From: Zhihengliuella sp.
Lineage (GTDB): Bacteria > Actinomycetota > Actinomycetes > Actinomycetales > Micrococcaceae
Reading direction: 5' to 3'
Assembly (NCBI RefSeq): GCF_031178195.1
Contig: NZ_JAPSJL010000002.1
Coordinates: 247,593 to 311,592, forward strand
DNA: 64,000 bases
A model generated the notes under the pieces. It ran no database searches, had not been told where the DNA came from, and worked only from the letters and a program-made list of their open reading frames with translations. Positions 1-64,000 of the stretch are shown one piece after another (the first letter of the stretch is position 1; every line of letters begins with the position of its first letter). The position numbers were made by a program, and so were the translations under genes.

Positions 1-557
1 GCGGCCGCCTTCATCGCCTTCTTGTTCTCCCGGACCTTCGCCAGGGAGACCGGGTCCACGATGTCGGCGACCGACATCAGCAAGTCCTCGGCGCCGTAGG
101 GCCCGGCGGCCTCCCGCCACCCGGGTGCCTCCAGTCCGAACTGCTTGCCCAGCAGGGCGAGGAAGATCCGGGCCTTCTGGTCGCCGAACCCGGGCAGCGC
201 TTTCAGGCGCTTGAGCACCTCGGCGCCGGTGGGCCCGCCGCGGGTCCAGATGTTCTCCGCCTGCGAGTCCCAGTCGTCGCGTACCGCCGCGCAGACCGCC
301 TGCACGCGGGCCGCCATGGACCCGGGGAAACGGTGGACGGCAGGACTGATCCGGAAGAGTTCCTCGAACTCCGCCGGGTCGGCGGAGGCCAGCGTTGCGG
401 GATCGAGAGTGCCGGCCCGTTCGGCGATCTTCGCCGGCCCGGCGAACGCGGACTCCATCGTGACCTGCTGGTCCAGCAGCATACCCAGCAGCAGGGCCAG
501 CGGATTCTCCGCCAGCAGTCGGTCGGCGTCGGAATCGCCGGTGATGTAGAGACTCAT
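1..557 (-). CDS. HhH-GPD family base-excision repair protein (partial, C-terminus outside window)
   Basis: This is the N-terminal ~185 residues of a helix-hairpin-helix GPD protein, starting MSLYITGDSDADRL. The segment with LLGMLLDQQVTMESAF resembles the uncharacterised actinobacterial HhH-GPD family related to endonuclease III and AlkA-type glycosylases. A hairpin-like LKALPGFGDQKARIFLALLG follows at about residue 130. Such proteins are presumed to recognise damaged bases; substrate unknown. The gene runs off the left edge, so catalytic Asp and any iron-sulfur cysteines cannot be checked. Its ATG overlaps the stop of the upstream hydrolase gene as ATGA, implying translational coupling. Confidence 0.85.
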   Translation of the reverse strand, partial: MSLYITGDSDADRLLAENPLALLLGMLLDQQVTMESAFAGPAKIAERAGTLDPATLASADPAEFEELFRISPAVHRFPGSMAARVQAVCAAVRDDWDSQAENIWTRGGPTGAEVLKRLKALPGFGDQKARIFLALLGKQFGLEAPGWREAAGPYGAEDLLMSVADIVDPVSLAKVRENKKAMKAA

Positions 558-1963
558 GATCGACCTTCCTCGGCGCCGACGGACACCGGCGCATCGTCGG
601 ACTCCGCGCCCACCGGCGAGGTCATCGCCAGCAGGGTGCGGAGGATGTGGGCACCGTCGTCGGCGATGCCGTCGTGGTGGAAGTCCGCGGACTCCCAGAC
701 CCGCAGTCCGCGCACGCGGGCCGCGGTCTCGAGGCTCAGCTCCCGGTCGACGTAGACGTCGTCGCTGTAGACCGCCGCGGCCACGGGGACGCGGTTCTCC
801 GCCAGCACCTCGAGGTCGTACAGGTCCTCCCAGTCGTCGATTCCTGCGAGGACCTCCGCTGTCTCCCGCAGCGGGGCGAGCGCGGGATCATCGGCGAAGT
901 ACCAGGGGTAGACCATCTCGCCGGTCAGCAGCGGTTGAGCGGCCTCGGGGCGGAAGTCCGGGAACTCGGCGAGGACCCGATCGGCGGCCCACGCGGTGGC
1001 GACGCCGCCGGGACCGTCGTGCCGGCGGCCGAGCCCGGCCTGACCGTAGATCGACTCGTGCATCAGCGCGTAGAGCGGGTTGGACAGGCGCGAGACCTGC
1101 TGCTGGAGCGTCTCGACGAACGTGTCGGCGAGGCGTCGGCCGTCCCGGGTCCGCACGAAGGGCTGCTCGAGCACGTGGTGCAGCTGGTGCACGCGCGCGT
1201 TGCCGCCGAGGTACTGGCCCAGCATCTGCACGAGCCCCCGGGTGACCGGACGACCGTCGGGCAGGATCTCCCGCACCCGCGAGACGTGCTCGAAGACCTC
1301 GTCGAGCGTCGCCCGGTCGCCGGGGTACCACTCGAAGTACTCCCGGTTCCGGGCCGCCATGCGGGCGTAGGTGGCGCGGTAGACGCGCTCGGCGTGCCCG
1401 CTCAGCGGGGCGAGGCCGCCGGTGATCAGCGACCGCTCGAGGCCCTCCGGTGCCAGGGAGAGGTAGGTCAGCGTGATGAATCCGCCGTAGCTCTGGCCCA
1501 GCGTGCTCCAGCGCTCGAGGCCCAGCGCGCGCCGGATCGCCTCGGCGTCGTGCACGATCGAGTCCGCCCGGAAGCGGCGGAGGTAGGCCGCCTGAGCGGC
1601 GGCGTCCCCGCGGAGGGGGAGCGTCTGGCGGTTCACGGGCGAGCTCAGGCCCGTGCCCCGCTGGTCCAGCAGCAGGACCCGGAAGTGCTCGGCCGCCTCG
1701 GCCAGCCAGCCGGAGAGGCTCGTGGCGCGCGGCGCCCCGCTGCCCGGGCCGCCCTGGAGGTAGAGCAGCCAGGGCAGTTGATCGGGGTCGGCGTGGCGGG
1801 CGGAGACGACCTCGCGGGCGAACACGGACAAGCGTTCCCCGGACGGTGCCCCGTGGTCCAGGGGGACGTCGAACCAGTGCTCGGTGGTGCGCAGCCCGCG
1901 GAGGCTGTGGCTGCCGCGGACGGTGTGGCCTGCGGCGAGCGGGGCGGGTGCGGCCCCGCTCAC
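554..1963 (-). CDS. Alpha/beta hydrolase, proline iminopeptidase-like (S33)
   Basis: A 469-residue alpha/beta hydrolase with the S33 prolyl aminopeptidase layout: the oxyanion-hole strand LQGGPGSG, then DQRGTGLSS, the nucleophile elbow GQSYGG, and a late histidine in DFHHDG. The family removes N-terminal proline or other residues from peptides in the cytoplasm; the true substrate is unproven. I start it at the GTG at 1961-1963, which forms a GTGA overlap with the stop of the upstream acetyltransferase. The longer reading to 2101 only runs into that gene in another frame. It is the middle gene of a three-gene coupled minus-strand unit. Confidence 0.85.
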   Translation of the reverse strand: MSGAAPAPLAAGHTVRGSHSLRGLRTTEHWFDVPLDHGAPSGERLSVFAREVVSARHADPDQLPWLLYLQGGPGSGAPRATSLSGWLAEAAEHFRVLLLDQRGTGLSSPVNRQTLPLRGDAAAQAAYLRRFRADSIVHDAEAIRRALGLERWSTLGQSYGGFITLTYLSLAPEGLERSLITGGLAPLSGHAERVYRATYARMAARNREYFEWYPGDRATLDEVFEHVSRVREILPDGRPVTRGLVQMLGQYLGGNARVHQLHHVLEQPFVRTRDGRRLADTFVETLQQQVSRLSNPLYALMHESIYGQAGLGRRHDGPGGVATAWAADRVLAEFPDFRPEAAQPLLTGEMVYPWYFADDPALAPLRETAEVLAGIDDWEDLYDLEVLAENRVPVAAAVYSDDVYVDRELSLETAARVRGLRVWESADFHHDGIADDGAHILRTLLAMTSPVGAESDDAPVSVGAEEGRS

Positions 1964-2523
1964 GTCGTCACCGGCGCCTGCGCGGCGACGGCCTGCAGCG
2001 CGTCCCCGTGCAGCCGGCGGGTCGTCCAGCCGTCCAGCGAGCCGGCGCCGAGGGCGTCGTAGAAGCCGATGGCGGGCGCGTTCCAGTCCAGGACCTGCCA
2101 TTCCAGGCGCCGGTAGCCGCGTTCGACGGCGATTGCGGCCAGCGTGGCCAGGAGCGCCTTGCCGCTGCCGGTCCCGCGCGCCTCGGGCCGCACGTAGAGG
2201 TCCTCCAGATGGATCCCGTGGACGCCCTCCCAGGTCGAGTAGGTGAGGTACCAGATCGCCATCCCGACGACGTCGTCGCCGTCGGCGCCCGGGATCGCGG
2301 CGACGTGGGCGAAGACCCCCGGCTGCTTCCCGAACAGGTGGTCCTGGAGCATCGCCTCGGTCGTGCGGACGGCGTCGGGCTCGCGCTCATAGGCGGCGAG
2401 CTCGTTGATCATGCCCAGCAGGTGGGGCACGTCGCGCGGCTCCGCGGGACGGATCCGGACGGGAGCCGCGGCGGGGGCGGCTCCAGCGGGGGCGGGCTGG
2501 GCCGCGGAGGTGTCGGAAGTCAT
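1960..2523 (-). CDS. GNAT family N-acetyltransferase
   Basis: A 187-residue Gcn5-related acetyltransferase. The acetyl-CoA binding loop is visible in LEDLYVRPEARGTGSGKALL (about residues 105-125), followed by WQVLDWNAPAIGFYDALGA, typical of the spermidine/spermine-type acetyltransferase branch. An Ala/Pro-rich stretch precedes the domain. Transfer of acetyl groups to a small amine is known for the family; the substrate here cannot be told. It leads a coupled unit with the hydrolase and the HhH-GPD gene. Confidence 0.9.
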   Translation of the reverse strand: MTSDTSAAQPAPAGAAPAAAPVRIRPAEPRDVPHLLGMINELAAYEREPDAVRTTEAMLQDHLFGKQPGVFAHVAAIPGADGDDVVGMAIWYLTYSTWEGVHGIHLEDLYVRPEARGTGSGKALLATLAAIAVERGYRRLEWQVLDWNAPAIGFYDALGAGSLDGWTTRRLHGDALQAVAAQAPVTT

Positions 2524-2588
2524 GAGGACTTCCTATGCCAGCGTGGCCCGCGGGTGCAAGTCGGGTCGGTCTGGCGCGTCCGGACGGC

Positions 2589-3515
2589 TCAGAGCGGGAA
2601 GCGGCCGGTGGCACGGTCCCACACGTTGGCCGCCGCAGCGACCAGTAGCGCCGAGCCGAGCATGTGGGTCAGCACGAGGGCCACGGGCAGGCCCGTGAAG
2701 TGCTGCCAGTAGCCGATGGCGCCCTGCAGGAGGACCACGGCCAGGAGGAGCATGACGGCACGGCGCAGCGCGCGCTGGCGCGCGTCCCGGGCCACGAGCA
2801 ACAGCAGCACGAGTGTGGCGGCCACCAGCAGGTACACGGGCGCGGTGTGCATCCGCGTCACGATCTCGGCGTCGAACGGGTGGCGGGGCGAGGCGGCGTC
2901 GCCCGCGTGCGGCCCGGTGCCGGTGACGACGGTGCCCAGGACGACGGCGGCGGCCGCGGTGGCGAGCACCGTCCAGCCGAGGGCGCGGACGGGCCTCGCC
3001 AGGGGCCTGACCGCCACGGAGTCCTCGCCGCGCCGGGCCATGCCCGTGCGGTTCACCAGGAGTACCGCGACCGCGACGACGACGGCCGAGACCAGGAAGT
3101 GCAGGCTCACCACCCAGGGGTTCAGGTCCGTCCAGACGGTGATGCCGCCGATGACCGCTTGGGCCGGGATGACGCCGAACAGTCCGACGGCGAGCCGGAA
3201 CACGACCGGCTCCGTCCTCCGCATCCTCCAGACGGAGACGATCATCGCGACGGCGATCGCCGTCAGGACGAACGTCAGGGTGCGGTTGCCGAACTCGATG
3301 AGCCCGTGGATGCCCATCTCCGGCGTCGGGGTCATGGATCCCGGCACGCAGTTCGGCCACTCCGAGCAGCCCAGGCCCGACTCCGTGAGCCGGACCGCGC
3401 CCCCGGTCACGATGATGCCGATCTGCGAGATCAGCGACGCGATGGCGAGCGTGTGCACGCCCCGACCCACGCGGGTTGGCAGGCGGTCGGTCCAGCGGGC
3501 GGCGGTCGCGGTCAC
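2589..3515 (-). CDS. ctaA: Heme A synthase, COX15/CtaA family
   Basis: A 308-residue polytopic membrane protein of the COX15/CtaA family, which oxidises the C8 methyl of heme O to make heme A for cytochrome aa3 oxidase. The first loop motif TGGAVRLTESGLGCSEWPNC supplies the paired cysteines of actinobacterial enzymes. Conserved heme-ligand histidine contexts include IHGLIEFGNR, VSLHFLVS, TRMHTAPVYLL and LTHMLGS. The GTG start at 3513-3515 has a GGAG seven bases upstream; the longer open frame to 4463 is out of phase with the real exporter genes. Proximity to an ABC exporter and the suf operon matches mycobacterial synteny. Confidence 0.93.
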   Translation of the reverse strand: MTATAARWTDRLPTRVGRGVHTLAIASLISQIGIIVTGGAVRLTESGLGCSEWPNCVPGSMTPTPEMGIHGLIEFGNRTLTFVLTAIAVAMIVSVWRMRRTEPVVFRLAVGLFGVIPAQAVIGGITVWTDLNPWVVSLHFLVSAVVVAVAVLLVNRTGMARRGEDSVAVRPLARPVRALGWTVLATAAAAVVLGTVVTGTGPHAGDAASPRHPFDAEIVTRMHTAPVYLLVAATLVLLLLVARDARQRALRRAVMLLLAVVLLQGAIGYWQHFTGLPVALVLTHMLGSALLVAAAANVWDRATGRFPL

Positions 3516-3586
3516 AGCGGGTCTCCGATCGGAGGGCGGGAGGGGAGGGATCGACTCGTGGGAGCCGGACGGTCGGCGGGCGGGGG

Positions 3587-4360
3587 TCAGGTCCACTTGA
3601 ACCACCGGGTCGCGGCCGCGCCCGCGGCGACCGCCCAGAGCAGCAGGACGACGACGGGTCCCAGGGGCAGCACACCGTCCATCAGGGCGGCCCGGAGGCC
3701 GTCGCCCAGTGCGGCCGAGGGGAGGAAGCCCACCAGGGCGGACAGGGCGCCCGGGAGCCGGTCGGCCGGCAGCAGCAGGCCGCCAGCGGCCGCGAGCAGG
3801 ACCCAGGCCAGGTTGGTGATGGCCAGAGTCGCCTCGGGGCGCACGGTGCCGGCGATCAGCAGGCCCAGGGACGTGAAGGCAGCCGTGCCGAGCAGCAGCA
3901 GCGGCAGGGCGGCCAGGATCCCGGCGGGGTCGGGACGCCACCCGAGGACGAGGGCGACGGCCGAGACCAGCACCACCTGCAGGGCGAGGACGCAGAGCAC
4001 GGCGACGGCCTTGCCGAAGATCAGGCCGGCCTTGCCCAGCGGGGTGGTCGAGAGGAAGGTCAGGACGCCGTAGCGGCGGTCGAAGCCGGTGGCGATGCCC
4101 TGGCCGGTGAACGCCGTGGAGACGACGCACAGGGCCAGCACGCCCGGAGCGGCGGCGTCGATCCGCGTGGGACCGACGCCGTCGAGCACGTCCACGAGTG
4201 TGAGTCCGACGAGCGCCAGCAACGGCAGGACGACGGCCAGGACCAGCTGCTCGCCGTTGCGCAGCATCAGGCCTGTCTCGTAGCGGCCGTGGCGGAGGAT
4301 CCGGACGGGCAGGGAGGCGGCGTTGCCACCGTGCCGCGAGGGGGCGAGGGGAGTGCTCAT
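3587..4360 (-). CDS. ABC-2 type transporter permease
   Basis: A 257-residue integral membrane protein with about six hydrophobic segments, ending in RWFKWT. It reads as the permease half of a two-gene ABC-2 exporter whose ATPase lies directly upstream, with the genes overlapping as ATGA (4357-4360). The start is fixed by that overlap. The substrate is unknown; in related genomes this exporter sits between ctaA and sufR, as here. A role in drug, lipid or heme-related export is speculation. Confidence 0.85.
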   Translation of the reverse strand: MSTPLAPSRHGGNAASLPVRILRHGRYETGLMLRNGEQLVLAVVLPLLALVGLTLVDVLDGVGPTRIDAAAPGVLALCVVSTAFTGQGIATGFDRRYGVLTFLSTTPLGKAGLIFGKAVAVLCVLALQVVLVSAVALVLGWRPDPAGILAALPLLLLGTAAFTSLGLLIAGTVRPEATLAITNLAWVLLAAAGGLLLPADRLPGALSALVGFLPSAALGDGLRAALMDGVLPLGPVVVLLLWAVAAGAAATRWFKWT

Positions 4361-5415
4361 GCCGTTCCGTTCGGGCGTTGTTCCAGGGGAGTGGCCTGTT
4401 CTTGGGGGAGGCGACGATTCCGGTGATCGGGTGCGCCAGGCGGGTCGAGGGGGCGGCCGGCACTGTCCGCGGCGGAGCCTCCCGCCAGATGGAGGAACAC
4501 GTCCTCCAGGGTCCGCGGCTGCATGCTCAGCGCCGTCGGCAGCACGCCGCGGCGCTCCAGCCATGCCGTGACCGCCGAGAGGTGTGCCGTGGTGGAGATG
4601 CCGGCGATGCGGACCCGGCCGTCGCCGTCGGGGTGCACCGTCAGGCCCGCGGCGGTCAGCCCGGGGTCGGCGGCGAGCCGGCCTTCTGCGGCGAGCTCCA
4701 GGACCCGCGCCTCCGTCGGCTCGTGCGAGGTCAGCTCGGCCACGGTGCCCTCGGCGACGTTGCGGCCCCCGGCGATGATGTAGACGTAGTCGGAGAGGCG
4801 CTGTGCGTCGTCCATCAGATGCGTGGTGAGGACGATGGCCAGCCCGGCGTCGCGCAGCTCGCGGATCAGCTCGAAGACCGTCTGGCGGGACTGGGGGTCC
4901 AGTCCGGCGCTGGGCTCGTCGAGGAACACGGCCTCGGGGCGGCCGACCAGGGCGGCGGCCAGCGCGACCCGCTGCTTCTGCCCGCCGGAGAGTCGTCGGA
5001 TGGGGGTGTGCGCGAACTCGTCGATGCCCAGCCGCGCCATCAGGGCCACCGGATCCTCCGGGGTGCGGAACATGCCCGCCACGTGCTTGAGCAGCGCGGC
5101 CGGCCGCACCGACGGCGGCAGCCCGCCGTCCTGGAGCATCACGCCGACGCGGGAGCGGATCTCCGAGCCGGCCCGGTACGGATCGTGGCCGAGCAGCGAG
5201 ACGGTTCCACCGTCCGGCTTCAGCAACCCCTGCGCGCAGGCCAGCGTCGTGGACTTGCCGGCCCCGTTGGTCCCGAGGAGCGTGGTGACGGCGCCGAATT
5301 CGGCCCGCAGGTGGATCCCGTGCAGGACCCGCACCATCCGGCCGTCGAGCGCGGCGATCGGGCCGAAGTCCTTGCGGAGGCCGTCGACCGTCAGGGCAGG
5401 GGTTGACGAAGACAC
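4357..5415 (-). CDS. ABC transporter ATP-binding protein
   Basis: A 352-residue ATPase with Walker A GTNGAGKST (about residues 48-56), signature LSGGQKQRVALA and Walker B AVFLDEPSAGLD, followed by the H-loop TTHLMDD. About 110 residues follow the nucleotide-binding domain, ending with LEDVFLHLAGG as in DrrA/CcmA-type exporters. It energises the adjacent ABC-2 permease. It is transcribed divergently from sufR. Confidence 0.92.
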   Translation of the reverse strand: MSSSTPALTVDGLRKDFGPIAALDGRMVRVLHGIHLRAEFGAVTTLLGTNGAGKSTTLACAQGLLKPDGGTVSLLGHDPYRAGSEIRSRVGVMLQDGGLPPSVRPAALLKHVAGMFRTPEDPVALMARLGIDEFAHTPIRRLSGGQKQRVALAAALVGRPEAVFLDEPSAGLDPQSRQTVFELIRELRDAGLAIVLTTHLMDDAQRLSDYVYIIAGGRNVAEGTVAELTSHEPTEARVLELAAEGRLAADPGLTAAGLTVHPDGDGRVRIAGISTTAHLSAVTAWLERRGVLPTALSMQPRTLEDVFLHLAGGSAADSAGRPLDPPGAPDHRNRRLPQEQATPLEQRPNGTA

Positions 5416-5626
5416 GGGGACATTCTACGCGACGTAGAGGACGACGCCGGCCCGTCACAGTCCGGTTCCGCGGGCGTAATGATCGAGGACTCCACGCCCG
5501 CGCGGCTAGGCTGGACGGCAGCACCGCGTGGTCGGCTGGGCAGGGGTGCCGAACCTCACCTCACGGGGCCTGCTATTAAGGGTCGCCTTCCTAGCGGATT
5601 AGTTTTGAATAGGTCATGATTATGTT
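5416..5626. promoter_or_regulatory. Divergent control region between the ABC exporter and the suf operon
   Basis: This AT-richer stretch must hold promoters for both directions. An imperfect dyad (AAGG-GTCG-CCTT, 5578-5589) is followed by CCTAG, and a short GAATA...TATTC pair spans 5607-5634. Neither matches a published SufR operator convincingly, and the resemblance of 5576-5594 to a DtxR/IdeR box is only about half of the positions. I therefore mark only the region. Confidence 0.4.
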
Positions 5627-6430
5627 GTGTATTCAGCCGATGTGAGCAGACCTGACGTGGACGGGGTGAACGCCCCGGATCGCCGCATGCCCGAGACTCG
5701 CACCCCCGAGACCGAGGAGCGCACCCGTGACCGGGTCCTCCAGGCGGTGCTCGAGGAGGGGCCGGTCAGTGCGGCCGAGCTCGGCGAGTCGCTCGGCTTC
5801 ACCCCGGCCGCCGTCCGCCGCCATCTCGACGCGCTGAGCAGGCAGGGCCTGGTCGAGGTCAAGCTCATCGCGAGCCAGGGCAGCGGGGCCGGTCGTCCGG
5901 CGCGGCGCTACGTGCTCAGCCACCGAGGTCAGGCGAAGCTCGGCAACGACTACCTGGACCTCGCCAGCGAGGCGCTGACGGAACTGCGCAACGCGGCCGG
6001 GGACGACGCCGTCGCGGCCTTCGCGGCTCGCCGCTTCCGGGCGATGGAGGAGCGCTACCGTCCCCTCGTCGAGGCGGCGGGAGAGGACGTCAGCGCCCGC
6101 GCCGACGTCCTCGCGAAAGCGCTGGCGGAGGACGGGTTCGTCGGATACACCCGCGACGTCGGGGCGAACCTGCCCGAGGCCATGCAGAGCATCCAGCTCT
6201 GCCAGGGGCACTGCCCCATCCAGGGCCTCGCGTCGGAGTTCCCGGACTTCTGCGAGGAAGAGACCAAGACTTTCGCCCGGCTGCTGGGCGTCGACGTGCG
6301 CAGGCTGTCGACGCTCGCCCGCGGCGGGCACGTGTGCACCACGCACGTGCCCGTGGGGCGACACAAGACTCCTCAGCGAGCTGAGAAGAGAACTCGAATC
6401 AAGATCAACAAGCAGGAGAGGCTGCGATGA
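5627..6430 (+). CDS. sufR: SufR-like iron-sulfur-sensing transcriptional repressor
   Basis: A winged-helix regulator ([20 protein letters not shown], about residues 62-82) with a C-terminal cysteine cluster, [17 protein letters not shown] and [10 protein letters not shown], the layout of SufR proteins that bind an iron-sulfur cluster and repress the suf operon when the cluster is loaded. The GTG at 5627 gives 267 residues; GTG 5642 or ATG 5687 are alternative starts. Its stop overlaps the sufB ATG as ATGA, so it is the first gene of the operon and probably autoregulates. Confidence 0.9.
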
Positions 6431-7887
6431 CGGATCAGATTTCACAAGAGGCCGCCGATCCAGGTGTGATCGCCGAGATCCTCGAGAAGAATCCCGAGCT
6501 CCACGGCATCGGCAACTACGAGTACGGCTGGTCGGACAAGAACGACGCCGGCGCGAACGCGCGCCGCGGCCTGAGCGAGGAGGTCGTCCGCGACATCTCC
6601 GCGAAGAAGAGCGAGCCCGAGTGGATGCTCGACCTGCGCCTCAAGGGGCTGAAGTACTTCGACCGCAAGCCGATGCCGACGTGGGGCGCCGACCTCACCG
6701 GGATCGACTTCGACAACATCAAGTACTTCGTCCGCTCCACCGAGAAGCAGGCGACCACCTGGGACGAGCTGCCCGAAGACATCAAGAACACGTACGACAA
6801 GCTCGGCATCCCCGAGGCGGAGAAGCAGCGCCTGGTGTCCGGCGTCGCCGCGCAGTACGAGTCCGAGGTCGTCTACCACCAGCTCCGCGAGGACCTGGAG
6901 CGGCAGGGCGTCATCTTCCTGGACACCGACACGGGCCTGCGCGAGCACCCGGAGATCTTCCAGGAGTACTTCGGCTCGGTCATCCCGGTCGGCGACAACA
7001 AGTTCGCCTCGCTGAACACGGCCGTCTGGTCGGGCGGCTCGTTCGTCTACGTCCCCAAGGGCGTGCACGTCGAGATCCCGCTGCAGGCCTACTTCCGGAT
7101 CAACACCGAGAACATGGGCCAGTTCGAGCGCACGCTGATCATCGCGGACGAGGACTCCTACGTCCACTACATCGAGGGCTGCACCGCGCCGATCTACCAG
7201 TCGGACTCGCTGCACTCGGCCGTCGTCGAGATCATCGTGAAGAAGGGCGCCCGCGTCCGCTACACGACCATCCAGAACTGGTCGAACAACGTGTACAACC
7301 TGGTCACCAAGCGCGCCGTCTGCGAAGAGGGCGCGACCATGGAGTGGGTCGACGGCAACATCGGCTCCAAGGTCACCATGAAGTACCCGGCCGTCTACCT
7401 GGTCGGCGAGCACGCCAAGGGCGAGACGCTCTCCATCGCCTTCGCCGGCGAGGGCCAGCACCAGGACACCGGCTCGAAGATGGTCCACATCGCGCCGAAC
7501 ACCTCGTCCTCGATCGTCGCGAAGTCGGTGGCCCGCAACGGTGGCCGCTCGGCCTACCGCGGTCTGGTCCAGGTCCGCGAGGGTGCCAAGGGCGCGAAGA
7601 ACTCGGTGGTCTGCGACGCGCTGCTGGTGGACACCATCAGCCGTTCGGACACGTACCCGTACATCGACGTCCGCGAGGACGACGTGACCATGGGCCACGA
7701 GGCGACCGTCTCGCGCGTCTCCGAGGAGCAGCTGTTCTACCTGATGTCCCGCGGGCTGGCGGAGGACGAGGCCATGGCGATGATCGTGCGCGGCTTCATC
7801 GAGCCGATCGCCCGGGAGCTGCCGATGGAGTACGCACTCGAGCTGAACCGCCTCATTGAACTGCAGATGGAAGGATCCGTCGGTTAA
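6427..7887 (+). CDS. sufB: Fe-S cluster assembly protein SufB
   Basis: A 486-residue SufB, scaffold subunit of the SufBCD complex that builds iron-sulfur clusters in the cytoplasm. Family hallmarks include [20 protein letters not shown] near the start, [34 protein letters not shown] and the C-terminal [20 protein letters not shown]. There is no intein, unlike the M. tuberculosis homologue. The start overlaps sufR by ATGA and has an AGGAGAGG ribosome site. sufD follows after two bases. Confidence 0.97.
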
Positions 7888-7889
7888 TC

Positions 7890-9167
7890 ATGTCTGAGAC
7901 CGCAACCGCAATGTCCGGCGAGAAGGCCCGTATCGGCGCTCCGTCGATCGCAGGCTTCACCGAGGAGGGGGAGAACCTCTCCCCGGTGAACGAGACCTCC
8001 TCGCCGATCGGCGGGGACGCCGCCAAGGCCCACAGCCATGGCCCGGCCGCCTCCGTCCCGCAGGCCTCCCGGGGCGAGCGCCCCACCAGCTACGACGTCG
8101 AGGACTTCCCGGCTCTGACCGGCCGCGAGGAGGACTGGCGCTTCACCCCGCTCAAGCGCCTCGGCGCCCTGCACAAGCAGGCGCCGACCGGTGCCGCGCC
8201 AGCCGTCGCCGCCGATCTCTCCGGCGGCGCGACCGTCGAGACCGCGGGCATGGACGACGCCCGCGTCCGCTCCGCCGGCGTGCCGGAGGACCGCGTCTCG
8301 GCCCTCGCCTGGAACGCGGCCGCCGAGGCGACGATCGTCACGGTCCCGGCCGGGGCCGAGGGCGCCGCCGCCACGCTGACCATCAAGGGCGACTCGGCCG
8401 AGGCCGCCGCCCAGCACCTCGTGGTGGTGGCGGAGCCGAACTCCAGCGCCGTCGTCGTGCTCGACCACGTCGGCTCGGCCGTCCTCTCCCAGAACGTCGA
8501 GATCGACGTTCAGGAGGGCGCGCGGCTGACCGTGATCTCGCTGCAGGAATGGGAGGACACCGCGATCCACGCGTCGAGCCAGCAGGCGCGCATCGCCAAG
8601 GACGCCTACTTCCGCCACGTCACCGTCTCCTTCGGCGGCGACCTGGTCCGCATGACGCCGTCGGCCCGCTTCGCCGGTCCGGGCGCCGAGGCCGAGATGT
8701 ACGGCCTGTACTTCGCGGACGCCGGCCAGCACCTGGAGCACCGCCTCCTGGTGGACCACGCGCAGCCGAACTGCAAGTCCGACGTCCTCTACAAGGGTGC
8801 GCTGCAGGGCGAGAACGCGCACACCGTGTGGGTGGGCGACGTCCTGATCCGCAAGAACGCCGAGGGCACCGACTCCTACGAGGCCAACCGCAACCTGGTC
8901 CTCACGGACGGCACTCGGTCCGACTCGGTCCCGAACCTCGAGATCGAGACGGGCCAGATCGAGGGGGCCGGCCACGCCAGCACCACCGGCCGGTTCAACG
9001 ACGAGCACCTGTTCTACCTGATGGCTCGCGGCATCGACGAGAAGACGGCCCGCCGCCTGGTGGTCCGCGGCTTCCTCAACGAGATCCTGCAGAAGATCGA
9101 GGACCCGCAGCTCGAGGAGCGGCTCAACGAGACCGTCGAGTCCGAGCTCGCGGCCACCGAGGTCTAG
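7890..9167 (+). CDS. sufD: Fe-S cluster assembly protein SufD
   Basis: A 425-residue SufD, paralogous partner of SufB in the SufBCD scaffold. The N-terminal half carries DFPALTGREEDWRFTPLKRL, and the beta-helix core ends with EDPQLEERLNETVESELA. The late motif HLFYLMARGIDEKTARRLVV parallels the equivalent motif in SufB. It begins two bases after sufB and is followed by a 134-bp gap before sufC. In many Arthrobacter relatives that gap holds a Rieske-type ferredoxin gene, absent here. Confidence 0.96.
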   Translation: MSETATAMSGEKARIGAPSIAGFTEEGENLSPVNETSSPIGGDAAKAHSHGPAASVPQASRGERPTSYDVEDFPALTGREEDWRFTPLKRLGALHKQAPTGAAPAVAADLSGGATVETAGMDDARVRSAGVPEDRVSALAWNAAAEATIVTVPAGAEGAAATLTIKGDSAEAAAQHLVVVAEPNSSAVVVLDHVGSAVLSQNVEIDVQEGARLTVISLQEWEDTAIHASSQQARIAKDAYFRHVTVSFGGDLVRMTPSARFAGPGAEAEMYGLYFADAGQHLEHRLLVDHAQPNCKSDVLYKGALQGENAHTVWVGDVLIRKNAEGTDSYEANRNLVLTDGTRSDSVPNLEIETGQIEGAGHASTTGRFNDEHLFYLMARGIDEKTARRLVVRGFLNEILQKIEDPQLEERLNETVESELAATEV

Positions 9168-9301
9168 ACCCCTCCGCCGGCCTCCGCTCGCGCGGCGGCC
9201 GGCCCGCCACTTCACGGCATCGCCGGCGGCAGCCCGCCGGAGACCGCCAGACATACCCCACGACGCCGGGCGACCCGGCCTATCAGGAGAAAACGGACAC
9301 C

Positions 9302-10057
9302 ATGTCTACTCTGGAAATCAAGGACCTGCACGTCTCGATCGACACGGAGCAGGGCACCAAGGAAATCCTCAAGGGCGTGACCCTGACGATCAAGACCGGC
9401 GAGACGCACGCCATCATGGGCCCCAATGGCTCCGGCAAGTCCACGCTGGCCTCGACCATCGCCGGGCACCCGCGCTACAACGTGACCTCGGGCTCGATCC
9501 TGCTGGACGGCGAGGACGTGCTGGAGATGGGCGTCGACGAGCGCGCCCGCGCCGGCCTCTTCCTGGCCATGCAGTACCCGGTCGAGGTCCCGGGCGTGAC
9601 CATGACGAACTTCCTGCGCACCGCCAAGACCGCGATCGACGGCGAGGCCCCGAGCCTGCGCCACTGGACCAAGGACGTCAAGGCGGCCATGGAGAACCTG
9701 AAGATCGATGCCGACTTCGCCAACCGCAACGTCAACGAGGGCTTCTCCGGCGGTGAGAAGAAGCGCGTCGAGATCCTGCAGATGGAGCTCTTCAAGCCCA
9801 AGTTCGCCATCCTCGACGAGACCGACTCCGGGCTCGACGTCGACGCGCTGAAGGTCGTCTCCGACGGCGTCAACCGCGCCTCCGAGCAGAACGAGATGGG
9901 CACGCTGCTGATCACGCACTACACCCGCATCCTGCGCTACATCAAGCCGGACTTCGTGCACGTGTTCGTCGACGGCCGCGTCGCCGAGCAGGGCGGCCCG
10001 GAGCTGGCCGACCAGCTCGAGGAAGAGGGCTACGACCGCTTCCTCGTGAAGGCCTAG
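9302..10057 (+). CDS. sufC: Fe-S cluster assembly ATPase SufC
   Basis: A 251-residue ABC-type ATPase with Walker A MGPNGSGKST, the SufC-specific signature FSGGEKKRVEILQM and Walker B AILDETDSGLDVD. It drives conformational change of SufBD during cluster assembly and is soluble. The ATG at 9302 follows AGGAGAAAACGGACACC, and the longer open frame seen upstream is a shadow of sufD. Two bases separate it from sufT. Confidence 0.97.
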   Translation: MSTLEIKDLHVSIDTEQGTKEILKGVTLTIKTGETHAIMGPNGSGKSTLASTIAGHPRYNVTSGSILLDGEDVLEMGVDERARAGLFLAMQYPVEVPGVTMTNFLRTAKTAIDGEAPSLRHWTKDVKAAMENLKIDADFANRNVNEGFSGGEKKRVEILQMELFKPKFAILDETDSGLDVDALKVVSDGVNRASEQNEMGTLLITHYTRILRYIKPDFVHVFVDGRVAEQGGPELADQLEEEGYDRFLVKA

Positions 10058-10059
10058 CC

Positions 10060-10395
10060 ATGAGCGAGGAGACCCACGGCAGCACCCAGACGCCCCTCGA
10101 GGACGTCGAGGAGGCGCTGAAGGACGTGATCGACCCCGAGCTCGGGGTCAACATCGTGGACCTCGGCCTGCTCTACGGGCTGAAGTACGACGACGAGGGC
10201 ACGCTCATCATCGACATGACCCTGACGACGGCCGCCTGCCCGCTCACCGACATCCTCGAGGAGCAGGTCGCGTCCTCGCTGGAGAGCGTGGTGGACGCGC
10301 ACCGGCTCAACTGGGTCTGGATGCCGCCGTGGGGTCCGGAGCGGATCACCGACGACGGTCGCGACCAGATGCGGGCCCTCGGCTTCAACATCTGA
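10060..10395 (+). CDS. sufT: Metal-sulfur cluster assembly factor, MIP18/DUF59 family (SufT-like)
   Basis: A 111-residue DUF59 protein with VEEALKDVIDPELGVNIVDL, the family-defining DPE motif, and TTAACPLTDILEEQV with the conserved cysteine. SufT proteins help deliver or mature iron-sulfur clusters on client enzymes. It closes the suf operon and is followed by a strong inverted repeat. sufS and sufU, which sit next to it in mycobacteria, are not in this operon. Confidence 0.92.
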   Translation: MSEETHGSTQTPLEDVEEALKDVIDPELGVNIVDLGLLYGLKYDDEGTLIIDMTLTTAACPLTDILEEQVASSLESVVDAHRLNWVWMPPWGPERITDDGRDQMRALGFNI

Positions 10396-10425
10396 GACCA
10401 GACTCCGCCGCCCCTGCAGCGGCGC

Positions 10426-10475
10426 ACGACGACGGGACCGCAGCCCTCCGCGGAGGGCTGCGGTCCCGTCGTCGT
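10426..10475. terminator. Bidirectional terminator between suf operon and bioN
   Basis: Two perfectly complementary 25-base arms (10426-10450 and 10451-10475) meet with no spacer and form a very long GC-rich hairpin. It lies between converging genes and most likely stops both transcripts; no strong T tract is present. Confidence 0.85.
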
Positions 10476-10523
10476 TGATCAGGCGGCCGGCCGTTCGGGG
10501 GCCCGAGGGCGGGCCCCGGACGG

Positions 10524-11174
10524 CTATGCGGCGTCGTCGTCCCGGTCCATCAGGCCGCGGGCCGCGAGCGCGTCGGCGGTGCGGTGCGCGTAGCCGACCG
10601 CGCTGACCACCACCGGCCCGGCGAGCACGAGCGGGTTCCGCCGGAGGCCGCGGGCCGTCGCAGCGTCGGTCACGTCGCCGGCGGCCCCGGCGAGGGCGGG
10701 GATGCTCCGCAGCATGACGTGAAGGGCGAGGGTGACCGCGTCCGCGTCCACGCCGAGGCGCCGCAGGGGGGCGAGCGCCCGGGCCAGCCCGTCCAGCAGG
10801 TCGGCCTGCTCGGTGCTGAGCAGCAGCAACCGGGCCGCCTGCAGCGCGGCGAGCATGCTTCCGACGATGCCGACCGCGTGCCAGAGGCCGGCCAGGCCCC
10901 CGCCGGCGAGCCACCACTGGTGCACACCCAGGATGGCGAACATCCACCAGAGGTGCTTCAGCGGCCACGCCCAGCGGCTCAGCACGTGGCGCCCGGCCAG
11001 GGCGTAGAGCAGGACAGTCAGGGCGGTGAGCCCCACGGCGACGGGTGCGATGCGCCACACCAGGGCCGCGGCACCGATCGCGAGGACCGCCAGGTACTTG
11101 GCCCACAGCGGCGCCCGGTGGATCGGGGAGCTGCCGGGGACGAAGAGGCCGAATCGATCCGCGCGGGCGCGCAT
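10524..11174 (-). CDS. bioN: Energy-coupling factor transmembrane protein (BioN/EcfT)
   Basis: A 216-residue membrane protein with about five hydrophobic segments and the two Ala-Arg-Gly elements of EcfT proteins, TARGLRRNP and AARGLMDRD, whose coupling helices contact the ATPase. It follows the BioM-like ATPase with a TGATG one-base overlap. With BioY and BioM it should form a dedicated biotin uptake transporter. Confidence 0.9.
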   Translation of the reverse strand: MRARADRFGLFVPGSSPIHRAPLWAKYLAVLAIGAAALVWRIAPVAVGLTALTVLLYALAGRHVLSRWAWPLKHLWWMFAILGVHQWWLAGGGLAGLWHAVGIVGSMLAALQAARLLLLSTEQADLLDGLARALAPLRRLGVDADAVTLALHVMLRSIPALAGAAGDVTDAATARGLRRNPLVLAGPVVVSAVGYAHRTADALAARGLMDRDDDAA

Positions 11175-11914
11175 CAGACGCCCTCCAGGGCCAGGTGCCG
11201 GTAGGCGTCGACGGCGTCGGACGCGGCTCCGTCGAAGACGATCCGGCCGTCCTCGACGACGAGGGCTCGGTCCGCCTCCGCTGCGAAGGCGAGGTCGTGC
11301 GTCGCGTAGACGACCTGCTGCTCAAGCCCGTCGAGGGTCCGCCGCAGCAGCGCGTCGTTGCGCAGGTCCAGCAGCGTGGTCGGCTCGTCCGCGACGAGAA
11401 TCCGCTGGCCGGCGGCCAGGACGGTCGCCAGGGCGGCCAGCTGCCGCTCGCCGCCGGAGAGGTCATAGACGCTGCGCTCCGCGAGACGTTCGATCCCCAG
11501 GCGGGCGAGCACCTCCAGCGCGTGCGCCCGCCGCTCGGCGCGGTCACGGACCCGGGCCCGGAGCGAGAGCTCGACGTCCTCGACCACCACCGGCATCACC
11601 AGTTGGGCGAGCGGGTCGGTGAAGAGGAACCCGACCGTCCGGCGCACGCGCCCGGTGTCCCGGACGGTGCACGCGCCGTCGACGAGGACCCGCCCGGTGC
11701 TCGGCCGCGCCAGGCCGTTGATCAGCTTCAGCAGCGTGGACTTTCCCGAGCCGTTGGCGCCGATGACCGCGATGCGCCGCTCGGTCAGCGTCAGCGTGAG
11801 TGGATGCAGGAGGTCGCGGGCGGCGTCGGGCAGGCCGCGGCGCTGCGCATCCTCGTCCGGGACCGACACTCCCGCGGACTCGAACACGATGGATGGTGCT
11901 GGCATGGTCTCCAT
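11174..11914 (-). CDS. bioM: Energy-coupling factor ABC ATPase (BioM)
   Basis: A 246-residue ATPase with Walker A GANGSGKST, signature LSGGERQLAALA and Walker B ILVADEPTTLLDL. The order bioY-bioM-bioN on the minus strand identifies it as the ATPase of a biotin ECF transporter. The ATG at 11912-11914 leaves a 24-base gap to bioY. The sequence before the first beta strand (residues 1-15) is poorly conserved, so an internal start is possible. Confidence 0.9.
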   Translation of the reverse strand: METMPAPSIVFESAGVSVPDEDAQRRGLPDAARDLLHPLTLTLTERRIAVIGANGSGKSTLLKLINGLARPSTGRVLVDGACTVRDTGRVRRTVGFLFTDPLAQLVMPVVVEDVELSLRARVRDRAERRAHALEVLARLGIERLAERSVYDLSGGERQLAALATVLAAGQRILVADEPTTLLDLRNDALLRRTLDGLEQQVVYATHDLAFAAEADRALVVEDGRIVFDGAASDAVDAYRHLALEGV

Positions 11915-11938
11915 GATCCCGCCGATCCGGGTCCCGTG

Positions 11939-12595
11939 CTAGCCCCGGAAGTCCCGGCGGGCCAGCCGCGGGAACGCCTTGAACACGGTCAGGGCGATGA
12001 GCGCTGCGAGGAAGCACTTGACCAGGTCGCCGGGCCAGTACGGGAGGTCGTACAGGGCCGCCTGCGCCAGCGGCAGCTGGGCATTGAGGCTCATGCCCAG
12101 GATGCCGAGCGGGTGGGTGGCCAGGAACGATCCGGCGAGGCAGGCGAGCACGAGCAGCAGGAGGGCCCCAGGGCCGCGGGCGGGGCGGCGGGCGAGGGCG
12201 CGGGTCGCGACGGCACCCACGATCAGGGCGTTGAGCGGGAACGCGAGCAGGTACCCGGCGGTCGGGCCGGCGAGGACGCCCAGCCCGCCGGAGAACTGCG
12301 CGAACACCGGCAGCCCGGCCAGTCCGACGACGACGTAGAGCAGCACGGCCGCGGCGCCGCGCCAGGCGCCGAGGATGAGCCCGCACAGCGCCACGCCGAG
12401 GGTCTGCAGGGTGATCGGCACGCCCAGCGGGCCCACCGGGATGGCGGGCAGGAGGGCGAGCACGGCCAGCAGGGCGGCGAAGACGGCGATGAAGGCGACG
12501 TCGCGGGCCGTGGCGGCGGAGCGCCTCGGTGCGTCGGCGGCCGGGGTGCCGGGGGCGGAATCGGGCACGACGGCGTCGGGGTTGCGGATCGGCAT
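11939..12595 (-). CDS. bioY: Biotin transporter substrate-binding component BioY
   Basis: A 218-residue S component with six predicted membrane helices. BioY hallmarks are VPITLQTLGVALCGLILG and GGLGVLAGPTAGYLLAFPL. It binds biotin in the membrane and pairs with BioMN for uptake. I start at the ATG at 12593-12595, preceded by GAGGAG. A BioQ-like palindrome stands about 20 bases upstream. Upstream in-frame residues to 12877 run past the promoter and into the neighbouring gene. Confidence 0.93.
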   Translation of the reverse strand: MPIRNPDAVVPDSAPGTPAADAPRRSAATARDVAFIAVFAALLAVLALLPAIPVGPLGVPITLQTLGVALCGLILGAWRGAAAVLLYVVVGLAGLPVFAQFSGGLGVLAGPTAGYLLAFPLNALIVGAVATRALARRPARGPGALLLLVLACLAGSFLATHPLGILGMSLNAQLPLAQAALYDLPYWPGDLVKCFLAALIALTVFKAFPRLARRDFRG

Positions 12596-12613
12596 GGTGA
12601 ATCTCACTCCTCT

Positions 12614-12628
12614 TGAACAGTGTTCAAC
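12614..12628. promoter_or_regulatory. BioQ-like operator upstream of bioY
   Basis: The sequence TTGAACAGTGTTCAA is a palindrome with perfect seven-base arms about a single base. Its core TGAAC-N3-GTTCA is the form described for the TetR-family biotin repressor BioQ in corynebacteria and mycobacteria. On the bioY strand it lies just after a possible -10 TAGGAT (12631-12636) and before the GAGGAG ribosome site, so a bound repressor would block transcription initiation. Confidence 0.75.
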
Positions 12629-12701
12629 GATCCTACACGAGCCGTCACCGATAGACTGGTATGTCGCCCTGCATTGCTTTCCGTCTGGAGTTGAAACCCC
12701 C

Positions 12702-14303
12702 GTGATATCCGTTGCCGACCTTGAACTGCGCGCCGGCGCACGCCTGCTCATGGAAGGCGTCTCGTTCCGCATCGACAATGGAGACAAGATCGGTCTGGTC
12801 GGGCGCAACGGCGCCGGCAAGACCACGATGACCCGCGTCCTGGCGGGGGAGGGGCAGCCCGCCGGCGGAACCGTCACGAGCAGCGGGAGCGTCGGCTACC
12901 TCCCGCAGGACCCCCGCACGCCGAACATGGACCAGCTCGCCCGCGACCGGATCCTCGCGGCCCGCGGCATGGACGAGATCGTCGGCCGGCTGCGCAGAGT
13001 CCAGGACGAGATGGCCAGCGAGGACGCCGAGGTCCAGGCCAAGGCCATGCGCCGCTACGACCGGCTGGAGGCGGAGTTCATCGCCGCCGGCGGTTACGCC
13101 GCGGAGTCCGAGGCCGCAGCAATCTCCAACAACCTCGCCCTGCCCGAGCGGATCCTCAACCAGCCCCTGAAGACGCTCTCCGGCGGTCAGCGCCGCCGCG
13201 TCGAGCTGGCCCGCATCCTCTACTCCAATGCGGATACGCTCCTGCTCGATGAGCCGACCAACCACCTCGACGCCGACTCCATCGCCTGGTTGCGCGAGTT
13301 CCTCAAGAACCACCAGGGCGGCCTGCTGGTCATCTCGCACGACACCGAGCTGCTCGAGGCGACCGTCAACAAGGTGCTCTACCTCGACGCCATGCGAGCC
13401 ACGGTGGATCTCTACAACATGGGCTGGAAGCGCTACCAGGACCAGCGCGTCGCGGACGAGGAACGCCGGCGCAAGGAACGCGCCACGGCGGAGAAGAAGG
13501 CCGCCCAGCTCAAGGACCGTGCCGCGCGCTTCGGCGCCAAGGCCTCCAAGGCCTCGGCCGCGCACCAGATGGCCGCCCGCGCCGACAAACTGCTCGCCGG
13601 GCTCGAGGACGTGCGCCAGGTCGACCGCGTGGCCGCGCTGCGGTTCCCGACCCCGGCGCCCTGCGGGAAGACCCCGCTCATGGCGGAGGGGCTCAGCAAG
13701 TCCTACGGCTCCCTCGAGATCTTCACCGACGTCTCACTGGCGATCGACCGCGGCTCCAAGGTCGTCATCCTCGGGCTGAACGGCGCGGGCAAGACCACCC
13801 TGCTGCGCATGCTCGCCGGGGTCGCGCAGCCGGACACCGGCGAGATCCAGCCCGGCCACGGGCTGAAGGTGGGCTACTACGCCCAGGAGCACGAGACCCT
13901 GGACCACGACGCGAGCGTCCTGGAGAACATGCGCCGTTCCGCGCCGAGCCATCTGGGCGACGCGGATATCCGCGGCATCCTCGGCTCGTTCCTGTTCGTC
14001 GGCGACGACGTGGACAAGCCCGCCGGCGTGCTCTCCGGCGGAGAGAAGACGCGCCTGGCCCTGGCGACCATCGTCGCCTCGAGCGCCAACGTGCTGCTGC
14101 TGGACGAGCCGACCAACAACCTGGACCCGGCCTCCCGTGCCGAGATCCTCAACGCACTGTCCAACTTCGAGGGAGCCGTCGTCATGGTCAGCCACGACGA
14201 GGGAGCGGTCCAGGCGCTGAACCCCGAGCGCGTGGTCCTGCTGCCGGACGGCGACGAGGACCTGTTCAGCGACGAGTACCTCGAGCTCGTCACCCTCGCG
14301 TGA
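12702..14303 (+). CDS. ABC-F family ATPase
   Basis: A 533-residue soluble protein with two ABC domains: Walker A GRNGAGKTT and GLNGAGKTT, signatures LSGGQRRRVELA and LSGGEKTRLALA, and Walker B LLLDEPTNHLD and LLLDEPTNNLD. A charged linker rich in Arg/Lys/Glu (about residues 240-290) joins them. ABC-F proteins act on ribosomes; the particular role here is unknown and it differs from EttA at 59180. The GTG at 12702 matches the family start (VISVADLELRAGARLL); the longer frame overlaps bioY and its operator. Confidence 0.9.
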   Translation: MISVADLELRAGARLLMEGVSFRIDNGDKIGLVGRNGAGKTTMTRVLAGEGQPAGGTVTSSGSVGYLPQDPRTPNMDQLARDRILAARGMDEIVGRLRRVQDEMASEDAEVQAKAMRRYDRLEAEFIAAGGYAAESEAAAISNNLALPERILNQPLKTLSGGQRRRVELARILYSNADTLLLDEPTNHLDADSIAWLREFLKNHQGGLLVISHDTELLEATVNKVLYLDAMRATVDLYNMGWKRYQDQRVADEERRRKERATAEKKAAQLKDRAARFGAKASKASAAHQMAARADKLLAGLEDVRQVDRVAALRFPTPAPCGKTPLMAEGLSKSYGSLEIFTDVSLAIDRGSKVVILGLNGAGKTTLLRMLAGVAQPDTGEIQPGHGLKVGYYAQEHETLDHDASVLENMRRSAPSHLGDADIRGILGSFLFVGDDVDKPAGVLSGGEKTRLALATIVASSANVLLLDEPTNNLDPASRAEILNALSNFEGAVVMVSHDEGAVQALNPERVVLLPDGDEDLFSDEYLELVTLA

Positions 14304-14324
14304 GTCCCCGCCACTGAGACACGC

Positions 14325-14354
14325 GAGGGACGGCCCCGTGCGGGGCCGTCCCTC
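14325..14354. terminator. Terminator after the ABC-F gene
   Basis: Thirteen-base perfect arms (14325-14337 and 14342-14354, GAGGGACGGCCCC) around a four-base loop, between convergent genes; probably bidirectional. Confidence 0.85.
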
Positions 14355-14413
14355 TGCTGTTCCGCCGGCGTTCGCCGCTCACCGGCGCTGGGCGATCGGG
14401 CACGCATTCGTAC

Positions 14414-15313
14414 CTACTGTGGAGGGCGCCTGCTGCCTTCCAGGGCGTCCAGGTACGCGTCCTCGAGTTCCTCGTCGGTCGGCGCGCCGTCCCTGCGCCG
14501 TACCGGCTTCCTCCGGGGAGGCCGGTAAGCCGAGTGGACGACCTCCACGCCTGCGGCCTCGGCCTCCGCTGCGGCCTCGCGGTCCTCGCGGTTGATCCGT
14601 GCCTGCTGGCGCGCCGCCCAGACCAGGGCCACGAAGCCGAGCACGCCGAACGCGAACCACTGCAGCGAGTAGGAGAGGTGGTTGCCCTCGTCGAGCTCGG
14701 GCTTCTCCAGGGCCGCCGGCATCGGCTCCGCAGCCGGCGTCTCCGAGGCGATGACGCCGTACGCGCCCGGCGCCACGGCGTAGTCGAGCTGCCGCTCGAT
14801 CGCCCGGCGCTCGATCGACGCCACCTGTCCGTCCGGGGCGCCGCGGTCGAGCTCGGGCTCGTAGGGACGGACGCGGACGACCGCCTCGACCGTCCCGGAC
14901 GGCGGGGCGGGGATGGCGTCGGGACGGCCGGCCTGGTCGTTGCCGATCGGAAGCCATCCGCGGTCGACGACGACGACGTCGCCGGCCTGCGTGCGGAAGG
15001 GGACGAGGACCTCGTAGCCCGGCCGGCCGCCCAGCGGGCGGTTGCGCGCAACGATCGTGTCCTCGGCCAGGTACTCGCCGGTCATCCGCACCGGGGTCCA
15101 CTCGGCCTCGCGGGGGAGCGACTCGAGGAGCCCGGACGCGTCAGCGTAGGGGCGGGGGGCGGCGTCGTAGTTCTGCTCGACGATCTGGTTGGCGGCCCGG
15201 GCCTGGTCCAGCCGGTTCATCTGCCAGTTGCCGAGACCCCAGCAGGCCGCCGCGAAGACGCAGACGAGGGCGAGCCAGCCGACCCAGCGGGTGCTGACGA
15301 GAAAGCGGTACAC
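14414..15313 (-). CDS. SURF1 family cytochrome oxidase biogenesis protein
   Basis: A 299-residue SURF1 protein with an N-terminal membrane helix ending in GLGNWQMNRLDQ, the conserved VRMTGEYL and RNRPLGGRPGYEVLVPFR, VDRGWLPIGN, and a second helix near residue 220 (SYSLQWFAFGVLGFVALVW). SURF1 proteins assist heme a insertion and assembly of aa3 oxidase, consistent with ctaA elsewhere in the window. A basic C-terminal tail follows the second helix. Confidence 0.92.
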   Translation of the reverse strand: MYRFLVSTRWVGWLALVCVFAAACWGLGNWQMNRLDQARAANQIVEQNYDAAPRPYADASGLLESLPREAEWTPVRMTGEYLAEDTIVARNRPLGGRPGYEVLVPFRTQAGDVVVVDRGWLPIGNDQAGRPDAIPAPPSGTVEAVVRVRPYEPELDRGAPDGQVASIERRAIERQLDYAVAPGAYGVIASETPAAEPMPAALEKPELDEGNHLSYSLQWFAFGVLGFVALVWAARQQARINREDREAAAEAEAAGVEVVHSAYRPPRRKPVRRRDGAPTDEELEDAYLDALEGSRRPPQ

Positions 15314-15317
15314 CGGG

Positions 15318-15608
15318 TCAGTTCTCCTTGCTGGTGCGGGCAGACGGCGGGCCCGAGGGCGGGGCGTCCGCCGACGGGGCGGCCCGGTCGAAGGGGACGG
15401 TCTCCTTCCAGAGGCCGCGCTGCGTCAGGTAGTCCTGCAGCCAGTCGCGATGCTCCGGGCACGCCAGCCACTGCTTGCGCCGCTCGGGTGTGTGGATGCG
15501 GGGGTTGTTCCAGAGCAGGGACCACGCGGCGGGCGCCCGGCAGCCCTTGCGGGAGCACGTGGGCACCTCCGGCCCCTGATGGCCGGCGAGCTGGTCGAAG
15601 ATGCTCAT
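15318..15608 (-). CDS. Conserved small cysteine-containing protein
   Basis: A 96-residue protein with CSRKGCRAPAAWSLLWNNPRIH and WLACPEHRDWL, so a CxxxxC...CxxH arrangement that could bind zinc. It is conserved beside SURF1 in Micrococcaceae and has sometimes been given the misleading name acetone carboxylase; nothing here supports that activity. The start overlaps the DUF3099 stop as ATGA, and the stop lies four bases before the SURF1 start. Confidence 0.8.
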   Translation of the reverse strand: MSIFDQLAGHQGPEVPTCSRKGCRAPAAWSLLWNNPRIHTPERRKQWLACPEHRDWLQDYLTQRGLWKETVPFDRAAPSADAPPSGPPSARTSKEN

Positions 15609-16078
15609 GCGGCGGTTCCTCCCTCGTCGCGTCGCTTCCCCTCTGGCCCGTCCTGCCCGGCGTCGTCGTCGGTCCCGGTGTAGAACTCGCCCTCCATCGT
15701 CTCGGGCCCGTCGTGCCCGTCGGGCCCGGCGTCGTCGGTGGGCCGGGCCTCGAGGGCCGCCTGCTGCGGCGGATCGACGAACGATGCCGGCGTGTCGCGC
15801 AGGTGGTCTCGGCCGGCGCCGTTGGCGATGACGACGGCGACCCACGGCAGGAACGTCGCGCCGGCGAGGCACACCCACACGAACCACGAGTCGAGGAAGA
15901 AGAACGCCGCGATGAAGCAGGCCACGCGGATCCCCATGGTCAGGGTGTACTTGAACATGCGCGAGTGCACGTCCACCGAGTGCGCCTCTTCGGCCTCTGT
16001 GATCGTGTACACCGCGGGCTCCGGCCGGCGGCCGCCGCGATGATGCGAACCGTGTTCGTGGGGCTGGGGAATGTCCAT
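15605..16078 (-). CDS. DUF3099 membrane protein
   Basis: A 157-residue protein with YTITEAEEAHSVDVHSRMFK followed by two membrane helices (about residues 45-90), the DUF3099 pattern, and an acidic Gly/Asp-rich tail. Function unknown. The ATG at 16076-16078 starts MDIPQPHEHG; earlier in-frame codons overlap the divergent fabG promoter. It leads a three-gene unit with the small Cys protein and SURF1. Confidence 0.85.
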   Translation of the reverse strand: MDIPQPHEHGSHHRGGRRPEPAVYTITEAEEAHSVDVHSRMFKYTLTMGIRVACFIAAFFFLDSWFVWVCLAGATFLPWVAVVIANGAGRDHLRDTPASFVDPPQQAALEARPTDDAGPDGHDGPETMEGEFYTGTDDDAGQDGPEGKRRDEGGTAA

Positions 16079-16178
16079 GGCTACCTCGTCCCATTGTCTC
16101 ACCGCGGGGCCCCGGAATCCGAACCGACGGCCGGTAGGATGACCGGGACACCGAGCCCCCACCACCGGAGGAATTTTC

Positions 16179-16901
16179 ATGCCCGATCCGACGCCCGCAC
16201 CCCGCTCCGTCCTCGTCACCGGCGGCAACCGAGGCATCGGCCTCGCCATCGCCCGCGCCTTTGAGGCCGACGGCGATCAGGTGGCGATCACGTACCGCAG
16301 CGGCGATGTCCCCGAGGGGCTCCTCGGCGTGAAGGCGGACGTCACCGACGCCGCGTCGATCGACGCCGCCTTCACGGAGATCGAGGCGCAGCATGGCCCC
16401 GTGGAGGTGCTCGTCGCCAACGCCGGCATGACCAAGGACACGCTGCTCCTGCGCATGAGCGAGGAGGACTTCACCCAGGTCGTCGACACGAACCTCTCCG
16501 GAGCGTTCCGGGTCGTCAAGCGCGCCTCGAAGGGCATGATCCGACTCCGCCGCGGCCGCGTGGTGCTGATCTCCTCGGTTGTGGGGCTCTACGGCTCGCC
16601 CGGGCAGGTTAACTACGCCGCGTCCAAGGCCGGCCTGATCGGCATCGCCCGGTCGCTCACGCGCGAGCTCGGCGGTCGCGGCATCACCGCGAACGTGGTC
16701 GCACCGGGGTTCATCAACACCGACATGACCGCGGCCCTGCCGGAGGAGACCCAGAAGAGCTACCTCGGGTCCATCCCGGCGGGCCGGTTCGCGGAGCCCG
16801 AGGAGGTCGCCGGCGTCGTCCGCTGGGTCGCCTCCGACGAGGCCGCCTACATCTCCGGCGCCGTGATCCCGGTCGACGGTGGCTTGGGCATGGGTCACTA
16901 A
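16179..16901 (+). CDS. fabG: 3-oxoacyl-ACP reductase (SDR), FabG
   Basis: A 240-residue classical short-chain dehydrogenase with cofactor motif TGGNRGIG, NAG at the end of beta 4, the catalytic Ser in LISSVVG and YAASKAG, then VAPGFINTDMTAALP as in FabG. It reduces 3-oxoacyl-ACP with NADPH in fatty acid elongation. GGAGGA sits nine bases before the ATG. In mycobacteria the equivalent gene pairs with inhA; here a second SDR follows instead. Confidence 0.88.
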   Translation: MPDPTPAPRSVLVTGGNRGIGLAIARAFEADGDQVAITYRSGDVPEGLLGVKADVTDAASIDAAFTEIEAQHGPVEVLVANAGMTKDTLLLRMSEEDFTQVVDTNLSGAFRVVKRASKGMIRLRRGRVVLISSVVGLYGSPGQVNYAASKAGLIGIARSLTRELGGRGITANVVAPGFINTDMTAALPEETQKSYLGSIPAGRFAEPEEVAGVVRWVASDEAAYISGAVIPVDGGLGMGH

Positions 16902-17013
16902 ACTTAGAGGTTTCCTACAACCGACAGGGCGTCCGGGGCTGGCAAGATGGTTCCGGACGCCCGACGCGTTGGTGCGGGCCCGACACGAGAGCCATCCACC
17001 TGGAGGAGCCAGC

Positions 17014-17784
17014 ATGAGCGAAACGACCGCAGCCAAGGATCTGAGCGGCAAGGCCGCCATCGTCACCGGATCGTCCCGCGGCATCGGCGCCGAGACGGCC
17101 AAGCTCCTGGCCGCCCGGGGCGCCTCCGTGGTCATCAACTACCGCCAGAAGGCCCCACGGGCCAACAAGGTCGTCGCCGCCATCGAGGAGGCCGGCGGCC
17201 GTGCCGTCGCCGTCGGCGCGGACCTGACGGCCGAGGGCGGCGCGCAGACGCTCGTCGACGCCGCCGTCGAGCAGTTCGGCGGCCTGGACCTCCTGGTCCT
17301 GAACGCCTCGGGCGGCATGGAGTCCGGCCTCGGCGAGGACTACGCCCTGCGCCTGAACCGGGACGCGCAGGTGAGCATGCTCGAGGCCGCGATGGGTGCC
17401 ATGAAGCCGGGCTCGCGCGTCGTGTTCGTCACCAGCCATCAGGCGCACTTCATCCACACCGTTCCGACCATGGACGCCTACGTCCCGGTCGCCAAGTCCA
17501 AGCGGGCCGGCGAGGACGCCCTGCGCGAGCGGCTGCCGGAGCTCGAGGAGAAGGGCATCAAGCTCGTCGTCGTCTCCGGCGACATGATCGAGGGCACCAT
17601 CACCGCGACGCTGCTGGATCGCTCCACGCCCGGCGCCATCGAGGCCCGCCGCGAGGCCGCCGGCAAGCTCTACTCCGTGGAGGAGTTCGCGGCCGAGGTC
17701 GCGCAGATGGTGACGGCCGACGTCGAGCACGGTCACACGGAGTACGTGGGCGGGGCCGAGGACTTCCTCAGCGCCCGCGGCTGA
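17014..17784 (+). CDS. SDR family oxidoreductase
   Basis: A 256-residue short-chain dehydrogenase with TGSSRGIG, NASGG and SHQAHF then YVPVAKSKRAG, so Ser, Tyr and Lys of the active site are present. Substrate unknown. It follows fabG after 112 bases, with its own GGAGGAG ribosome site, and is closed by a strong hairpin. A longer frame starting inside the spacer lacks support. Confidence 0.88.
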   Translation: MSETTAAKDLSGKAAIVTGSSRGIGAETAKLLAARGASVVINYRQKAPRANKVVAAIEEAGGRAVAVGADLTAEGGAQTLVDAAVEQFGGLDLLVLNASGGMESGLGEDYALRLNRDAQVSMLEAAMGAMKPGSRVVFVTSHQAHFIHTVPTMDAYVPVAKSKRAGEDALRERLPELEEKGIKLVVVSGDMIEGTITATLLDRSTPGAIEARREAAGKLYSVEEFAAEVAQMVTADVEHGHTEYVGGAEDFLSARG

Positions 17785-17807
17785 CCGGGCCGGGCCCAGG
17801 GTCCGGA

Positions 17808-17859
17808 CAGACGAGAGCGGGTCCCGTCGGCGCTGCGCCGGGGGACCCGCTCTCGTCTG
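17808..17859. terminator. Bidirectional terminator between the SDR and VanW genes
   Basis: Perfect 18-base arms (17808-17825, 17842-17859) with a 16-base loop between convergent stops at 17784 and 17863. Confidence 0.88.
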
Positions 17860-17862
17860 CCG

Positions 17863-19563
17863 CTAGTCGCCGGGCGGGGGCCCGCAGACGACCTTGTGCC
17901 ACGGCTGGTACGTCCAGCGCAACGTGTCCGGCGGCAGGGTCTCCTCCGCGGAGGTGCGCGTCCGGGTCACGTCGACGGTGAAGCCCGGCTGGCCGCCGCG
18001 CTCGGGGACGCACTCGTCGGCCTCGTTGTACTTGGTCTCCGGCTCGACGAGGTTGTAGTGGTCGCTCGTCTTGCTCGTCACGGTCCAGTGCTTGGTGCCC
18101 CAGAGGCGCGTGTGCACGCGGCCGTCGGCGACCCAGGAGTGGATCATGACCGCGGTGTCCGTGTTGTTCCGCCACTTCATGTCGATCTGGCCCTCCCAGA
18201 GCGTCGCCTCGCGGCCGGCCGGGTAGCGGTCGAACCACCGGGAGTGCGGGCGGTGCTCGACGTCGTCGAATCCGGCGAGCCAGCCGACGTTGAACATCTG
18301 GGTGGAGATCTGCGAGAGCCCGCCGCCGACGGCGGTGCTGGAGAAGCCGTCCTCGACGACGCCGGACTCGAAGTAGCCGTTCTCCTTGGTGATGGGGCTG
18401 AGGACCCCGAGCAGGGAGAACGTCTCGCCCGGCTTGACGACCACGCCGGTGAGCTTCTGGGATCCGGCCACCAGATTCTTGGTCCGGACGGAGTCGTAGG
18501 TCGGATACGGCGTCGAGAAGTCGACGACGACCTCCTTGACGCCCAGTGCCTCGGCGTCCGCGGTCGTGAACTCCGGCTGGGTCTCGACGACCTCGACCGA
18601 GACGGTGCGCTCCTCGGTGGTGCTCGCGGCCACGACCTTTTCGCCGAGACCTTCGGGGTTGACCTGGCGGCCGGTCTGGTGCGGGACGATGGCCGGCTTC
18701 CCCCGCTTCAGGGTGATGCGCGCGTCCTGGGCGTCGACGCCGAGGTCGGGGTTGGCCTCCCTGACGGAGGCCAGGAGCTTCTCGGAGTCGAGGGCCAGGG
18801 TGACGCTGCCGTCCTCCGTCTCGAACTGGGCGGCGGCGGCCAGGGCCTCCGGACTGACTTCGGCGACGAGGTCGCCGGCCTGGACCGTGATCGGCCCGGC
18901 GACGAGCGGCTCGGCCAGGTTTTCGGCGGCCTCCTTGAACGCGGTGCCGACGATCTCCGGCGGAGTCGGGGTCGTGGGCAGCTCGATCGGTCCGGCGGGG
19001 TCGAACCAGCGCTCGGCGACGGTCCCGGAAGCGGCGCTCTGGGCCACCTGGAGTCCCTCGACGGGCTCGGTGACCACGGGGGTGACCCCGTCGTAGGCGA
19101 GCTTGCCCTCGACGGGTTCGCGGTTGAGCTTCTCCGCCGCGTCGGCGATCGCCGACTCCAGCTTCGGCCGGTCGATGTCCGCCACGGGGGCGAGCTCGCC
19201 GCCGCCGACGACGTGCCGCCAGAGGACCACGGGATCCAGGGTGAAGCCGGTGTAGTCGGCGATCGTCGCCTCCAGATCGAGCCCGAGACCAGACGCGGCG
19301 GGATCGAGGGTCGCCTCGGCGTCGCCGGCCGTCACGGCGATGGGCTCCTCCGCCAGGGGCTCGAGCTCGGCGGAGAGCCGCTCCAGGGCCTGTTCGTGGC
19401 TCATTCCGCCGACGGGCACGCCGTGCACGGTGGTCCCGCGGGGAACGGCGCCGCCCAGGACGGCTGCCGCGCCGATGTAGCCGCCGACGGCGAGCACGGC
19501 GAGGGAACCGCCGATGATCCAGCCCCTGGCGGTCCGGGAGGGCTTCTTCTTAGAGGAGGTCAC
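17863..19563 (-). CDS. VanW family protein with peptidoglycan-binding-like domains
   Basis: A 566-residue secreted or membrane-anchored protein: basic N-terminus, one membrane helix (about residues 14-36), two repeated binding-like regions (around 45-170 and 190-310), then a VanW domain starting near YDSVRTKNL and containing GETFSLLGVLSPITKENGYF, GGGLSQISTQMFNVGWLAGF and HRPHSRWFDRYPAGREATL. VanW genes occur in some vancomycin-resistance clusters but are not resistance genes by themselves; an envelope role is likely. It lies downstream of serB with a 166-base gap. Confidence 0.9.
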   Translation of the reverse strand: MTSSKKKPSRTARGWIIGGSLAVLAVGGYIGAAAVLGGAVPRGTTVHGVPVGGMSHEQALERLSAELEPLAEEPIAVTAGDAEATLDPAASGLGLDLEATIADYTGFTLDPVVLWRHVVGGGELAPVADIDRPKLESAIADAAEKLNREPVEGKLAYDGVTPVVTEPVEGLQVAQSAASGTVAERWFDPAGPIELPTTPTPPEIVGTAFKEAAENLAEPLVAGPITVQAGDLVAEVSPEALAAAAQFETEDGSVTLALDSEKLLASVREANPDLGVDAQDARITLKRGKPAIVPHQTGRQVNPEGLGEKVVAASTTEERTVSVEVVETQPEFTTADAEALGVKEVVVDFSTPYPTYDSVRTKNLVAGSQKLTGVVVKPGETFSLLGVLSPITKENGYFESGVVEDGFSSTAVGGGLSQISTQMFNVGWLAGFDDVEHRPHSRWFDRYPAGREATLWEGQIDMKWRNNTDTAVMIHSWVADGRVHTRLWGTKHWTVTSKTSDHYNLVEPETKYNEADECVPERGGQPGFTVDVTRTRTSAEETLPPDTLRWTYQPWHKVVCGPPPGD

Positions 19564-19729
19564 GCGTAGTCTCTCGAAAGCTGTGTCAGAAAGGGAGGGC
19601 GCGGCGGAGCGGATGCAGCCGCATCAACCAAGAGTAGCCGTGGCCGGGCGCGGTCACTGACGTGCCGCGCGGCTCCGAGTGGTTCGTTATGCGATTGTGT
19701 TTCAACACTGAGGCGGCGAACCCGGCCCG

Positions 19730-20764
19730 TCAGGCCGCCGACGGCCGCTCGACGCCCGTCAGCTCCAGGACGGCGTCGAGCCGCGGCAGGTCGATGCGGG
19801 CGGCGGCCTCGGTGGCGAGCGCCGGCTTGGCGCAGTACGCCACGCCCAGTCCGGATGCGAGGACCATGTCCAGGTCGTTCGCGCCGTCGCCGACGGCGAT
19901 CGTCGCCTCCAACGGGACCCCGGACTCGTCCGCCCACCGCCGCAGGCAGGACTCCTTCGCGGCGCGGTCCACGACCTCGCCGACGACTCGTCCGGTGAGT
20001 CGGCCCCCGCTGATCTCGAGCTCGTTCGCGACGGCGAAGTCCAGCCCGAGGTCGTCGGCGAGGGGCCGCAGGATCTGGATGAACCCGCCGGAGACGACCC
20101 CGACACGGTGGCCCGCCGCACGGAAGGCGGCCACGAGGTCGCGCGCGCCGGGGGAGAGGCGGACGGTGTGCCGCACAGCGTCGATCACGGACGCGTCGAG
20201 GCCGGCCAGGGCCTCCACGCGGGCGTGCAGGCTCTGCGCGAAGTCCAACTCGCCCCGCATCGCGGCCTCCGTGACCGCGGCGACCTCCGCCTCGCGGCCG
20301 GCGTGGGCGGCGAGCAGCTCGATGACCTCCTGCTGGATGAGCGTCGAGTCGACGTCCATCACGAGCAGCTTGTGCGGGGCGGCGTAGACGCTCGCCGGGA
20401 CGACGGAGAGGGTCTCGCCGGTCCGTCCGCGGTCGGCCCAGGAACGCGGTGAAGGCACGTCGGCAGCGGTCAGGAGGTCGTCGGCGGCCGCGCGGAGCGC
20501 CGCGACGTCCGCGGCCTCCACGGCGAAGCGCTGCCCGCCCAGGGCGACGGCCCGGTCCCCCGCGCCCTCGGGGGCGGAGGAGTCGACGGGAGCGGTCGCC
20601 AGCACGGTGCCGCACGCCGACAGTGCGGCGACGATCCGTTCAGCGGTCAGCGCCGCGCAGGCTGGGCCGGGGTGCAGGTGCACGACGACGGCGCTCGCGC
20701 GGGTGCGCGCCGCCTCCTCGAAGGCGGCGGCGGTGGTGGGGACGGCTTGAGACGACTGCGACAT
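19730..20764 (-). CDS. serB: Phosphoserine phosphatase SerB
   Basis: A 344-residue HAD-family phosphatase with motif I VMDVDSTLIQQEVIELLA, motif II SGGFIQILRPLADDLGLD, a Lys in DRAAKESCLRRWA and motif IV GDGANDLDMVLASGLG. It performs the last step of serine synthesis. About 130 N-terminal residues precede the catalytic domain, corresponding to a degenerate ACT-like region. The ATG at 20762-20764 is chosen; twelve more in-frame codons upstream lack a better start. Confidence 0.93.
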   Translation of the reverse strand: MSQSSQAVPTTAAAFEEAARTRASAVVVHLHPGPACAALTAERIVAALSACGTVLATAPVDSSAPEGAGDRAVALGGQRFAVEAADVAALRAAADDLLTAADVPSPRSWADRGRTGETLSVVPASVYAAPHKLLVMDVDSTLIQQEVIELLAAHAGREAEVAAVTEAAMRGELDFAQSLHARVEALAGLDASVIDAVRHTVRLSPGARDLVAAFRAAGHRVGVVSGGFIQILRPLADDLGLDFAVANELEISGGRLTGRVVGEVVDRAAKESCLRRWADESGVPLEATIAVGDGANDLDMVLASGLGVAYCAKPALATEAAARIDLPRLDAVLELTGVERPSAA

Positions 20765-20889
20765 GCCCCCAGTCTCCCGCGCCCGCGCGGCCCGGCCCAA
20801 GCCGGCCGCTCCAGCGTGACGGTCGCCGTGTCCGTTGACACGGGACCCGGTTTGGTCGATTCGCGCCGCGCTGGCCTAGTGTTTTCACC

Positions 20890-21675
20890 ATGAGTGAAGT
20901 GTTGGATTTTGCGGAGGTCACGGTGGTCCGGGGCCGCAAGCGGCTGCTGGATGGCGTGGACTGGTCGGTTTCCGAGGGCGAGCGCTGGGTCGTCCTGGGG
21001 GCGAACGGGGCGGGCAAGACCACCCTGATGCAGATCGCCGCCACCCGCCTGCATCCCACGTCCGGCACGGTCTCCATCCTCGGGGAGACCCTCGGCCGGG
21101 TGGACGTGTTCGACCTGCGTCCGCTCATCGGGCTCTCCTCGGCGGCGCTCGCAGCGCAGATCCCCGCCGGCGAGAGGGTGCTCGACGTCGTCGTCACCGC
21201 CGCCTACGGCGCCACCGGGCGCTGGCGCGAGCAGTACGAGAAGCTGGACGAGCGCCGCGCGTTCGGTCTCCTGCACGACTGGGGCATGTCCACCCTCCTG
21301 AACCGTCCGTTCGGGTCCCTCAGCGAGGGCGAGCGCAAGCGCACGCAGATCGCGCGCGCTCTGATGACGGACCCCGAGCTGCTGATCCTCGACGAGCCGG
21401 GCGCCGGCCTGGACCTCGCCGGCCGCGAGGACCTGGTCCGACGTCTGGCCGACCTGGCGGCGGACGAGGCCGCTCCCGCCCTCGTGCTCGTCACCCACCA
21501 TCTGGAGGAGATCCCGCCGGGCTTCACGCACGTCCTGATGCTCCGGGAGGGGGAGGTCGTCGCCTCCGGCCCCCTCGGCGAGACCCTCACCGAGGCCAAT
21601 CTCGCCGCCACCTTCGGCGCCGACCTGAAGCTGACGGCGTCGGACGGGCGGTACACCGCGGTGGCCCGGGCCTAG
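20890..21675 (+). CDS. ABC transporter ATP-binding protein
   Basis: A 261-residue ATPase with Walker A GANGAGKTT, signature LSEGERKRTQIA (Glu replaces the usual second Gly region) and Walker B LLILDEPGAGLDLAGRE, then LVTHHLEEIP. It resembles the YlmA/ModF-type stand-alone ATPases. No permease adjoins it unless the downstream TSUP gene, which is normally ATP-independent, is linked. Function unknown. A TANNNT hexamer (TAGTGT, 20877-20882) seven bases before the ATG and no ribosome site suggest a leaderless mRNA. Confidence 0.87.
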   Translation: MSEVLDFAEVTVVRGRKRLLDGVDWSVSEGERWVVLGANGAGKTTLMQIAATRLHPTSGTVSILGETLGRVDVFDLRPLIGLSSAALAAQIPAGERVLDVVVTAAYGATGRWREQYEKLDERRAFGLLHDWGMSTLLNRPFGSLSEGERKRTQIARALMTDPELLILDEPGAGLDLAGREDLVRRLADLAADEAAPALVLVTHHLEEIPPGFTHVLMLREGEVVASGPLGETLTEANLAATFGADLKLTASDGRYTAVARA

Positions 21676-21684
21676 CCGCACGCC

Positions 21685-22488
21685 ATGCTCGACTTCTGGC
21701 GTGAGGCGGTCATCCTCGTCGCCGGCCTCTGGGCCGGCACCATCAACACCATCGTCGGCTCCGGTACCCTCGTCACCTTCCCGGTGCTCCTCGCCCTCGG
21801 CACGGCACCGGTCAACGCGATCGTCTCCAACGCCATGGGTCTCGTCGCCGGCGGGTTCTCCGGCGCGTGGGGCTACCGGCGCGAGGCCAGGTCGGTCCCG
21901 AAGACCATCGTCCGCCTGCTCCCCGTCTCCCTGGTCGGTGGCCTGGTCGGCGCCTACCTGCTGCTGCACCTGCCGGAGTCCGTCTTCGGCGTCGTCGCGC
22001 CGGTCCTGATCCTCGTCGCCGTGCTGCTGGTCGCGTTCCAACCGCGCCTCTCGGCGTGGTCGAAGCGGCGCCAGAGCGCCGAGCAGACGCTCCCCGAACT
22101 GGCGGACCGGCAGAAGCTGCCGCCGATCCTGTACGTCCTGGTCTTCCTCATCGGCGTCTACGGCGGCTACTTCACCGCGGCCCAGGGCGTGCTGCTCATG
22201 GGCGTCCTGGGCGTTCTCTTCCACGGCAGCCTGCAGCAGTCCAACGCCATCAAGGTGATCCTGTCCCTGGGCGTGAACCTCATCGCCGCCGTGTCCTACC
22301 TGCTCTTCGCGTTCGAGCGGATCGACTGGATCGTCGTCGCGCTCATCGCGGCCGGGTCGCTGCTCGGCGGCTTCCTCGGGGCGAAGATCGGCCGGCGCCT
22401 CTCACCGGCCTGGCTGCGCGGCGTCATCATCGTGCTCGGCCTCGTCGCGCTCGTCGACATGGTCGCCAGGCTCGTGGCCGGCGCATGA
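21685..22488 (+). CDS. TSUP family sulfite/sulfonate exporter-like membrane protein
   Basis: A 267-residue membrane protein with eight or so helices and the duplicated TSUP motifs GTINTIVGSGTLVTFPVLLA near the start and GVYGGYFTAAQGVLLMG in the second half. TauE/SafE relatives move sulfur-containing anions; specificity is unknown. It begins nine bases after the ATPase and its stop overlaps the methyltransferase ATG as ATGA. Confidence 0.9.
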   Translation: MLDFWREAVILVAGLWAGTINTIVGSGTLVTFPVLLALGTAPVNAIVSNAMGLVAGGFSGAWGYRREARSVPKTIVRLLPVSLVGGLVGAYLLLHLPESVFGVVAPVLILVAVLLVAFQPRLSAWSKRRQSAEQTLPELADRQKLPPILYVLVFLIGVYGGYFTAAQGVLLMGVLGVLFHGSLQQSNAIKVILSLGVNLIAAVSYLLFAFERIDWIVVALIAAGSLLGGFLGAKIGRRLSPAWLRGVIIVLGLVALVDMVARLVAGA

Positions 22489-23288
22489 TCGTCCGCCTCG
22501 AGGCGGCCGACGACCCGCGCGTCTCCGACTACTGGGCGCTCTCCGACGCCCAGCTGCGCCAGACCGCCGACCCGGCCCACGGGCGCTACATCGCCGAGAG
22601 CTCCAAGGTCGTCCGCCGCGCCCTCGCGGCCGGTCACACGCCGCGCAGCTTCTTCCTCGCCCCGCAGTGGATCGACGGCCTCTCGGACGTCCTCGAGGCG
22701 CACCCGGACGTCCCCGCCTACGTGGGGGAGCCGAGGCTCCTCGAGGCGATCGCCGGCTTCCACCTGCACCGCGGCGCGCTCGCCGCCATGAACCGCCCCG
22801 AGCCCCTCGCGCTCGACGCCGTGCTCGCCGGGGCCCGCCGCGTGGCGGTCCTGGAGGATCTGGCGGACCACACCAACCTCGGCGCGATCTTCCGCTCGGC
22901 TGCGGCCATCGGCGTCGACGCCGTCCTGGTCACCGAGCGCTGCGCGGATCCGCTGTATCGCCGGGCCATCCGCGTCTCCATGGGGACGGTGTTCCAGATC
23001 CCGTGGGTGCGCCTGGGGGACTGGGACGACGCCGTCGCGCAGCTGAAATCCCAGGGCTTCAGCCTGGCGGCGCTCGAGGTGACGGAAGACGCCCGGCCGG
23101 TCGACGACGTCGCCCGGATGGACCTGCCCCGGCTGGCCCTGATCCTCGGCACCGAGGGGGCCGGCGTCTCGCCGCGGGCCCTCGCGGCGTCGGACCTGCA
23201 GGTGGTCATCCCCATGCGCGAGGGTGTCGACTCGCTCAACGTCGCCGCCGCCTCCGCCGTGGCCTTCTGGGAGCTCCGCCCCCGCTGA
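22485..23288 (+). CDS. SpoU/TrmH family RNA 2'-O-methyltransferase
   Basis: A 267-residue SPOUT methyltransferase. Motif 1 is LEDLADHTNLGAIFRSAAAI (Asn and Arg), motif 2 LALILGTEGAGVS and motif 3 VVIPMREGVDSLNVAAASAV, which form the knotted AdoMet site. An N-terminal RNA-binding substrate domain precedes it. The target (rRNA or tRNA ribose) cannot be decided. Translationally coupled to the TSUP gene. Confidence 0.9.
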   Translation: MIVRLEAADDPRVSDYWALSDAQLRQTADPAHGRYIAESSKVVRRALAAGHTPRSFFLAPQWIDGLSDVLEAHPDVPAYVGEPRLLEAIAGFHLHRGALAAMNRPEPLALDAVLAGARRVAVLEDLADHTNLGAIFRSAAAIGVDAVLVTERCADPLYRRAIRVSMGTVFQIPWVRLGDWDDAVAQLKSQGFSLAALEVTEDARPVDDVARMDLPRLALILGTEGAGVSPRALAASDLQVVIPMREGVDSLNVAAASAVAFWELRPR

Positions 23289-23295
23289 GGCGGAA

Positions 23296-23324
23296 TTGGG
23301 ATCGTGCCCGGCGTGGGATAGGAT
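23296..23324 (+). promoter_or_regulatory. Predicted promoter of rpmE2
   Basis: A -35-like TTGGGA (23296-23301) and -10-like TAGGAT (23319-23324) are separated by 17 bases. This predicts a start near 23331 and a leader of about 90 bases, long enough for a ribosomal protein leader structure. Confidence 0.6.
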
Positions 23325-23423
23325 GGTGCGTCGGTCCATCTCTGCGCGCACGCGCCACGGGTGGGCACCTCACAAGTTTGGCAGCTGGCAAAATCCAGAG
23401 GCTCAGAGACAAAGGTTTAAATC

Positions 23424-23681
23424 ATGAAGGCAAACACGCACCCCGAGTACGCACCGGTGGTTTTCAACGACCTGGCATCCGGCGAGAAGTTCCTGACCCG
23501 CTCGACCGCCACGTCGAACAAGACCATCGAGTGGGAGGACGGCAACACCTACCCGGTGATCGACGTCGAGATCTCCGCCGCCTCGCACCCGTTCTACACG
23601 GGCAAGCAGCGCATCATGGACTCCGCCGGTCGCGTGGAGCGCTTCAACGCACGCTTCAAGAACTTCGGCGGCAAGAAGTAG
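23424..23681 (+). CDS. rpmE2: 50S ribosomal protein L31 type B
   Basis: An 85-residue type B L31, starting [14 protein letters not shown]. It contains no cysteine at all, so it lacks the zinc-binding CxxC pairs of type A L31; such copies replace the zinc form when zinc is scarce. No obvious Zur palindrome was seen upstream. It has its own promoter and a strong hairpin terminator, so it is monocistronic. Confidence 0.95.
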
Positions 23682-23735
23682 TCACGCCGCAGTAGGCACG
23701 CCGGAGCGCCGACCCGTCGGTGCCCTCGGCAGCAG

Positions 23736-23768
23736 AGCAGGACCCCGCCGGCACGGCGGGGTCCTGCT
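23736..23768. terminator. Terminator of rpmE2
   Basis: Arms of 15 bases (23736-23750 and 23754-23768) with a three-base loop. Confidence 0.85.
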
Positions 23769-23880
23769 GCATTCAAGGGTCCTGCTGCACTCGATCCGAC
23801 CCGTCGACCGAGGCCGCAGCGCGCCCGGAGCGCGGACGCCCGGTGACTGGCCGGCCAGCACGGATCACTAGAATCGACCC

Positions 23881-24975
23881 ATGACGAATCTGCCTCCCGC
23901 CGGCCCCGCCCCTGACGACTACACGCACCACGGCGAGTACAAGGTGGTCGACGGCAAGCTCGTCGTCGTCGACCTGCGGGTCGAGGAGGGGCGTGTCGCG
24001 ACGGCCAACGTCAACGGCGACTTCTTCCTGGAGCCCGATGAGGCCCTCGCAGACCTCAATGCCGCCCTCACGGGGCTCCCCGCCGACGCAAGCCACGGAA
24101 CGCTCGTGGAGGCCGTCGTCCAGGGCCTGCGACCGGAGGCCTCGATGATCGGTTTCGACGCCGCGGCCGTCGCTACCGCTGCTCGCCGTGCACTCGGCCA
24201 CGCGAGCACCTGGGCGGACCACGAGTGGGAGATCCTCCCGCCGCAGGACCTGCCGATCGCCACCAACGTCGCCCTCGACGAAGTCCTCACCCGGCAGGTC
24301 GCAGCCGGGGAGCGGAAGCCGACACTGCGCCTGTGGGACTGGTCCGAGCGCGCCGTGGTCATCGGCAGCTTCCAGTCCCTGCGCAACGAGGTCGACGCCG
24401 AGGCGGCCGCCGAGCACGACGTGACCGTCATGCGCCGGATCTCCGGCGGCGGGGCCATGTTCATGGAGTCCGGCAACTGCATCACCTACTCGCTCTACGC
24501 GCCGGTCTCGCTGGTGGATGGGCTGAGCTTCGCGGACAGCTACCCGTTCCTCGACGGCTGGGTCATGGAGGCGCTCGCCGCCGTCGGGATCCGGGCGCAC
24601 TACAAGCCGCTCAACGACATCGCGACCAAGCAGGGCAAGATCGGCGGGGCGGCCCAGAAGCGCCTCGCCAACGGCGGTCTCCTGCACCACGTGACGATGA
24701 GCTACGACATCGACGCCGACAAGATGATGCAGGTCCTGCGGATCGGCCGGGAGAAGATCTCGGACAAGGGCATCGCGAGCGCTAGGAAACGCGTCGACCC
24801 ACTCAAGCGGCAGGCAGGGCGCAGCCGCGAGGAGATCCTCGAGACCATGATGCAGGTCTTCGAGACCCGCTACGGGGCCCGGCGCGCGCGCCTCGATGAT
24901 GAGACGCTGGGCCGCGCGGAGGCACTCGCCGAGGAGAAATTCCTCGCCCCGGAGTGGATCGGCCGCGTCCCCTAG
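23881..24975 (+). CDS. Lipoate-protein ligase A family protein with N-terminal accessory domain
   Basis: A 364-residue protein with a BPL/LPL catalytic domain (about 110-335): RRISGGGAMF at 185-194 and NDIATKQGKIGGAAQKR ending at 261 carry the ligand loop and the Lys-Ile-Gly-Gly core. Residues 16-90 (HHGEYKVVDGKLVVVDLRVE, then DFFLEP) resemble the LplA accessory domain, which in E. coli LplA lies at the C-terminus. Attachment of lipoate or a related acyl group to E2/GcvH domains is inferred. It is monocistronic and convergent with pepN. Confidence 0.85.
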   Translation: MTNLPPAGPAPDDYTHHGEYKVVDGKLVVVDLRVEEGRVATANVNGDFFLEPDEALADLNAALTGLPADASHGTLVEAVVQGLRPEASMIGFDAAAVATAARRALGHASTWADHEWEILPPQDLPIATNVALDEVLTRQVAAGERKPTLRLWDWSERAVVIGSFQSLRNEVDAEAAAEHDVTVMRRISGGGAMFMESGNCITYSLYAPVSLVDGLSFADSYPFLDGWVMEALAAVGIRAHYKPLNDIATKQGKIGGAAQKRLANGGLLHHVTMSYDIDADKMMQVLRIGREKISDKGIASARKRVDPLKRQAGRSREEILETMMQVFETRYGARRARLDDETLGRAEALAEEKFLAPEWIGRVP

Positions 24976-25021
24976 TCAGTCCTGAGCAGGTCGAGGGCAT
25001 GCGGCCAGTGTGCCGGCGGAC

Positions 25022-27733
25022 TCAGACGGCGCGTTCCGACCCCACGGGCACGGCGACGGCGGCCGCCTGCGCGGTCAGCGTGCGCTCCAGCGTGTGCGTC
25101 TGCTCGACGAGCAGTCGGCGCAGTGCCGCCGGAGCGGCCTCGTGCTCGGCGAGCCACTCGTGGGCGCGCTGGACCACCGGGTGTGCGCGTGCGGCCCGGG
25201 CCGCGGAGCCGTCCTCGACACCGAGGCGACCCGTGCCGCCGTCGCCCGGCGCGGCCTCGATGTCCTGGGCGAGCGGGAAGAGGCCCTGGATGATGCGGCT
25301 GGCCTGCCCGTTGGACAGGGAGTCCCAGACGCCGGCCAGCGCCGGCCAGTACTCGTCGTAGTGGCCGGCGGTCAGTTCGGGCGCGCCGATCTGGAATCCG
25401 GCGGCCGTCGCCGAGAGTACGTCGTTGGAGAGCGGGCGCCCCTCGGGGGTCCGGCCCGTCAGGACGGACCGCCATGCGGCAGCCTTGACCTCCGGTACCG
25501 GTCGTGCGGCCGTGGCCGTCGCATGACCGACGGCGGCGACGGCGCTCGGGGCCGTGCCGAGCGCCGCATCCAGTTCGTCCTGACCGATCCGGCCGGCGGC
25601 CGCTCCGGCCTGCAGCAGCGCCCAGCGCAGCTGCTCGTCAACCTCCAGCCCGGCGATCGGGGACCGGCGCCCCAGGCGGTCTGCCTCCAGGAGCGCGCCC
25701 ACGGTGGCCTGCTCCGCGCCGTGCCGGGCGAGTCGGGCGAACGCACGGGCCAGGGCTACCTGGTGGTCCGACCCCGGATCGGCCCTTCCGAGCAGGTCGA
25801 GGACTCCCGTGGTCAGCGCGGCGATGGCCCCGCCCCGCACGGTGGACGGGGCGTAGTACTCGAGGGCGGTGGTGGTCTGCTCCAGCAGCAGCTGCAGCAC
25901 GCCCACCGCCCTGGCCGAGGGGGCGAACCGCAGCACGGCGTCGGCGAACTCCGTCGCCGGGAGCTTGGCGTCCCGGACCATGTTCCACAGGGCCGCCCAC
26001 GCGGTGGCCTCGGCCAGCGGCTCTCCCAGCTCGGCGACGCGGGCGAGCACGGTGGCGAGGGAGACCTCGTCGAACTCCACCTTGCCGTAGGTGAGGTCCT
26101 CGTCGTTGGGCAGGACGACGGCCGGGCGCGGGCCTCCGACCAGCCCGGGCACCGGGACGGAGACGCCGGTCAGTTCGACGGCGTGGCTCCCGGTCCGCCG
26201 GAGCCGGCCGTCCTCCACGTCCCACGTCCCGACGCGCAGCACGTGCGGCCGCAGCACCTCTCGCCCGGTCACCGGGTCCACCGACTGCTGCTCCAGCACC
26301 GCGGAGGTGACCACGCCGTCGTCGTCCGTCTCCAGGAGCACGCGCAGATCCGCCACGCCCGCGGTCTCGAGCCAGGCCGCGGACCACTCGCGCATGTCCC
26401 GGCCCGAGGCCTCGGCCAGCACGGCCAGGAAGTCGTCCAGGGTGGTGTTGCCGAACGCGTGCGCGGCGAAGTACCGGCGCGCCGCGGTGAAGAAGGCGTC
26501 CTCGCCCACGTAGGCGGCCAGCTGCTTCAGCACCGAGGCGCCCTTGGCGTAGGTGATGCCGTCGAAGTTCTGCCGCGCCGCCTCCACGTCCGGGATGTCC
26601 GCGACGATCGGGTGTGTGCTCGGCAGCTGGTCCTGGACGTACGCCCACGCCTTCCGGCGGTTGGCGAAGGTCACCCACGGCTGGCCGAGGTCGGTGGCGC
26701 GCTCCGTGGCGAGCGCCCCCATGTAGTCCGCGAAGGACTCCTTGAGCCACAGGTCGTCCCACCACTCCATGGTGACGAGGTCGCCGAACCACATGTGCGC
26801 CATCTCGTGCATCAGTGTGTTGGCGCGCCCCTCGTGCTGCGCGGCCGTGGCACGCGAGGTGAAGACGTAGCGCTCCGTGAACGTGACCAGGCCCGGGTTC
26901 TCCATGGCGCCGAGATTGTACTCCGGCACGAACGCCTGATCGTACTTGCCCCACGGGTAGGGGTACTGGAAGAGGCGGTGGAAGAGGTCGAGGCCGCTCT
27001 TGGTGACCTCGAAGATGCGGTCCGCGTCGAAGTCCTTCGCCAGCGACGCCCGGCAGGAGGCTCCCAGATCGATGCTGAGCGTGCCGCCGTCGGCCGTCGT
27101 CCCGGTCCACTGGTCCGTGACGTAGTGGTAGGGGCCGGCGAGCACGGCGGTGAGGTAGGTGGACATCGGCTCCGTGCGGCGGAAGTGCCACGTGGCCGTG
27201 CCGTCGCCGTTGTCGTCCACGCTGGCCACGGCGCCGTTGGAGGCGACGTGCCAGTCGGCGGGGGCCGTCACCACGACGTCGTACGCGGCCTTCAGGTCCG
27301 GCTGCTCGAAGTTCGCGAAGACCCGGCGCGCATCGGCCGGCTCGTACTGGGTGTAGAGGTAGGTCTCGCCGTCGGCGGGATCGACGAAGCGGTGCAGTCC
27401 CTCGCCGCTGGTCGAGTAGAGGCCGCGGCCGCTGACGACGGCGGTGTTCCGCTCGCGCAGGTCCGGCAGGTGGATGCGGTGCTCGCCGACCACGGTCTCC
27501 GGGTCCAGGAGGGTCCCGTTGAGCTCGACGGAGTCGACGCCGCCGTGCAGGAAGTCGAGGAACGTGGACTCGCCGGGACGGGCGCAGGAGAAGGAGACCG
27601 TGGTCCGCGAGCCGAAGTGCGGCCGGTCCGGATCCTGGGCCCGCGAGAGGTCCAGCTCCAGCCGGTACGAGACATCGGAGACCAGTCGGGCGCGTCGGGC
27701 CGCTTCACTGCGGCTCAGGTTCTTCGAATCCAC
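25022..27733 (-). CDS. pepN: Aminopeptidase N (M1 zinc metallopeptidase)
   Basis: A 903-residue M1 aminopeptidase. The exopeptidase motif LGAMENPG (about residue 280) and zinc site HEMAHMWFGDLVTMEWWDD (about 310-328) with downstream NESF-equivalent KESFADY are intact. It trims N-terminal residues in the cytoplasm. An ERAP1-like C-terminal helical domain follows. The start is a GTG at 27731-27733; its ribosome site is poor. A second protein with a similar C-terminal tail enters at the right edge of the window. Confidence 0.95.
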   Translation of the reverse strand: MDSKNLSRSEAARRARLVSDVSYRLELDLSRAQDPDRPHFGSRTTVSFSCARPGESTFLDFLHGGVDSVELNGTLLDPETVVGEHRIHLPDLRERNTAVVSGRGLYSTSGEGLHRFVDPADGETYLYTQYEPADARRVFANFEQPDLKAAYDVVVTAPADWHVASNGAVASVDDNGDGTATWHFRRTEPMSTYLTAVLAGPYHYVTDQWTGTTADGGTLSIDLGASCRASLAKDFDADRIFEVTKSGLDLFHRLFQYPYPWGKYDQAFVPEYNLGAMENPGLVTFTERYVFTSRATAAQHEGRANTLMHEMAHMWFGDLVTMEWWDDLWLKESFADYMGALATERATDLGQPWVTFANRRKAWAYVQDQLPSTHPIVADIPDVEAARQNFDGITYAKGASVLKQLAAYVGEDAFFTAARRYFAAHAFGNTTLDDFLAVLAEASGRDMREWSAAWLETAGVADLRVLLETDDDGVVTSAVLEQQSVDPVTGREVLRPHVLRVGTWDVEDGRLRRTGSHAVELTGVSVPVPGLVGGPRPAVVLPNDEDLTYGKVEFDEVSLATVLARVAELGEPLAEATAWAALWNMVRDAKLPATEFADAVLRFAPSARAVGVLQLLLEQTTTALEYYAPSTVRGGAIAALTTGVLDLLGRADPGSDHQVALARAFARLARHGAEQATVGALLEADRLGRRSPIAGLEVDEQLRWALLQAGAAAGRIGQDELDAALGTAPSAVAAVGHATATAARPVPEVKAAAWRSVLTGRTPEGRPLSNDVLSATAAGFQIGAPELTAGHYDEYWPALAGVWDSLSNGQASRIIQGLFPLAQDIEAAPGDGGTGRLGVEDGSAARAARAHPVVQRAHEWLAEHEAAPAALRRLLVEQTHTLERTLTAQAAAVAVPVGSERAV

Positions 27734-27740
27734 AGGGCCA

Positions 27741-28982
27741 TTAGACCATGAAAGAACCGTTTGAGATAAGGGCCGCGGCGCCGAGGCCGGCGAGCGCGAC
27801 GACGATCCAGGCGATCAGGGCGGCCGCAGTGGCCCGCCCGGCGGACCCGACGAGCGCCCGGAGGTCGATCGCGTAGCCGAGCCCGACCAGTGCGGCGCCG
27901 AGCAGCAGCTCCTGCACGACCTGCGCGATCTCGAGGACCGCCTCGGGCAGGAGCCCGGTCGCCCGCGCCGCGACCATCAGGGCGAATCCGACGACGAAGC
28001 CGGGCACGAGCGGCGGCAGGGACCCGCCGGCCGCGGGGGCTGCGGGAACCGGTTCCGGGTCCGGGCGAGCCGACGCGGACGCCACCGGTGCGCCGGCAGC
28101 CCGTGCCGCGCCTCCCGGCGCGCCGGACGCGCTGCGCCGGGCCGACCATGCGCCGAGCATGGCGAGCGGTGCGAGGGCGAGAACGCGCAGGAGCTTGACG
28201 ACGACGGCCGCCGCGAGCGCCGTCGTCCCAGCGGTGGCGGCGGCTTGCGCGGACCCCGCCTGTGCGGCGGCGTCGGCGATGTCCGCCGTGGCGACCACCT
28301 GGCCGACGTCGTGCACGGAGGCTCCGACCCAGTGGCCGAAGGTCTCCGGGCCGAGCCCGAGCACGGTGTTCAGCAGCGGCAGGGCCGCGATGGACAGGGT
28401 CCCGCACAGCGTCACGAGGGCCAGGGGGATGGAGGCGTCGCGGGCGGTGCCGCGCGCCTGGCTGACGGCGCCGATCGCGCTCGCGCCGCAGATCGAGAAG
28501 CCGGCGGCCAGGAGGGTCGGCTGGTCGCCGGGCAGGCGGAGCGCCTTGGCCGTCGCCCAGGTGCCGGCGAACGCGACGACGACGACGCCGAGCACGGCCG
28601 TGATCCCGACCAGGCCGAGGGCGGCGACGTCGGCGAGCACCAGCTGCAGGCCGAGCAGGACGATGCCGGCGCGCATGAGCAGGGTGCCGGCGTAGTCCAT
28701 CCCGGGGGAGAGGGCCGCGCCGGGGCCGCTGGACCGGCCCCGGCCCCGGAGGACGTTCCCCAGCACGGCGCCCGCCGCCACGCAGAGCGTCATCGCCGGG
28801 ATGGCCGGCAGCGCCGCCGCGGCGACGAACGCCAGCGCGACGACGACCCCCGCCCCGGCCAGGCCCGGCAGCGCCGCCGGGCCGGGCAGCAGGGCGCGCA
28901 GCTGCCGCCGCAGCGACGCGCGGCCCCGGGCACCTGCTCGGCCCCGTGGGCCGTCCGCCGCCGGGTCGGGCCGGCTCGTCAC
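27741..28982 (-). CDS. YeiH/YadS-type putative sulfate exporter family protein
   Basis: A 413-residue polytopic membrane protein of the UPF0324/YeiH family, with ten or more helices, GFSICGASAIGAVS near residue 160 and SVHDVGQVVATADIA near 230. A Pro/Ala-rich cytoplasmic loop (about 280-320) interrupts the helices. The exported substrate is not established despite the family name. The GTG start at 28980-28982 overlaps the SDR stop as GTGA. Confidence 0.85.
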   Translation of the reverse strand: MTSRPDPAADGPRGRAGARGRASLRRQLRALLPGPAALPGLAGAGVVVALAFVAAAALPAIPAMTLCVAAGAVLGNVLRGRGRSSGPGAALSPGMDYAGTLLMRAGIVLLGLQLVLADVAALGLVGITAVLGVVVVAFAGTWATAKALRLPGDQPTLLAAGFSICGASAIGAVSQARGTARDASIPLALVTLCGTLSIAALPLLNTVLGLGPETFGHWVGASVHDVGQVVATADIADAAAQAGSAQAAATAGTTALAAAVVVKLLRVLALAPLAMLGAWSARRSASGAPGGAARAAGAPVASASARPDPEPVPAAPAAGGSLPPLVPGFVVGFALMVAARATGLLPEAVLEIAQVVQELLLGAALVGLGYAIDLRALVGSAGRATAAALIAWIVVALAGLGAAALISNGSFMV

Positions 28983-30505
28983 CAGGGCGACCTCGCGTAG
29001 TCCTTGAGGAAGCATCCGTAGAGGTCCAGCCCGGCCTCGCCGGCGACGACGGGGTGGTAGACGCGGGCCGCGCCGTCGATCAGGTCCAGCGGGGCGTGCC
29101 AGCCGTCGGCGGCGTGGCGGAACTTGTCGTCGTGGGGCCGCTCGTCCGTGATCCAGCCGGTGTCCACGGCGGTCATGAGGATCTTGTCCTCGGTGAAGAG
29201 TTCCTCGGCGCTGGTCCGGGTGAGCATGTTCAGCCCCGCCTTGGCCATGTTGGTGTGCGGGTGTCCGGCCCCCTTGTAGCGGCGCGAGAACTGTCCCTCC
29301 ATCGCCGAGACGTTCACGATGTACTTCCGTCGGGCGTCCGAGGCCGCCAGTGCGGGTCGGAGGCGGCTGGCCAGCAGGAAGGGCGCCGTCACGTTGCAGA
29401 GCTGGACCTCGAGGAGCTCCAGCGGGTCGACCTCGCCCAGGACCTGCGTCCAGCTGTTCTGGCTCACGATGTCGGGCACCAGGCCCCCGGCGTCGATCGC
29501 CGTGCCGGCGTCGATGCGCTCGAGGGTCGCGGAGCCGGCGGTCATGGCGAGCTCGGCGAGGCGCACCGGGTCCATGGCCTCCGTCTGGGTCAGCTCGGTG
29601 GCCTGCAGGTGGAACGCGGCGGCGAGGGCCTTGGGGTGCTCCTGCGGCGAGTGACCGCCGCCGAGGACCTCGGGACCGCCGTGGGCCGGGGTGAGCTCGG
29701 GGGGCAGCGGCCGCGACTCGTTCTCGACTAGATGGCGGTAGGAGCCGGCCGAGCGCCGGACCGTCTGCGCGGCGTTGTTGATCAGGATGTCGAGCGGGCC
29801 GTCGGCGGCCACACGGTCGGCCAGCGAGATCACCTGGGCGGGGTCGCGCAGGTCGATGCCCACGATGCACAGGCGGTGCAGCCAGTCGCCAGAGTCCTCG
29901 ACGGCGGCGAACCGGCGGGCGGCGTCGTGCGGGAACCGGGTGGTGATGGTGGTGCGGGCGCCGTCGCGCAGCAGCCGCAGCGCGATGTGCATCCCGATCT
30001 TGGCCCGGCCGCCGGTGAGGAGGGCGCGCCGTCCCGTCAGGTCCGTGCGCGCGCTGCGCCACGCCCGGCCGGCCTCGGCGCACTCCGGGCACAGGGCATG
30101 GTGGAACGCATCCGCACGGGTGTAGTCCCGCTTGCAGACGTAGCAGCCGCGGGGGCGGATGTACTCGCCGGCGCTGTCGCCATCGGTGCCCGAGCTCAAC
30201 GGCAGGCCGAGCGTCTCGTCGTCGAGCCGGTCCGGCGCGCCGGTGGCGGTCCGCTCGGCCACGGCGCGGTCGTGCTCCTGCACCTCCCGGCGCGCGACGG
30301 CCTTGCGGTAGCGCTTGACCTCCTTGAACATGCGGCTGGTGCCGCGACGCACGGCGATGAACCGCTCGTCGTCGTCGGGGAGGGTGTGGACGGCGCCGAG
30401 GACGCGCAGGCACGTCTCGAGGTCGGCGTCGGTGAAATCGGGGGCCGCGTCGGAGACGACAGCGTCCGCTGCGGCGGACCCGGGGATGTGCTGGGCATCG
30501 GTCAT
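28979..30505 (-). CDS. Zinc-ribbon short-chain dehydrogenase-like protein
   Basis: A 508-residue protein. Residues 1-100 are a charged helical region; Cys121, Cys124, Cys139 and Cys142 form a four-cysteine zinc-ribbon-like knuckle; an SDR domain starts at TGGRAKIG (164-171) with NNAA at 243-246. A long insertion occupies about 250-360. Ser400 and Lys422 are in place, but the position four before the Lys, normally Tyr, is Thr418; Tyr410 is the nearest Tyr. Activity is therefore uncertain. Translationally coupled to the YeiH-like gene. Confidence 0.8.
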   Translation of the reverse strand: MTDAQHIPGSAAADAVVSDAAPDFTDADLETCLRVLGAVHTLPDDDERFIAVRRGTSRMFKEVKRYRKAVARREVQEHDRAVAERTATGAPDRLDDETLGLPLSSGTDGDSAGEYIRPRGCYVCKRDYTRADAFHHALCPECAEAGRAWRSARTDLTGRRALLTGGRAKIGMHIALRLLRDGARTTITTRFPHDAARRFAAVEDSGDWLHRLCIVGIDLRDPAQVISLADRVAADGPLDILINNAAQTVRRSAGSYRHLVENESRPLPPELTPAHGGPEVLGGGHSPQEHPKALAAAFHLQATELTQTEAMDPVRLAELAMTAGSATLERIDAGTAIDAGGLVPDIVSQNSWTQVLGEVDPLELLEVQLCNVTAPFLLASRLRPALAASDARRKYIVNVSAMEGQFSRRYKGAGHPHTNMAKAGLNMLTRTSAEELFTEDKILMTAVDTGWITDERPHDDKFRHAADGWHAPLDLIDGAARVYHPVVAGEAGLDLYGCFLKDYARSPW

Positions 30506-30631
30506 GACGGTAGAACTTTACCGGCCCGGCCGGAGCCACGCCCCCACGGGGCCGCGTCGCCCCGCCCCGGACATCGCCAACACGGGCAGGGGAGACCGGG
30601 GGCAGGGCGGGTGCCTGCTACGGCCCCCCGG

Positions 30632-31909
30632 CTACTGCGCGCCCCGGGCGGGGGAGGACAGGGCGGTGTCCGGCTCGACGACGCGGCGCTTGCTGATGAC
30701 CGTCAGGCCGGAGTCGGTGACGACGAACCCGCGGGCCCGGTCCGCCTCCGGGTCCACGCCGATGGTGGCCCCCGGCGGGACGACCACCTGCTTGTCGAGG
30801 ATCGCCCGGCGGACCACGGCTCCGGCACCGATCCTCACATCGTCCAGCAGCACGGAGTCGGAGACTTCGGCACCGAGCCCGACCGCGACGTCGGTGGAGA
30901 GGACCGACCGCTCCACCTGCCCGCCGGAGATGACGACGCCGTGGGACAGGAGGGAGTCGTGGGCGGTGCCAGGCGTGCCGTCCTCCCCGTGGACCAGCTT
31001 GGCCGGCGGCGACGCCGTCTGCCGGGTGAAGAGCGGCCACTCGTGGTTGTACAGGTTGAACGCCGGGACCGCGGACAGCAGATCCATGTGCGCCTCGTAG
31101 TAGGAGTCCAGTGTCCCCACGTCGCGCCAGTACCGCAGCGGCGTGGGTTCCTCGCCCGGCACCGGATTGGTCGAGAAGTCGTAGACGGCGCAGTCGCCGC
31201 GGTCGACGAACGAGGGGATGATGTCCCCGCCCATGTCGTGCGCCGTCTCCTCGCGCCGGGCATCGGCCTCGAGCGCCTCGATCAGCGCGTCGGTGGTGAA
31301 GATGTAGTTGCCCATGGAGGCCAGGAACATCGACGGATCGTCGGGCAGGCCCGGGGTGGTCGGAGGCTTCTCGACGAAGCGCGCGATGCGGCCGGGGCGC
31401 TCCGGGTCGACCTCGATGACGCCGAACTGGTCGGCCAGCTTCACGGGCTGGCGCACCGCGGCGACCGAGGCATTCGCACCCGAGGCGATGTGCGCCTCCA
31501 GCATCGACGAGAAGTCCATCCGGTAGACGTGGTCCGCGCCGACGACCAGGACGTAGTCCGGCTGCGCGTCGTGGATGAGGTTCATCGACTGGTGGATCGC
31601 GTTGGCCGAACCGAGGAACCATTCCTTGCCGAGCCGCTGCTGCGCCGGGACGGAGGCCACGTAGTGGCCCAGATGCGTGGACATCCGCCAGGTCTCGGAG
31701 ATGTGTCGGTCCAGGGAGTGGGATTTGTACTGGGTGAGGACCACCACCTGTCGGTAGCCCGAGTTCACGACGTTGGAGAGCGCGAAATCGATCAGTCGAT
31801 AGGCGCCCGCGAACGGGACGGCGGGTTTGGCTCGGTCCTCCGTCAGCGGCATGAGGCGCTTGCCCTCTCCACCAGCGAGGACGACGGCGAGTACGCGGCA
31901 CTTGGGCAT
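30632..31909 (-). CDS. glgC: Glucose-1-phosphate adenylyltransferase
   Basis: A 425-residue ADP-glucose pyrophosphorylase. The nucleotide-binding start is [17 protein letters not shown], followed by [29 protein letters not shown] and VEKPP, with a C-terminal left-handed beta helix. It makes ADP-glucose from ATP and glucose-1-phosphate. GGAG precedes the ATG. It diverges from glgA/glgM, which uses its product. Confidence 0.96.
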
Positions 31910-32022
31910 GAGTTACTCCAATGTCCATCGGGCGACCGGCGCGGGTCGAGCGAGGCCTGATCCACGCCGTGATCTGTGACAAAACCCTATGTGACTTCGC
32001 CCGCACCGGCTACGTTAGGACC
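31910..32022. promoter_or_regulatory. Divergent glgC-glgA promoter region
   Basis: The 113-base spacer holds TACGTT (32011-32016) six bases before the glgA GTG, the spacing of leaderless actinobacterial promoters, and two direct TGTGAC hexamers (31975-31980 and 31990-31995) fifteen bases apart. The repeats could be half-sites for a CRP/GlxR-type regulator, but no inverted TCACA partner is present. Confidence 0.5.
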
Positions 32023-33225
32023 GTGCGAGTAGACATTGTTACCAAAGAGTTCCCTCCGACCATCTACGGCGGCGCCGGCGTCCACGTGGCCGAGCTGACG
32101 CGCGTGCTCGCGTCACGGGCGGACGTGCGGATCCACGCCTTCGGCGAGCCCCGTCCCGACGAGTACCACGGGGCGCGGGTGAGCAGCTACGCCGCGCCCG
32201 CGGAGCTGGAGGGCGCGAATGCGGCCGTCCAGACCCTCGGCACCGACCTGCTGATGCTGGAGGACCTGGCCGGCGCCGACGTCGTCCACTCCCATACCTG
32301 GTACGCCAACATGGCCGGACATCTGGGCGGGCTCCTCCACGCCGTCCCGCACGTGGTCAGCGCCCACTCGCTCGAGCCCCTGCGCCCGTGGAAGGCCGAG
32401 CAGCTCGGCGGCGGATACGCGCTGAGCTGCTGGGCGGAGCGCACCGCCTACCACGGCGCCGCAGCCATCATCGCGGTCTCGGCGGGCATGCGGGCGGACA
32501 TCCTGCGCGCCTACCCCGACGTCGATCCGGACCGGGTGCACGTGGTGCACAACGGCGTCGACGTGGAGGCATGGCGCCCCGTGCCCGCGACGAACGCGCT
32601 CGAGCGCTACGGCATCGATCCCGCCGGCCGCTCGGTGGCGTTCGTCGGCCGCATCACCCGGCAGAAGGGACTGCCGTTCCTGCTGCGTGCGGCCGCCGAG
32701 CTGCCAGCGGACGTCCAGCTGGTGCTCTGCGCCGGCGCCGCCGACACCCCCGAGCTCGCCGCGGAGGTCTCCGAGCTCATCGACGGCCTCCAGCGCAGCC
32801 GCGGGAACGTGGTGCTGATCGAGAAGATGCTCCCCCGGGAGGAGGTCATGCAGGTGCTCACGCACGCCACCGTCTTCGCCTGCCCCTCGATCTACGAGCC
32901 CCTCGGCATCGTCAATCTCGAGGCCATGGCGTGCGGCACCGCCGTCGTGGCCACCGCCACCGGCGGCATCCCCGAGGTCGTCGACGACGGGAGCACCGGC
33001 TACCTGGTCCCCGTCGAGCAGCACGACGACGGGACCGGCACGCCCGTCAACCCGCAGGAGTTCATCGCCGGCTTCGCCGCCGCGCTCAACCGGGCCCTCG
33101 AGGACCCCGCGGAGGCCGAGCGGATGGGAGCCCGCGGCCGGGAGCGGGCGGCACGGAACTTCTCGTGGGATGCGATCGCCGACCACACGCTCGAGGTGTA
33201 CCGGGCGGCGCTCGCCGGCCACTGA
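32023..33225 (+). CDS. glgA: GT4-type glycogen synthase GlgA / GlgM
   Basis: A 400-residue GT4 glycosyltransferase beginning MRVDIVTKEFPPTIYGGAGV, with the GT-B C-terminal motif YEPLGIVNLEAMACGTAVVA. Actinobacterial proteins of this length and genome position (divergent from glgC) are annotated GlgA, but the M. tuberculosis homologue (GlgM) makes maltose-1-phosphate from ADP-glucose for the GlgE pathway. The window cannot decide between glycogen synthase and M1P synthase activity. The GTG start has no ribosome site and lies six bases from a -10 hexamer. Confidence 0.9.
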   Translation: MRVDIVTKEFPPTIYGGAGVHVAELTRVLASRADVRIHAFGEPRPDEYHGARVSSYAAPAELEGANAAVQTLGTDLLMLEDLAGADVVHSHTWYANMAGHLGGLLHAVPHVVSAHSLEPLRPWKAEQLGGGYALSCWAERTAYHGAAAIIAVSAGMRADILRAYPDVDPDRVHVVHNGVDVEAWRPVPATNALERYGIDPAGRSVAFVGRITRQKGLPFLLRAAAELPADVQLVLCAGAADTPELAAEVSELIDGLQRSRGNVVLIEKMLPREEVMQVLTHATVFACPSIYEPLGIVNLEAMACGTAVVATATGGIPEVVDDGSTGYLVPVEQHDDGTGTPVNPQEFIAGFAAALNRALEDPAEAERMGARGRERAARNFSWDAIADHTLEVYRAALAGH

Positions 33226-33272
33226 CGCGGGTCCATCGACGCCGTCGACGGGCAGCTGGACGCTCCGGCGCC

Positions 33273-33317
33273 GCAGGGGCCCGGCAGACCGGAACGACCG
33301 GCCGGCCGGGCCCCTGC
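33273..33317. terminator. Bidirectional terminator between glgA and the acyl-CoA dehydrogenase gene
   Basis: Perfect 13-base GC-rich arms (33273-33285 and 33305-33317) between convergent genes. Confidence 0.8.
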
Positions 33318-33364
33318 GCTGCCCGCTGAGCCCGTGCCCCAGGCCAGGCACCGGCGCCGCGCGG

Positions 33365-35470
33365 TCAGCCCCGCGAGTGCCCGGCCCGGGCCTTGGGGCC
33401 CCGCTCCTTCAGCCTCGCCTTCTCCGACGCGCGGCGGCGGGCGATCAGTACCTTCTCGTCCACCGGGGCCTCCGCCGAGGCGCGGAGCCGGCGGTAGTAG
33501 GCGCGGGCCTCGTCCTGGCGCTCGGCCTCGATGCCGGTGGCGATCTCCGCCCGCAGGTGCTCCGGGCCGTAGCCGAACGCGTCCACCAGGTCCTGGGCGT
33601 GCGGGCGCAGCCGGGAGAGCAGACGGTTGATGTACGGACCCAGGGTGCGGGCCCGCTGCCCGGAGAGCCGCCCGTTCATCAGGTACCAGTCGAGGTCGCG
33701 CTCGATCAGGCACAGTCCGAACAGGTCGCGCAGCCAGGTCAGCACGGACTCGGTGCCCGGGTCCTCCACGGCGTCGACCTGGCGCGTGAAGGCCTCCCAC
33801 TGCAGGAGCTCGCCGTGCGCGCGGGCCGCAGCGATGATCCGGTCCTGATGGGCGTTGAACAGCGCGGCCGCCTCGGCCTGCGGCCGCTTGGAGGCGCCCT
33901 TCAGCTCGCCGGCCACCTCCGCGACCATCGACCGGACCCGGTCTGCGAGCAGGTCCCGCTGGGTCTGCGGGTCCTTCAGGAAGTTCGCGCTGCGCTTCTC
34001 GCTGCCGGCGTCGGTCCACGACTGGGCCAGCTGCCGCAGTCCCCAGCGGTTCAGCGCCACGTCCTCGGCCTGACGCACCGCATACCGCGCGAGCACGCCG
34101 GCGTCGAGCCGGCGGAACTCCTCGGCGTAGTCCGCCAGCAGTCGCTTGGCCACCAGCTGCAGCAGCACGTTGTTGTCGCCCTCGAACGTCACATACACGT
34201 CCAGGTCCTGGCGCAGCGACGTGAACCGGTTCTTGGTGATGAACCCTGCCCCGCCGCACGCCTCGCGGCACTCCTGCAGGATGTCCAGGGCGTTCCACGT
34301 GGAGAGCGGCTTCAGTGCGGCCGCGAGGGTCTCCAGGTCCTGGCGCGCCTCGTCGGTGTCGCGCTCGCCGGAGAAGACCTGGTCGAACGTCTCCAGCAGC
34401 TCCTCGTGCGCGAAGCTCATCGCGTACGTCGTCGCGATCCGCGGCAGCAGCCGGCGCTGGTGCCGCTGGTAGTCCAGCAGGACCTCCTCGTCCGTGTCGG
34501 AGGAGGCGTTGAACTGGCGCCGCTGGTTCGCGTAGGTGACGGCGATCTGCAGGGCGACCTTGGACGCCGCCGTCGCAGCGCCGTCGAGCGACACGCGGCC
34601 CTGCACGAGCGTGCCGAGCATCGTGAAGAAGCGCCGCCCCGGGCTCTCGATGGGGGACGAGTACGTGCCGTCCGCGGCGACGTCCCCGTACCGATTGAGC
34701 AGGTTGGTCCGGGGGATGCGCACCTGGTCGAAGTGCAGGCGCCCGTTGTCGATGCCGTTGAGCCCGCCCTTCAGGCCGTCGTCCTCGCCGCCGACACCGG
34801 GCAGGAACCCGTCGGCGTCGCGGATCGGGACGTAGAAGGCGTGGACCCCGTGGTTGACGCCCCGGGTGATCAGCTGCGCGAACACGACGGCCGCCGTGCC
34901 GTGCACACCGGCGTTCCCGAGGAACTCCTTCCACGCCGCCCGGAAGGGCGTGTGCAGCACGAACTCCTCCGCGTCGGGATCGTAGGTCGCCGTCGTCCCG
35001 ATGGCGGCCACGTCCGAGCCGTGCCCGATCTCCGTCATCGCGAACGCGCCCGGGATCTCCAGGCTCATGATGCCCGGCAGCCACTGGTCGTGGTGCTCGC
35101 GGGTGCCCAGGTGCAGCACCGCGGACCCGAACAGGCCCCACTGCACCCCCGCCTTGATCTGCAGCGACGGGTCGGCGACCACCAGCTCCTCGAACCCGGC
35201 GATGTTCCCGCCGTGATTGTCCGAGCCGCCGAGCCGCTCCGGGAACGCCCGGTGCACCGCCTTCTGCTCCACCAGGTAACCGAGCTGCTCGAACACCCGT
35301 TGCCGGTGCTCGGCCAGACCCAGCCCCTCGACGCGGTGCGTCTCGGGGCGCGCCGACAGCTCGCGCGCCGTCCGACGGGTCTCGGCCCACCGGCCGAGGA
35401 GCTGCTCGCCGAGCGCGGCGACGTCGATGCGGGGGTCCGCGACCTCTGCGGTAGGAATCTCCTGGCTCAT
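33365..35470 (-). CDS. Acyl-CoA dehydrogenase/oxidase family protein
   Basis: A 701-residue flavoprotein: N-terminal helical domain, the middle-domain motif AFAMTEIGHGSDVAAIGTTA, and a C-terminal domain with QECREACGGAGFITKNR and VYVTFEGDNNVLLQLVAKRL. Size and the last motif suit acyl-CoA oxidase-like members. It should oxidise an acyl-CoA to the enoyl-CoA in beta-oxidation. It starts immediately after the TetR stop (TAG then ATG), so the two are co-expressed. Opposite lie thiolase, FabG and MaoC genes. Confidence 0.9.
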   Translation of the reverse strand: MSQEIPTAEVADPRIDVAALGEQLLGRWAETRRTARELSARPETHRVEGLGLAEHRQRVFEQLGYLVEQKAVHRAFPERLGGSDNHGGNIAGFEELVVADPSLQIKAGVQWGLFGSAVLHLGTREHHDQWLPGIMSLEIPGAFAMTEIGHGSDVAAIGTTATYDPDAEEFVLHTPFRAAWKEFLGNAGVHGTAAVVFAQLITRGVNHGVHAFYVPIRDADGFLPGVGGEDDGLKGGLNGIDNGRLHFDQVRIPRTNLLNRYGDVAADGTYSSPIESPGRRFFTMLGTLVQGRVSLDGAATAASKVALQIAVTYANQRRQFNASSDTDEEVLLDYQRHQRRLLPRIATTYAMSFAHEELLETFDQVFSGERDTDEARQDLETLAAALKPLSTWNALDILQECREACGGAGFITKNRFTSLRQDLDVYVTFEGDNNVLLQLVAKRLLADYAEEFRRLDAGVLARYAVRQAEDVALNRWGLRQLAQSWTDAGSEKRSANFLKDPQTQRDLLADRVRSMVAEVAGELKGASKRPQAEAAALFNAHQDRIIAAARAHGELLQWEAFTRQVDAVEDPGTESVLTWLRDLFGLCLIERDLDWYLMNGRLSGQRARTLGPYINRLLSRLRPHAQDLVDAFGYGPEHLRAEIATGIEAERQDEARAYYRRLRASAEAPVDEKVLIARRRASEKARLKERGPKARAGHSRG

Positions 35471-36166
35471 CTACTGGCCTTTCGTGTGGGGGCGGCCGAT
35501 GCCGTGCACCAGCCAGCCGGTCAGGATTTCGGTCATCTCGCCATGACTCGGACGGGTCGGCGACTCGGTCTCGCGCAGCCACGCCTCGCCCGCCGCGCGC
35601 ACCATGCCGATCGCGGCCTGCGGCCAGAACTGCGCTCGCCGCGAGGCCTCCTCGCCACTGGTGCCGGGATCGCGGAGCAGGTAGTGCGTCAGGGACTCGG
35701 CGACGAGGGCGGTGACGTCCCGGAAGAACGTGTCCAGCGGCTCCTCGGCACCGTCCTGGGCACCCGCCAGGGGGTCGTGGTCCACCGCGGTGACGAAGAA
35801 GTACACGTTCGGCGAGCTCTCGGCGAGCTCGAGGTAGGCGCCGACCATCCGGCGCAGCCCCTCCTCCTCGGTGGGTGCCGCCTTGGCGGCGCCCACGACG
35901 GCGGCGCGCATCTGCTGCACGACGACGGCGCCGAGGTCCCGCCGCAGACCGGACTTGTCGCCGAAGTAGCGGTAGAACACGGACTTGGACGTGTTGGCGA
36001 AGGCGGCGATCTCTTCCATGGAGGCGGACGGGCCGAAGCGGTGCACGGCCTTGCGCGCGAGCCGGAGGAGCTCGGTGCGCCGGGCCTCCCGGTGCGCGTC
36101 CCAGCGCTGGCTGCGGCCGTCGCGGGTGCCGCCCGGGTCCGGAGGTGTGTCGGATGTCGAGTTCAC
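35471..36166 (-). CDS. TetR family transcriptional regulator
   Basis: A 231-residue TetR regulator with helix-turn-helix SASMEEIAAFANTSKSVFYRYFGDKSGL (split here as SASMEEIAAFANTSKSVFY then RYFGDKSGL; about residues 46-73). The ligand domain is unassigned; acyl-CoA is a fair guess from its neighbours. The GTG start at 36164-36166 abuts a GATAC-N5-GTATC dyad. It probably controls both itself with the dehydrogenase and the divergent thiolase operon. Confidence 0.9.
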   Translation of the reverse strand: MNSTSDTPPDPGGTRDGRSQRWDAHREARRTELLRLARKAVHRFGPSASMEEIAAFANTSKSVFYRYFGDKSGLRRDLGAVVVQQMRAAVVGAAKAAPTEEEGLRRMVGAYLELAESSPNVYFFVTAVDHDPLAGAQDGAEEPLDTFFRDVTALVAESLTHYLLRDPGTSGEEASRRAQFWPQAAIGMVRAAGEAWLRETESPTRPSHGEMTEILTGWLVHGIGRPHTKGQ

Positions 36167-36190
36167 GATACTGAGCGTATCAGGTAAGCT
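36162..36190 (+). promoter_or_regulatory. Promoter with embedded dyad operator for the thiolase operon
   Basis: A -35-like TTCACG (36162-36167) and a -10 TAAGCT (36185-36190) stand 17 bases apart. The dyad GATAC-TGAGC-GTATC (36167-36181) fills the spacer and also abuts the TetR start codon, so one bound TetR dimer could block both directions. Confidence 0.6.
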
Positions 36191-36260
36191 CGGTCACAGT
36201 GATGCATGCCGGTCGCACCGGCCCGCATCTGAATCGCAGTCTCCACCGCAGGAGGAACCC

Positions 36261-37592
36261 ATGGCCAGCAGCGCCCCATCCGCACCGCAGCACCCGACCA
36301 CCGGCGCGAGGACCGTGCGCGACGCCGTCGTCATCGGCGGCAACCGCATCCCGTTCGCCCGGGCGAACGGCAAGTACGCAGACGCGTCCAACCAGGACAT
36401 GCTCACGGCGGCGCTCGACGGTCTCGTGGCCCGGTTCGGGCTGCAGGGCGAGCGGATCGGCGCCGTCGCCGCCGGTGCCGTGCTGAAGCACTCCCGCGAC
36501 TTCAATCTGGTGCGCGAGGCGGTGCTCGGCACGGCCCTCGACCCCGCCACGCCCGCCTACGACGTCCAGATGGCCTGCGCCACCGGCATGGAGGCCATCG
36601 GGTCGCTGGCCAACAAGATCAAGCTCGGCCAGCTCGACTCCGCGATCGGCGGCGGAGTGGACACCACCTCCGACGCCCCCATCGCCGTGAGCGAGGGGCT
36701 GCGCCGGGTCCTGCTGGAGTTCTCCCGCGCTCGCAGCGGCAAGCAGCGCCTCGCCGCGCTGTCCAAGTTCCGCCCGAAGGACCTGGCGCCCAACGCGCCG
36801 GGCACGGGCGAGCCCCGCACCGGCCTGTCGATGGGCGAGCACCAGGCCCTGACCACCGCCGCGTGGGGCATCACCCGTGAGGCGCAGGACGAGCTGGCGC
36901 TGGCCAGCCACCAGAACCTCGCAGCGGCCTACGACCGCCACTTCTTCGACGATCTGATCACCGAGTACCGGGGTCTCTCGCGGGACAACAACCTGCGCGC
37001 GGACACGACGCTGGAGAAGCTCGGGACCCTCAAGCCCGTCTTCGGCAAGGACCTCGGCTCCAAGGCGACGATGACGGCCGGCAACTCGACGCCGCTGACC
37101 GACGGCGCGTCGGCTGTGCTGCTGGGCTCCGAGGAGTACGCCCGCCAGCACGACCTGCCGATGCTGGCGAACTTCGTCGACTTCGAGGCCGGTGCCGTCG
37201 ATTTCGTCCACGGCCGCGAGGGGCTCCTCATGGCGCCGGCGTACGCCGTCCCGCGCCTGCTCGAGCGCAACGGCCTGACGCTGCAGGACTTCGACTTCTA
37301 CGAGATCCACGAGGCCTTCGCCGGCACCGTGCTCTCCACGCTCGCCGCGTGGGAGGACGAGGACTTCTGCCGCAACAAGCTCGGCCTCGATGCCGCGCTG
37401 GGTCCGATCGACCGCAGCCGGCTCAACGTCGCGGGCTCGTCCCTGGCCGCCGGCCACCCGTTCGCCGCCACCGGCGGCCGCATCGTCGCCACGCTGGCCA
37501 AGCTCCTGCACGAGAAGGGCTCCGGCCGCGGACTGATCTCGGTCTGCGCCGCCGGCGGCCAGGGCGTCGTCGCGATCCTGGAGGCACGCTAG
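36261..37592 (+). CDS. Acetyl-CoA C-acyltransferase (thiolase), FadA2/FadI-like
   Basis: A 443-residue thiolase. The nucleophile lies in VQMACATGMEAIGS, the conserved NEHEAF-equivalent is YEIHEAFAGTV, the His motif is NVAGSSLAAGHPFAATGGR and the second Cys is in SVCAAGGQG. It cleaves 3-oxoacyl-CoA in beta-oxidation. The ATG has GGAGGA ten bases upstream. fabG4-like and MaoC genes follow directly (TAG then ATG, then a GTGA overlap), as in the mycobacterial fadA2-fabG4-htdX operon. Confidence 0.93.
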   Translation: MASSAPSAPQHPTTGARTVRDAVVIGGNRIPFARANGKYADASNQDMLTAALDGLVARFGLQGERIGAVAAGAVLKHSRDFNLVREAVLGTALDPATPAYDVQMACATGMEAIGSLANKIKLGQLDSAIGGGVDTTSDAPIAVSEGLRRVLLEFSRARSGKQRLAALSKFRPKDLAPNAPGTGEPRTGLSMGEHQALTTAAWGITREAQDELALASHQNLAAAYDRHFFDDLITEYRGLSRDNNLRADTTLEKLGTLKPVFGKDLGSKATMTAGNSTPLTDGASAVLLGSEEYARQHDLPMLANFVDFEAGAVDFVHGREGLLMAPAYAVPRLLERNGLTLQDFDFYEIHEAFAGTVLSTLAAWEDEDFCRNKLGLDAALGPIDRSRLNVAGSSLAAGHPFAATGGRIVATLAKLLHEKGSGRGLISVCAAGGQGVVAILEAR

Positions 37593-38930
37593 ATGACCAA
37601 CCGCTACCAGAAGCTCGTCAGCGCCGGCCCCGCCAAGGAGGTCGCCAAGAGACTCGGGCTGCCCCGCCCCGCCGAGCTCCGTCGCTACCGTCCGAGCGAG
37701 CCGCTCGTCCCCGGGCCCGTGCTGGTCCTCGGCTCCGGCGCCAGCGCCGAGCCGGTCTCCGAGCAGCTGCTCGCCTGGGGCCTCGATGTCTACCGGCACC
37801 AGCCGCAGGGCCGCCGCCTCGGCGCGGTCATCGTCGCGTACGACGACGTCTCCCACCCGGGCGACCTCGCAGACGCCGCCCTCGAGCTCGGGCCGGCGGT
37901 CCGCCAGCTCGCCCCGAGCGGGCGCGTGATCACCGTCTCCCGGCCGGCCCGGGCCGGGGACGCCCCGGCCGTCGCCGCGGCGCGCCGCGGAGTCGAGGGC
38001 CTGCTGCGCTCGCTCGCCCGGGAGCTGCGCGGGGGAGCCACCGGCAACGGCATCCTCCTGGCCGAGGGCGTCGGGGCCGGGGCCCCGAGCGCCCTGGCCG
38101 CGTTGCGCTTCCTGCTCTCCGGCCGCAGCGCCTACGTGGACGGTCAGTTCCTCTCCGTCGGCAGCGAGAACGGGGCTGCGCCCGAGGACTGGGACCGTCC
38201 CCTGGCGGGCAGGGTCGCCGTCGTCACCGGCGCGGCCCGCGGGATCGGCGCGGCCATCGCCCGCGTCCTCGCCCGCGACGGCGCCAAGATCGTGGCCGTC
38301 GACGTCCCCGCCGCCGGCGGGGCTCTCACCTCGGTGGCGAACGAGGTCCGTGGAACGGCGCTGCAGCTCGATATCACCCGCGCCGACGCCGGCCACCTGA
38401 TCCTCGAGCACGCGCTCGAGCGGCACGGCGGGCTCGATATTGTGGTCCACAACGCGGGCATCACGCGCGACAAGCTGCTCGTGAACATGGACGAGGCGCG
38501 GTGGAAGTCGGTGCTCGCCGTGAATATCGAGTCCCAGCTGCGGATGAACGAGGCCTTCCTCGGTGCCGGCCGGGACGGGCTGCGCATCGTGTCCCTGGCC
38601 TCGACCAGCGGCATCGCGGGCAACCGCGGGCAGACCAACTACGCCGCCTCCAAGGCGGGTGTCATGGGCATGGTCGAGGCCTCGGCGGCCGATTTCGCCG
38701 CGATCGGCGGCGGGATCAACGCGGTGGCTCCCGGCTTCATCGAGACGGACATGACCGCGAAGGTCCCCGTCCCGACGCGAGCGGTCGCCCGCCTGCTGAT
38801 GCCTTCGCTGATGCAGGGCGGTCTGCCGGTGGACGTGGCCGAGGCCATCGCGTTCCTCGCCTCCGACGCGGCAGCCGGCATCAACGGCGAGACGCTGCGC
38901 GTCTGCGGCCAGAGCCTGATCGGACGGTGA
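37593..38930 (+). CDS. High-molecular-weight 3-oxoacyl reductase (FabG4-like)
   Basis: A 445-residue SDR with a non-catalytic N-terminal flavodoxin-like half (about 1-200) and a full C-terminal SDR domain: VVTGAARGIGAAIARVL, HNAGITRDKLL, LASTSGIAGNRGQTNYAASKAG and VAPGFIETDMTAKVP. This two-domain form is typical of FabG4, which reduces 3-oxoacyl-CoA/ACP with NADH. It follows the thiolase without a gap and overlaps the MaoC gene by GTGA. Confidence 0.92.
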   Translation: MTNRYQKLVSAGPAKEVAKRLGLPRPAELRRYRPSEPLVPGPVLVLGSGASAEPVSEQLLAWGLDVYRHQPQGRRLGAVIVAYDDVSHPGDLADAALELGPAVRQLAPSGRVITVSRPARAGDAPAVAAARRGVEGLLRSLARELRGGATGNGILLAEGVGAGAPSALAALRFLLSGRSAYVDGQFLSVGSENGAAPEDWDRPLAGRVAVVTGAARGIGAAIARVLARDGAKIVAVDVPAAGGALTSVANEVRGTALQLDITRADAGHLILEHALERHGGLDIVVHNAGITRDKLLVNMDEARWKSVLAVNIESQLRMNEAFLGAGRDGLRIVSLASTSGIAGNRGQTNYAASKAGVMGMVEASAADFAAIGGGINAVAPGFIETDMTAKVPVPTRAVARLLMPSLMQGGLPVDVAEAIAFLASDAAAGINGETLRVCGQSLIGR

Positions 38931-39886
38931 GCGTCGTGGAGGACCGCCGGACCATCGTCCTGGACCAGGCACCGCCGCTCGCCCGCAGCTATGCCGCGGC
39001 CGCGCGGAAGGCGGCCGCGTCGGCCGTCCCCGGACTCGGCCGAAGCGCGCGCGGCGCCGGCGGCCAGGAGCTCCCTCCCGTCGCGCACCGCGTCGGCGGG
39101 GTGCGGGCCGAGCGCTCCCGGCTAGCCCGGTACCAACGACTCATGGGCGATACGCTGCGGGACTCCCTGCCCTCGGTGTTCGTGCACGGCCTGGCGTTCC
39201 CGATCGCGATGGGCGTGCTGGTGGCCGACGACTTCCCGCTGCCGCTGCTGGGAATGGTGCATCTGGCCAACCGGGTGGAGCACCGCCGGACGATCGGCGC
39301 CGACGAGGCGCTGACGGTTACCGCGTGGGCGGAGAACCTGCGTCCGCACTTCGCCGGGACCCAGGTCGACGTCGTCGCCGAGGTCTCCGCGCCGGGCGGC
39401 GCCGACGGGGACGCATCTGCGGCGGGGGCCGGATCCGACGTCGTCTGGCGGGGCGTCTCGACGTATCTGGCCAGGGGCGTCGACGCCCCCGGCGCGGTGC
39501 GGCCCCAGCGGCCGTCCCGGCCGGACTTCGACGCGCCGATGAGGACGGGCCAGTGGCGTCTGCCCGCGGACACGGGCCGGGAGTACGCCAGCATCCTCGG
39601 CGACTGGAACCCGATCCACCTGAGCAGCCTGTCGGCGAGAGCCCTCGGCATGAAGCGGCACATCGCGCACGGGATGTACTCGGCCGGCCGGGCGCTGGCC
39701 TCGACCGCGCCGGTCGCGGGCGGCTACACGTGGTCGATCGAGTTCGAGGCCCCCGTCTTCCTGCCCGCGACGGTCCAGTTCGCCGTCGCCGATGCGGCGG
39801 AGGCAGGACCCGGGGCGCTGCAGTTCACGGGTTTCAAGCGCGGAGCCTCGCGCCCGTACTTCTCCGGGACGGTCGCTCCGCGCTGA
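38927..39886 (+). CDS. MaoC family 3-hydroxyacyl dehydratase (HtdX-like)
   Basis: A 319-residue double hot-dog protein; the C-terminal hydratase-2 motif is YASILGDWNPIHLSSLSARA followed by HIAHGMYSAGRAL. It should interconvert (R)-3-hydroxyacyl and trans-2-enoyl thioesters, completing the set with the reductase and thiolase. The GTG at 38927 is fixed by the GTGA overlap. Its last 53 bases overlap the convergent mshA gene, so no terminator separates them. Confidence 0.88.
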   Translation: MSVVEDRRTIVLDQAPPLARSYAAAARKAAASAVPGLGRSARGAGGQELPPVAHRVGGVRAERSRLARYQRLMGDTLRDSLPSVFVHGLAFPIAMGVLVADDFPLPLLGMVHLANRVEHRRTIGADEALTVTAWAENLRPHFAGTQVDVVAEVSAPGGADGDASAAGAGSDVVWRGVSTYLARGVDAPGAVRPQRPSRPDFDAPMRTGQWRLPADTGREYASILGDWNPIHLSSLSARALGMKRHIAHGMYSAGRALASTAPVAGGYTWSIEFEAPVFLPATVQFAVADAAEAGPGALQFTGFKRGASRPYFSGTVAPR

Positions 39887-41120
39887 CACGGTCGTAGATC
39901 CCGAGGGTCGTCGCCGCCGCCGTCTCCCAGGCGAAGGCGGCGGCCTGCACGACGGCGGCGCTCCCCATCCGCGCGAGCACCCCGCGGTCACGGCTCAGGT
40001 CAGCCAGCGCCCGGGCCCAGTCCGCGGGCTGCTGCCCGGCGATCAGGCGCCCGGTCCGGCCGTCCGCCACCGTGTGGCGCAGGCCCCCCACGGCGTTCGC
40101 GAGGACCGGGGTTCCGCAGGCCTGCGCCTCCGCGGCGACCAGGCCGAAGGACTCGCTGTAGGAGGGCACCGCCGCCACATCGGCGGCCCGGAACCACTGC
40201 GCCAGCTCCTCGGCTCGCCGCGGGGGAACGAGCCGGATCCGCAGTCTGGGGGAGTCCTCGGGCAGGAGCTCGGCGAGGTCCAGGTGGTCGGGGCCGGACT
40301 GGTGCCCGATCAGCGCTACGTCGAAGCGCACGCCCGGATCCAGCTCGACGGCTTGCTGGAGCGCCTCCAGCAGCAGGTGCGGGCCCTTCAGGCGCTGGAT
40401 GCGACCGGCGAACACGACGCGCAGCGCGGAGGGGCCGCACGGCCCCTGCGCGAACCAGCTGGCCGGGCCGTGCGGACGGAAGACCTCGTGGTCGACACCC
40501 GGCGGCACCAGGGAGATGCGGCCCCGATCAGCGCCGTAGAGGGACTCCAGGTCCTCGACTTCGCTCGGCGTGTTGGCCGTCAGAGCGGTCGCCGAGCCGG
40601 CCAGGAGGTCCTCCGCCGCGAGTCGGCGGGCAGGCTCCACAGCCGTCGCATCGTCGCGGAGTTTGACCCGGGCCATCGTGTGCATGGTGTGGACGAGCGG
40701 CGCGTCCCACCGCTCGGCCAGCTCCAGGCCGGCGAGGCCCGAGACCCAGTAGTGGCTGTGCACGACGTCGGGGGACTCTCCCGTGGTCCGGTACCAAGCG
40801 GCGATGCGCTCGACGATCTCACCGACGTGCCCCGCGAGCGACGTCTTGGTCACCGACTCCGGGCCCACCGGCACGTGGTGGACCGACACGCCGGGGACGG
40901 TGCGGGCCGTGGTGATCGTGGAGGCGCCGGTCGCGGCCGCCGGAACGCGGGTGAAGACGTCGACCTCGACACCGAGGCGGCCCAGATGCTCGGAGAGCTG
41001 AGCGACGTAGACGTTCAGGCCCCCGGCGTCCCCGGAGCCGGGCTGGTCCAGCGGCGAGGTGTGCAGGGAGAGCATCGCGACGTGGCGCGTCCTCGCCCCG
41101 GGAGCGGCTGCGGAGTGCAC
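39834..41120 (-). CDS. mshA: D-inositol-3-phosphate glycosyltransferase MshA
   Basis: A 428-residue GT4 enzyme with MLSLHTSPLDQPGSGDAGGL at the N-terminus, VVHSHYWVSGLAGL and the GT-B motif SYSESFGLVAAEAQACGTPV. It makes GlcNAc-inositol phosphate, the first step of mycothiol synthesis. I choose the GTG at 41118-41120 with a GAGG seven bases upstream. The ATG at 41177 lies inside a terminator hairpin of the upstream wecB. The C-terminal 53 bases overlap the convergent MaoC gene. Confidence 0.92.
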   Translation of the reverse strand: MHSAAAPGARTRHVAMLSLHTSPLDQPGSGDAGGLNVYVAQLSEHLGRLGVEVDVFTRVPAAATGASTITTARTVPGVSVHHVPVGPESVTKTSLAGHVGEIVERIAAWYRTTGESPDVVHSHYWVSGLAGLELAERWDAPLVHTMHTMARVKLRDDATAVEPARRLAAEDLLAGSATALTANTPSEVEDLESLYGADRGRISLVPPGVDHEVFRPHGPASWFAQGPCGPSALRVVFAGRIQRLKGPHLLLEALQQAVELDPGVRFDVALIGHQSGPDHLDLAELLPEDSPRLRIRLVPPRRAEELAQWFRAADVAAVPSYSESFGLVAAEAQACGTPVLANAVGGLRHTVADGRTGRLIAGQQPADWARALADLSRDRGVLARMGSAAVVQAAAFAWETAAATTLGIYDRVSAERPSRRSTGARLRA

Positions 41121-41145
41121 GAGCAGGCCTCGGTTCTCTGAAGCG

Positions 41146-41191
41146 ACAAGGCAGATCTTTTGTGCCGAGACGTACAAAAGACCTGCCTTGT
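41146..41191 (-). terminator. Terminator of wecB
   Basis: Eighteen-base arms (41146-41163 and 41174-41191) with one G-U-compatible mismatch and a ten-base loop, eight bases after the wecB stop. It separates wecB from mshA and decides the mshA start. Confidence 0.8.
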
Positions 41192-41199
41192 TGGGTGGG

Positions 41200-42345
41200 C
41201 TACTGGCCGAATTCGTCGACGCGCTTGCCGCGGCCGAGGAGCTCGGCGATGGCAGCGACCGTCCGCTCGGCGGCGCGGCCGTCGCCGTACGGGTTCACGG
41301 CGTTCGCCATCGAGTTGTAGTGCTCCTCGTCGTGGAGGAGCCGGTGGACCTCGTCGACGATCCGGTCCTCGTCCGTCCCGATCAGCACGACCGTGCCGGC
41401 GCTCACGGCCTCCGGGCGCTCGGTGTTCTCGCGCATCACGAGGACGGGCTTGCCGAGGCTCGGCGCCTCCTCCTGCACGCCGCCGGAGTCGGTCAGGACC
41501 ACGTGGGCCAGGGAGAGCATGCGGGTGAATTCGCCGTAGGCGAGCGGCTCGGTGACGACGACGTTGTCCAGGCCCTCGAGGGAGGGCAGGACGGCCTCGC
41601 GCACCACCGGGTTCTTGTGGGCGGGCAGCACGATCGTCATGTCGGGCTCGGCCTCGGCGATGCGCTTGAGCGCCCGTCCCACGCCCTCCATCGCGCCGCC
41701 CTGGTTCTCACGACGGTGGGTGGTGACCAGGAGGATGCGGCGCCCGGAGGCGGCTAGCTCCTCCAACTGCGGGTCGGAGAACGGCACCTCCTTCTCCACC
41801 GTGGTCAGCAGGGCGTCGATGACCGAGTTCCCGGTCACGACGATGTCCTTCTCGGCGATGTTCTCGGTGAGCAGGTTCTTCTTGCTGACCGAGGTCGGGG
41901 CCAGGTGCAGACTCGTCACCTGCGAGGTCATCTTGCGGTTCGCCTCCTCGGGGAAGGGCGAGAAGATGTCGAAGCTGCGCAGGCCGGCCTCGGCGTGGAC
42001 CACGGGGATGCCGTGGTAGAACGCGGCGATGGCACCGGCGGTGGAGGTGGTGGTGTCGCCCTGGACGATGACGGCGGCCGGCTTCTCCGTCCTGAAGAGC
42101 TCGTCGAGACCGTCGATGGTGCGCGTCATGATGCCGCTGAGGCTCTGGTTGGGGCGCATGATCTTCAGATCCACATCCGGCTCGATGCCGAAGAGCTCGT
42201 TGACCTGGTCGAGCATCTCCCGGTGCTGCCCGGTGACGACGACCCTGGAGTCGAAGAGGTCGGATTCCTCGAGAGCCTTGACGATCGGGGCCATCTTGAT
42301 GGCCTCCGGACGGGTGCCGTAGATCGGCATGATGACAGGGCGCAT
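41200..42345 (-). CDS. wecB: UDP-N-acetylglucosamine 2-epimerase (non-hydrolysing)
   Basis: A 381-residue epimerase with MPIYGTRPEAIKMAPIV at the start, VQGDTTTSTAGAIAAFYHGI, HAEAGLRSFDIFSPFPEEANR, VTTHRRENQG and LTDSGGVQEEAPSLGKPVLV, all WecB hallmarks. It converts UDP-GlcNAc to UDP-ManNAc for teichoic acid linkage units or surface polysaccharide. The ATG at 42343-42345 is used; sixteen earlier in-frame codons lack homology. Confidence 0.94.
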   Translation of the reverse strand: MRPVIMPIYGTRPEAIKMAPIVKALEESDLFDSRVVVTGQHREMLDQVNELFGIEPDVDLKIMRPNQSLSGIMTRTIDGLDELFRTEKPAAVIVQGDTTTSTAGAIAAFYHGIPVVHAEAGLRSFDIFSPFPEEANRKMTSQVTSLHLAPTSVSKKNLLTENIAEKDIVVTGNSVIDALLTTVEKEVPFSDPQLEELAASGRRILLVTTHRRENQGGAMEGVGRALKRIAEAEPDMTIVLPAHKNPVVREAVLPSLEGLDNVVVTEPLAYGEFTRMLSLAHVVLTDSGGVQEEAPSLGKPVLVMRENTERPEAVSAGTVVLIGTDEDRIVDEVHRLLHDEEHYNSMANAVNPYGDGRAAERTVAAIAELLGRGKRVDEFGQ

Positions 42346-42459
42346 GTGCTTCGGTTTCCCTCGGGTAGGTCGATCGATCGTGCCAACCATACCAACGGTG
42401 TCCCGCCGGGTGTCGGGAGCGTGCGCCAGCCCACGCCCGGGAACGGGCAGTGGCGGGGC

Positions 42460-43296
42460 CTAGGCGCTGCGCCCCGCGAGCGCGGTCAGGACGCCATCGG
42501 AGTATCCGGGCCAGACGTCGATCGCCCACGGACCGAAATCGCGATCGGCCAGCGCGACGCAGGCGGCGCCGGCGGCGGGGTCCGCCCAGAGGAACGTCCC
42601 CGACTGGCCGAAGTGCCCGAAGGTCCGGCCGGAGTTCCGCGTGCCGGTCCAGTGGGGGTCCTTCTCCGCCTTGATCTCCAGCCCGAGGCCCCAGGCGTTG
42701 TCTGTCTGCCGGCCGTACCCCGGCAGGACGCCCGCGAGGCCGGGGAACTGCGCGGTCGTGGCCTCCCGGTGGGTCTGCTCCGCGAGCAACCGGGGCTGCA
42801 GGAGCTCGGCGGCGAAGCGGGCGAGGTCCTCTGCGGTCGAGATCCCGCCGGCGGCCGGAGAGCCCTCGAGCCGGGTGGCGCCCATGCCGAGGGGTTCGAG
42901 CACGGCCTCGCGCAGGTAGTCCGCGAAGGCCATGCCCGTCGCGGCCTCGAGCGTCTCGCCGAGCACCTCGAATCCGGTGTTGGAGTAGATCCGGCGCGTC
43001 CGCGGCGCGGCCCGCACCGTGCGGTCGGCGAAGTCGTAGCCGGCGGTGTGCGCCAGGAGGTCCCTGACGGTCGCCCCCTCGGGGCCGGCCGGCTGCTCGA
43101 GCTCGAGGGCGCCCTCCTCGACGGCGATGAGCACGGCGTAGGCGGCCAGCGGCTTCGTCACGGACGCGAGCCGGAACGCGCGCCCCGTCTCCCCGGCCCG
43201 GGCGATCACGCCGTCGGGCCCGACGACGACGGCGGAGGCATGGTCGACGGGCCAGGATTCGACGGCGGACGCGGCGGCGGTCAGCGGCTCGGTCAT
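42460..43296 (-). CDS. Serine hydrolase, beta-lactamase/class C PBP family
   Basis: A 278-residue protein with the SxxK box ASVTKPLA (about residue 45), the YxN box RIYSNTGFE (about 105) and HFGQSG in place of KTG (about 230). These define the class C beta-lactamase/esterase fold. No signal peptide is visible, so a cytoplasmic esterase or peptidase role is likelier than antibiotic resistance. Confidence 0.87.
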   Translation of the reverse strand: MTEPLTAAASAVESWPVDHASAVVVGPDGVIARAGETGRAFRLASVTKPLAAYAVLIAVEEGALELEQPAGPEGATVRDLLAHTAGYDFADRTVRAAPRTRRIYSNTGFEVLGETLEAATGMAFADYLREAVLEPLGMGATRLEGSPAAGGISTAEDLARFAAELLQPRLLAEQTHREATTAQFPGLAGVLPGYGRQTDNAWGLGLEIKAEKDPHWTGTRNSGRTFGHFGQSGTFLWADPAAGAACVALADRDFGPWAIDVWPGYSDGVLTALAGRSA

Positions 43297-43361
43297 GGTG
43301 CTCCTCGGGTCGGTGGCGGCGGTGACGGGGGACCGTCCGGCCGTGCGTTCTTCGGGCTTGG

Positions 43362-44159
43362 CTACGCGGTCGCCGCGGCGTGAGCGAAGGTGTGGTCCTC
43401 CGGGAGGACGATCACCAGCTGGTGCGGCCGCCGGGCGGTGGCCGGCGTGAGCTCAGCCTCCCACTTCTCGCTGGCGGCGGCCAGCAGCTCCTCGGGACTC
43501 GTCGGCGCCTCGCCCGACCGGGCGAGCAGGTGGCGGACGAGCTCGCCGCGGGTGTGCTTGGCGAAGTGGGACACCACCTTGCGGGCGCCGGCGCGGATCT
43601 GGACCACGGAGACCGCGACGGTCCGGGCCGCGGGAGGAGCCCAGGCTGCGGCGTAGGTGCTCGAGCGGCAGTCGATCACGAGCTCGCCCTCGGTCCTCGG
43701 GGCCAGTGCCGCCGTCAGGCGCGGCTTCCACCATGCGGCGAGCTTGCCGAACTCCGGCAGCTTCACGGACATGGAGAGGCGGTACGCGGGGATCGGGTCG
43801 GCGAAGCCCACCGCGCCCCAGAGCGCGCTGACGACGACGATGGACTGGTCCGCGGCGGCCTGCTGCTCCGGCGCCAGGGTCGCATAGCCGAGCGCCTCGT
43901 AGAGCACGCCGGTGTAGACGGTGTGGGCCGGCCCGGCCGGTTCCCGGTGGAGCCGACGGTTGCGCTCGATCTCCTCGGCGAGCGAGGCGCCGACCCCCAG
44001 GACCTCGTGGGCGTCGTCGCCGTGCGAGGCAGCGACGAGCGCATCGAGCACGCTGCGCCGGTGGCCCGCGAGGGCGGGGAACGAGAGGGTCGACGGGTCG
44101 AAGTCGCGGTCGGTCAGGGCGGCGCGCTTGCCCTCGGACGGCGGGAGAAGAATGAGCAC
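43362..44159 (-). CDS. yaaA: YaaA family peroxide-stress protein
   Basis: A 265-residue YaaA (DUF328/UPF0246) protein starting MLILLPPSEGKRA, with YTGVLYEALG, ALWGAVGFADPIPAYRLSM and KVVSHFAKHTRGEL. In E. coli YaaA limits free iron and damage during peroxide stress; the same is inferred here. The GTG at 44157-44159 is chosen because no in-frame ATG exists nearby and the upstream frame enters rnpB. Confidence 0.88.
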   Translation of the reverse strand: MLILLPPSEGKRAALTDRDFDPSTLSFPALAGHRRSVLDALVAASHGDDAHEVLGVGASLAEEIERNRRLHREPAGPAHTVYTGVLYEALGYATLAPEQQAAADQSIVVVSALWGAVGFADPIPAYRLSMSVKLPEFGKLAAWWKPRLTAALAPRTEGELVIDCRSSTYAAAWAPPAARTVAVSVVQIRAGARKVVSHFAKHTRGELVRHLLARSGEAPTSPEELLAAASEKWEAELTPATARRPHQLVIVLPEDHTFAHAAATA

Positions 44160-44225
44160 GGGAGCATCGTAGAGCCTGCGCGCGGGACGTGGCCAAGCCG
44201 TGTCGTCCGTCGCGGCGGAGGAGTG

Positions 44226-44593
44226 GTGGACGGGATGACCTGTACGCCGGGTTCTGTGCCTGCCGCGGTTGCCCGACTGGCAGGTGACGATCATCCATCT
44301 AGGCGCACCGTTGCCGATGCGCTCGAGCGGCCTACCCGGCTGCTGGGCGGACAGCCTCATGCGCAGCCTGTCTGGCCTTGCTCCGGGTGGGGTTTACCGA
44401 GCCGGCCCGGTCGCCCGGGCCGCTGGTGGTCTCTTACACCACCGTTTCACCCTTACCCGCTGCGGGAGCGGGCGGTCTGTTCTCTGTGGCACTGGCCTGC
44501 GGGTCACCCCGAGTGGGCGTTACCCACCACCCTGTCCTGTGGAGCCCGGACGTTCCTCGTGCAGGGCACGCGATCGTCCGGTCATCCCGTCCA
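44226..44593 (-). ncRNA. rnpB: RNase P RNA (bacterial type A)
   Basis: Catalytic RNA of RNase P. On the minus strand the P1 helix pairs GGACGGGATGACC (44580-44592) with its exact complement at 44228-44240. Conserved blocks are GAGGAACGTCCGGGCTCC near the 5' end and ACAGAACCCGGCGTACAG near the 3' end. A TAGACT hexamer (44601-44606) about eight bases upstream is a likely -10. Exact ends are uncertain by a few bases. Confidence 0.95.
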
Positions 44594-44811
44594 GCGTCCC
44601 AGTCTACGCCCCGCGGCCGGCGACGAGCCGATGTGACCATCCTCACGCTCGCCGGATTCGGCGGAGCGCGGGTGGTCCCTAGAATGGAAGGCAGAGGCAA
44701 CGAGGCCTCGCTCGGGGAGGATCCTCATCCCCGCGAACCGTATCTGCAATGGTGCTTTCACGGTGCCGACCGGCCACGTTGGATCCTGGGCCGGCCAAGG
44801 AAGGATATTCA

Positions 44812-46302
44812 GTGACCCAGCAGTCGACCGCGGCGCTTGCCGACTGGAGCAGCCGCGAAGAACTCGCCGAGGCCATGATCCCGCTGATCGGGCGTCTCTA
44901 CCGCCGCAACAACGTGGTGACGTCCATCTACGGGCGAAAGCTGATCAACAAGTCGGCCGTCGACATCCTCAAGGCCCACCGCATCGCCCGCCACAACGAC
45001 GGGACCGAGCTGCCGCTCGATCAGACGTTCCCCATCCTGCAGGCCATGGACGGCCTCAACCTGGGTGCCGCTGCCGTCGATATCGCCCGGATGGCGCGCA
45101 AGTACCGCGACGCCGGCGCGGGCCGCGACCTCTCCGCGTTCCTCAAGGAGGAGTTCGGCGACAAGGTCGGCGCTGCGGGCGCCACGGACGCCGAGCCGAC
45201 CGACGTCGTCCTCTACGGCTTCGGCCGCATCGGCCGCCTCCTCGCCCGCATTCTGATCGAGCGCGGCGGCTACGGCCTGCGCCTGCGCGCGATCGTGGTC
45301 CGGAAGGGCTCCGAGACCGACCTCGTCAAGCGCGCCTCGCTGCTGCGGCGCGATTCGGTCCACGGCCCGTTCGACGGCTCCATCACCGTCGACGAGGAGA
45401 ACAACACGATCCTCGCCAACGGCACGCTGATCCAGGTGATCTACTCGAACGACCCGACTGCCGTGGACTACACCCAGTACGGCATCGACAAGGCGATCGT
45501 GGTGGACAACACCGGGCGTTGGCGCGACCGCGAGGGCCTGTCCCAGCACCTGCAGGCCAAGGGCGTCGGCCGGGTCCTGCTGACCGCGCCGGGCAAGGGC
45601 GACGTGAAGAACATCGTCCACGGGATCAACCACGGCGACATCGCGGCCGACGACACCATCGTGTCCGCGGCATCCTGCACCACGAACGCCATCACGCCGG
45701 TCCTCAAGGCCCTCGGCGACGAGTTCGGCATCGTCCACGGCCACGTCGAGACGGTCCACTCGTTCACGAACGACCAGAACCTCATCGACAACTTCCACAA
45801 GGGCGACCGCCGCGGCCGCTCGGCGGCGCTGAACATGGTCATCACGGAGACCGGCGCCGCGAAGGCCGTCGCCAAGGCGCTCCCGGAGTTCGAGGGGAAG
45901 CTCACCGGCAACGCCATCCGCGTCCCCACCCCCGACGTCTCCATGGCGATCCTCAATCTCAACCTGGAGCGCGAGGCCACCAAGGAGGAGATCAATACCT
46001 ACCTGCGGCAGATGTCGCTCAACAGCACGCTGCACAAGCAGATCGACTACATCGACTCGCCCGAGGTCGTCTCGACCGATTTCATCGGTTCGCGCCGCGC
46101 CGGCATCGTCGACGGGCTGGCGACCATCGCCAGCGGCAAGAACGCCGTCGTCTACGTCTGGTACGACAACGAGTTCGGCTACTCGTGCCAGGTCATCCGC
46201 GTGATCGAGGAGCTCGCGGGCACCCACCCGCAGGCCTTCCCGGCCGTGGCCGGGCAGCCCTCCGACGCCGAGGCGGTCCAGCTCGCCGGGCAGCCCGCCT
46301 GA
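44812..46302 (+). CDS. gap: Glyceraldehyde-3-phosphate dehydrogenase, long form
   Basis: A 496-residue GAPDH. Residues 1-130 are an extra N-terminal domain; the NAD(P) domain begins LYGFGRIGRLL (GFGRIG at 136-141) and the catalytic Cys289 is in SAASCTTNAITP. Long-form enzymes such as corynebacterial GapB are linked to gluconeogenesis and NADP use; the direction here is inferred. The GTG at 44812 has AAGGA six to nine bases upstream. Confidence 0.92.
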   Translation: MTQQSTAALADWSSREELAEAMIPLIGRLYRRNNVVTSIYGRKLINKSAVDILKAHRIARHNDGTELPLDQTFPILQAMDGLNLGAAAVDIARMARKYRDAGAGRDLSAFLKEEFGDKVGAAGATDAEPTDVVLYGFGRIGRLLARILIERGGYGLRLRAIVVRKGSETDLVKRASLLRRDSVHGPFDGSITVDEENNTILANGTLIQVIYSNDPTAVDYTQYGIDKAIVVDNTGRWRDREGLSQHLQAKGVGRVLLTAPGKGDVKNIVHGINHGDIAADDTIVSAASCTTNAITPVLKALGDEFGIVHGHVETVHSFTNDQNLIDNFHKGDRRGRSAALNMVITETGAAKAVAKALPEFEGKLTGNAIRVPTPDVSMAILNLNLEREATKEEINTYLRQMSLNSTLHKQIDYIDSPEVVSTDFIGSRRAGIVDGLATIASGKNAVVYVWYDNEFGYSCQVIRVIEELAGTHPQAFPAVAGQPSDAEAVQLAGQPA

Positions 46303-46359
46303 CGCGCACTCCGCCGACGCCTGTCTCCGGCACCTGAGGCCGGGGACGGGCCCGGAACG

Positions 46360-46403
46360 ACGGCGGCCGGCGACCTCCCTTTGAGGAGGTCGCCGGCCGC
46401 CGT
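46360..46403. terminator. Bidirectional terminator between gap and def
   Basis: Perfect 19-base arms (46360-46378 and 46385-46403) with a six-base loop between convergent genes. Confidence 0.88.
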
Positions 46404-46445
46404 CTCTGCGTGCCCGGGCGTCGGGCCGGGAGAGTGCTCGGGGCG

Positions 46446-47018
46446 TCAGTGCCCGAACGGGTCGGGGTCCGTGCCGGGTAGCCAGCTGTTGCCGGGGGCT
46501 CCCCACTCGAGATCCTTCTTGGCCTTCTTCCACCGTCGGGCCCACCGGTCGTTCAGCCGGTCGACGTACAGGAGCCCCTCGAGGTGGTCGTACTCGTGCT
46601 GCATGACCCGCGCGAACCAGCCGGTCGCGTCGAACGAGATCGGCTCCCCGTCTCCGTCGAAGCCCTCGACGCGGGCGAAGTCGGCCCGCTTGAGTGGGAA
46701 CGAGAGCCCGGGCGCGGAGAGGCAGCCCTCGCCTTCGTCGTCCGGATCGGGCTGTGCCTGAGAGATCTTCGAGAGGGTCAGCCGCGGGTTGACGACCACG
46801 CCGCGGGGCGGGACGCCGTCGTCGTTCTCGTACTCGTAGGTGAACAGCCGGAGCCCGACGCCGACCTGAGGCGCGGCGAGACCGACGCCATGGGCGGCGT
46901 CCTGGGTCTCGAACATGTCCTCGATGAGCCGGCGGAGGTCGTCGTCGAACTCGGTGACCTCCTGCGCCCGGCGGTGCAGGCTGTCCTCGCCGTAGATCAC
47001 GATGGGGAGAATCGCCAT
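46446..47018 (-). CDS. def: Peptide deformylase
   Basis: A 190-residue deformylase with motif 1 HGVGLAAPQVGV, motif 2 EGCLSAPGL and motif 3 QHEYDHLEGLLY, which supply the metal ligands Cys, His, His and catalytic Glu. It removes the N-formyl group from new proteins. The ATG at 47016-47018 follows AGGAAGGACAGG. The tRNA-His terminator is just upstream, so it either has a promoter squeezed around that hairpin or depends on read-through. Confidence 0.95.
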   Translation of the reverse strand: MAILPIVIYGEDSLHRRAQEVTEFDDDLRRLIEDMFETQDAAHGVGLAAPQVGVGLRLFTYEYENDDGVPPRGVVVNPRLTLSKISQAQPDPDDEGEGCLSAPGLSFPLKRADFARVEGFDGDGEPISFDATGWFARVMQHEYDHLEGLLYVDRLNDRWARRWKKAKKDLEWGAPGNSWLPGTDPDPFGH

Positions 47019-47035
47019 GGGCCTGTCCTTCCTGC

Positions 47036-47070
47036 CAAAAAGAAAGCCGCCCCGGTCAGACCGGGGCGGC
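47036..47070 (-). terminator. Terminator of tRNA-His
   Basis: Ten-base arms GCCGCCCCGG (47046-47055 and 47061-47070) followed on the minus strand by TTTCTTTTT, a textbook intrinsic terminator. Confidence 0.9.
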
Positions 47071-47076
47071 AACTTC

Positions 47077-47152
47077 GGGGTGAGTAACGGGGCTTGAACC
47101 CGCGACCTTCTGGACCACAACCAGACGCTCTACCGACTGAGCTATACCCACC
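47077..47152 (-). tRNA. tRNA-His (anticodon GTG)
   Basis: The minus strand reads GGTGGGTATAGCTC... with anticodon loop TTGTGGT flanked by TCTGG/CCAGA and a GGTTCAAGC T-loop region. An extra 5' G pairs with discriminator C73, the histidine-specific feature. CCA is not encoded. Confidence 0.95.
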
Positions 47153-47325
47153 ATTGCACCGGGAAGACTGGCCCGAGGGCCGTTCCAACCGAGTGTGAGT
47201 CGCTTCGACGGGGCAGTATTCCACCGCGCTCCGTCCGGGCAACGCACACTATCTTACACACAAAACGACGTCGGGACCCTAATCGGTCCGGTGTGCCGTG
47301 CGCCACACCGGCGCTGGCGGCGGAG

Positions 47326-47979
47326 TCAGGCGGGGGAGGGGCCCTCGAGCTCGGCGGCGGCCTCGCGTGCGGCGCGTTCGGCGACGATCCGCTGGGCGAT
47401 CTTCTGGGCCGCCTTGCTCTCCGGACCGGGCGCCGGGACCATGACGGCTGCCCGGTAGTAGCGCAGCTCCTCGATGGAGTCGCGGATGTCGCCCAGGGCG
47501 CGGTGGCCGCCGGTCTTGGCCGGCGCCTGGAAGAACGCCTTGGGGTACCAGCGGCGGGCGAGCTCTTTGAGGGTGGAGACGTCGATGATCCGATAGTGCA
47601 GGTGGTCGATGACGTCGGGCATGTCCCGCGCCAGGAAGTTGCGGTCCGTGCCCACGGAGTTGCCCGCCAACGGCGCCTTGCCGGCCACGGGGACCCAGGT
47701 GCGGATGTAGTCCATGACCTGCCGCTGCGCCTCCGCCATGTCGACGCCCCGGTCGAGAACCTCCAGGAGACCGGAGTCGGTGTGCATCCGACGGACGAAG
47801 TCGTTCATCTGCGCTAGAGCAGCGGGCTCGGGTCTGATCACGACGTCGACCCCGTCGCCGAGGACGTTCAGTTCGGAGTCGGTGACCAGGACGGCGACCT
47901 CGATGAGCGCATCGTCGGCGAGGTCCAGGCCGGTCATCTCGCAGTCGATCCAGACAATTTTCTCAGCAATAATAGGCAC
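47326..47979 (-). CDS. orn: Oligoribonuclease
   Basis: A 217-residue DEDDh exonuclease with WIDCEMTGLDL (Asp/Glu), NSVGTDRNFLARDMP and HRALGDIRDSIEELRYY (His/Asp). It degrades short oligoribonucleotides, including linear di-GMP-type products. The GTG at 47977-47979 begins MPIIAEKIVWID. An Ala/Glu-rich tail follows the catalytic domain. Confidence 0.95.
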   Translation of the reverse strand: MPIIAEKIVWIDCEMTGLDLADDALIEVAVLVTDSELNVLGDGVDVVIRPEPAALAQMNDFVRRMHTDSGLLEVLDRGVDMAEAQRQVMDYIRTWVPVAGKAPLAGNSVGTDRNFLARDMPDVIDHLHYRIIDVSTLKELARRWYPKAFFQAPAKTGGHRALGDIRDSIEELRYYRAAVMVPAPGPESKAAQKIAQRIVAERAAREAAAELEGPSPA

Positions 47980-48009
47980 GGGGCCAATCTACCCGAGGGC
48001 CCCGGCGGG

Positions 48010-48234
48010 TTACCGTCGCGCCGGCCCGCCCAGGGCCATCAGGACGGACAGCAGGCCGAAGGCGAGCAGCGCCGTCGCACTCGCGGTCAGGGCCTGCGGC
48101 ACGGCGAGGCCCACGAGAGGACCGCCGACCGCGACGACCACGGCGGCGAGCGCACCCCACCCGAGGACGGGGAGCGGACCGGAGCCGCGACGGGTTCCCG
48201 GCGGCGTCGAGTCACTCGAGGCGTGGCGGCCCAT
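48010..48234 (-). CDS. Small hypothetical membrane protein
   Basis: A 74-residue protein with two hydrophobic segments (about 24-44 and 48-68), starting MGRHASSDSTPPG. AGGGGG four bases before the ATG supports the start. No family recognised. It lies upstream of orn on the same strand with a 30-base gap. Confidence 0.6.
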   Translation of the reverse strand: MGRHASSDSTPPGTRRGSGPLPVLGWGALAAVVVAVGGPLVGLAVPQALTASATALLAFGLLSVLMALGGPARR

Positions 48235-48540
48235 TGTTCCCCCTGGCGGTCCGGCGTGGAATGCGATGCTGCGACGCCTCCAGCCTAGGCGCAGCTCCCG
48301 GGTGACGGTTGCAACAACGCGCCTGCGGGGCGACCGATGACCCGGTTCCGTGGCACGCCCGGTGCTAGGATCAGGCCCAGTTCGACCGCACTGCCGCGTT
48401 CCGACGGGCGCATCCTCCGCAACGCGAAGCACCGCACCGTGAGGTTCCGGCGTCCGTTCCGCGAGCGGCGCGCAGACATCCGTGGCACGGCGGCCGTGCC
48501 CGCCTCCGCGAACGACCGTGACGACCGAAGGACTGCCCGC
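48235..48540. other. Intergenic region before the first MptB-like gene
   Basis: About 300 bases between a divergent small gene and the mannosyltransferase. An in-frame ATG at 48337 would add 68 low-complexity Arg-rich residues to the mannosyltransferase; I see no convincing promoter hexamers or structure and treat this as upstream sequence. Confidence 0.5.
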
Positions 48541-50073
48541 GTGAACCCGACCGCACCGCCTGCTCCCGCGACGGCGGGAACCGACCGGGTCAACCGCACG
48601 ATCATCGAAGGTGCGATCGGGTCGCTGATGGTGGTCTTCGGGTCGCTCGGCGTCGGATGGCTGGCCTCCGTCTCGCCGCTGAACCGTCTGGAGCTGCTGA
48701 TCAGTCTGCGCACCACGGAGTGGGGCGTCATCACCACGACGGCGGTCATGACCCTGGGGTGCTGGGTCCTCTTCCGCGCCTGGCTGCGGCTGGGGCAGAA
48801 GCTTGAGGGTTGGCCGGAGGGCTCGCTGCGCACCGTGTGGAAGGCGTGCTTGGCCTGGGGCGTGCCGCTGCTGGCCTGCGTGCCGATCTTCTCCCGCGAC
48901 GTCTTCGCCTACATCGGCCAGGGGCGACTCGTCGCCGCCGGCCACGACCCCTACCAGCAGGGGATCTCCACCGTCGCGAACTGGTTCCAGCTCGGCACCG
49001 ACACCATGTGGGCGGAATCGACGACGCCCTACGGCGTCCTCTTCCTCGACGTGGAGCACCTGGTCATGCTCATCGCCGGTGAGGATCCCGACCTGGCGAT
49101 CTTCCTCTTCCGGCTCGTCGCTTTCGCCGGCGTGCTCCTGTGCCTCCTGTACGTGCCGAAGCTCGCGTCGCTCCACGGCGTCAACGGCGCGCGAGCCGCA
49201 TGGATCACGGTCGCGAACCCCCTCTTCCTCATCTCCTTCATCGCGAGCGCCCACAACGACTCCCTGATGACCGGGCTGGCAGTCGCCGGCACCTACTACG
49301 CCGCCACGGGACGCGGGATCAGGGGCGTCCTGCTGGTGACCGCGTCGATGGGCATCAAGCCCATCACCCTGGTCCTGCTGCCGTTCATCGGACTCCTGTG
49401 GGCCGGCCCGGGGGCCTCCTGGGCGCGGCGGTTCCGGTACTGGTTCTACACCGCGGGGATCGGCCTGGGCTCGATGGTGCTCATCGGCTACCTGAACGGC
49501 TACGCGCTCGGCTGGCTGGAGGTCATGCTCACCACGGGCACCGGCTACAGCGTGTACTCGCCGCTCGGCGTGCTGATCGGCTTCTTCTACGGCACGCTCG
49601 GCCCCCTCGGCGTTGATACCTCGTGGGTGCTGCCGACGCTGAAGCTCATCGGGCGCCTCGGCTCAGTCGCCGTCGTCCTCTTCCTGATGTTCAAGGGCTC
49701 CCACGGGCACCTCATCCAGCGGACGGTCCTCGCCTTCGCCGCCCTCGTGGTCCTGTCCCCGATCATCCACCCGTGGTACCTGTTGTGGCTGCTGCCCTTC
49801 TTCGCGGCCAGCGGGATCCGCAGCGACTGGCAGATCGTCTGGGTCTACTTCACGGTCGCGTTCTTCATCGCGTACGGCGTCGCCGACCAGCTCTTCGTGT
49901 GGCAGTTCCTCAGCCACCTGAAGCCGTGGCTGCAGAACCTGGCCACGGCCCTCTCCTGGCTCTTCATCGCCTACCTCGTCTTCATCGATCCCGGAACCCG
50001 GAGGATCTTCGTCGACTTCTGGCGCTCCCTGCGGCTGCCGGAGCGCGCCGGCCTGCGGAAGCGGGCGGGCTGA
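48541..50073 (+). CDS. Polyprenol-phosphate-mannose-dependent alpha-1,6-mannosyltransferase (MptB-like), copy 1
   Basis: A 510-residue GT-C membrane protein with about 13 helices. The first extracytoplasmic loop has VPIFSRDVFAYIGQGRL, matching the catalytic Asp-containing loop of MptA/MptB, and HDPYQQG, ASAHNDS and IIHPWYLLWLLP are conserved. MptB enzymes extend the mannan core of lipomannan/lipoglycans on the outer face of the membrane. The GTG at 48541 has GAAGGA upstream; a start at 48337 is possible. A paralogue follows after one base. Confidence 0.87.
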   Translation: MNPTAPPAPATAGTDRVNRTIIEGAIGSLMVVFGSLGVGWLASVSPLNRLELLISLRTTEWGVITTTAVMTLGCWVLFRAWLRLGQKLEGWPEGSLRTVWKACLAWGVPLLACVPIFSRDVFAYIGQGRLVAAGHDPYQQGISTVANWFQLGTDTMWAESTTPYGVLFLDVEHLVMLIAGEDPDLAIFLFRLVAFAGVLLCLLYVPKLASLHGVNGARAAWITVANPLFLISFIASAHNDSLMTGLAVAGTYYAATGRGIRGVLLVTASMGIKPITLVLLPFIGLLWAGPGASWARRFRYWFYTAGIGLGSMVLIGYLNGYALGWLEVMLTTGTGYSVYSPLGVLIGFFYGTLGPLGVDTSWVLPTLKLIGRLGSVAVVLFLMFKGSHGHLIQRTVLAFAALVVLSPIIHPWYLLWLLPFFAASGIRSDWQIVWVYFTVAFFIAYGVADQLFVWQFLSHLKPWLQNLATALSWLFIAYLVFIDPGTRRIFVDFWRSLRLPERAGLRKRAG

Positions 50074-50074
50074 C

Positions 50075-51769
50075 ATGACCCCGCCCACCCTGTCGCCGCA
50101 GGGGCGCAGCGTCCAGGTGCCGTTCCCGTCCCTGACGGCCCATCTGGACCGGTTGCGGAGCCGGCTCTCCGGGCTGCCCGTCCTCCGACGGATTCTGGGC
50201 GGCCCCGAGGCCGACGTCCACGTGGTCCTGGCCCAGGGCCTGCTGGCGAGCATCCTCGTGATGGTCGGCTCCTGGGGCGTCGGGATGCTGGCCACCAGCC
50301 AGGACTCGCTGTTCGCCCGCGCCGCGTTGCTGAACATGCTGCGGGCGGACCCGGCCGTCGTCGTGGCGGCCAGCATCCTCCTGGCCCTCGGACTGATGCT
50401 GCTCTGCCGCGCCTGGCTGCGACTGGGCCAGCGGACCATGAGCGGCAGCGCCGACATGACGGTGGTCCGGCGGGCGGTCCTCTCCTGGTCGGCCCCGATG
50501 ATGCTCGCGTTCCCGATCTACAGCCGCGACGTCTACTCCTACCTCGCGCAGGGGCGGCTCCTGCACCAGGATTTGAACCCGTACGAGAACTGGGTCTCGC
50601 AGCTGCCTGGGTGGTACGCGGAGGGCTCCGACAGTCTCTGGTCCGAGTCGCCCTCGCCCTACGGTCCGCTGTTCCTGATCTTCGCGCGGGCCACGTACTT
50701 CCTCACGGGAGGTGTCCCGGAGATCGGGGTCATGGTCCTGCGCCTCTTCGCGGCGGCCGGCGTGCTCGTCTGCCTCTACGCCGTGCCGCGGTTGGCCAGC
50801 GAGCACGGGGTCTCGCCGTCGTGGGCGACGTGGATCTGCATCGCGAACCCGTTCTTCCTCGTCGCGATGGTCGGGGGAGTGCACAACGACTCGGTCATGG
50901 TCGGCGGCACCCTGCTGGCCTTCCTCCTGATCTACCGCAATCGGCGTGTCCTGGGCATCGTCGCGGCCGGGGTGGCGATCGCGATCAAGCCGATCGTGGT
51001 CCTGGCGTTGCCGTTCGTGGGACTGGCACTGCTGCGCCGGCCGTCGCAGGCCGATCTTCCGGAACCTGGGCTGAGCCGCAAGCTCCCCGCCTGGGTCGGC
51101 GTCGGCCTCGTCGCGGGGTTGACCCTGGCGGCGTTCGGAGCGGCCTCCGGGCTCTGGTTCGGCTGGATCGAGGCCATGGCCACCGCCGGCACGGCGGCCT
51201 TCCCCTACGCTCCCATCGGCTTGCTGGGCCTGATCGTGGGCTGGGTCGCCTCCTGGTTCGGAGCGGACGCCACCGTGGTTTCCGGCGTCGTGTACTCCGG
51301 CTTCAGGGCGCTCTCCATCGTCCTGACCGTGTGGTGGGCGTTCCGCCTCCGGGCGGCGGATGCTGTGCTGGGGTGCGCTCTCGCGCTGAGCGCCGCCGCC
51401 CTGCTCGCACCGGTCATCCAGCCGTGGTACCTGCTGTGGCTGGCCCCGCTGTTCGCCGTGCACCGCCGCTACAGCGATCTGCTCGGGATCGCCTGGTACG
51501 TCGTGTCGATGGTGCTGGTCCTGATCGTGGCGATCGAGCAGCTCAGTGTGGCGCAGTGGATCGAGTCGCTGCCGGTGCAGATCACGGCCGGCGTCGTCGG
51601 CGTCCTGTACCTGGCCTACATCATGCTCGTGGACCCCAAGACGGCGACGCTCTTCGTCCCGCTCCGCGCCGCCGTCGTCGACCGGTGGGTCGGCCGCTTC
51701 GGCCTGCCGGAGGGCCGACCCACCGGCACGGCGGGACGGACTTCGTCGGGCGGGAGCCCCCGGGAGTAG
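50075..51769 (+). CDS. Polyprenol-phosphate-mannose-dependent alpha-1,6-mannosyltransferase (MptB-like), copy 2
   Basis: A 564-residue GT-C paralogue of the preceding gene: FPIYSRDVYSYLAQGRLL aligns with its catalytic loop, VHNDSVMVGGTLLAF with its Asn-Asp motif and VIQPWYLLWLAP with its late motif. Together they could carry out initiation and elongation of a lipoglycan mannan. Separate roles are inferred. Starts one base after the first copy's stop, so they form an operon. Confidence 0.87.
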   Translation: MTPPTLSPQGRSVQVPFPSLTAHLDRLRSRLSGLPVLRRILGGPEADVHVVLAQGLLASILVMVGSWGVGMLATSQDSLFARAALLNMLRADPAVVVAASILLALGLMLLCRAWLRLGQRTMSGSADMTVVRRAVLSWSAPMMLAFPIYSRDVYSYLAQGRLLHQDLNPYENWVSQLPGWYAEGSDSLWSESPSPYGPLFLIFARATYFLTGGVPEIGVMVLRLFAAAGVLVCLYAVPRLASEHGVSPSWATWICIANPFFLVAMVGGVHNDSVMVGGTLLAFLLIYRNRRVLGIVAAGVAIAIKPIVVLALPFVGLALLRRPSQADLPEPGLSRKLPAWVGVGLVAGLTLAAFGAASGLWFGWIEAMATAGTAAFPYAPIGLLGLIVGWVASWFGADATVVSGVVYSGFRALSIVLTVWWAFRLRAADAVLGCALALSAAALLAPVIQPWYLLWLAPLFAVHRRYSDLLGIAWYVVSMVLVLIVAIEQLSVAQWIESLPVQITAGVVGVLYLAYIMLVDPKTATLFVPLRAAVVDRWVGRFGLPEGRPTGTAGRTSSGGSPRE

Positions 51770-51813
51770 AACGCCGGCCGGCACGCGCGGCAGGACAGAG
51801 TCCCAGGACGCGC

Positions 51814-51874
51814 ACGACGGCGGCGCACCGCCCCGTGGGCCCCGCAGGGTCCGTGGGCGGTGCGCCGCCGTCGT
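51814..51874 (+). terminator. Terminator of the mannosyltransferase operon
   Basis: Perfect 20-base arms (51814-51833, 51855-51874) followed by TTCTTGCT. Confidence 0.85.
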
Positions 51875-51882
51875 TCTTGCTG

Positions 51883-51931
51883 CACTGGATCGCCCCTTCG
51901 GCCGCGCTGCGGACGGAGGGGCGATCCAGTG
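51883..51931 (-). terminator. Terminator of the uracil-DNA glycosylase gene
   Basis: Fifteen-base arms (51883-51897, 51917-51931) directly after the minus-strand stop at 51934; a separate hairpin from the neighbouring plus-strand one. Confidence 0.78.
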
Positions 51932-51933
51932 GC

Positions 51934-52560
51934 TCAGCGGGTGGGGACGATGCCCGTCCGCGCCATGGCGTCCGCGTACGCCGCGCGGATCTCCTCCAGG
52001 TGGGCGTGCTGGCGCTCCGGCGAGCCGGCGAAGGCGCGACCGCCGAGGGACTTGACCTTGTAGACCTTGAAGCCGCGGCGCCACAGGAGGGGATTCTCGG
52101 TCTTCAGGAGCTGCTCCACCAGGCGGTGCGCCTCGGTGCCGTGGGCGACGATCACCGACGCCCTCGGGACGACCTTCAGCATCCGCAGGAGTGGCTTCAG
52201 GCCCGAGGTGATCTGCGCGGGCTGCAGGCGCCCGTTGGGCTCTCCCGGCGTGTGCCAGGGGTGCACGTTCCACGGCATGATGTACTCCGGCCGCAGGCCC
52301 AACTGCCACTGCAGCCCGAGGAGGCGGGTGACGGCGTCGGGCTCGCCGGCGGAGATGAACCCCGAGGCGTCGGCAGCGCCGACGTTGGAGAACAGGGAGA
52401 CGATCTTGGCCTGGTCCGCGTCGTGCACCGGATCGACATAGCTGACCGAGGACTCAGGGCGCAGGGCCTGGGTCTCGTCCAGGATGCGGTTCACCGGCAG
52501 AATGTGCTCCTCGTAGCGGCGGTCCCACAGGGTCATCGGTTCGGATGCAACAGCGGTCAT
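51934..52560 (-). CDS. Uracil-DNA glycosylase family protein
   Basis: A 208-residue protein of the UDG-like superfamily as found in Micrococcales, with VDPVHDADQAKIVSLFSNVG, YIMPWNVHPWHTPGEPNGRL and VIVAHGTEAHRLVEQL. The first region corresponds to the glycosylase substrate pocket and the last to the HP/HG motif. Removal of uracil or other bases from DNA is inferred from the family only. The ATG at 52558-52560 is chosen; a TTG twelve bases earlier directly abuts the AAGGAG site. Confidence 0.75.
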   Translation of the reverse strand: MTAVASEPMTLWDRRYEEHILPVNRILDETQALRPESSVSYVDPVHDADQAKIVSLFSNVGAADASGFISAGEPDAVTRLLGLQWQLGLRPEYIMPWNVHPWHTPGEPNGRLQPAQITSGLKPLLRMLKVVPRASVIVAHGTEAHRLVEQLLKTENPLLWRRGFKVYKVKSLGGRAFAGSPERQHAHLEEIRAAYADAMARTGIVPTR

Positions 52561-52912
52561 AGAGAGGCGCAACTCCTTGAGGTTTTTCGAGCGCGCTCGT
52601 CAGCGCGAGCGGCGAGTGGGAAGATCGAGGAATTCCGGGCCGGGCGGGATCGGGCGGTCCGATGCGGCGGTCCGGGTGCGGGCGCGGTGGCGCGCCGACG
52701 GGTGACTCCTACTAGGTTACCAATCCGTGAACGCGGCGTGGGCCGCCGGTGAAGCGAGCGCCATGAGATCCTTCCCACCGAGCCAACCCTTGACGCGGGG
52801 ACGGCCTGCCCGATGCGGTCGCGGCGGCGGGAACCGTTAGAATGGACGGCGTACGCGGCCGGGCCGCGCCCGGCAGGCCGAACGCGACCGAGGGGCCGCC
52901 CCGGCCCCGCAT

Positions 52913-52989
52913 GCCTCCGTAGCTCAGTTGGATAGAGCAGCAGCCTTCTAATCTGCCGGTCGCGCGTTCGAGTCGCGCCGGGGGCACCA
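52913..52989 (+). tRNA. tRNA-Arg (anticodon TCT)
   Basis: Full cloverleaf with acceptor GCCTCCG/CGGGGGC, D-arm GCTCAGTTGGATAGAGC, anticodon loop CTTCTAA (TCT), T-loop GTTCGAGTC and encoded CCA. The stem pair closing the anticodon loop is a C-T mismatch. The 3' half from 52942 is the left boundary of an integrated element. Confidence 0.96.
52942..52984 (+). repeat. attL: element boundary within tRNA-Arg
   Basis: A 43-base sequence, beginning AGCCTTCTAATCTGCC in the anticodon loop and ending in five G, recurs exactly at 58091-58133. Such duplication of a tRNA 3' half is the signature of tyrosine-recombinase integration. Confidence 0.92.
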
Positions 52990-52991
52990 GA

Positions 52992-53041
52992 AAGGCCTAG
53001 TCAGAGCCAGAACTTGTGACGCTGACTAGGCCTTCCTTTTT
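52992..53041 (+). terminator. Terminator after tRNA-Arg (element-borne)
   Basis: Perfect 13-base arms AAGGCCTAGTCAG (52992-53004, 53022-53034) followed by CCTTTTT. Confidence 0.88.
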
Positions 53042-53046
53042 CGTTT

Positions 53047-53065
53047 TGAACACAGTTTGAACACA
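53047..53065 (+). repeat. Left TGAACACA tandem (possible integrase arm site)
   Basis: Two TGAACACA octamers at 53047-53054 and 53058-53065, eleven bases apart. A similar pair occurs near the other island end at 57957-57976 in the same orientation. Confidence 0.55.
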
Positions 53066-53175
53066 ATTACTCCCGGCGCCCTTTGTCGGAGCCGCCCAGG
53101 TCACTCCCTGATGCCTCAAAGCGATCCCGCCGCGCCTGGGCAACAATGGGCAGACCACCACAGGAGGGAAACACC

Positions 53176-53595
53176 ATGAAGCACCAGAGGACCGCCGTGG
53201 CAGCTCTGATCGCGGCCGCCGCTCTGACCGTCGCCGGATGCTCGTCACCGGCCGAGGAAGCCCCCGCGCCCAGCCCGAGCCCCGCGGCCACGGCAAGCGC
53301 CGATGCCACCGACGAATCCGTCGACCGGACCGACGACGTCAAGGCCGCGGCAGGCGACACGGCCGACCTGGTCACGACGGCGACCGAGACCGAACCCGGC
53401 CGACTCGAGATCGAGACGACCATCACCGACCCCCGGAGCGACGGCAGCGCCGAAGCCCAGGACGCGATCGCGATCTGCGAGGCGGCCGCCGGCCTGGACG
53501 ACGTCACGTACGTCAATGTGCTCGAAGCCGACGGGACGAGCTTCGTGCTCTTCGGCCATCCCGCCGTCGCCGAAGGCGAGTGCGTGGAGTACTGA
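53176..53595 (+). CDS. Putative lipoprotein
   Basis: A 139-residue protein with a lipoprotein signal: KHQR, a hydrophobic Ala-rich core, and the lipobox LTVAGC near residue 22. A Pro/Ser/Ala/Asp-rich spacer leads to a small domain with two further cysteines (AICEAA and GECVEY). No family recognised. GGAGGGAAACACC precedes the ATG. It is the first island gene and is followed by a hairpin at 53633-53673. Confidence 0.75.
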   Translation: MKHQRTAVAALIAAAALTVAGCSSPAEEAPAPSPSPAATASADATDESVDRTDDVKAAAGDTADLVTTATETEPGRLEIETTITDPRSDGSAEAQDAIAICEAAAGLDDVTYVNVLEADGTSFVLFGHPAVAEGECVEY

Positions 53596-53632
53596 CTGGA
53601 CTCGTTGCGCGCCGACGCACTAGTGCGTCGCT

Positions 53633-53673
53633 GAAGCGCCTCGCTACCCCGACTCGGCGTGGCGAGGCGCTTC
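53633..53673. terminator. Bidirectional hairpin between lipoprotein and minus-strand cassette
   Basis: Perfect 12-base arms GAAGCGCCTCGC (53633-53644, 53662-53673) around a 17-base loop; the left end overlaps the minus-strand stop. Confidence 0.75.
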
Positions 53674-54003
53674 GGCATTTCCGGGCTCTGTGCGTGGCCA
53701 GGGGCAGGTACTCGGCTCCCACATCGTCTCGTAGGAGGCGCTCGTGCACCAGTACGGCTTGTACTCGGGGAGCCAGCCAGGCTCGCGGGTGACCCACTCC
53801 CGGGGGACCCAGAAAGTTTCAAGATCGAAATGTCCGGGGCTTGTTCGCATCATGAAGCCGATCCAGAGGTCGCGCCACATCTGCGCTGACCCGCGGAGGA
53901 CTTCACCGTCGGGGGTGTCGATACGGACGAATGGTCGGTCGGCGGCGGGCCACCTGTGGATCTCGTCGGGGTGCTCGGGCGGGGTCGTCGGCGCGTCGAA
54001 CAT
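53644..54003 (-). CDS. Hypothetical protein (island)
   Basis: A 119-residue protein rich in Trp, Pro and Tyr, with HRWPAADRPFVRIDTPDGEV and FWVPREWVTREPGWLPEYKP. No family recognised. The ATG at 54001-54003 lacks a ribosome site, but TACGGT lies six bases upstream, consistent with a leaderless mRNA. It is the last gene of the minus-strand island cassette and is separated from the DUF2283 gene by a hairpin. Confidence 0.6.
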   Translation of the reverse strand: MFDAPTTPPEHPDEIHRWPAADRPFVRIDTPDGEVLRGSAQMWRDLWIGFMMRTSPGHFDLETFWVPREWVTREPGWLPEYKPYWCTSASYETMWEPSTCPWPRTEPGNAEAPRHAESG

Positions 54004-54033
54004 GGAGCAACCGTAGCTAGCGCCAAATACGCG

Positions 54034-54065
54034 TAGTGCCCCGCCTCCGAGGGGGCGAGGCACTA
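54034..54065 (-). terminator. Hairpin after the DUF2283 gene
   Basis: Seven-base TAGTGCC/GGCACTA arms (54034-54040, 54059-54065) enclosing further GC pairing, eight bases after the stop. Confidence 0.65.
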
Positions 54066-54073
54066 TGTCATTG

Positions 54074-54409
54074 CTAGACCGCCAAGGCGCGAGGGTCCGT
54101 CCAGCTCGTCGCACGGTTGAAAATTCCGTCGCCCGAGCTCTCGGTACGCACGCTCATCAGTTGCCGCAACTGCGCAACCGCCTCATCGACACGCTCTAGG
54201 GCATTTCGGGTCCATCCATAGCGCTGACCCATGTCGTAAACGTGGTGCGCCGAAATAGGTCCAAGCACCTCGATGCCGACGGGCTCGTCATTCTCATCGA
54301 CATCCACCAGCAGTGTGCTCGTGTACTCGATCGTCTTCTTTACGGCACGATCCGCAATGTGGGCATAGCCCACCTTCAGTGCCTCGTCAAAGTATGTGCT
54401 GTCAGTCAC
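54074..54409 (-). CDS. DUF2283-like protein (putative antitoxin)
   Basis: A 111-residue protein whose centre reads TLLVDVDENDEPVGIEVLGP, the DUF2283 core, preceded by ALKVGYAHI. DUF2283 genes often pair with DUF4258 genes, as here, and the pair has a toxin-antitoxin character; this is inference. The GTG at 54407-54409 is preferred to the TTG at 54428-54430. Confidence 0.72.
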   Translation of the reverse strand: MTDSTYFDEALKVGYAHIADRAVKKTIEYTSTLLVDVDENDEPVGIEVLGPISAHHVYDMGQRYGWTRNALERVDEAVAQLRQLMSVRTESSGDGIFNRATSWTDPRALAV

Positions 54410-54470
54410 TGTTACGTCATCCTCTCGCAACGTAATCTGGCTTCTACCCGTACGTCCGGGGGTAGCCGTA

Positions 54471-54719
54471 TCACCGCCAGTAGGCTGTGATGATCAGTAC
54501 CTCACCTGTGGGAGAAGCGTCCTCGACAGGTGGAGAAGTAACTACCACAAGTCTACCGCTCTCTAGGTTGACTTCATACACCATACGGTCCGCATGGTCT
54601 TTGGACAGGTAGCTTACGCCGCGCCGCCTGTGCTCAGTCAGCACTTCGCTGACGTCAGCCTTCGTGATCCCCCGCCTTCGCATCTGCTGCTCTGCGTGCC
54701 GGACATATGCCAGTCGCAT
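54471..54719 (-). CDS. DUF4258-like protein (putative toxin)
   Basis: An 82-residue basic protein starting MRLAYVRHAEQQMRRRGIT and continuing VLTEHRRRGVSYLSKDHADR, then GEVLIITAYWR, the DUF4258 layout (RHAxxRMxxRGI, then late TAYW). Small, basic and partnered with a DUF2283 gene, it may be a RelE-like toxin; no activity is shown by the sequence. It begins five bases after the upstream gene's stop. Confidence 0.75.
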   Translation of the reverse strand: MRLAYVRHAEQQMRRRGITKADVSEVLTEHRRRGVSYLSKDHADRMVYEVNLESGRLVVVTSPPVEDASPTGEVLIITAYWR

Positions 54720-54724
54720 GGCAG

Positions 54725-55156
54725 TCAGCTCTCGGGCGAAGTGACCGAGTGAACAGAAAAGTACAGGCTACGGACCAGCTCGTCCTGGAGGAAGATCTGG
54801 GCCATGTATCGTCCCTCATGGTCGAAAGTAAGCGGGACGCCGGCAGAAAATATCATTCCTACCTTGCCCGAATACGGGTTAATGGCCTTCGTCGGTTCGA
54901 GCGTGGTCTCGAGCTCCACACCACTAGATCGGTCGTCCGGACCAAGCCTGAGGCGAAGGCCAAACGGATCTCCACCTTCCTCTGCCCGCACTCTACCGGC
55001 AACGTAGATGGTGGCCGTTGAAGGAAACATCGCCACCTCTACGCGCGTGAAGCTAGCGCCGACCGAGGTCAAACTGTCCCCTTCGACGCGTGCGAACTCA
55101 GCGAGGAACGCGTAGTCCAGGTTCGGAAGTGTGCTAGGGCTGCTCATGTCGATCAT
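54725..55156 (-). CDS. DUF6941-like hypothetical protein (island)
   Basis: A 143-residue protein starting MIDMSSPSTLPNLDYAFLAEFARVE (given here as MIDMSSPSTLPN then LDYAFLAEFARVE), with a beta-rich body ending EGRYMAQIFLQDELVRSLYF. It resembles small actinobacterial proteins grouped as DUF6941. Function unknown. ATG 55154-55156 or 55145-55147 could be the start. It heads the minus-strand cassette. Confidence 0.65.
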   Translation of the reverse strand: MIDMSSPSTLPNLDYAFLAEFARVEGDSLTSVGASFTRVEVAMFPSTATIYVAGRVRAEEGGDPFGLRLRLGPDDRSSGVELETTLEPTKAINPYSGKVGMIFSAGVPLTFDHEGRYMAQIFLQDELVRSLYFSVHSVTSPES

Positions 55157-55184
55157 GCTAGCCCTATGTAGCTGCTCACTACCA

Positions 55185-56157
55185 CCAACACGAATAGCGC
55201 TCCACCCTCGCGAGGAGGATGTGGCCCTTCGACGCGTGCAAGCCGCTCGGGTAGCTGCAGGCTGCGAGCGACCGACGTTGGGACGGTCTTGCCCCGCCGT
55301 CCCGCGGAGGTCTCGGCTGGCCAGATGCTTCGGGTCGTAACCGAAGGTCCTGATCGCTACCGAGGCCCCTCGGCTCGTCGCTGCTGCCACCGGCCGCGAT
55401 GACGGGGCCAGGTGGCTCGTTGCGCTGATGCTCGGGCTCCGCCAGGGTGAAGCGCTCGGGCTCTCCTGGGACGACGTCGACCTGGAGGCAGGAACGCTGG
55501 ACGTCAAGCGCGAGCTCTACGCGCTGCCTTGGTCCCATGGATGCGCCGACGAGGGGCAAGAACCGACGTGCGAGCGCAGGCGCGGCGTCGACTGCCCGGA
55601 GCGACACGGCGGCGGCACCTTCGTGGGGCCCCGAAGTCCGAAGCCGGCGAGCGCACATGGCAGATGCCCGCGTCCCTGGTCGAGGCGCTCAAGCGCCACC
55701 AGAAGGGGCAACAGGCGATCAAGGCCGACGCCGGGGACCGGTGGGTCGGGTTCACCCCAGAGGTCCCGGACGCTGCCAGGGTGAGGGCGGGGCAGCGCCG
55801 ACGGCAGCCGCCACCCGGGCCGGCGGAGCGGTCAGCAGCAAGCACGACTGGACGCTCTGGCGGGCGTTCCTGGCGTCGCAGGATGTCGACCCCGTGCGCC
55901 TGCACGATGCCCGGCACACGGCGGCCACGACGCTCCTGGCCCTCGGCGTGGCGCCGCGCGTGGTGATGGAGCTGCTGGGCTGGTCGCAGCAGGCCATGCT
56001 GCAGCGCTACCAGCACGTGCTCGACGAGATGCGCCAAGACGTCGCGGATCGGCTCGACGCGGCGTTCACGGTCGAAGCGCCGGCGCCGCAGCCCACGCCG
56101 CCGGCGGGCGAGCAAGTCGTCTCCCTAGCGGACTTCCGCGCGCGTCAGCAGGCATAA
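55185..56157 (+). pseudogene. Degenerate tyrosine recombinase/integrase
   Basis: Integrase similarity is spread over three frames. The first segment has a TAA at 55338-55340, then runs through TEAPRLVAAATGRDDGARWL and LGLRQGEALGLSWDDVDLE (box I Arg). It shifts near 55630 to KSEAGERTWQMPASLVEAL and again near 55790 to LHDARHTAATTLLALGV (HxxR box) and LLGWSQQAMLQRYQHV (Tyr nucleophile). The N-terminal arm-binding domain is missing or unrecognisable. At least one stop and two frameshifts inactivate it. The left end is approximate. Confidence 0.85.
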
Positions 56158-56160
56158 AGG

Positions 56161-56200
56161 CAGCATGGTCCCACACCCCGTGGGGTGCGGGACCATGCTG
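56161..56200. terminator. Bidirectional terminator between integrase remnant and XRE-ImmA gene
   Basis: Nineteen-base arms (56161-56179, 56182-56200) with one mismatch and a two-base loop. Confidence 0.82.
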
Positions 56201-56224
56201 CCGACGTAGCGCGGGGGACCACGC

Positions 56225-57274
56225 TTATACGGCTGACAGATGCCGACGCGGTGGCTCGTCCTCAGCTGGAGAGAACGGAGTGCTGTCTCCTCCAATGAGA
56301 CCGATGATCTCTTTTCGACTGAGGCCGGAGCCCTTCAATTTATTGGCTACGGCATCAGCAAGTTGTGGGACCTCGGGAGGAACATCCTCGCTGAACGGTT
56401 CACGTGTCTTCCAGCCACGGCTGTTCAGCTGACGATAGAACTTGTGCCGATCCTCGACGGTCGCTTTGCCCAGCCGGTACGCCCGTTCGAAAATCGCCTG
56501 CATCGAGACGCCCCATTCCCGCTTGAGATCGGCCAACTTGCCCAGGGAGAGCGAGTTTAGTTGTGGTCGGATTGCCGGCTCCGGCATCAGGAACTCTGCA
56601 GCAAAGGCATTCGCCTGATCCTCAACGTCCGGATCGACGTAAGACGAATGCATCACCAGGTGACCGAGCTCGTGGGCAGCGGTGAGTCGCTTCCGGTCGG
56701 TCGGAAGGCCGGCGTTCAGGATGATGACCGCGTGGTCACCAGCCCATTGGGACATGCCATCGATGCGATGGGTACCGAAGTCCTCCTCGACGATAACGAC
56801 CCCAGCAGATTCGATCCAACGGTACAAACCTCGAACTGGACCGATCGGCATGCGCCATGAAGCGCGCAGCATCGTTGCGGCCTCCTGAGGGGTGTGCTCG
56901 AACGGGTCGACCTGAATAACGAAGTTTCTCGGTCGCAGCGGCACGCGCTCAAGCAGGAAGTTTGAGTGCATTCTCAACGCGTTCAGGCGCGATTCAACTC
57001 GCTTCCAATCGGAAGGCTTCGTGGTCTTCTGCCGGCGCATATGCGCGTCACCGGCTATCGCGCCTTGCAGGGTGAAGTCGTGCTGCAGGAAGCGCTCCGT
57101 TACCCCGAAGACTTTGGCCAGTGCAGCGAGTGCGTCGTCGTCTGGGGCGCGCAGATTGTTCTCATATCGGGACAGCGTCGCCTGCGTGATGTTAAGGCGA
57201 GCGGCCAGTTCTTCCTGAGTGATTCCCGCTGCACGTCGGAGCACGAGGATCGCGTCACCGACATTGCTGCTCAT
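56225..57274 (-). CDS. XRE-family HTH plus ImmA/IrrE metallopeptidase protein
   Basis: A 349-residue protein. Residues 8-60 form an XRE helix-turn-helix (GITQEELAARLNITQATLSR); residues 150-250 carry the M78 peptidase site HELGH at 201-205 and the downstream NAFAAEFLMP. Such proteins are regulators that can cleave or bind partner repressors or antitoxins. Its ATG overlaps the stop of the 206-residue unknown gene as ATGA, so the two form a coupled module, possibly toxin-antitoxin or anti-phage. The tail after 290 is unassigned. Confidence 0.9.
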   Translation of the reverse strand: MSSNVGDAILVLRRAAGITQEELAARLNITQATLSRYENNLRAPDDDALAALAKVFGVTERFLQHDFTLQGAIAGDAHMRRQKTTKPSDWKRVESRLNALRMHSNFLLERVPLRPRNFVIQVDPFEHTPQEAATMLRASWRMPIGPVRGLYRWIESAGVVIVEEDFGTHRIDGMSQWAGDHAVIILNAGLPTDRKRLTAAHELGHLVMHSSYVDPDVEDQANAFAAEFLMPEPAIRPQLNSLSLGKLADLKREWGVSMQAIFERAYRLGKATVEDRHKFYRQLNSRGWKTREPFSEDVPPEVPQLADAVANKLKGSGLSRKEIIGLIGGDSTPFSPAEDEPPRRHLSAV

Positions 57275-57891
57275 GACCCGGTGTCCTCCTCTTCCTCGTT
57301 CTCCACCGCGATATCTCCCAGATCGACATCGGGCAGGTCGGGGCTCTCGACGCTCTCCCAGCGGAACCCCAGAGCGTTGTCATCTTCCCGTTCGAGCCGT
57401 ACTGCCCAAATCGGCGACTCTTGGCCGTCTCGGAAGGAGAGCACGGGGTACTCGACGCTGCGCTGCTCGGCATCCCACATATAGCCCAAGGCCAGACTGA
57501 ATTGCTCCAGGCCGTCGAAGGTCTGTTCAAAGTTTGTCCAGAACCTTCGATTGCCGACGGTTTGGACGGCGGAGATCCGATCACCGGGCCGATGGCGCTT
57601 GACGCGGATCTGGTACTTGATGCCGAAGTGAATCTCCCGCTTGGGCTCGCGGTCGATGATTTCGAACCCCTCCACGCCATCGATCCCACTGACCATACGG
57701 GCCCAAATTCGTTCGTGGAGAAACGATGCTGTGTGTCGGCTCGTGTAGGTGCTCGCCCACCCCGGGCGCCATGCGCGGAGCTCCTCGAAGTCCGCTGACG
57801 CGCCGTCGACCGACTCGACAAAGATCTTCACGAAGTCAGTTCCAAGGTCCTCGATGACCTCGTCCTCGGTGGGGAATCTACTTGAATTCAT
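57271..57891 (-). CDS. Hypothetical protein coupled to the XRE-ImmA gene
   Basis: A 206-residue protein, first gene of a two-gene unit. Visible features are LRAWRPGWASTYTSRHTASF, KYQIRVKRHRPGDRISAVQT and FDGLEQFSLALGYMWD, ending in an acidic tail with six Glu/Asp in a row. No family is named, though similar proteins seem to occur beside ImmA/IrrE genes in actinobacteria. In such modules the partner of the ImmA protein is often the toxin. The ATG at 57889-57891 is used; the long frame beyond it is spurious. Confidence 0.72.
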   Translation of the reverse strand: MNSSRFPTEDEVIEDLGTDFVKIFVESVDGASADFEELRAWRPGWASTYTSRHTASFLHERIWARMVSGIDGVEGFEIIDREPKREIHFGIKYQIRVKRHRPGDRISAVQTVGNRRFWTNFEQTFDGLEQFSLALGYMWDAEQRSVEYPVLSFRDGQESPIWAVRLEREDDNALGFRWESVESPDLPDVDLGDIAVENEEEEDTGS

Positions 57892-58090
57892 ACCGGAAAA
57901 TATACCACCACTCCGCGAGTCGTTGTAAAGCCATCGTCGTAGGCGGCGTGCACCCCTGAACACAGTTCTGAACACAAATACTGGGGACGCACCTCGACCC
58001 GGCCCGACCCAGGCGAGACTAGAAAGCCGTCTGACTAGGCCTACCCGACGCACCTCGACGCACGCCGACGCAGACAAGCAGAGCCCAGGA
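57892..58090. other. Right end of the island, no gene
   Basis: Contains the promoter side of the 206-residue gene, the TGAACACA pair and a fragment CTGACTAGGCCT (58033-58044 region) similar to the terminator stem at the left end. No coding capacity recognised. Confidence 0.5.
57957..57976 (+). repeat. Right TGAACACA tandem (possible integrase arm site)
   Basis: Octamers TGAACACA at 57957-57964 and 57969-57976, twelve bases apart and followed by AATACT as on the left side (ATTACT). They lie about 115 bases inside attR. Confidence 0.55.
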
Positions 58091-58133
58091 AGCCTTCTAA
58101 TCTGCCGGTCGCGCGTTCGAGTCGCGCCGGGGG
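58091..58133 (+). repeat. attR: displaced 3' half of tRNA-Arg
   Basis: Exact 43-base copy of 52942-52984. Immediately after it the G run is six rather than five, then CACCA, so this copy carries a one-base insertion in what would be the acceptor stem. It is no longer part of a tRNA. Confidence 0.92.
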
Positions 58134-58141
58134 GCACCACA

Positions 58142-58182
58142 AAGGCCCAGTCAGCGCCGAGTTTCGGTGCCGGCTGGGCCTT
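58142..58182 (+). terminator. Displaced original tRNA-Arg terminator
   Basis: AAGGCCCAG (58142-58150) and CTGGGCCTT (58174-58182) form a hairpin just after attR. It resembles the element-borne terminator at 52992-53041 in position and sequence. Confidence 0.75.
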
Positions 58183-58395
58183 CCTGCTCGTCCAGGTCGA
58201 TGCCGCCTTCGCGGGTCCGCGGCAAGTCGTCCTCCACAGCCCGCAGGCGGACGCGGCGATCTCCACAATCCGCGAGCCCAGCATCGGTCCGTCCTGTCTC
58301 CCCTCCGAGACTTGAGGCGGCGGCCTCCTCCGGATGGCGGGTCGCCGCGCAGACCAGAGCACCCGACGGGTGCGCCGAGCAGACAGGAGAGGGAC

Positions 58396-59052
58396 ATGAG
58401 CGACTACATCACGATCAGCGGCAACCTCGGAGCGGACCCCACCTACAGCAAGAAGAGCGGTACTCCCGTGACGCGCTTCAGCGTCGGATCCACCGAACGC
58501 CGGTTCAACGTCGAGAGCGGGAAGTGGGAGGACGGGCACACCAACTGGCACCGGGTCGTCGCTTTCCGCAACCTCGCGGTCAACGCCCACGCAGCCCTGC
58601 GCAAGGGCCATCCCGTCGTGGTCCACGGCCGGCTCCGCAACTCGCGCTTCAACAAGGGCGACGAGCAGAACCCGGACTGGGTCTACTTCACGAGCCTCGA
58701 GGCGGACCACGTGGGGCACGATCTGGTCGCGGGGCACACGACCTTCTTCAAGGGCGTGCACTCCGAACCGGGAGAATCCGTCTCTACCGGGGACGATGCT
58801 ACCGTCGGCGCCCCCGACCGCGGGTTCGGCGTCGGCCTGGACCCGGCGTTCACCTCCACCGGCGTTGCTCGGGAAGCGGGGGAGGCCGCCGACGATCCGG
58901 AGGCGCGCGACGATGAGCCCGCCGCCGAGGTCGAGGGGTGGCCCGGTGGCGATGGTGGAGCCGGACCGAATGGCGGCCAGCCCGACGACGGCGACGGAGG
59001 AGCCCGCGGCGAAAGGACCGCGTGGCGACAGGACCGTCCACTCGTCGCCTGA
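58396..59052 (+). CDS. ssb: Single-stranded DNA-binding protein
   Basis: A 218-residue SSB with the OB fold in residues 1-110 (MSDYITISGNLGADPTYSKK, TNWHRVVAFRNLAVNAHAAL, VVVHGRLRNSRF). The tail is acidic and Gly-rich but ends RQDRPLVA rather than the usual DDDIPF that recruits partners. It is thus probably a secondary SSB, the replicative one being elsewhere. AGGAGAGGG precedes the ATG. ettA lies downstream. Confidence 0.92.
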   Translation: MSDYITISGNLGADPTYSKKSGTPVTRFSVGSTERRFNVESGKWEDGHTNWHRVVAFRNLAVNAHAALRKGHPVVVHGRLRNSRFNKGDEQNPDWVYFTSLEADHVGHDLVAGHTTFFKGVHSEPGESVSTGDDATVGAPDRGFGVGLDPAFTSTGVAREAGEAADDPEARDDEPAAEVEGWPGGDGGAGPNGGQPDDGDGGARGERTAWRQDRPLVA

Positions 59053-59179
59053 GGAGGCACCGTCGCGTCCGGTCGCCGCCCCCTGCTCCGAGCCGGCGGG
59101 CGGCGACCGGAACTGGCCGGGCGCCGGTGTGGGGACCGCCCAGTATGAACTCTGGGGAGGCACCGACTAGCCTTGGGGT

Positions 59180-60862
59180 ATGGCCGAATTTATCTACACC
59201 ATGACCAAGGCTCGCAAGGCCGTTGGCGACAAACTCATCCTGGACGACGTCACCATGTCGTTCTACCCCGGCGCCAAGATCGGCGTCGTCGGCCCGAACG
59301 GAGCCGGCAAGTCGACCATCCTGAAGATCATGGCCGGCCTCGACACGCCGTCCAACGGCGAGGCACGCCTGTCTCCCGGCTACAGCGTGGGCATTCTTCT
59401 GCAGGAGCCGCCGCTGAACGAGGAGAAGACAGTCCTCGGGAATGTCCAGGAGGGCGTGGGCGAGATCTACGAGAAGATCACCCGCTTCAACCAGATCTCC
59501 GAGGAGATGGCGCAGCCCGACGCGGACTTCGACGCCCTCATGGAGGAGATGGGCAAGCTTCAGGAGGAGATCGACGCTGCCGACGCGTGGGACATCGACA
59601 GCCAGCTCGAGCAGGCCATGGACGCACTGCGCTGCCCGCCGGGCGACGCTCCGGTGACCCATCTCTCCGGTGGCGAGCGCCGCCGTGTGGCCCTCTGCAA
59701 GCTGCTGCTGCAGAAGCCCGACCTCCTCCTCCTCGATGAGCCCACCAACCACCTCGACGCCGAGTCCGTCCTCTGGCTCGAGCAGCACCTGGCGTCGTAC
59801 CCCGGTGCCGTCCTGGCCGTGACCCACGACCGGTACTTCCTCGACCACGTCGCGGAGTGGATCTGCGAGGTCGACCGCGGCCGCCTGTACCCCTATGAGG
59901 GCAACTACTCGACGTATCTGGAGAAGAAGCGGGAGCGGCTCGCCGTCCAGGGCAAGAAGGACGCCAAGCTGGCCAAGCGCCTGGCCGACGAGCTCGACTG
60001 GGTCCGGTCCTCGTCGAAGGGTCGCCAGACCAAGTCCAAGGCCCGTTTGGCCCGTTACGAGGAGATGGCCGCGGAGGCCGAGCGCACCCGCAAGCTGGAC
60101 TTCGAGGAGATCCAGATCCCGCCGGGACCGCGCCTGGGCAGCCAGGTCATCGAGGCGACCGACCTGCGGAAGGGTTTCGGCGACCGGATCCTGATCGACG
60201 GTCTCTCGTTCTCGCTGCCGCGCAACGGCATCGTCGGCGTCATCGGCCCCAACGGCGTCGGAAAGTCGACGCTGTTCAAGACGATCGTCGGGATGGAGGA
60301 CCTCGACGGCGGCGACCTGAAGATCGGTGAGACGGTCAAGATCTCCTACGTCGATCAGAACCGCACGGGGATCGACCCCAACAAGTCGCTCTGGGAGGTC
60401 GTCTCCGACGGTCTCGACTACATCCAGGTCGGCAACGTCGAAATGCCCTCGCGAGCCTACGTCTCCGCCTTCGGGTTCAAGGGCCCGGACCAGCAGAAGC
60501 CGGCCGGCATCCTCTCGGGCGGTGAGCGGAACCGCCTCAACCTGGCGCTGACGCTGAAGCAGGGCGGCAACCTCCTGCTCCTCGACGAGCCGACCAACGA
60601 CCTCGACGTCGAGACCCTCTCCTCGCTGGAGAACGCGCTCCTGGAGTTCCCCGGCTGCGCCGTCGTCGTCTCTCACGACCGCTGGTTCCTCGACCGTGTG
60701 GCGACCCACATCCTGGCCTTCGAGGGCACCGACGAGAACCCGGCCAGCTGGTACTGGTTCGAGGGCAACTTCGACTCGTACGAGGCCAACAAGGTCGAGC
60801 GCCTCGGCGCCGACGCGGCCAAGCCGCACCGCGTCACCCATCGCCGCCTGACCCGCGACTAG
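59180..60862 (+). CDS. ettA: Energy-dependent translational throttle protein EttA (ABC-F)
   Basis: A 560-residue ABC-F protein: Walker A GPNGAGKST and GPNGVGKST, signatures LSGGERRRVALC and LSGGERNRLNLA, Walker B LLLDEPTNHLD and LLLDEPTNDLD. It has the EttA arm between domain 1 halves and starts MAEFIYTMTKARKAVGDK. EttA binds the ribosomal E site and gates the first elongation step according to ATP level. TAGCCT lies six bases before the ATG and no close ribosome site exists, so the mRNA may be leaderless. Confidence 0.95.
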   Translation: MAEFIYTMTKARKAVGDKLILDDVTMSFYPGAKIGVVGPNGAGKSTILKIMAGLDTPSNGEARLSPGYSVGILLQEPPLNEEKTVLGNVQEGVGEIYEKITRFNQISEEMAQPDADFDALMEEMGKLQEEIDAADAWDIDSQLEQAMDALRCPPGDAPVTHLSGGERRRVALCKLLLQKPDLLLLDEPTNHLDAESVLWLEQHLASYPGAVLAVTHDRYFLDHVAEWICEVDRGRLYPYEGNYSTYLEKKRERLAVQGKKDAKLAKRLADELDWVRSSSKGRQTKSKARLARYEEMAAEAERTRKLDFEEIQIPPGPRLGSQVIEATDLRKGFGDRILIDGLSFSLPRNGIVGVIGPNGVGKSTLFKTIVGMEDLDGGDLKIGETVKISYVDQNRTGIDPNKSLWEVVSDGLDYIQVGNVEMPSRAYVSAFGFKGPDQQKPAGILSGGERNRLNLALTLKQGGNLLLLDEPTNDLDVETLSSLENALLEFPGCAVVVSHDRWFLDRVATHILAFEGTDENPASWYWFEGNFDSYEANKVERLGADAAKPHRVTHRRLTRD

Positions 60863-60887
60863 TCGACGCGGCTCCGCCGCGGAACAC

Positions 60888-60920
60888 GAAGTGCCAGCAC
60901 CCTGGCGGTGCTGGCACTTC
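60888..60920. terminator. Bidirectional terminator between ettA and tesB
   Basis: Perfect 14-base arms GAAGTGCCAGCACC (60888-60901, 60907-60920) with a five-base loop. Confidence 0.88.
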
Positions 60921-60942
60921 GCGTTCCGGGCAACGATCGTCC

Positions 60943-61896
60943 TCAGCGCCGCCGTTTGTCGAGCCGACGGACGGCCGCCTTGGCGACAGAGAGCTTCGCG
61001 CGCTCCAGCACCGTCGTCTCCCGGAACTCGGGCAGGCGGACCATGCCCTCCTGCGCCACCGAGGCGACGAGCTGCCCCTCCTGGTAGAATCGGCCGGTGC
61101 TCAGGCCGCGAGCGCCGGAGGCGCTGGGGCTCTCCTGGACGTAGAGCATCCACTCATCGACCCGGACCGGGCGGTGCCACCACATGGCATGGTCCAGGCT
61201 CGCGACGCTCATTCCGGGCGTGACCCAGGAGACGCCGTGGCGCCGGAGGATCGACTCCAGGAGCGTGTAGTCGCTCCCGAAGGCCAGCGCGGCCCGGTGC
61301 AGCGCCTGCTCTCCGGGCATCGGTCCGAGCGTCTTCATCCAGACCGCGTTGGTCGCCTGCCGCTCGCCGCCCTCGGGTGCGTGGAGGTAGATGGGCTCCT
61401 GCACGTGCCGGATATCGAAGGGCCGGTTGAAGGCCCAGTCCTGAGCGGCCGGGTGGTCGATCCCGCCGAGGATGTCGGCGGTCGTCGGCAGCGTTTCCGG
61501 CGCCGGCAGGCCGTCGGGCATCGGCGCCTGGTGCTCCAGTCCCTCGGCCTCCGTATTGAAGGACGCGATCATGGAGAGGATCGGCTGGCCCTTCTGATAG
61601 GCGTGGACGCGCCGGGCGGAGAACGACCTGCCGTCGCGGAGGCGTTGGACGCCGAAGGTGATGGGCTCTGACGCATCGCCCGGACGGAGGAAGTAGCCGT
61701 GCATGGAGTGGACCGGCCGGTCGGACTCCACGGTGCGGGTCGCTGCGACGATCGACTGGGCGAGCACCTGCCCGCCGAACACGCGGTGGTGCGGCTGCTC
61801 GGGGCTGACGCCCACGAAGATGTCCTCGTCAGTCCGGATCCCGTCGCTCTGGAGGTCCAGCAGCGCCTGGAGTCCGGACGAATCACCTATTCGCAC
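60943..61896 (-). CDS. tesB: Acyl-CoA thioesterase II
   Basis: A 317-residue double hot-dog thioesterase with RVFGGQVLAQSIVAATRTV, SMHGYFLRPGDASEPI, GRSFSARRVHAYQKGQPI and SLDHAMWWHRPVRVDEW (catalytic Asp). It hydrolyses medium and long acyl-CoAs. The GTG at 61894-61896 has GAGGAG about ten bases upstream. Confidence 0.94.
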   Translation of the reverse strand: MRIGDSSGLQALLDLQSDGIRTDEDIFVGVSPEQPHHRVFGGQVLAQSIVAATRTVESDRPVHSMHGYFLRPGDASEPITFGVQRLRDGRSFSARRVHAYQKGQPILSMIASFNTEAEGLEHQAPMPDGLPAPETLPTTADILGGIDHPAAQDWAFNRPFDIRHVQEPIYLHAPEGGERQATNAVWMKTLGPMPGEQALHRAALAFGSDYTLLESILRRHGVSWVTPGMSVASLDHAMWWHRPVRVDEWMLYVQESPSASGARGLSTGRFYQEGQLVASVAQEGMVRLPEFRETTVLERAKLSVAKAAVRRLDKRRR

Positions 61897-62069
61897 CTGG
61901 TTGCAACTCCTCGTAGTTTCTGGGCCAGTTGGTCCGGCCCGTCCCACCGGGCGCAAGGCGGCCCGGAATGAGTCAGACAGTATCCGCGCCCCGGGTTACC
62001 GACAAGTAGGGCGCATGGCGCGTTGGCCACAGAACGGCTTGACGCGCCCCGGGGTGACAGGATGGTTGC

Positions 62070-62732
62070 ATGCAACGCCTCGATCGTCTCGCCCTCGCCG
62101 ACCCCGACACCATCACCGACCTGCGCACCCTGCTGGGCCGGGCCCGGACCGTCCAGGACGGAGAGGTCGCCCTGGTCGCCCGCGGTCAGGCGCTGGCCGT
62201 CTACGTGCCCGCGCTCGTGCCGGAGGGACTGGGCAGCGGCACGCCGACGGTCCTCGGCATGCGGGCCTTCCGGCTGGCGGAGTCCGCCGAGGGGACCTGG
62301 GTGTTCCCGCTCGGCGCGGTGACCGATCGACTCGCGCGCATGAGCCCGCTCGACACGGTGCTGCAGCTGCCCCCTGCCGAGACCCCTGCCTCCTGGGCCG
62401 GTGTCCTGCCCCCCATCGGCAGTTGGGAGGACCTGGGGGAGTACGATGCCGAGGCCCTCCGCGCCGTCGCCGAGTCCGGCATGCGCGCCGTCGCCGAGGC
62501 GCTTCCCGCCAATTCGGGCCGCCCGGTGGTCGCCTCGGTGCGCTCCCGCGTCTGGGCGGCACCGTGCGAGCTCAAGCCCGTCCCGGAGTTGCCCGCCGGG
62601 GCCGCGTTCGCCGCTCAGACCCTCGGATTCCTGCCGCCGGCCGGACCGGTGAAGGTTCTGCGCAGCGGCCTCTGGCACCGGCTCTCCACGGCGGCCGGGC
62701 AGGTGCTGGTCCGCCAGGGCGCCGCGCTCTGA
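62070..62732 (+). CDS. Hypothetical protein
   Basis: A 220-residue protein starting MQRLDRLALADPDTITDLRT, with ALVARGQALAVYVPALVPEG and late GFLPPAGPVKVLRSGLWHRL. No signal peptide, membrane segment or catalytic motif is visible. It appears conserved in form (no frameshift, normal codon bias) and seems a real family of unknown role. TTGACG at 62039-62044 may be part of its promoter. Confidence 0.75.
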   Translation: MQRLDRLALADPDTITDLRTLLGRARTVQDGEVALVARGQALAVYVPALVPEGLGSGTPTVLGMRAFRLAESAEGTWVFPLGAVTDRLARMSPLDTVLQLPPAETPASWAGVLPPIGSWEDLGEYDAEALRAVAESGMRAVAEALPANSGRPVVASVRSRVWAAPCELKPVPELPAGAAFAAQTLGFLPPAGPVKVLRSGLWHRLSTAAGQVLVRQGAAL

Positions 62733-62822
62733 GCCAGGCGCGTCGGGGACAGGCAACTCCGAAGGAGGCGCCGAGGGGTGCGCCTCGTCCGTACCGCCTC
62801 CCCGGTCCGGGCGCGATGGGGC

Positions 62823-63734
62823 TCAGAGCAGCCGGAGCCCCTGGGAGTGGGGCTGGTCCGGCGTGTTGACCAGGGAGTGCGCGGCCCGCTCGAGGTAGTC
62901 CCAGAGGACCTCGTGCTGCAGAGGGGGCAGCTCCAGCGAATCGACGGCCGTACGCATGTGCTCGAGCCACTTGTCGCGCGCCGCGGAATTGACCTTGTAG
63001 GGCATGTGCCGCATGCGCAGACGTGGGTGTCCGCGGTTCTCGGAATAGGTGGTCGGCCCGCCCCAGTACTGCTCCAGGAAGAGCTGCAGCCGCTCGGTCG
63101 CGGGCCCCAGGTCCTCCTCCGGGTACATCGCCCGGAACTCCGGGTCGGCGGCCACTCCCTCGTAGAACTTGGCGGCCAGGCGTCGGAAGGTCTCCTTGCC
63201 GCCCACCTGGGCGTAGAACGTCCCGGCGTACTCGTCGGCTCCGGCCGCGGCGTCGTCCGCTGCGGTCTCCGCGGCGACCGGCTCGTGCTCCACCGGGAAA
63301 TTCACGCTCCGGGCGATGAAGCAGACGCGGTTCGCCTCGGCGTGCAGAGAGTCGGCCAGCTCGCGCTGGCCCTCGTCCGCGAGCACGACGCGGGGCCGCA
63401 GCACCGCCCCTGTGAACTCGCCGCTGCCGTCCCGGTTCAGCCGCAGCGTCCCCGCGGCGTCGTCCGAGTAGCCGGTCACGACCACCTCGTGCTTCACCGC
63501 GATATGGAGGTAGGAGAGCATGTGGCACTGGCTCAGGGCGGCCAGCAGCAGCTGCTCCGGATTCCACCGGTCCTTGTCACCGTGGAAGGTCGGGTCGGCG
63601 GTGCCGGGGAGGTCGGGCAGGCCCGCCGCGCGGACCACGTGGTCCCGTCCGTACGAACGGTAGTCCCTGGTGCCTGCCTCGCGGGCGCCGGTCCATTCGA
63701 GGCTGATCTCGTAGGTGTGCTGGCTCAGATCCAT
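62823..63734 (-). CDS. OsmC domain fused to a truncated haemoglobin (trHbO type)
   Basis: A 303-residue two-domain protein. Residues 1-150 form an OsmC/Ohr-like thiol peroxidase with Cys70 (ALSQCHML) and Cys138 (ANRVCFIARS). An Ala/Asp-rich linker (about 150-170) leads to a group II truncated globin (171-290): Tyr191 at B10, Tyr204 at CD1, His243 at F8 (RMRHMPY) and Trp256 at G8 (DKWLEH). Coupling of heme-based oxygen or peroxide chemistry with thiol peroxidase activity is inferred. A peptidase-like gene lies upstream, as pepN lies near glbO in mycobacteria. Confidence 0.93.
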   Translation of the reverse strand: MDLSQHTYEISLEWTGAREAGTRDYRSYGRDHVVRAAGLPDLPGTADPTFHGDKDRWNPEQLLLAALSQCHMLSYLHIAVKHEVVVTGYSDDAAGTLRLNRDGSGEFTGAVLRPRVVLADEGQRELADSLHAEANRVCFIARSVNFPVEHEPVAAETAADDAAAGADEYAGTFYAQVGGKETFRRLAAKFYEGVAADPEFRAMYPEEDLGPATERLQLFLEQYWGGPTTYSENRGHPRLRMRHMPYKVNSAARDKWLEHMRTAVDSLELPPLQHEVLWDYLERAAHSLVNTPDQPHSQGLRLL

Positions 63735-63846
63735 GCCTTAAACCTACGCCGGATGGGCCCGCCTGGTCGCGGCGGCGCGTCACGGCGGTTCCGCGCGCGC
63801 CGCCGGTCCAGACGTCCGGTGGCAGTGGTCCCGGTGCCGGCCGCCG

Positions 63847-64000
63847 CTACTCGCCGCGGTCGGCGCGCCGTGCCCGCAGCGCCCGGGCCACGGCGTCGCG
63901 GTTCTCGAGCATCAGCCGGCGCAGTGCGGCCGAGTCGTCGTCGAGGCGGCCGAGGAACGCGTCCGTGGCCTCCAGGGTCGATTCGGAGACCTGCGCCGCC
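63847..64000 (-). CDS. Probable M1 aminopeptidase, C-terminal fragment
   Basis: The last 51 residues of a minus-strand gene entering from the right edge: VSESTLEATDAFLGRLDDDS, then ALRRLMLENRDAVARALRA. This resembles the C-terminal tail of actinobacterial PepN. The neighbouring globin domain supports this, since pepN and glbO are close in mycobacteria. It would be a second copy besides 25022-27733. Start and active site are outside the window. Confidence 0.6.
   Translation of the reverse strand, partial: AAQVSESTLEATDAFLGRLDDDSAALRRLMLENRDAVARALRARRADRGE

Follow-up and report, generated by a model that had tools for sequence, protein, structure and literature searches.

The palindrome TTGAACAGTGTTCAA, which stands before the biotin uptake operon bioYMN in a genome of Zhihengliuella sp., is, with high confidence from sequence comparison, an operator for BioQ, a biotin repressor of the TetR type, and the BioQ encoded in the same genome is predicted to control bioYMN and bioB by biotin supply. 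We favor this reading because both exact copies of the 13-mer core of the palindrome directly precede biotin genes, a BioQ orthologue is encoded, the site is conserved in the genus, and site and repressor co-occur among relatives.

The sites before bioY and bioB

Within the window, the 64-kb stretch of DNA that we analyzed, the exact motif TGAAC-N3-GTTCA has a sole match, TGAAC-AGT-GTTCA at 12614-12626, inside the 15-mer; none of 100 dinucleotide shuffles contained a match. The sequence-only reading had recognized this palindrome, which is real, but had placed it at 12614-12628, one base off its true position (Table 1). The motif that it assigned to BioQ is printed in that form in PMC3398298. 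Read along the minus strand, the region runs TAGGAT, 2 nt, TTGAACACTGTTCAA, GAGGAG, 11 nt, and the ATG of bioY, with 17 nt between the end of the 15-mer and the ATG. The palindrome had been described as lying between a probable -10 element and the bioY ribosome site, and TAGGAT and GAGGAG do flank it, but a sigma-70 promoter scan of positions 12560-12760 returned no promoter that passes its rules. Because the scan came back empty, we infer the bioY promoter with its -10, a transcription start within the operator, and the translation start; promoter and ATG are probably as assigned. The congeners have TACCAT where TAGGAT stands in the Zhihengliuella host. Downstream of BioY, the genes encode an ECF-type ATPase and then a CbiQ-type component, which is the bioYMN order.

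Table 1. Features of the bioY region (positions in the window)
Feature	Position	Strand	Basis
Palindrome TTGAACAGTGTTCAA, probable BioQ operator	12613..12627	.	sequence read; genome counts; congener conservation
TAGGAT, candidate -10 of bioYMN	12630..12635	-	inspection; 2 nt upstream of operator
GAGGAG, probable bioY ribosome site, abuts operator	12607..12612	-	inspection
bioY, biotin-binding membrane component	11939..12595	-	PF02632 BioY, 121.7 bits vs cut-off 25; ATG 12595 picked by inspection
bioM, ECF-type transporter ATPase	11174..11914	-	TIGR04520, 142.9 bits, below cut-off 315 (best NCBIfam match); PF00005; named by position
bioN, transporter transmembrane component	10524..11174	-	PF02361 CbiQ, 42.9 bits vs cut-off 25; named by position
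ABC-F ATPase gene, divergent, same intergenic region	12702..14303	+	NF000355, 390.5 bits vs cut-off 380

Instead of bioYMN, the palindrome could mainly serve the ABC-F gene on the other strand, given that the intergenic region and the bioYMN/ABC-F gene order are kept in 4/4 congeners and that the site is 74 nt away from the GTG start of that gene, beside where its -35 element would be expected. However, the motif is also found before bioB, and it precedes bioY or bioM at loci where no ABC-F match of at least 45% identity was seen (L099, L102, L111); we regard primary control of the ABC-F gene as highly improbable. All rows of the genus alignment share the hexamer TAGACT (window 12652-12657), a possible -10 element of the ABC-F gene. 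If so, the BioQ site would abut the -35 region of that gene, and one operator might touch both promoters.

When the host genome (3,146,349 bases, 15 contigs) was scanned, the exact 13-mer was located in two places, before bioY and before bioB, in keeping with the earlier prediction that it would recur upstream of bio genes. This count alone is unremarkable, since the reversed control already gives one match. More telling are where the copies stand and the longer 15-mer: TTGAACANTGTTCAA with at most one mismatch occurs in two places in the genome, and its control in none. The second copy, on contig C11, is the same 15-mer, and 16 nt separate its end from the start codon (ATG) of bioB (TIGR00433, 380 bits vs a cut-off of 225). 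Within 20 kb around the bioB site, no further 15-mer was found even at two or fewer mismatches. Places with one mismatch to the 13-mer number 17 in the genome; a crude look at the context of 16 of these, in 15 stretches (the 17th is at 57957 of the window), demonstrated no biotin gene behind any of them. All but two of the 16 (L200 and L201) lie inside a stop-to-stop, GC3-rich frame, by a test that is crude and too generous: a place on contig C6 scored as inside, yet it precedes the likely start codon (ATG) of a gene that diverges from the TetR gene L015.

The palindrome could also be fortuitous, or form part of an RNA hairpin, a terminator, or a similar element, and the 13-mer count (two vs one in the control) is by itself compatible with chance. 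Against this, its place is conserved before bioY in the genus (this genome and 4/4 congeners examined) and before bioB across genera, including this genome and 3/3 congeners that have bioB; the leader has no more stable a fold than its shuffles (z 0.39), no Rfam family matched it at gathering score, and no terminator was found. We dismiss chance because of placement and conservation, the 13-mer count playing no part, and give neither chance nor an RNA element any appreciable credence. A LexA box was considered as the owner of the palindrome and rejected: the actinobacterial LexA box, with its spacer of four bases and its outer C/G, does not fit.

The BioQ candidate and its co-occurrence with the site

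The expectation of a bioQ gene elsewhere in the genome was borne out, with the correction that the gene is close to bioB and not at an unrelated locus. Among 21 TetR-type matches, one at C11:452405-452983, approximately 2 kb from the bioB site, encodes a 193-amino acid protein with PF00440 and PF02909 above cut-off. It ranks first of the 21 against the Mycobacterium smegmatis 5xs9 segment, with 74.7 bits vs 47.0 for the runner-up, and its best PDB matches by sequence are 5xs9, 5yek, and 5yej, all titled BioQ and the last containing the DNA operator; identity to the M. smegmatis protein of these entries is 35% over 171 aligned positions. In a 38-row tree, the candidate falls within a 29-row clade that includes M. 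smegmatis BioQ (support 95/99), and nine other TetRs of the genome fall outside it, seven of these with long branches that make their own positions unsure. No BioQ model was among the six NCBIfam matches. Lysine 47, which is reported to be acetylated in M. smegmatis BioQ (PMC6800001), is invariant in 16/16 rows of alignment A1 and in 27/27 rows of alignment A2. A structural model of a congener's BioQ (pLDDT 91.6) has 5xs9, 5yek, and 5yej as its top structural matches (Z 20.4-20.5, 39-40% identity), with the other TetRs 3bqy and 2opt next at Z 19.4 and no clear gap between them; the modeled fold would thus fit BioQ without singling it out. With an orthologue encoded and the 13-mer in only two places, the genome presents neither of the observations that the sequence-only reading had named as contrary to it, the lack of a bioQ homologue and many random copies of the palindrome.

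Another TetR of this genome, such as those encoded on contigs C6 and C3, might own the bioY site instead: L015 and L024 are the next-best matches to BioQ, and each of the two genes has an imperfect palindrome upstream. These palindromes, TGAATGTAGTTCA and CGAACACTGTTCG, nevertheless differ from the bioY site, both proteins fall outside the BioQ clade, and the TTGAAC palindrome tracks BioQ across genomes; ownership by another TetR is very unlikely. The palindrome-like TGAATGTAGTTCA (L202:1060-1115, G000:C6), which lies between L015 and a divergent gene, is probably the operator of L015 itself. Upstream of L024, the third-best match to BioQ in the genome, CGAACACTGTTCG (L215:997-1009, G000:C3) has the inner nine bases of the BioQ site with C/G outer bases.

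Among 59 relatives, a BioQ match (E <= 1e-10) was found in 22 and TTGAACANTGTTCAA with at most one mismatch in 24 (reversed control, 1/59); the two occur together in 20 (p = 7e-10, shared ancestry ignored). Across 197 genomes of the family, the exact TTGAACNNNGTTCAA is present in 109 and its control in 8. With BioQ called at E <= 1e-25, 97 of these genomes have both, 28 BioQ only, 12 the site only, and 60 neither (Fisher p = 4e-17, shared ancestry again ignored); that is, the exact 15-mer is absent from 28 of the 125 genomes with BioQ and present in 12 of the 72 without it. This cut was picked after the list had been seen, and cuts of 1e-12, 1e-40, and 1e-55 give p <= 1.3e-10. Biotin control could in principle be exerted by a DNA-binding ligase of the BirA type rather than by BioQ, and bioY is reported to be under BirA in other phyla (PMC11089781). 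The motif, however, tracks a TetR protein, and a BirA-type explanation has next to no chance of holding here.

Site and gene neighborhoods were examined in 40 stretches from 23 relatives, taken around a BioQ match or a site. The site lies before bioB in 15 and before bioY or its partner genes in 11; one stretch has a site beside a second BioQ-like TetR only, three (L096, L103, L107) have a site next to none of the reference genes, and 10 are without a convincing site. In genome G029, a second, diverged BioQ-like TetR gene (L091:4777-5392, 29% identity) is preceded, at distances of 39 and 73 nt, by perfect TTGAAC-N3-GTTCAA sites, with no reference biotin genes nearby; it is possibly a BioQ paralogue with the same operator.

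Named genomes were scanned with a BioQ alignment, and the best 80 loci were used. These contain 85 exact 13-mers in 55 loci, vs a single match for ten control palindromes summed, and in 25 the fetched stretch has no exact 13-mer. An exact 13-mer is found near the bioB 5' end (from 60 nt inside to 400 nt upstream) in 54 of the 56 loci with a bioB match, the misses being L151 and L182, the latter with a weak, partial bioB match. The 15 loci with kynU and without bioB have no site, and one of the remaining nine has a site. In the two Mycobacterium loci, whose BioQ shares 67-68% identity with the 5xs9 segment, the site lies between a BioB-like gene and bioQ. The combination of bioB, site, and bioQ also appears in a record titled Sporosarcina beigongshangi (Bacillota; L144:4764-6594), whose BioQ pairs with an Arthrobacter copy (99/99) and therefore points to transfer or contamination.

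Biotin gene content and the bioQ neighborhood

No bioD match was found in this genome, and its best matches for bioA and bioF are below cut-off; the bioA match is better described as a protein of the aspartate aminotransferase family, the bioF match as a glycine C-acetyltransferase. To judge by its gene content, the host may import biotin, perhaps dethiobiotin, and carry out the last synthesis step only. The pathway is at different stages of decay within the genus (L003:9264-10349, G000:C11; also L073 and L075). In G001, bioB is followed in series by bioA, a gene resembling bioF that scores below the curated cut-off, and bioD; bioB and bioD are present in G002 and G004, this genome has bioB without bioD, and G003 has neither, with no bioB over cut-off, no bioD match, and BioQ and the bioY operator retained.

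In this genome, and likewise in G001, kynU (kynureninase) and an AsnC/Lrp-type gene lie between bioQ and the bioB operator. The bioQ gene starts 16 nt past the lrp stop, with the kynureninase gene divergent (L003:11892-12987, G000:C11), and no 15-mer of its own was found close by in this genome. In G002 and G004, bioQ and bioB are divergent around one shared site, and loci of Glutamicibacter and Paeniglutamicibacter also have kynU-lrp close to bioQ, in a different order. Linkage of bioQ to bio genes, present here, was seen in several genera, but not in all. One could imagine that bioQ has lost its place beside its operator and now sits in a probable operon behind the AsnC/Lrp-type regulator, that the BioQ level follows the tryptophan/kynurenine state instead of being set by autoregulation, and that BioQ, after the loss of bioA, bioF, and bioD, governs only scavenging via bioYMN and bioB; taken as a whole, we consider this scenario unlikely.

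The proposed circuit and its known counterparts

In the scheme of binding, repression, and biotin response that we infer, a BioQ dimer would bind the 15-mer that stands in front of both bioYMN and bioB, where it would occupy the presumed transcription start or a position just beyond it. When biotin is plentiful, BioQ would remain bound, such that biotin uptake and the final synthesis step are kept low; when biotin is short, BioQ would release the operator, allowing bioYMN and bioB to be expressed. Because bioB is kept while bioA, bioF, and bioD were not found, the circuit would now govern scavenging.

As in this genome, the BioQ regulon of Corynebacterium glutamicum includes the uptake operon bioYMN with an operator at its start. 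Transcription of bioY in C. glutamicum is reported to begin at the first base of the start codon, and the bioY primer printed in the same paper reads TTG and then, directly after this start codon, TTGAACACTGTTCAG (PMC3398298); primer and start position therefore put the operator at the start site there, as we suggest for the Zhihengliuella host. The C. glutamicum operon is reported to be induced under biotin limitation, and among the citing papers, PMC4554459 cites its repressor as BioQ. Neither C. glutamicum nor, judged here from gene content alone, the Zhihengliuella host synthesizes biotin de novo. The C. glutamicum regulon covers bioYMN and biotin synthesis genes, whereas bioB is the sole synthesis gene behind the motif here, and the 15-mer here is a perfect palindrome, unlike that of C. 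glutamicum; the comparison covers operon and motif. In M. smegmatis, BioQ is reported to control bioB, for which the motif suggests the same here, and also to target bioFD (PMC9302846), whereas here bioYMN is the predicted additional target and bioF and bioD were not found. The repressors BirA and BioR, like the BioQ proposed here, are described as controlling both synthesis and uptake genes (PMC11089781, PMC4554459), but BirA belongs to the biotin ligases and BioR to the GntR-type proteins (PMC11089781), whereas our candidate is TetR-type (PF00440). In the account given in 2015, there was no direct evidence that BioQ binding needs biotin metabolites, and sensing was then open (PMC4554459). 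BioQ has been predicted in 11 of 27 actinobacterial genomes, as cited in PMC3398298, and none of the open-access papers listed evidently concerned BioQ in Micrococcaceae.

The control circuit itself is known, and the bioY and bioB sites are very probably a further, well-supported example of it. They would carry a circuit known from work on Corynebacterium and Mycobacterium over to a Micrococcaceae genome in which operator and repressor are both identified, and the survey of relatives supplies many further candidate BioQ operators. The genus spans stages of pathway loss, from bioB with bioD, through bioB without bioD, to neither gene, and BioQ and the bioY operator are present in this genome and in 4/4 congeners. 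Zhihengliuella may thus offer a natural series in which a repressor of biotin biosynthesis becomes a repressor of biotin uptake.
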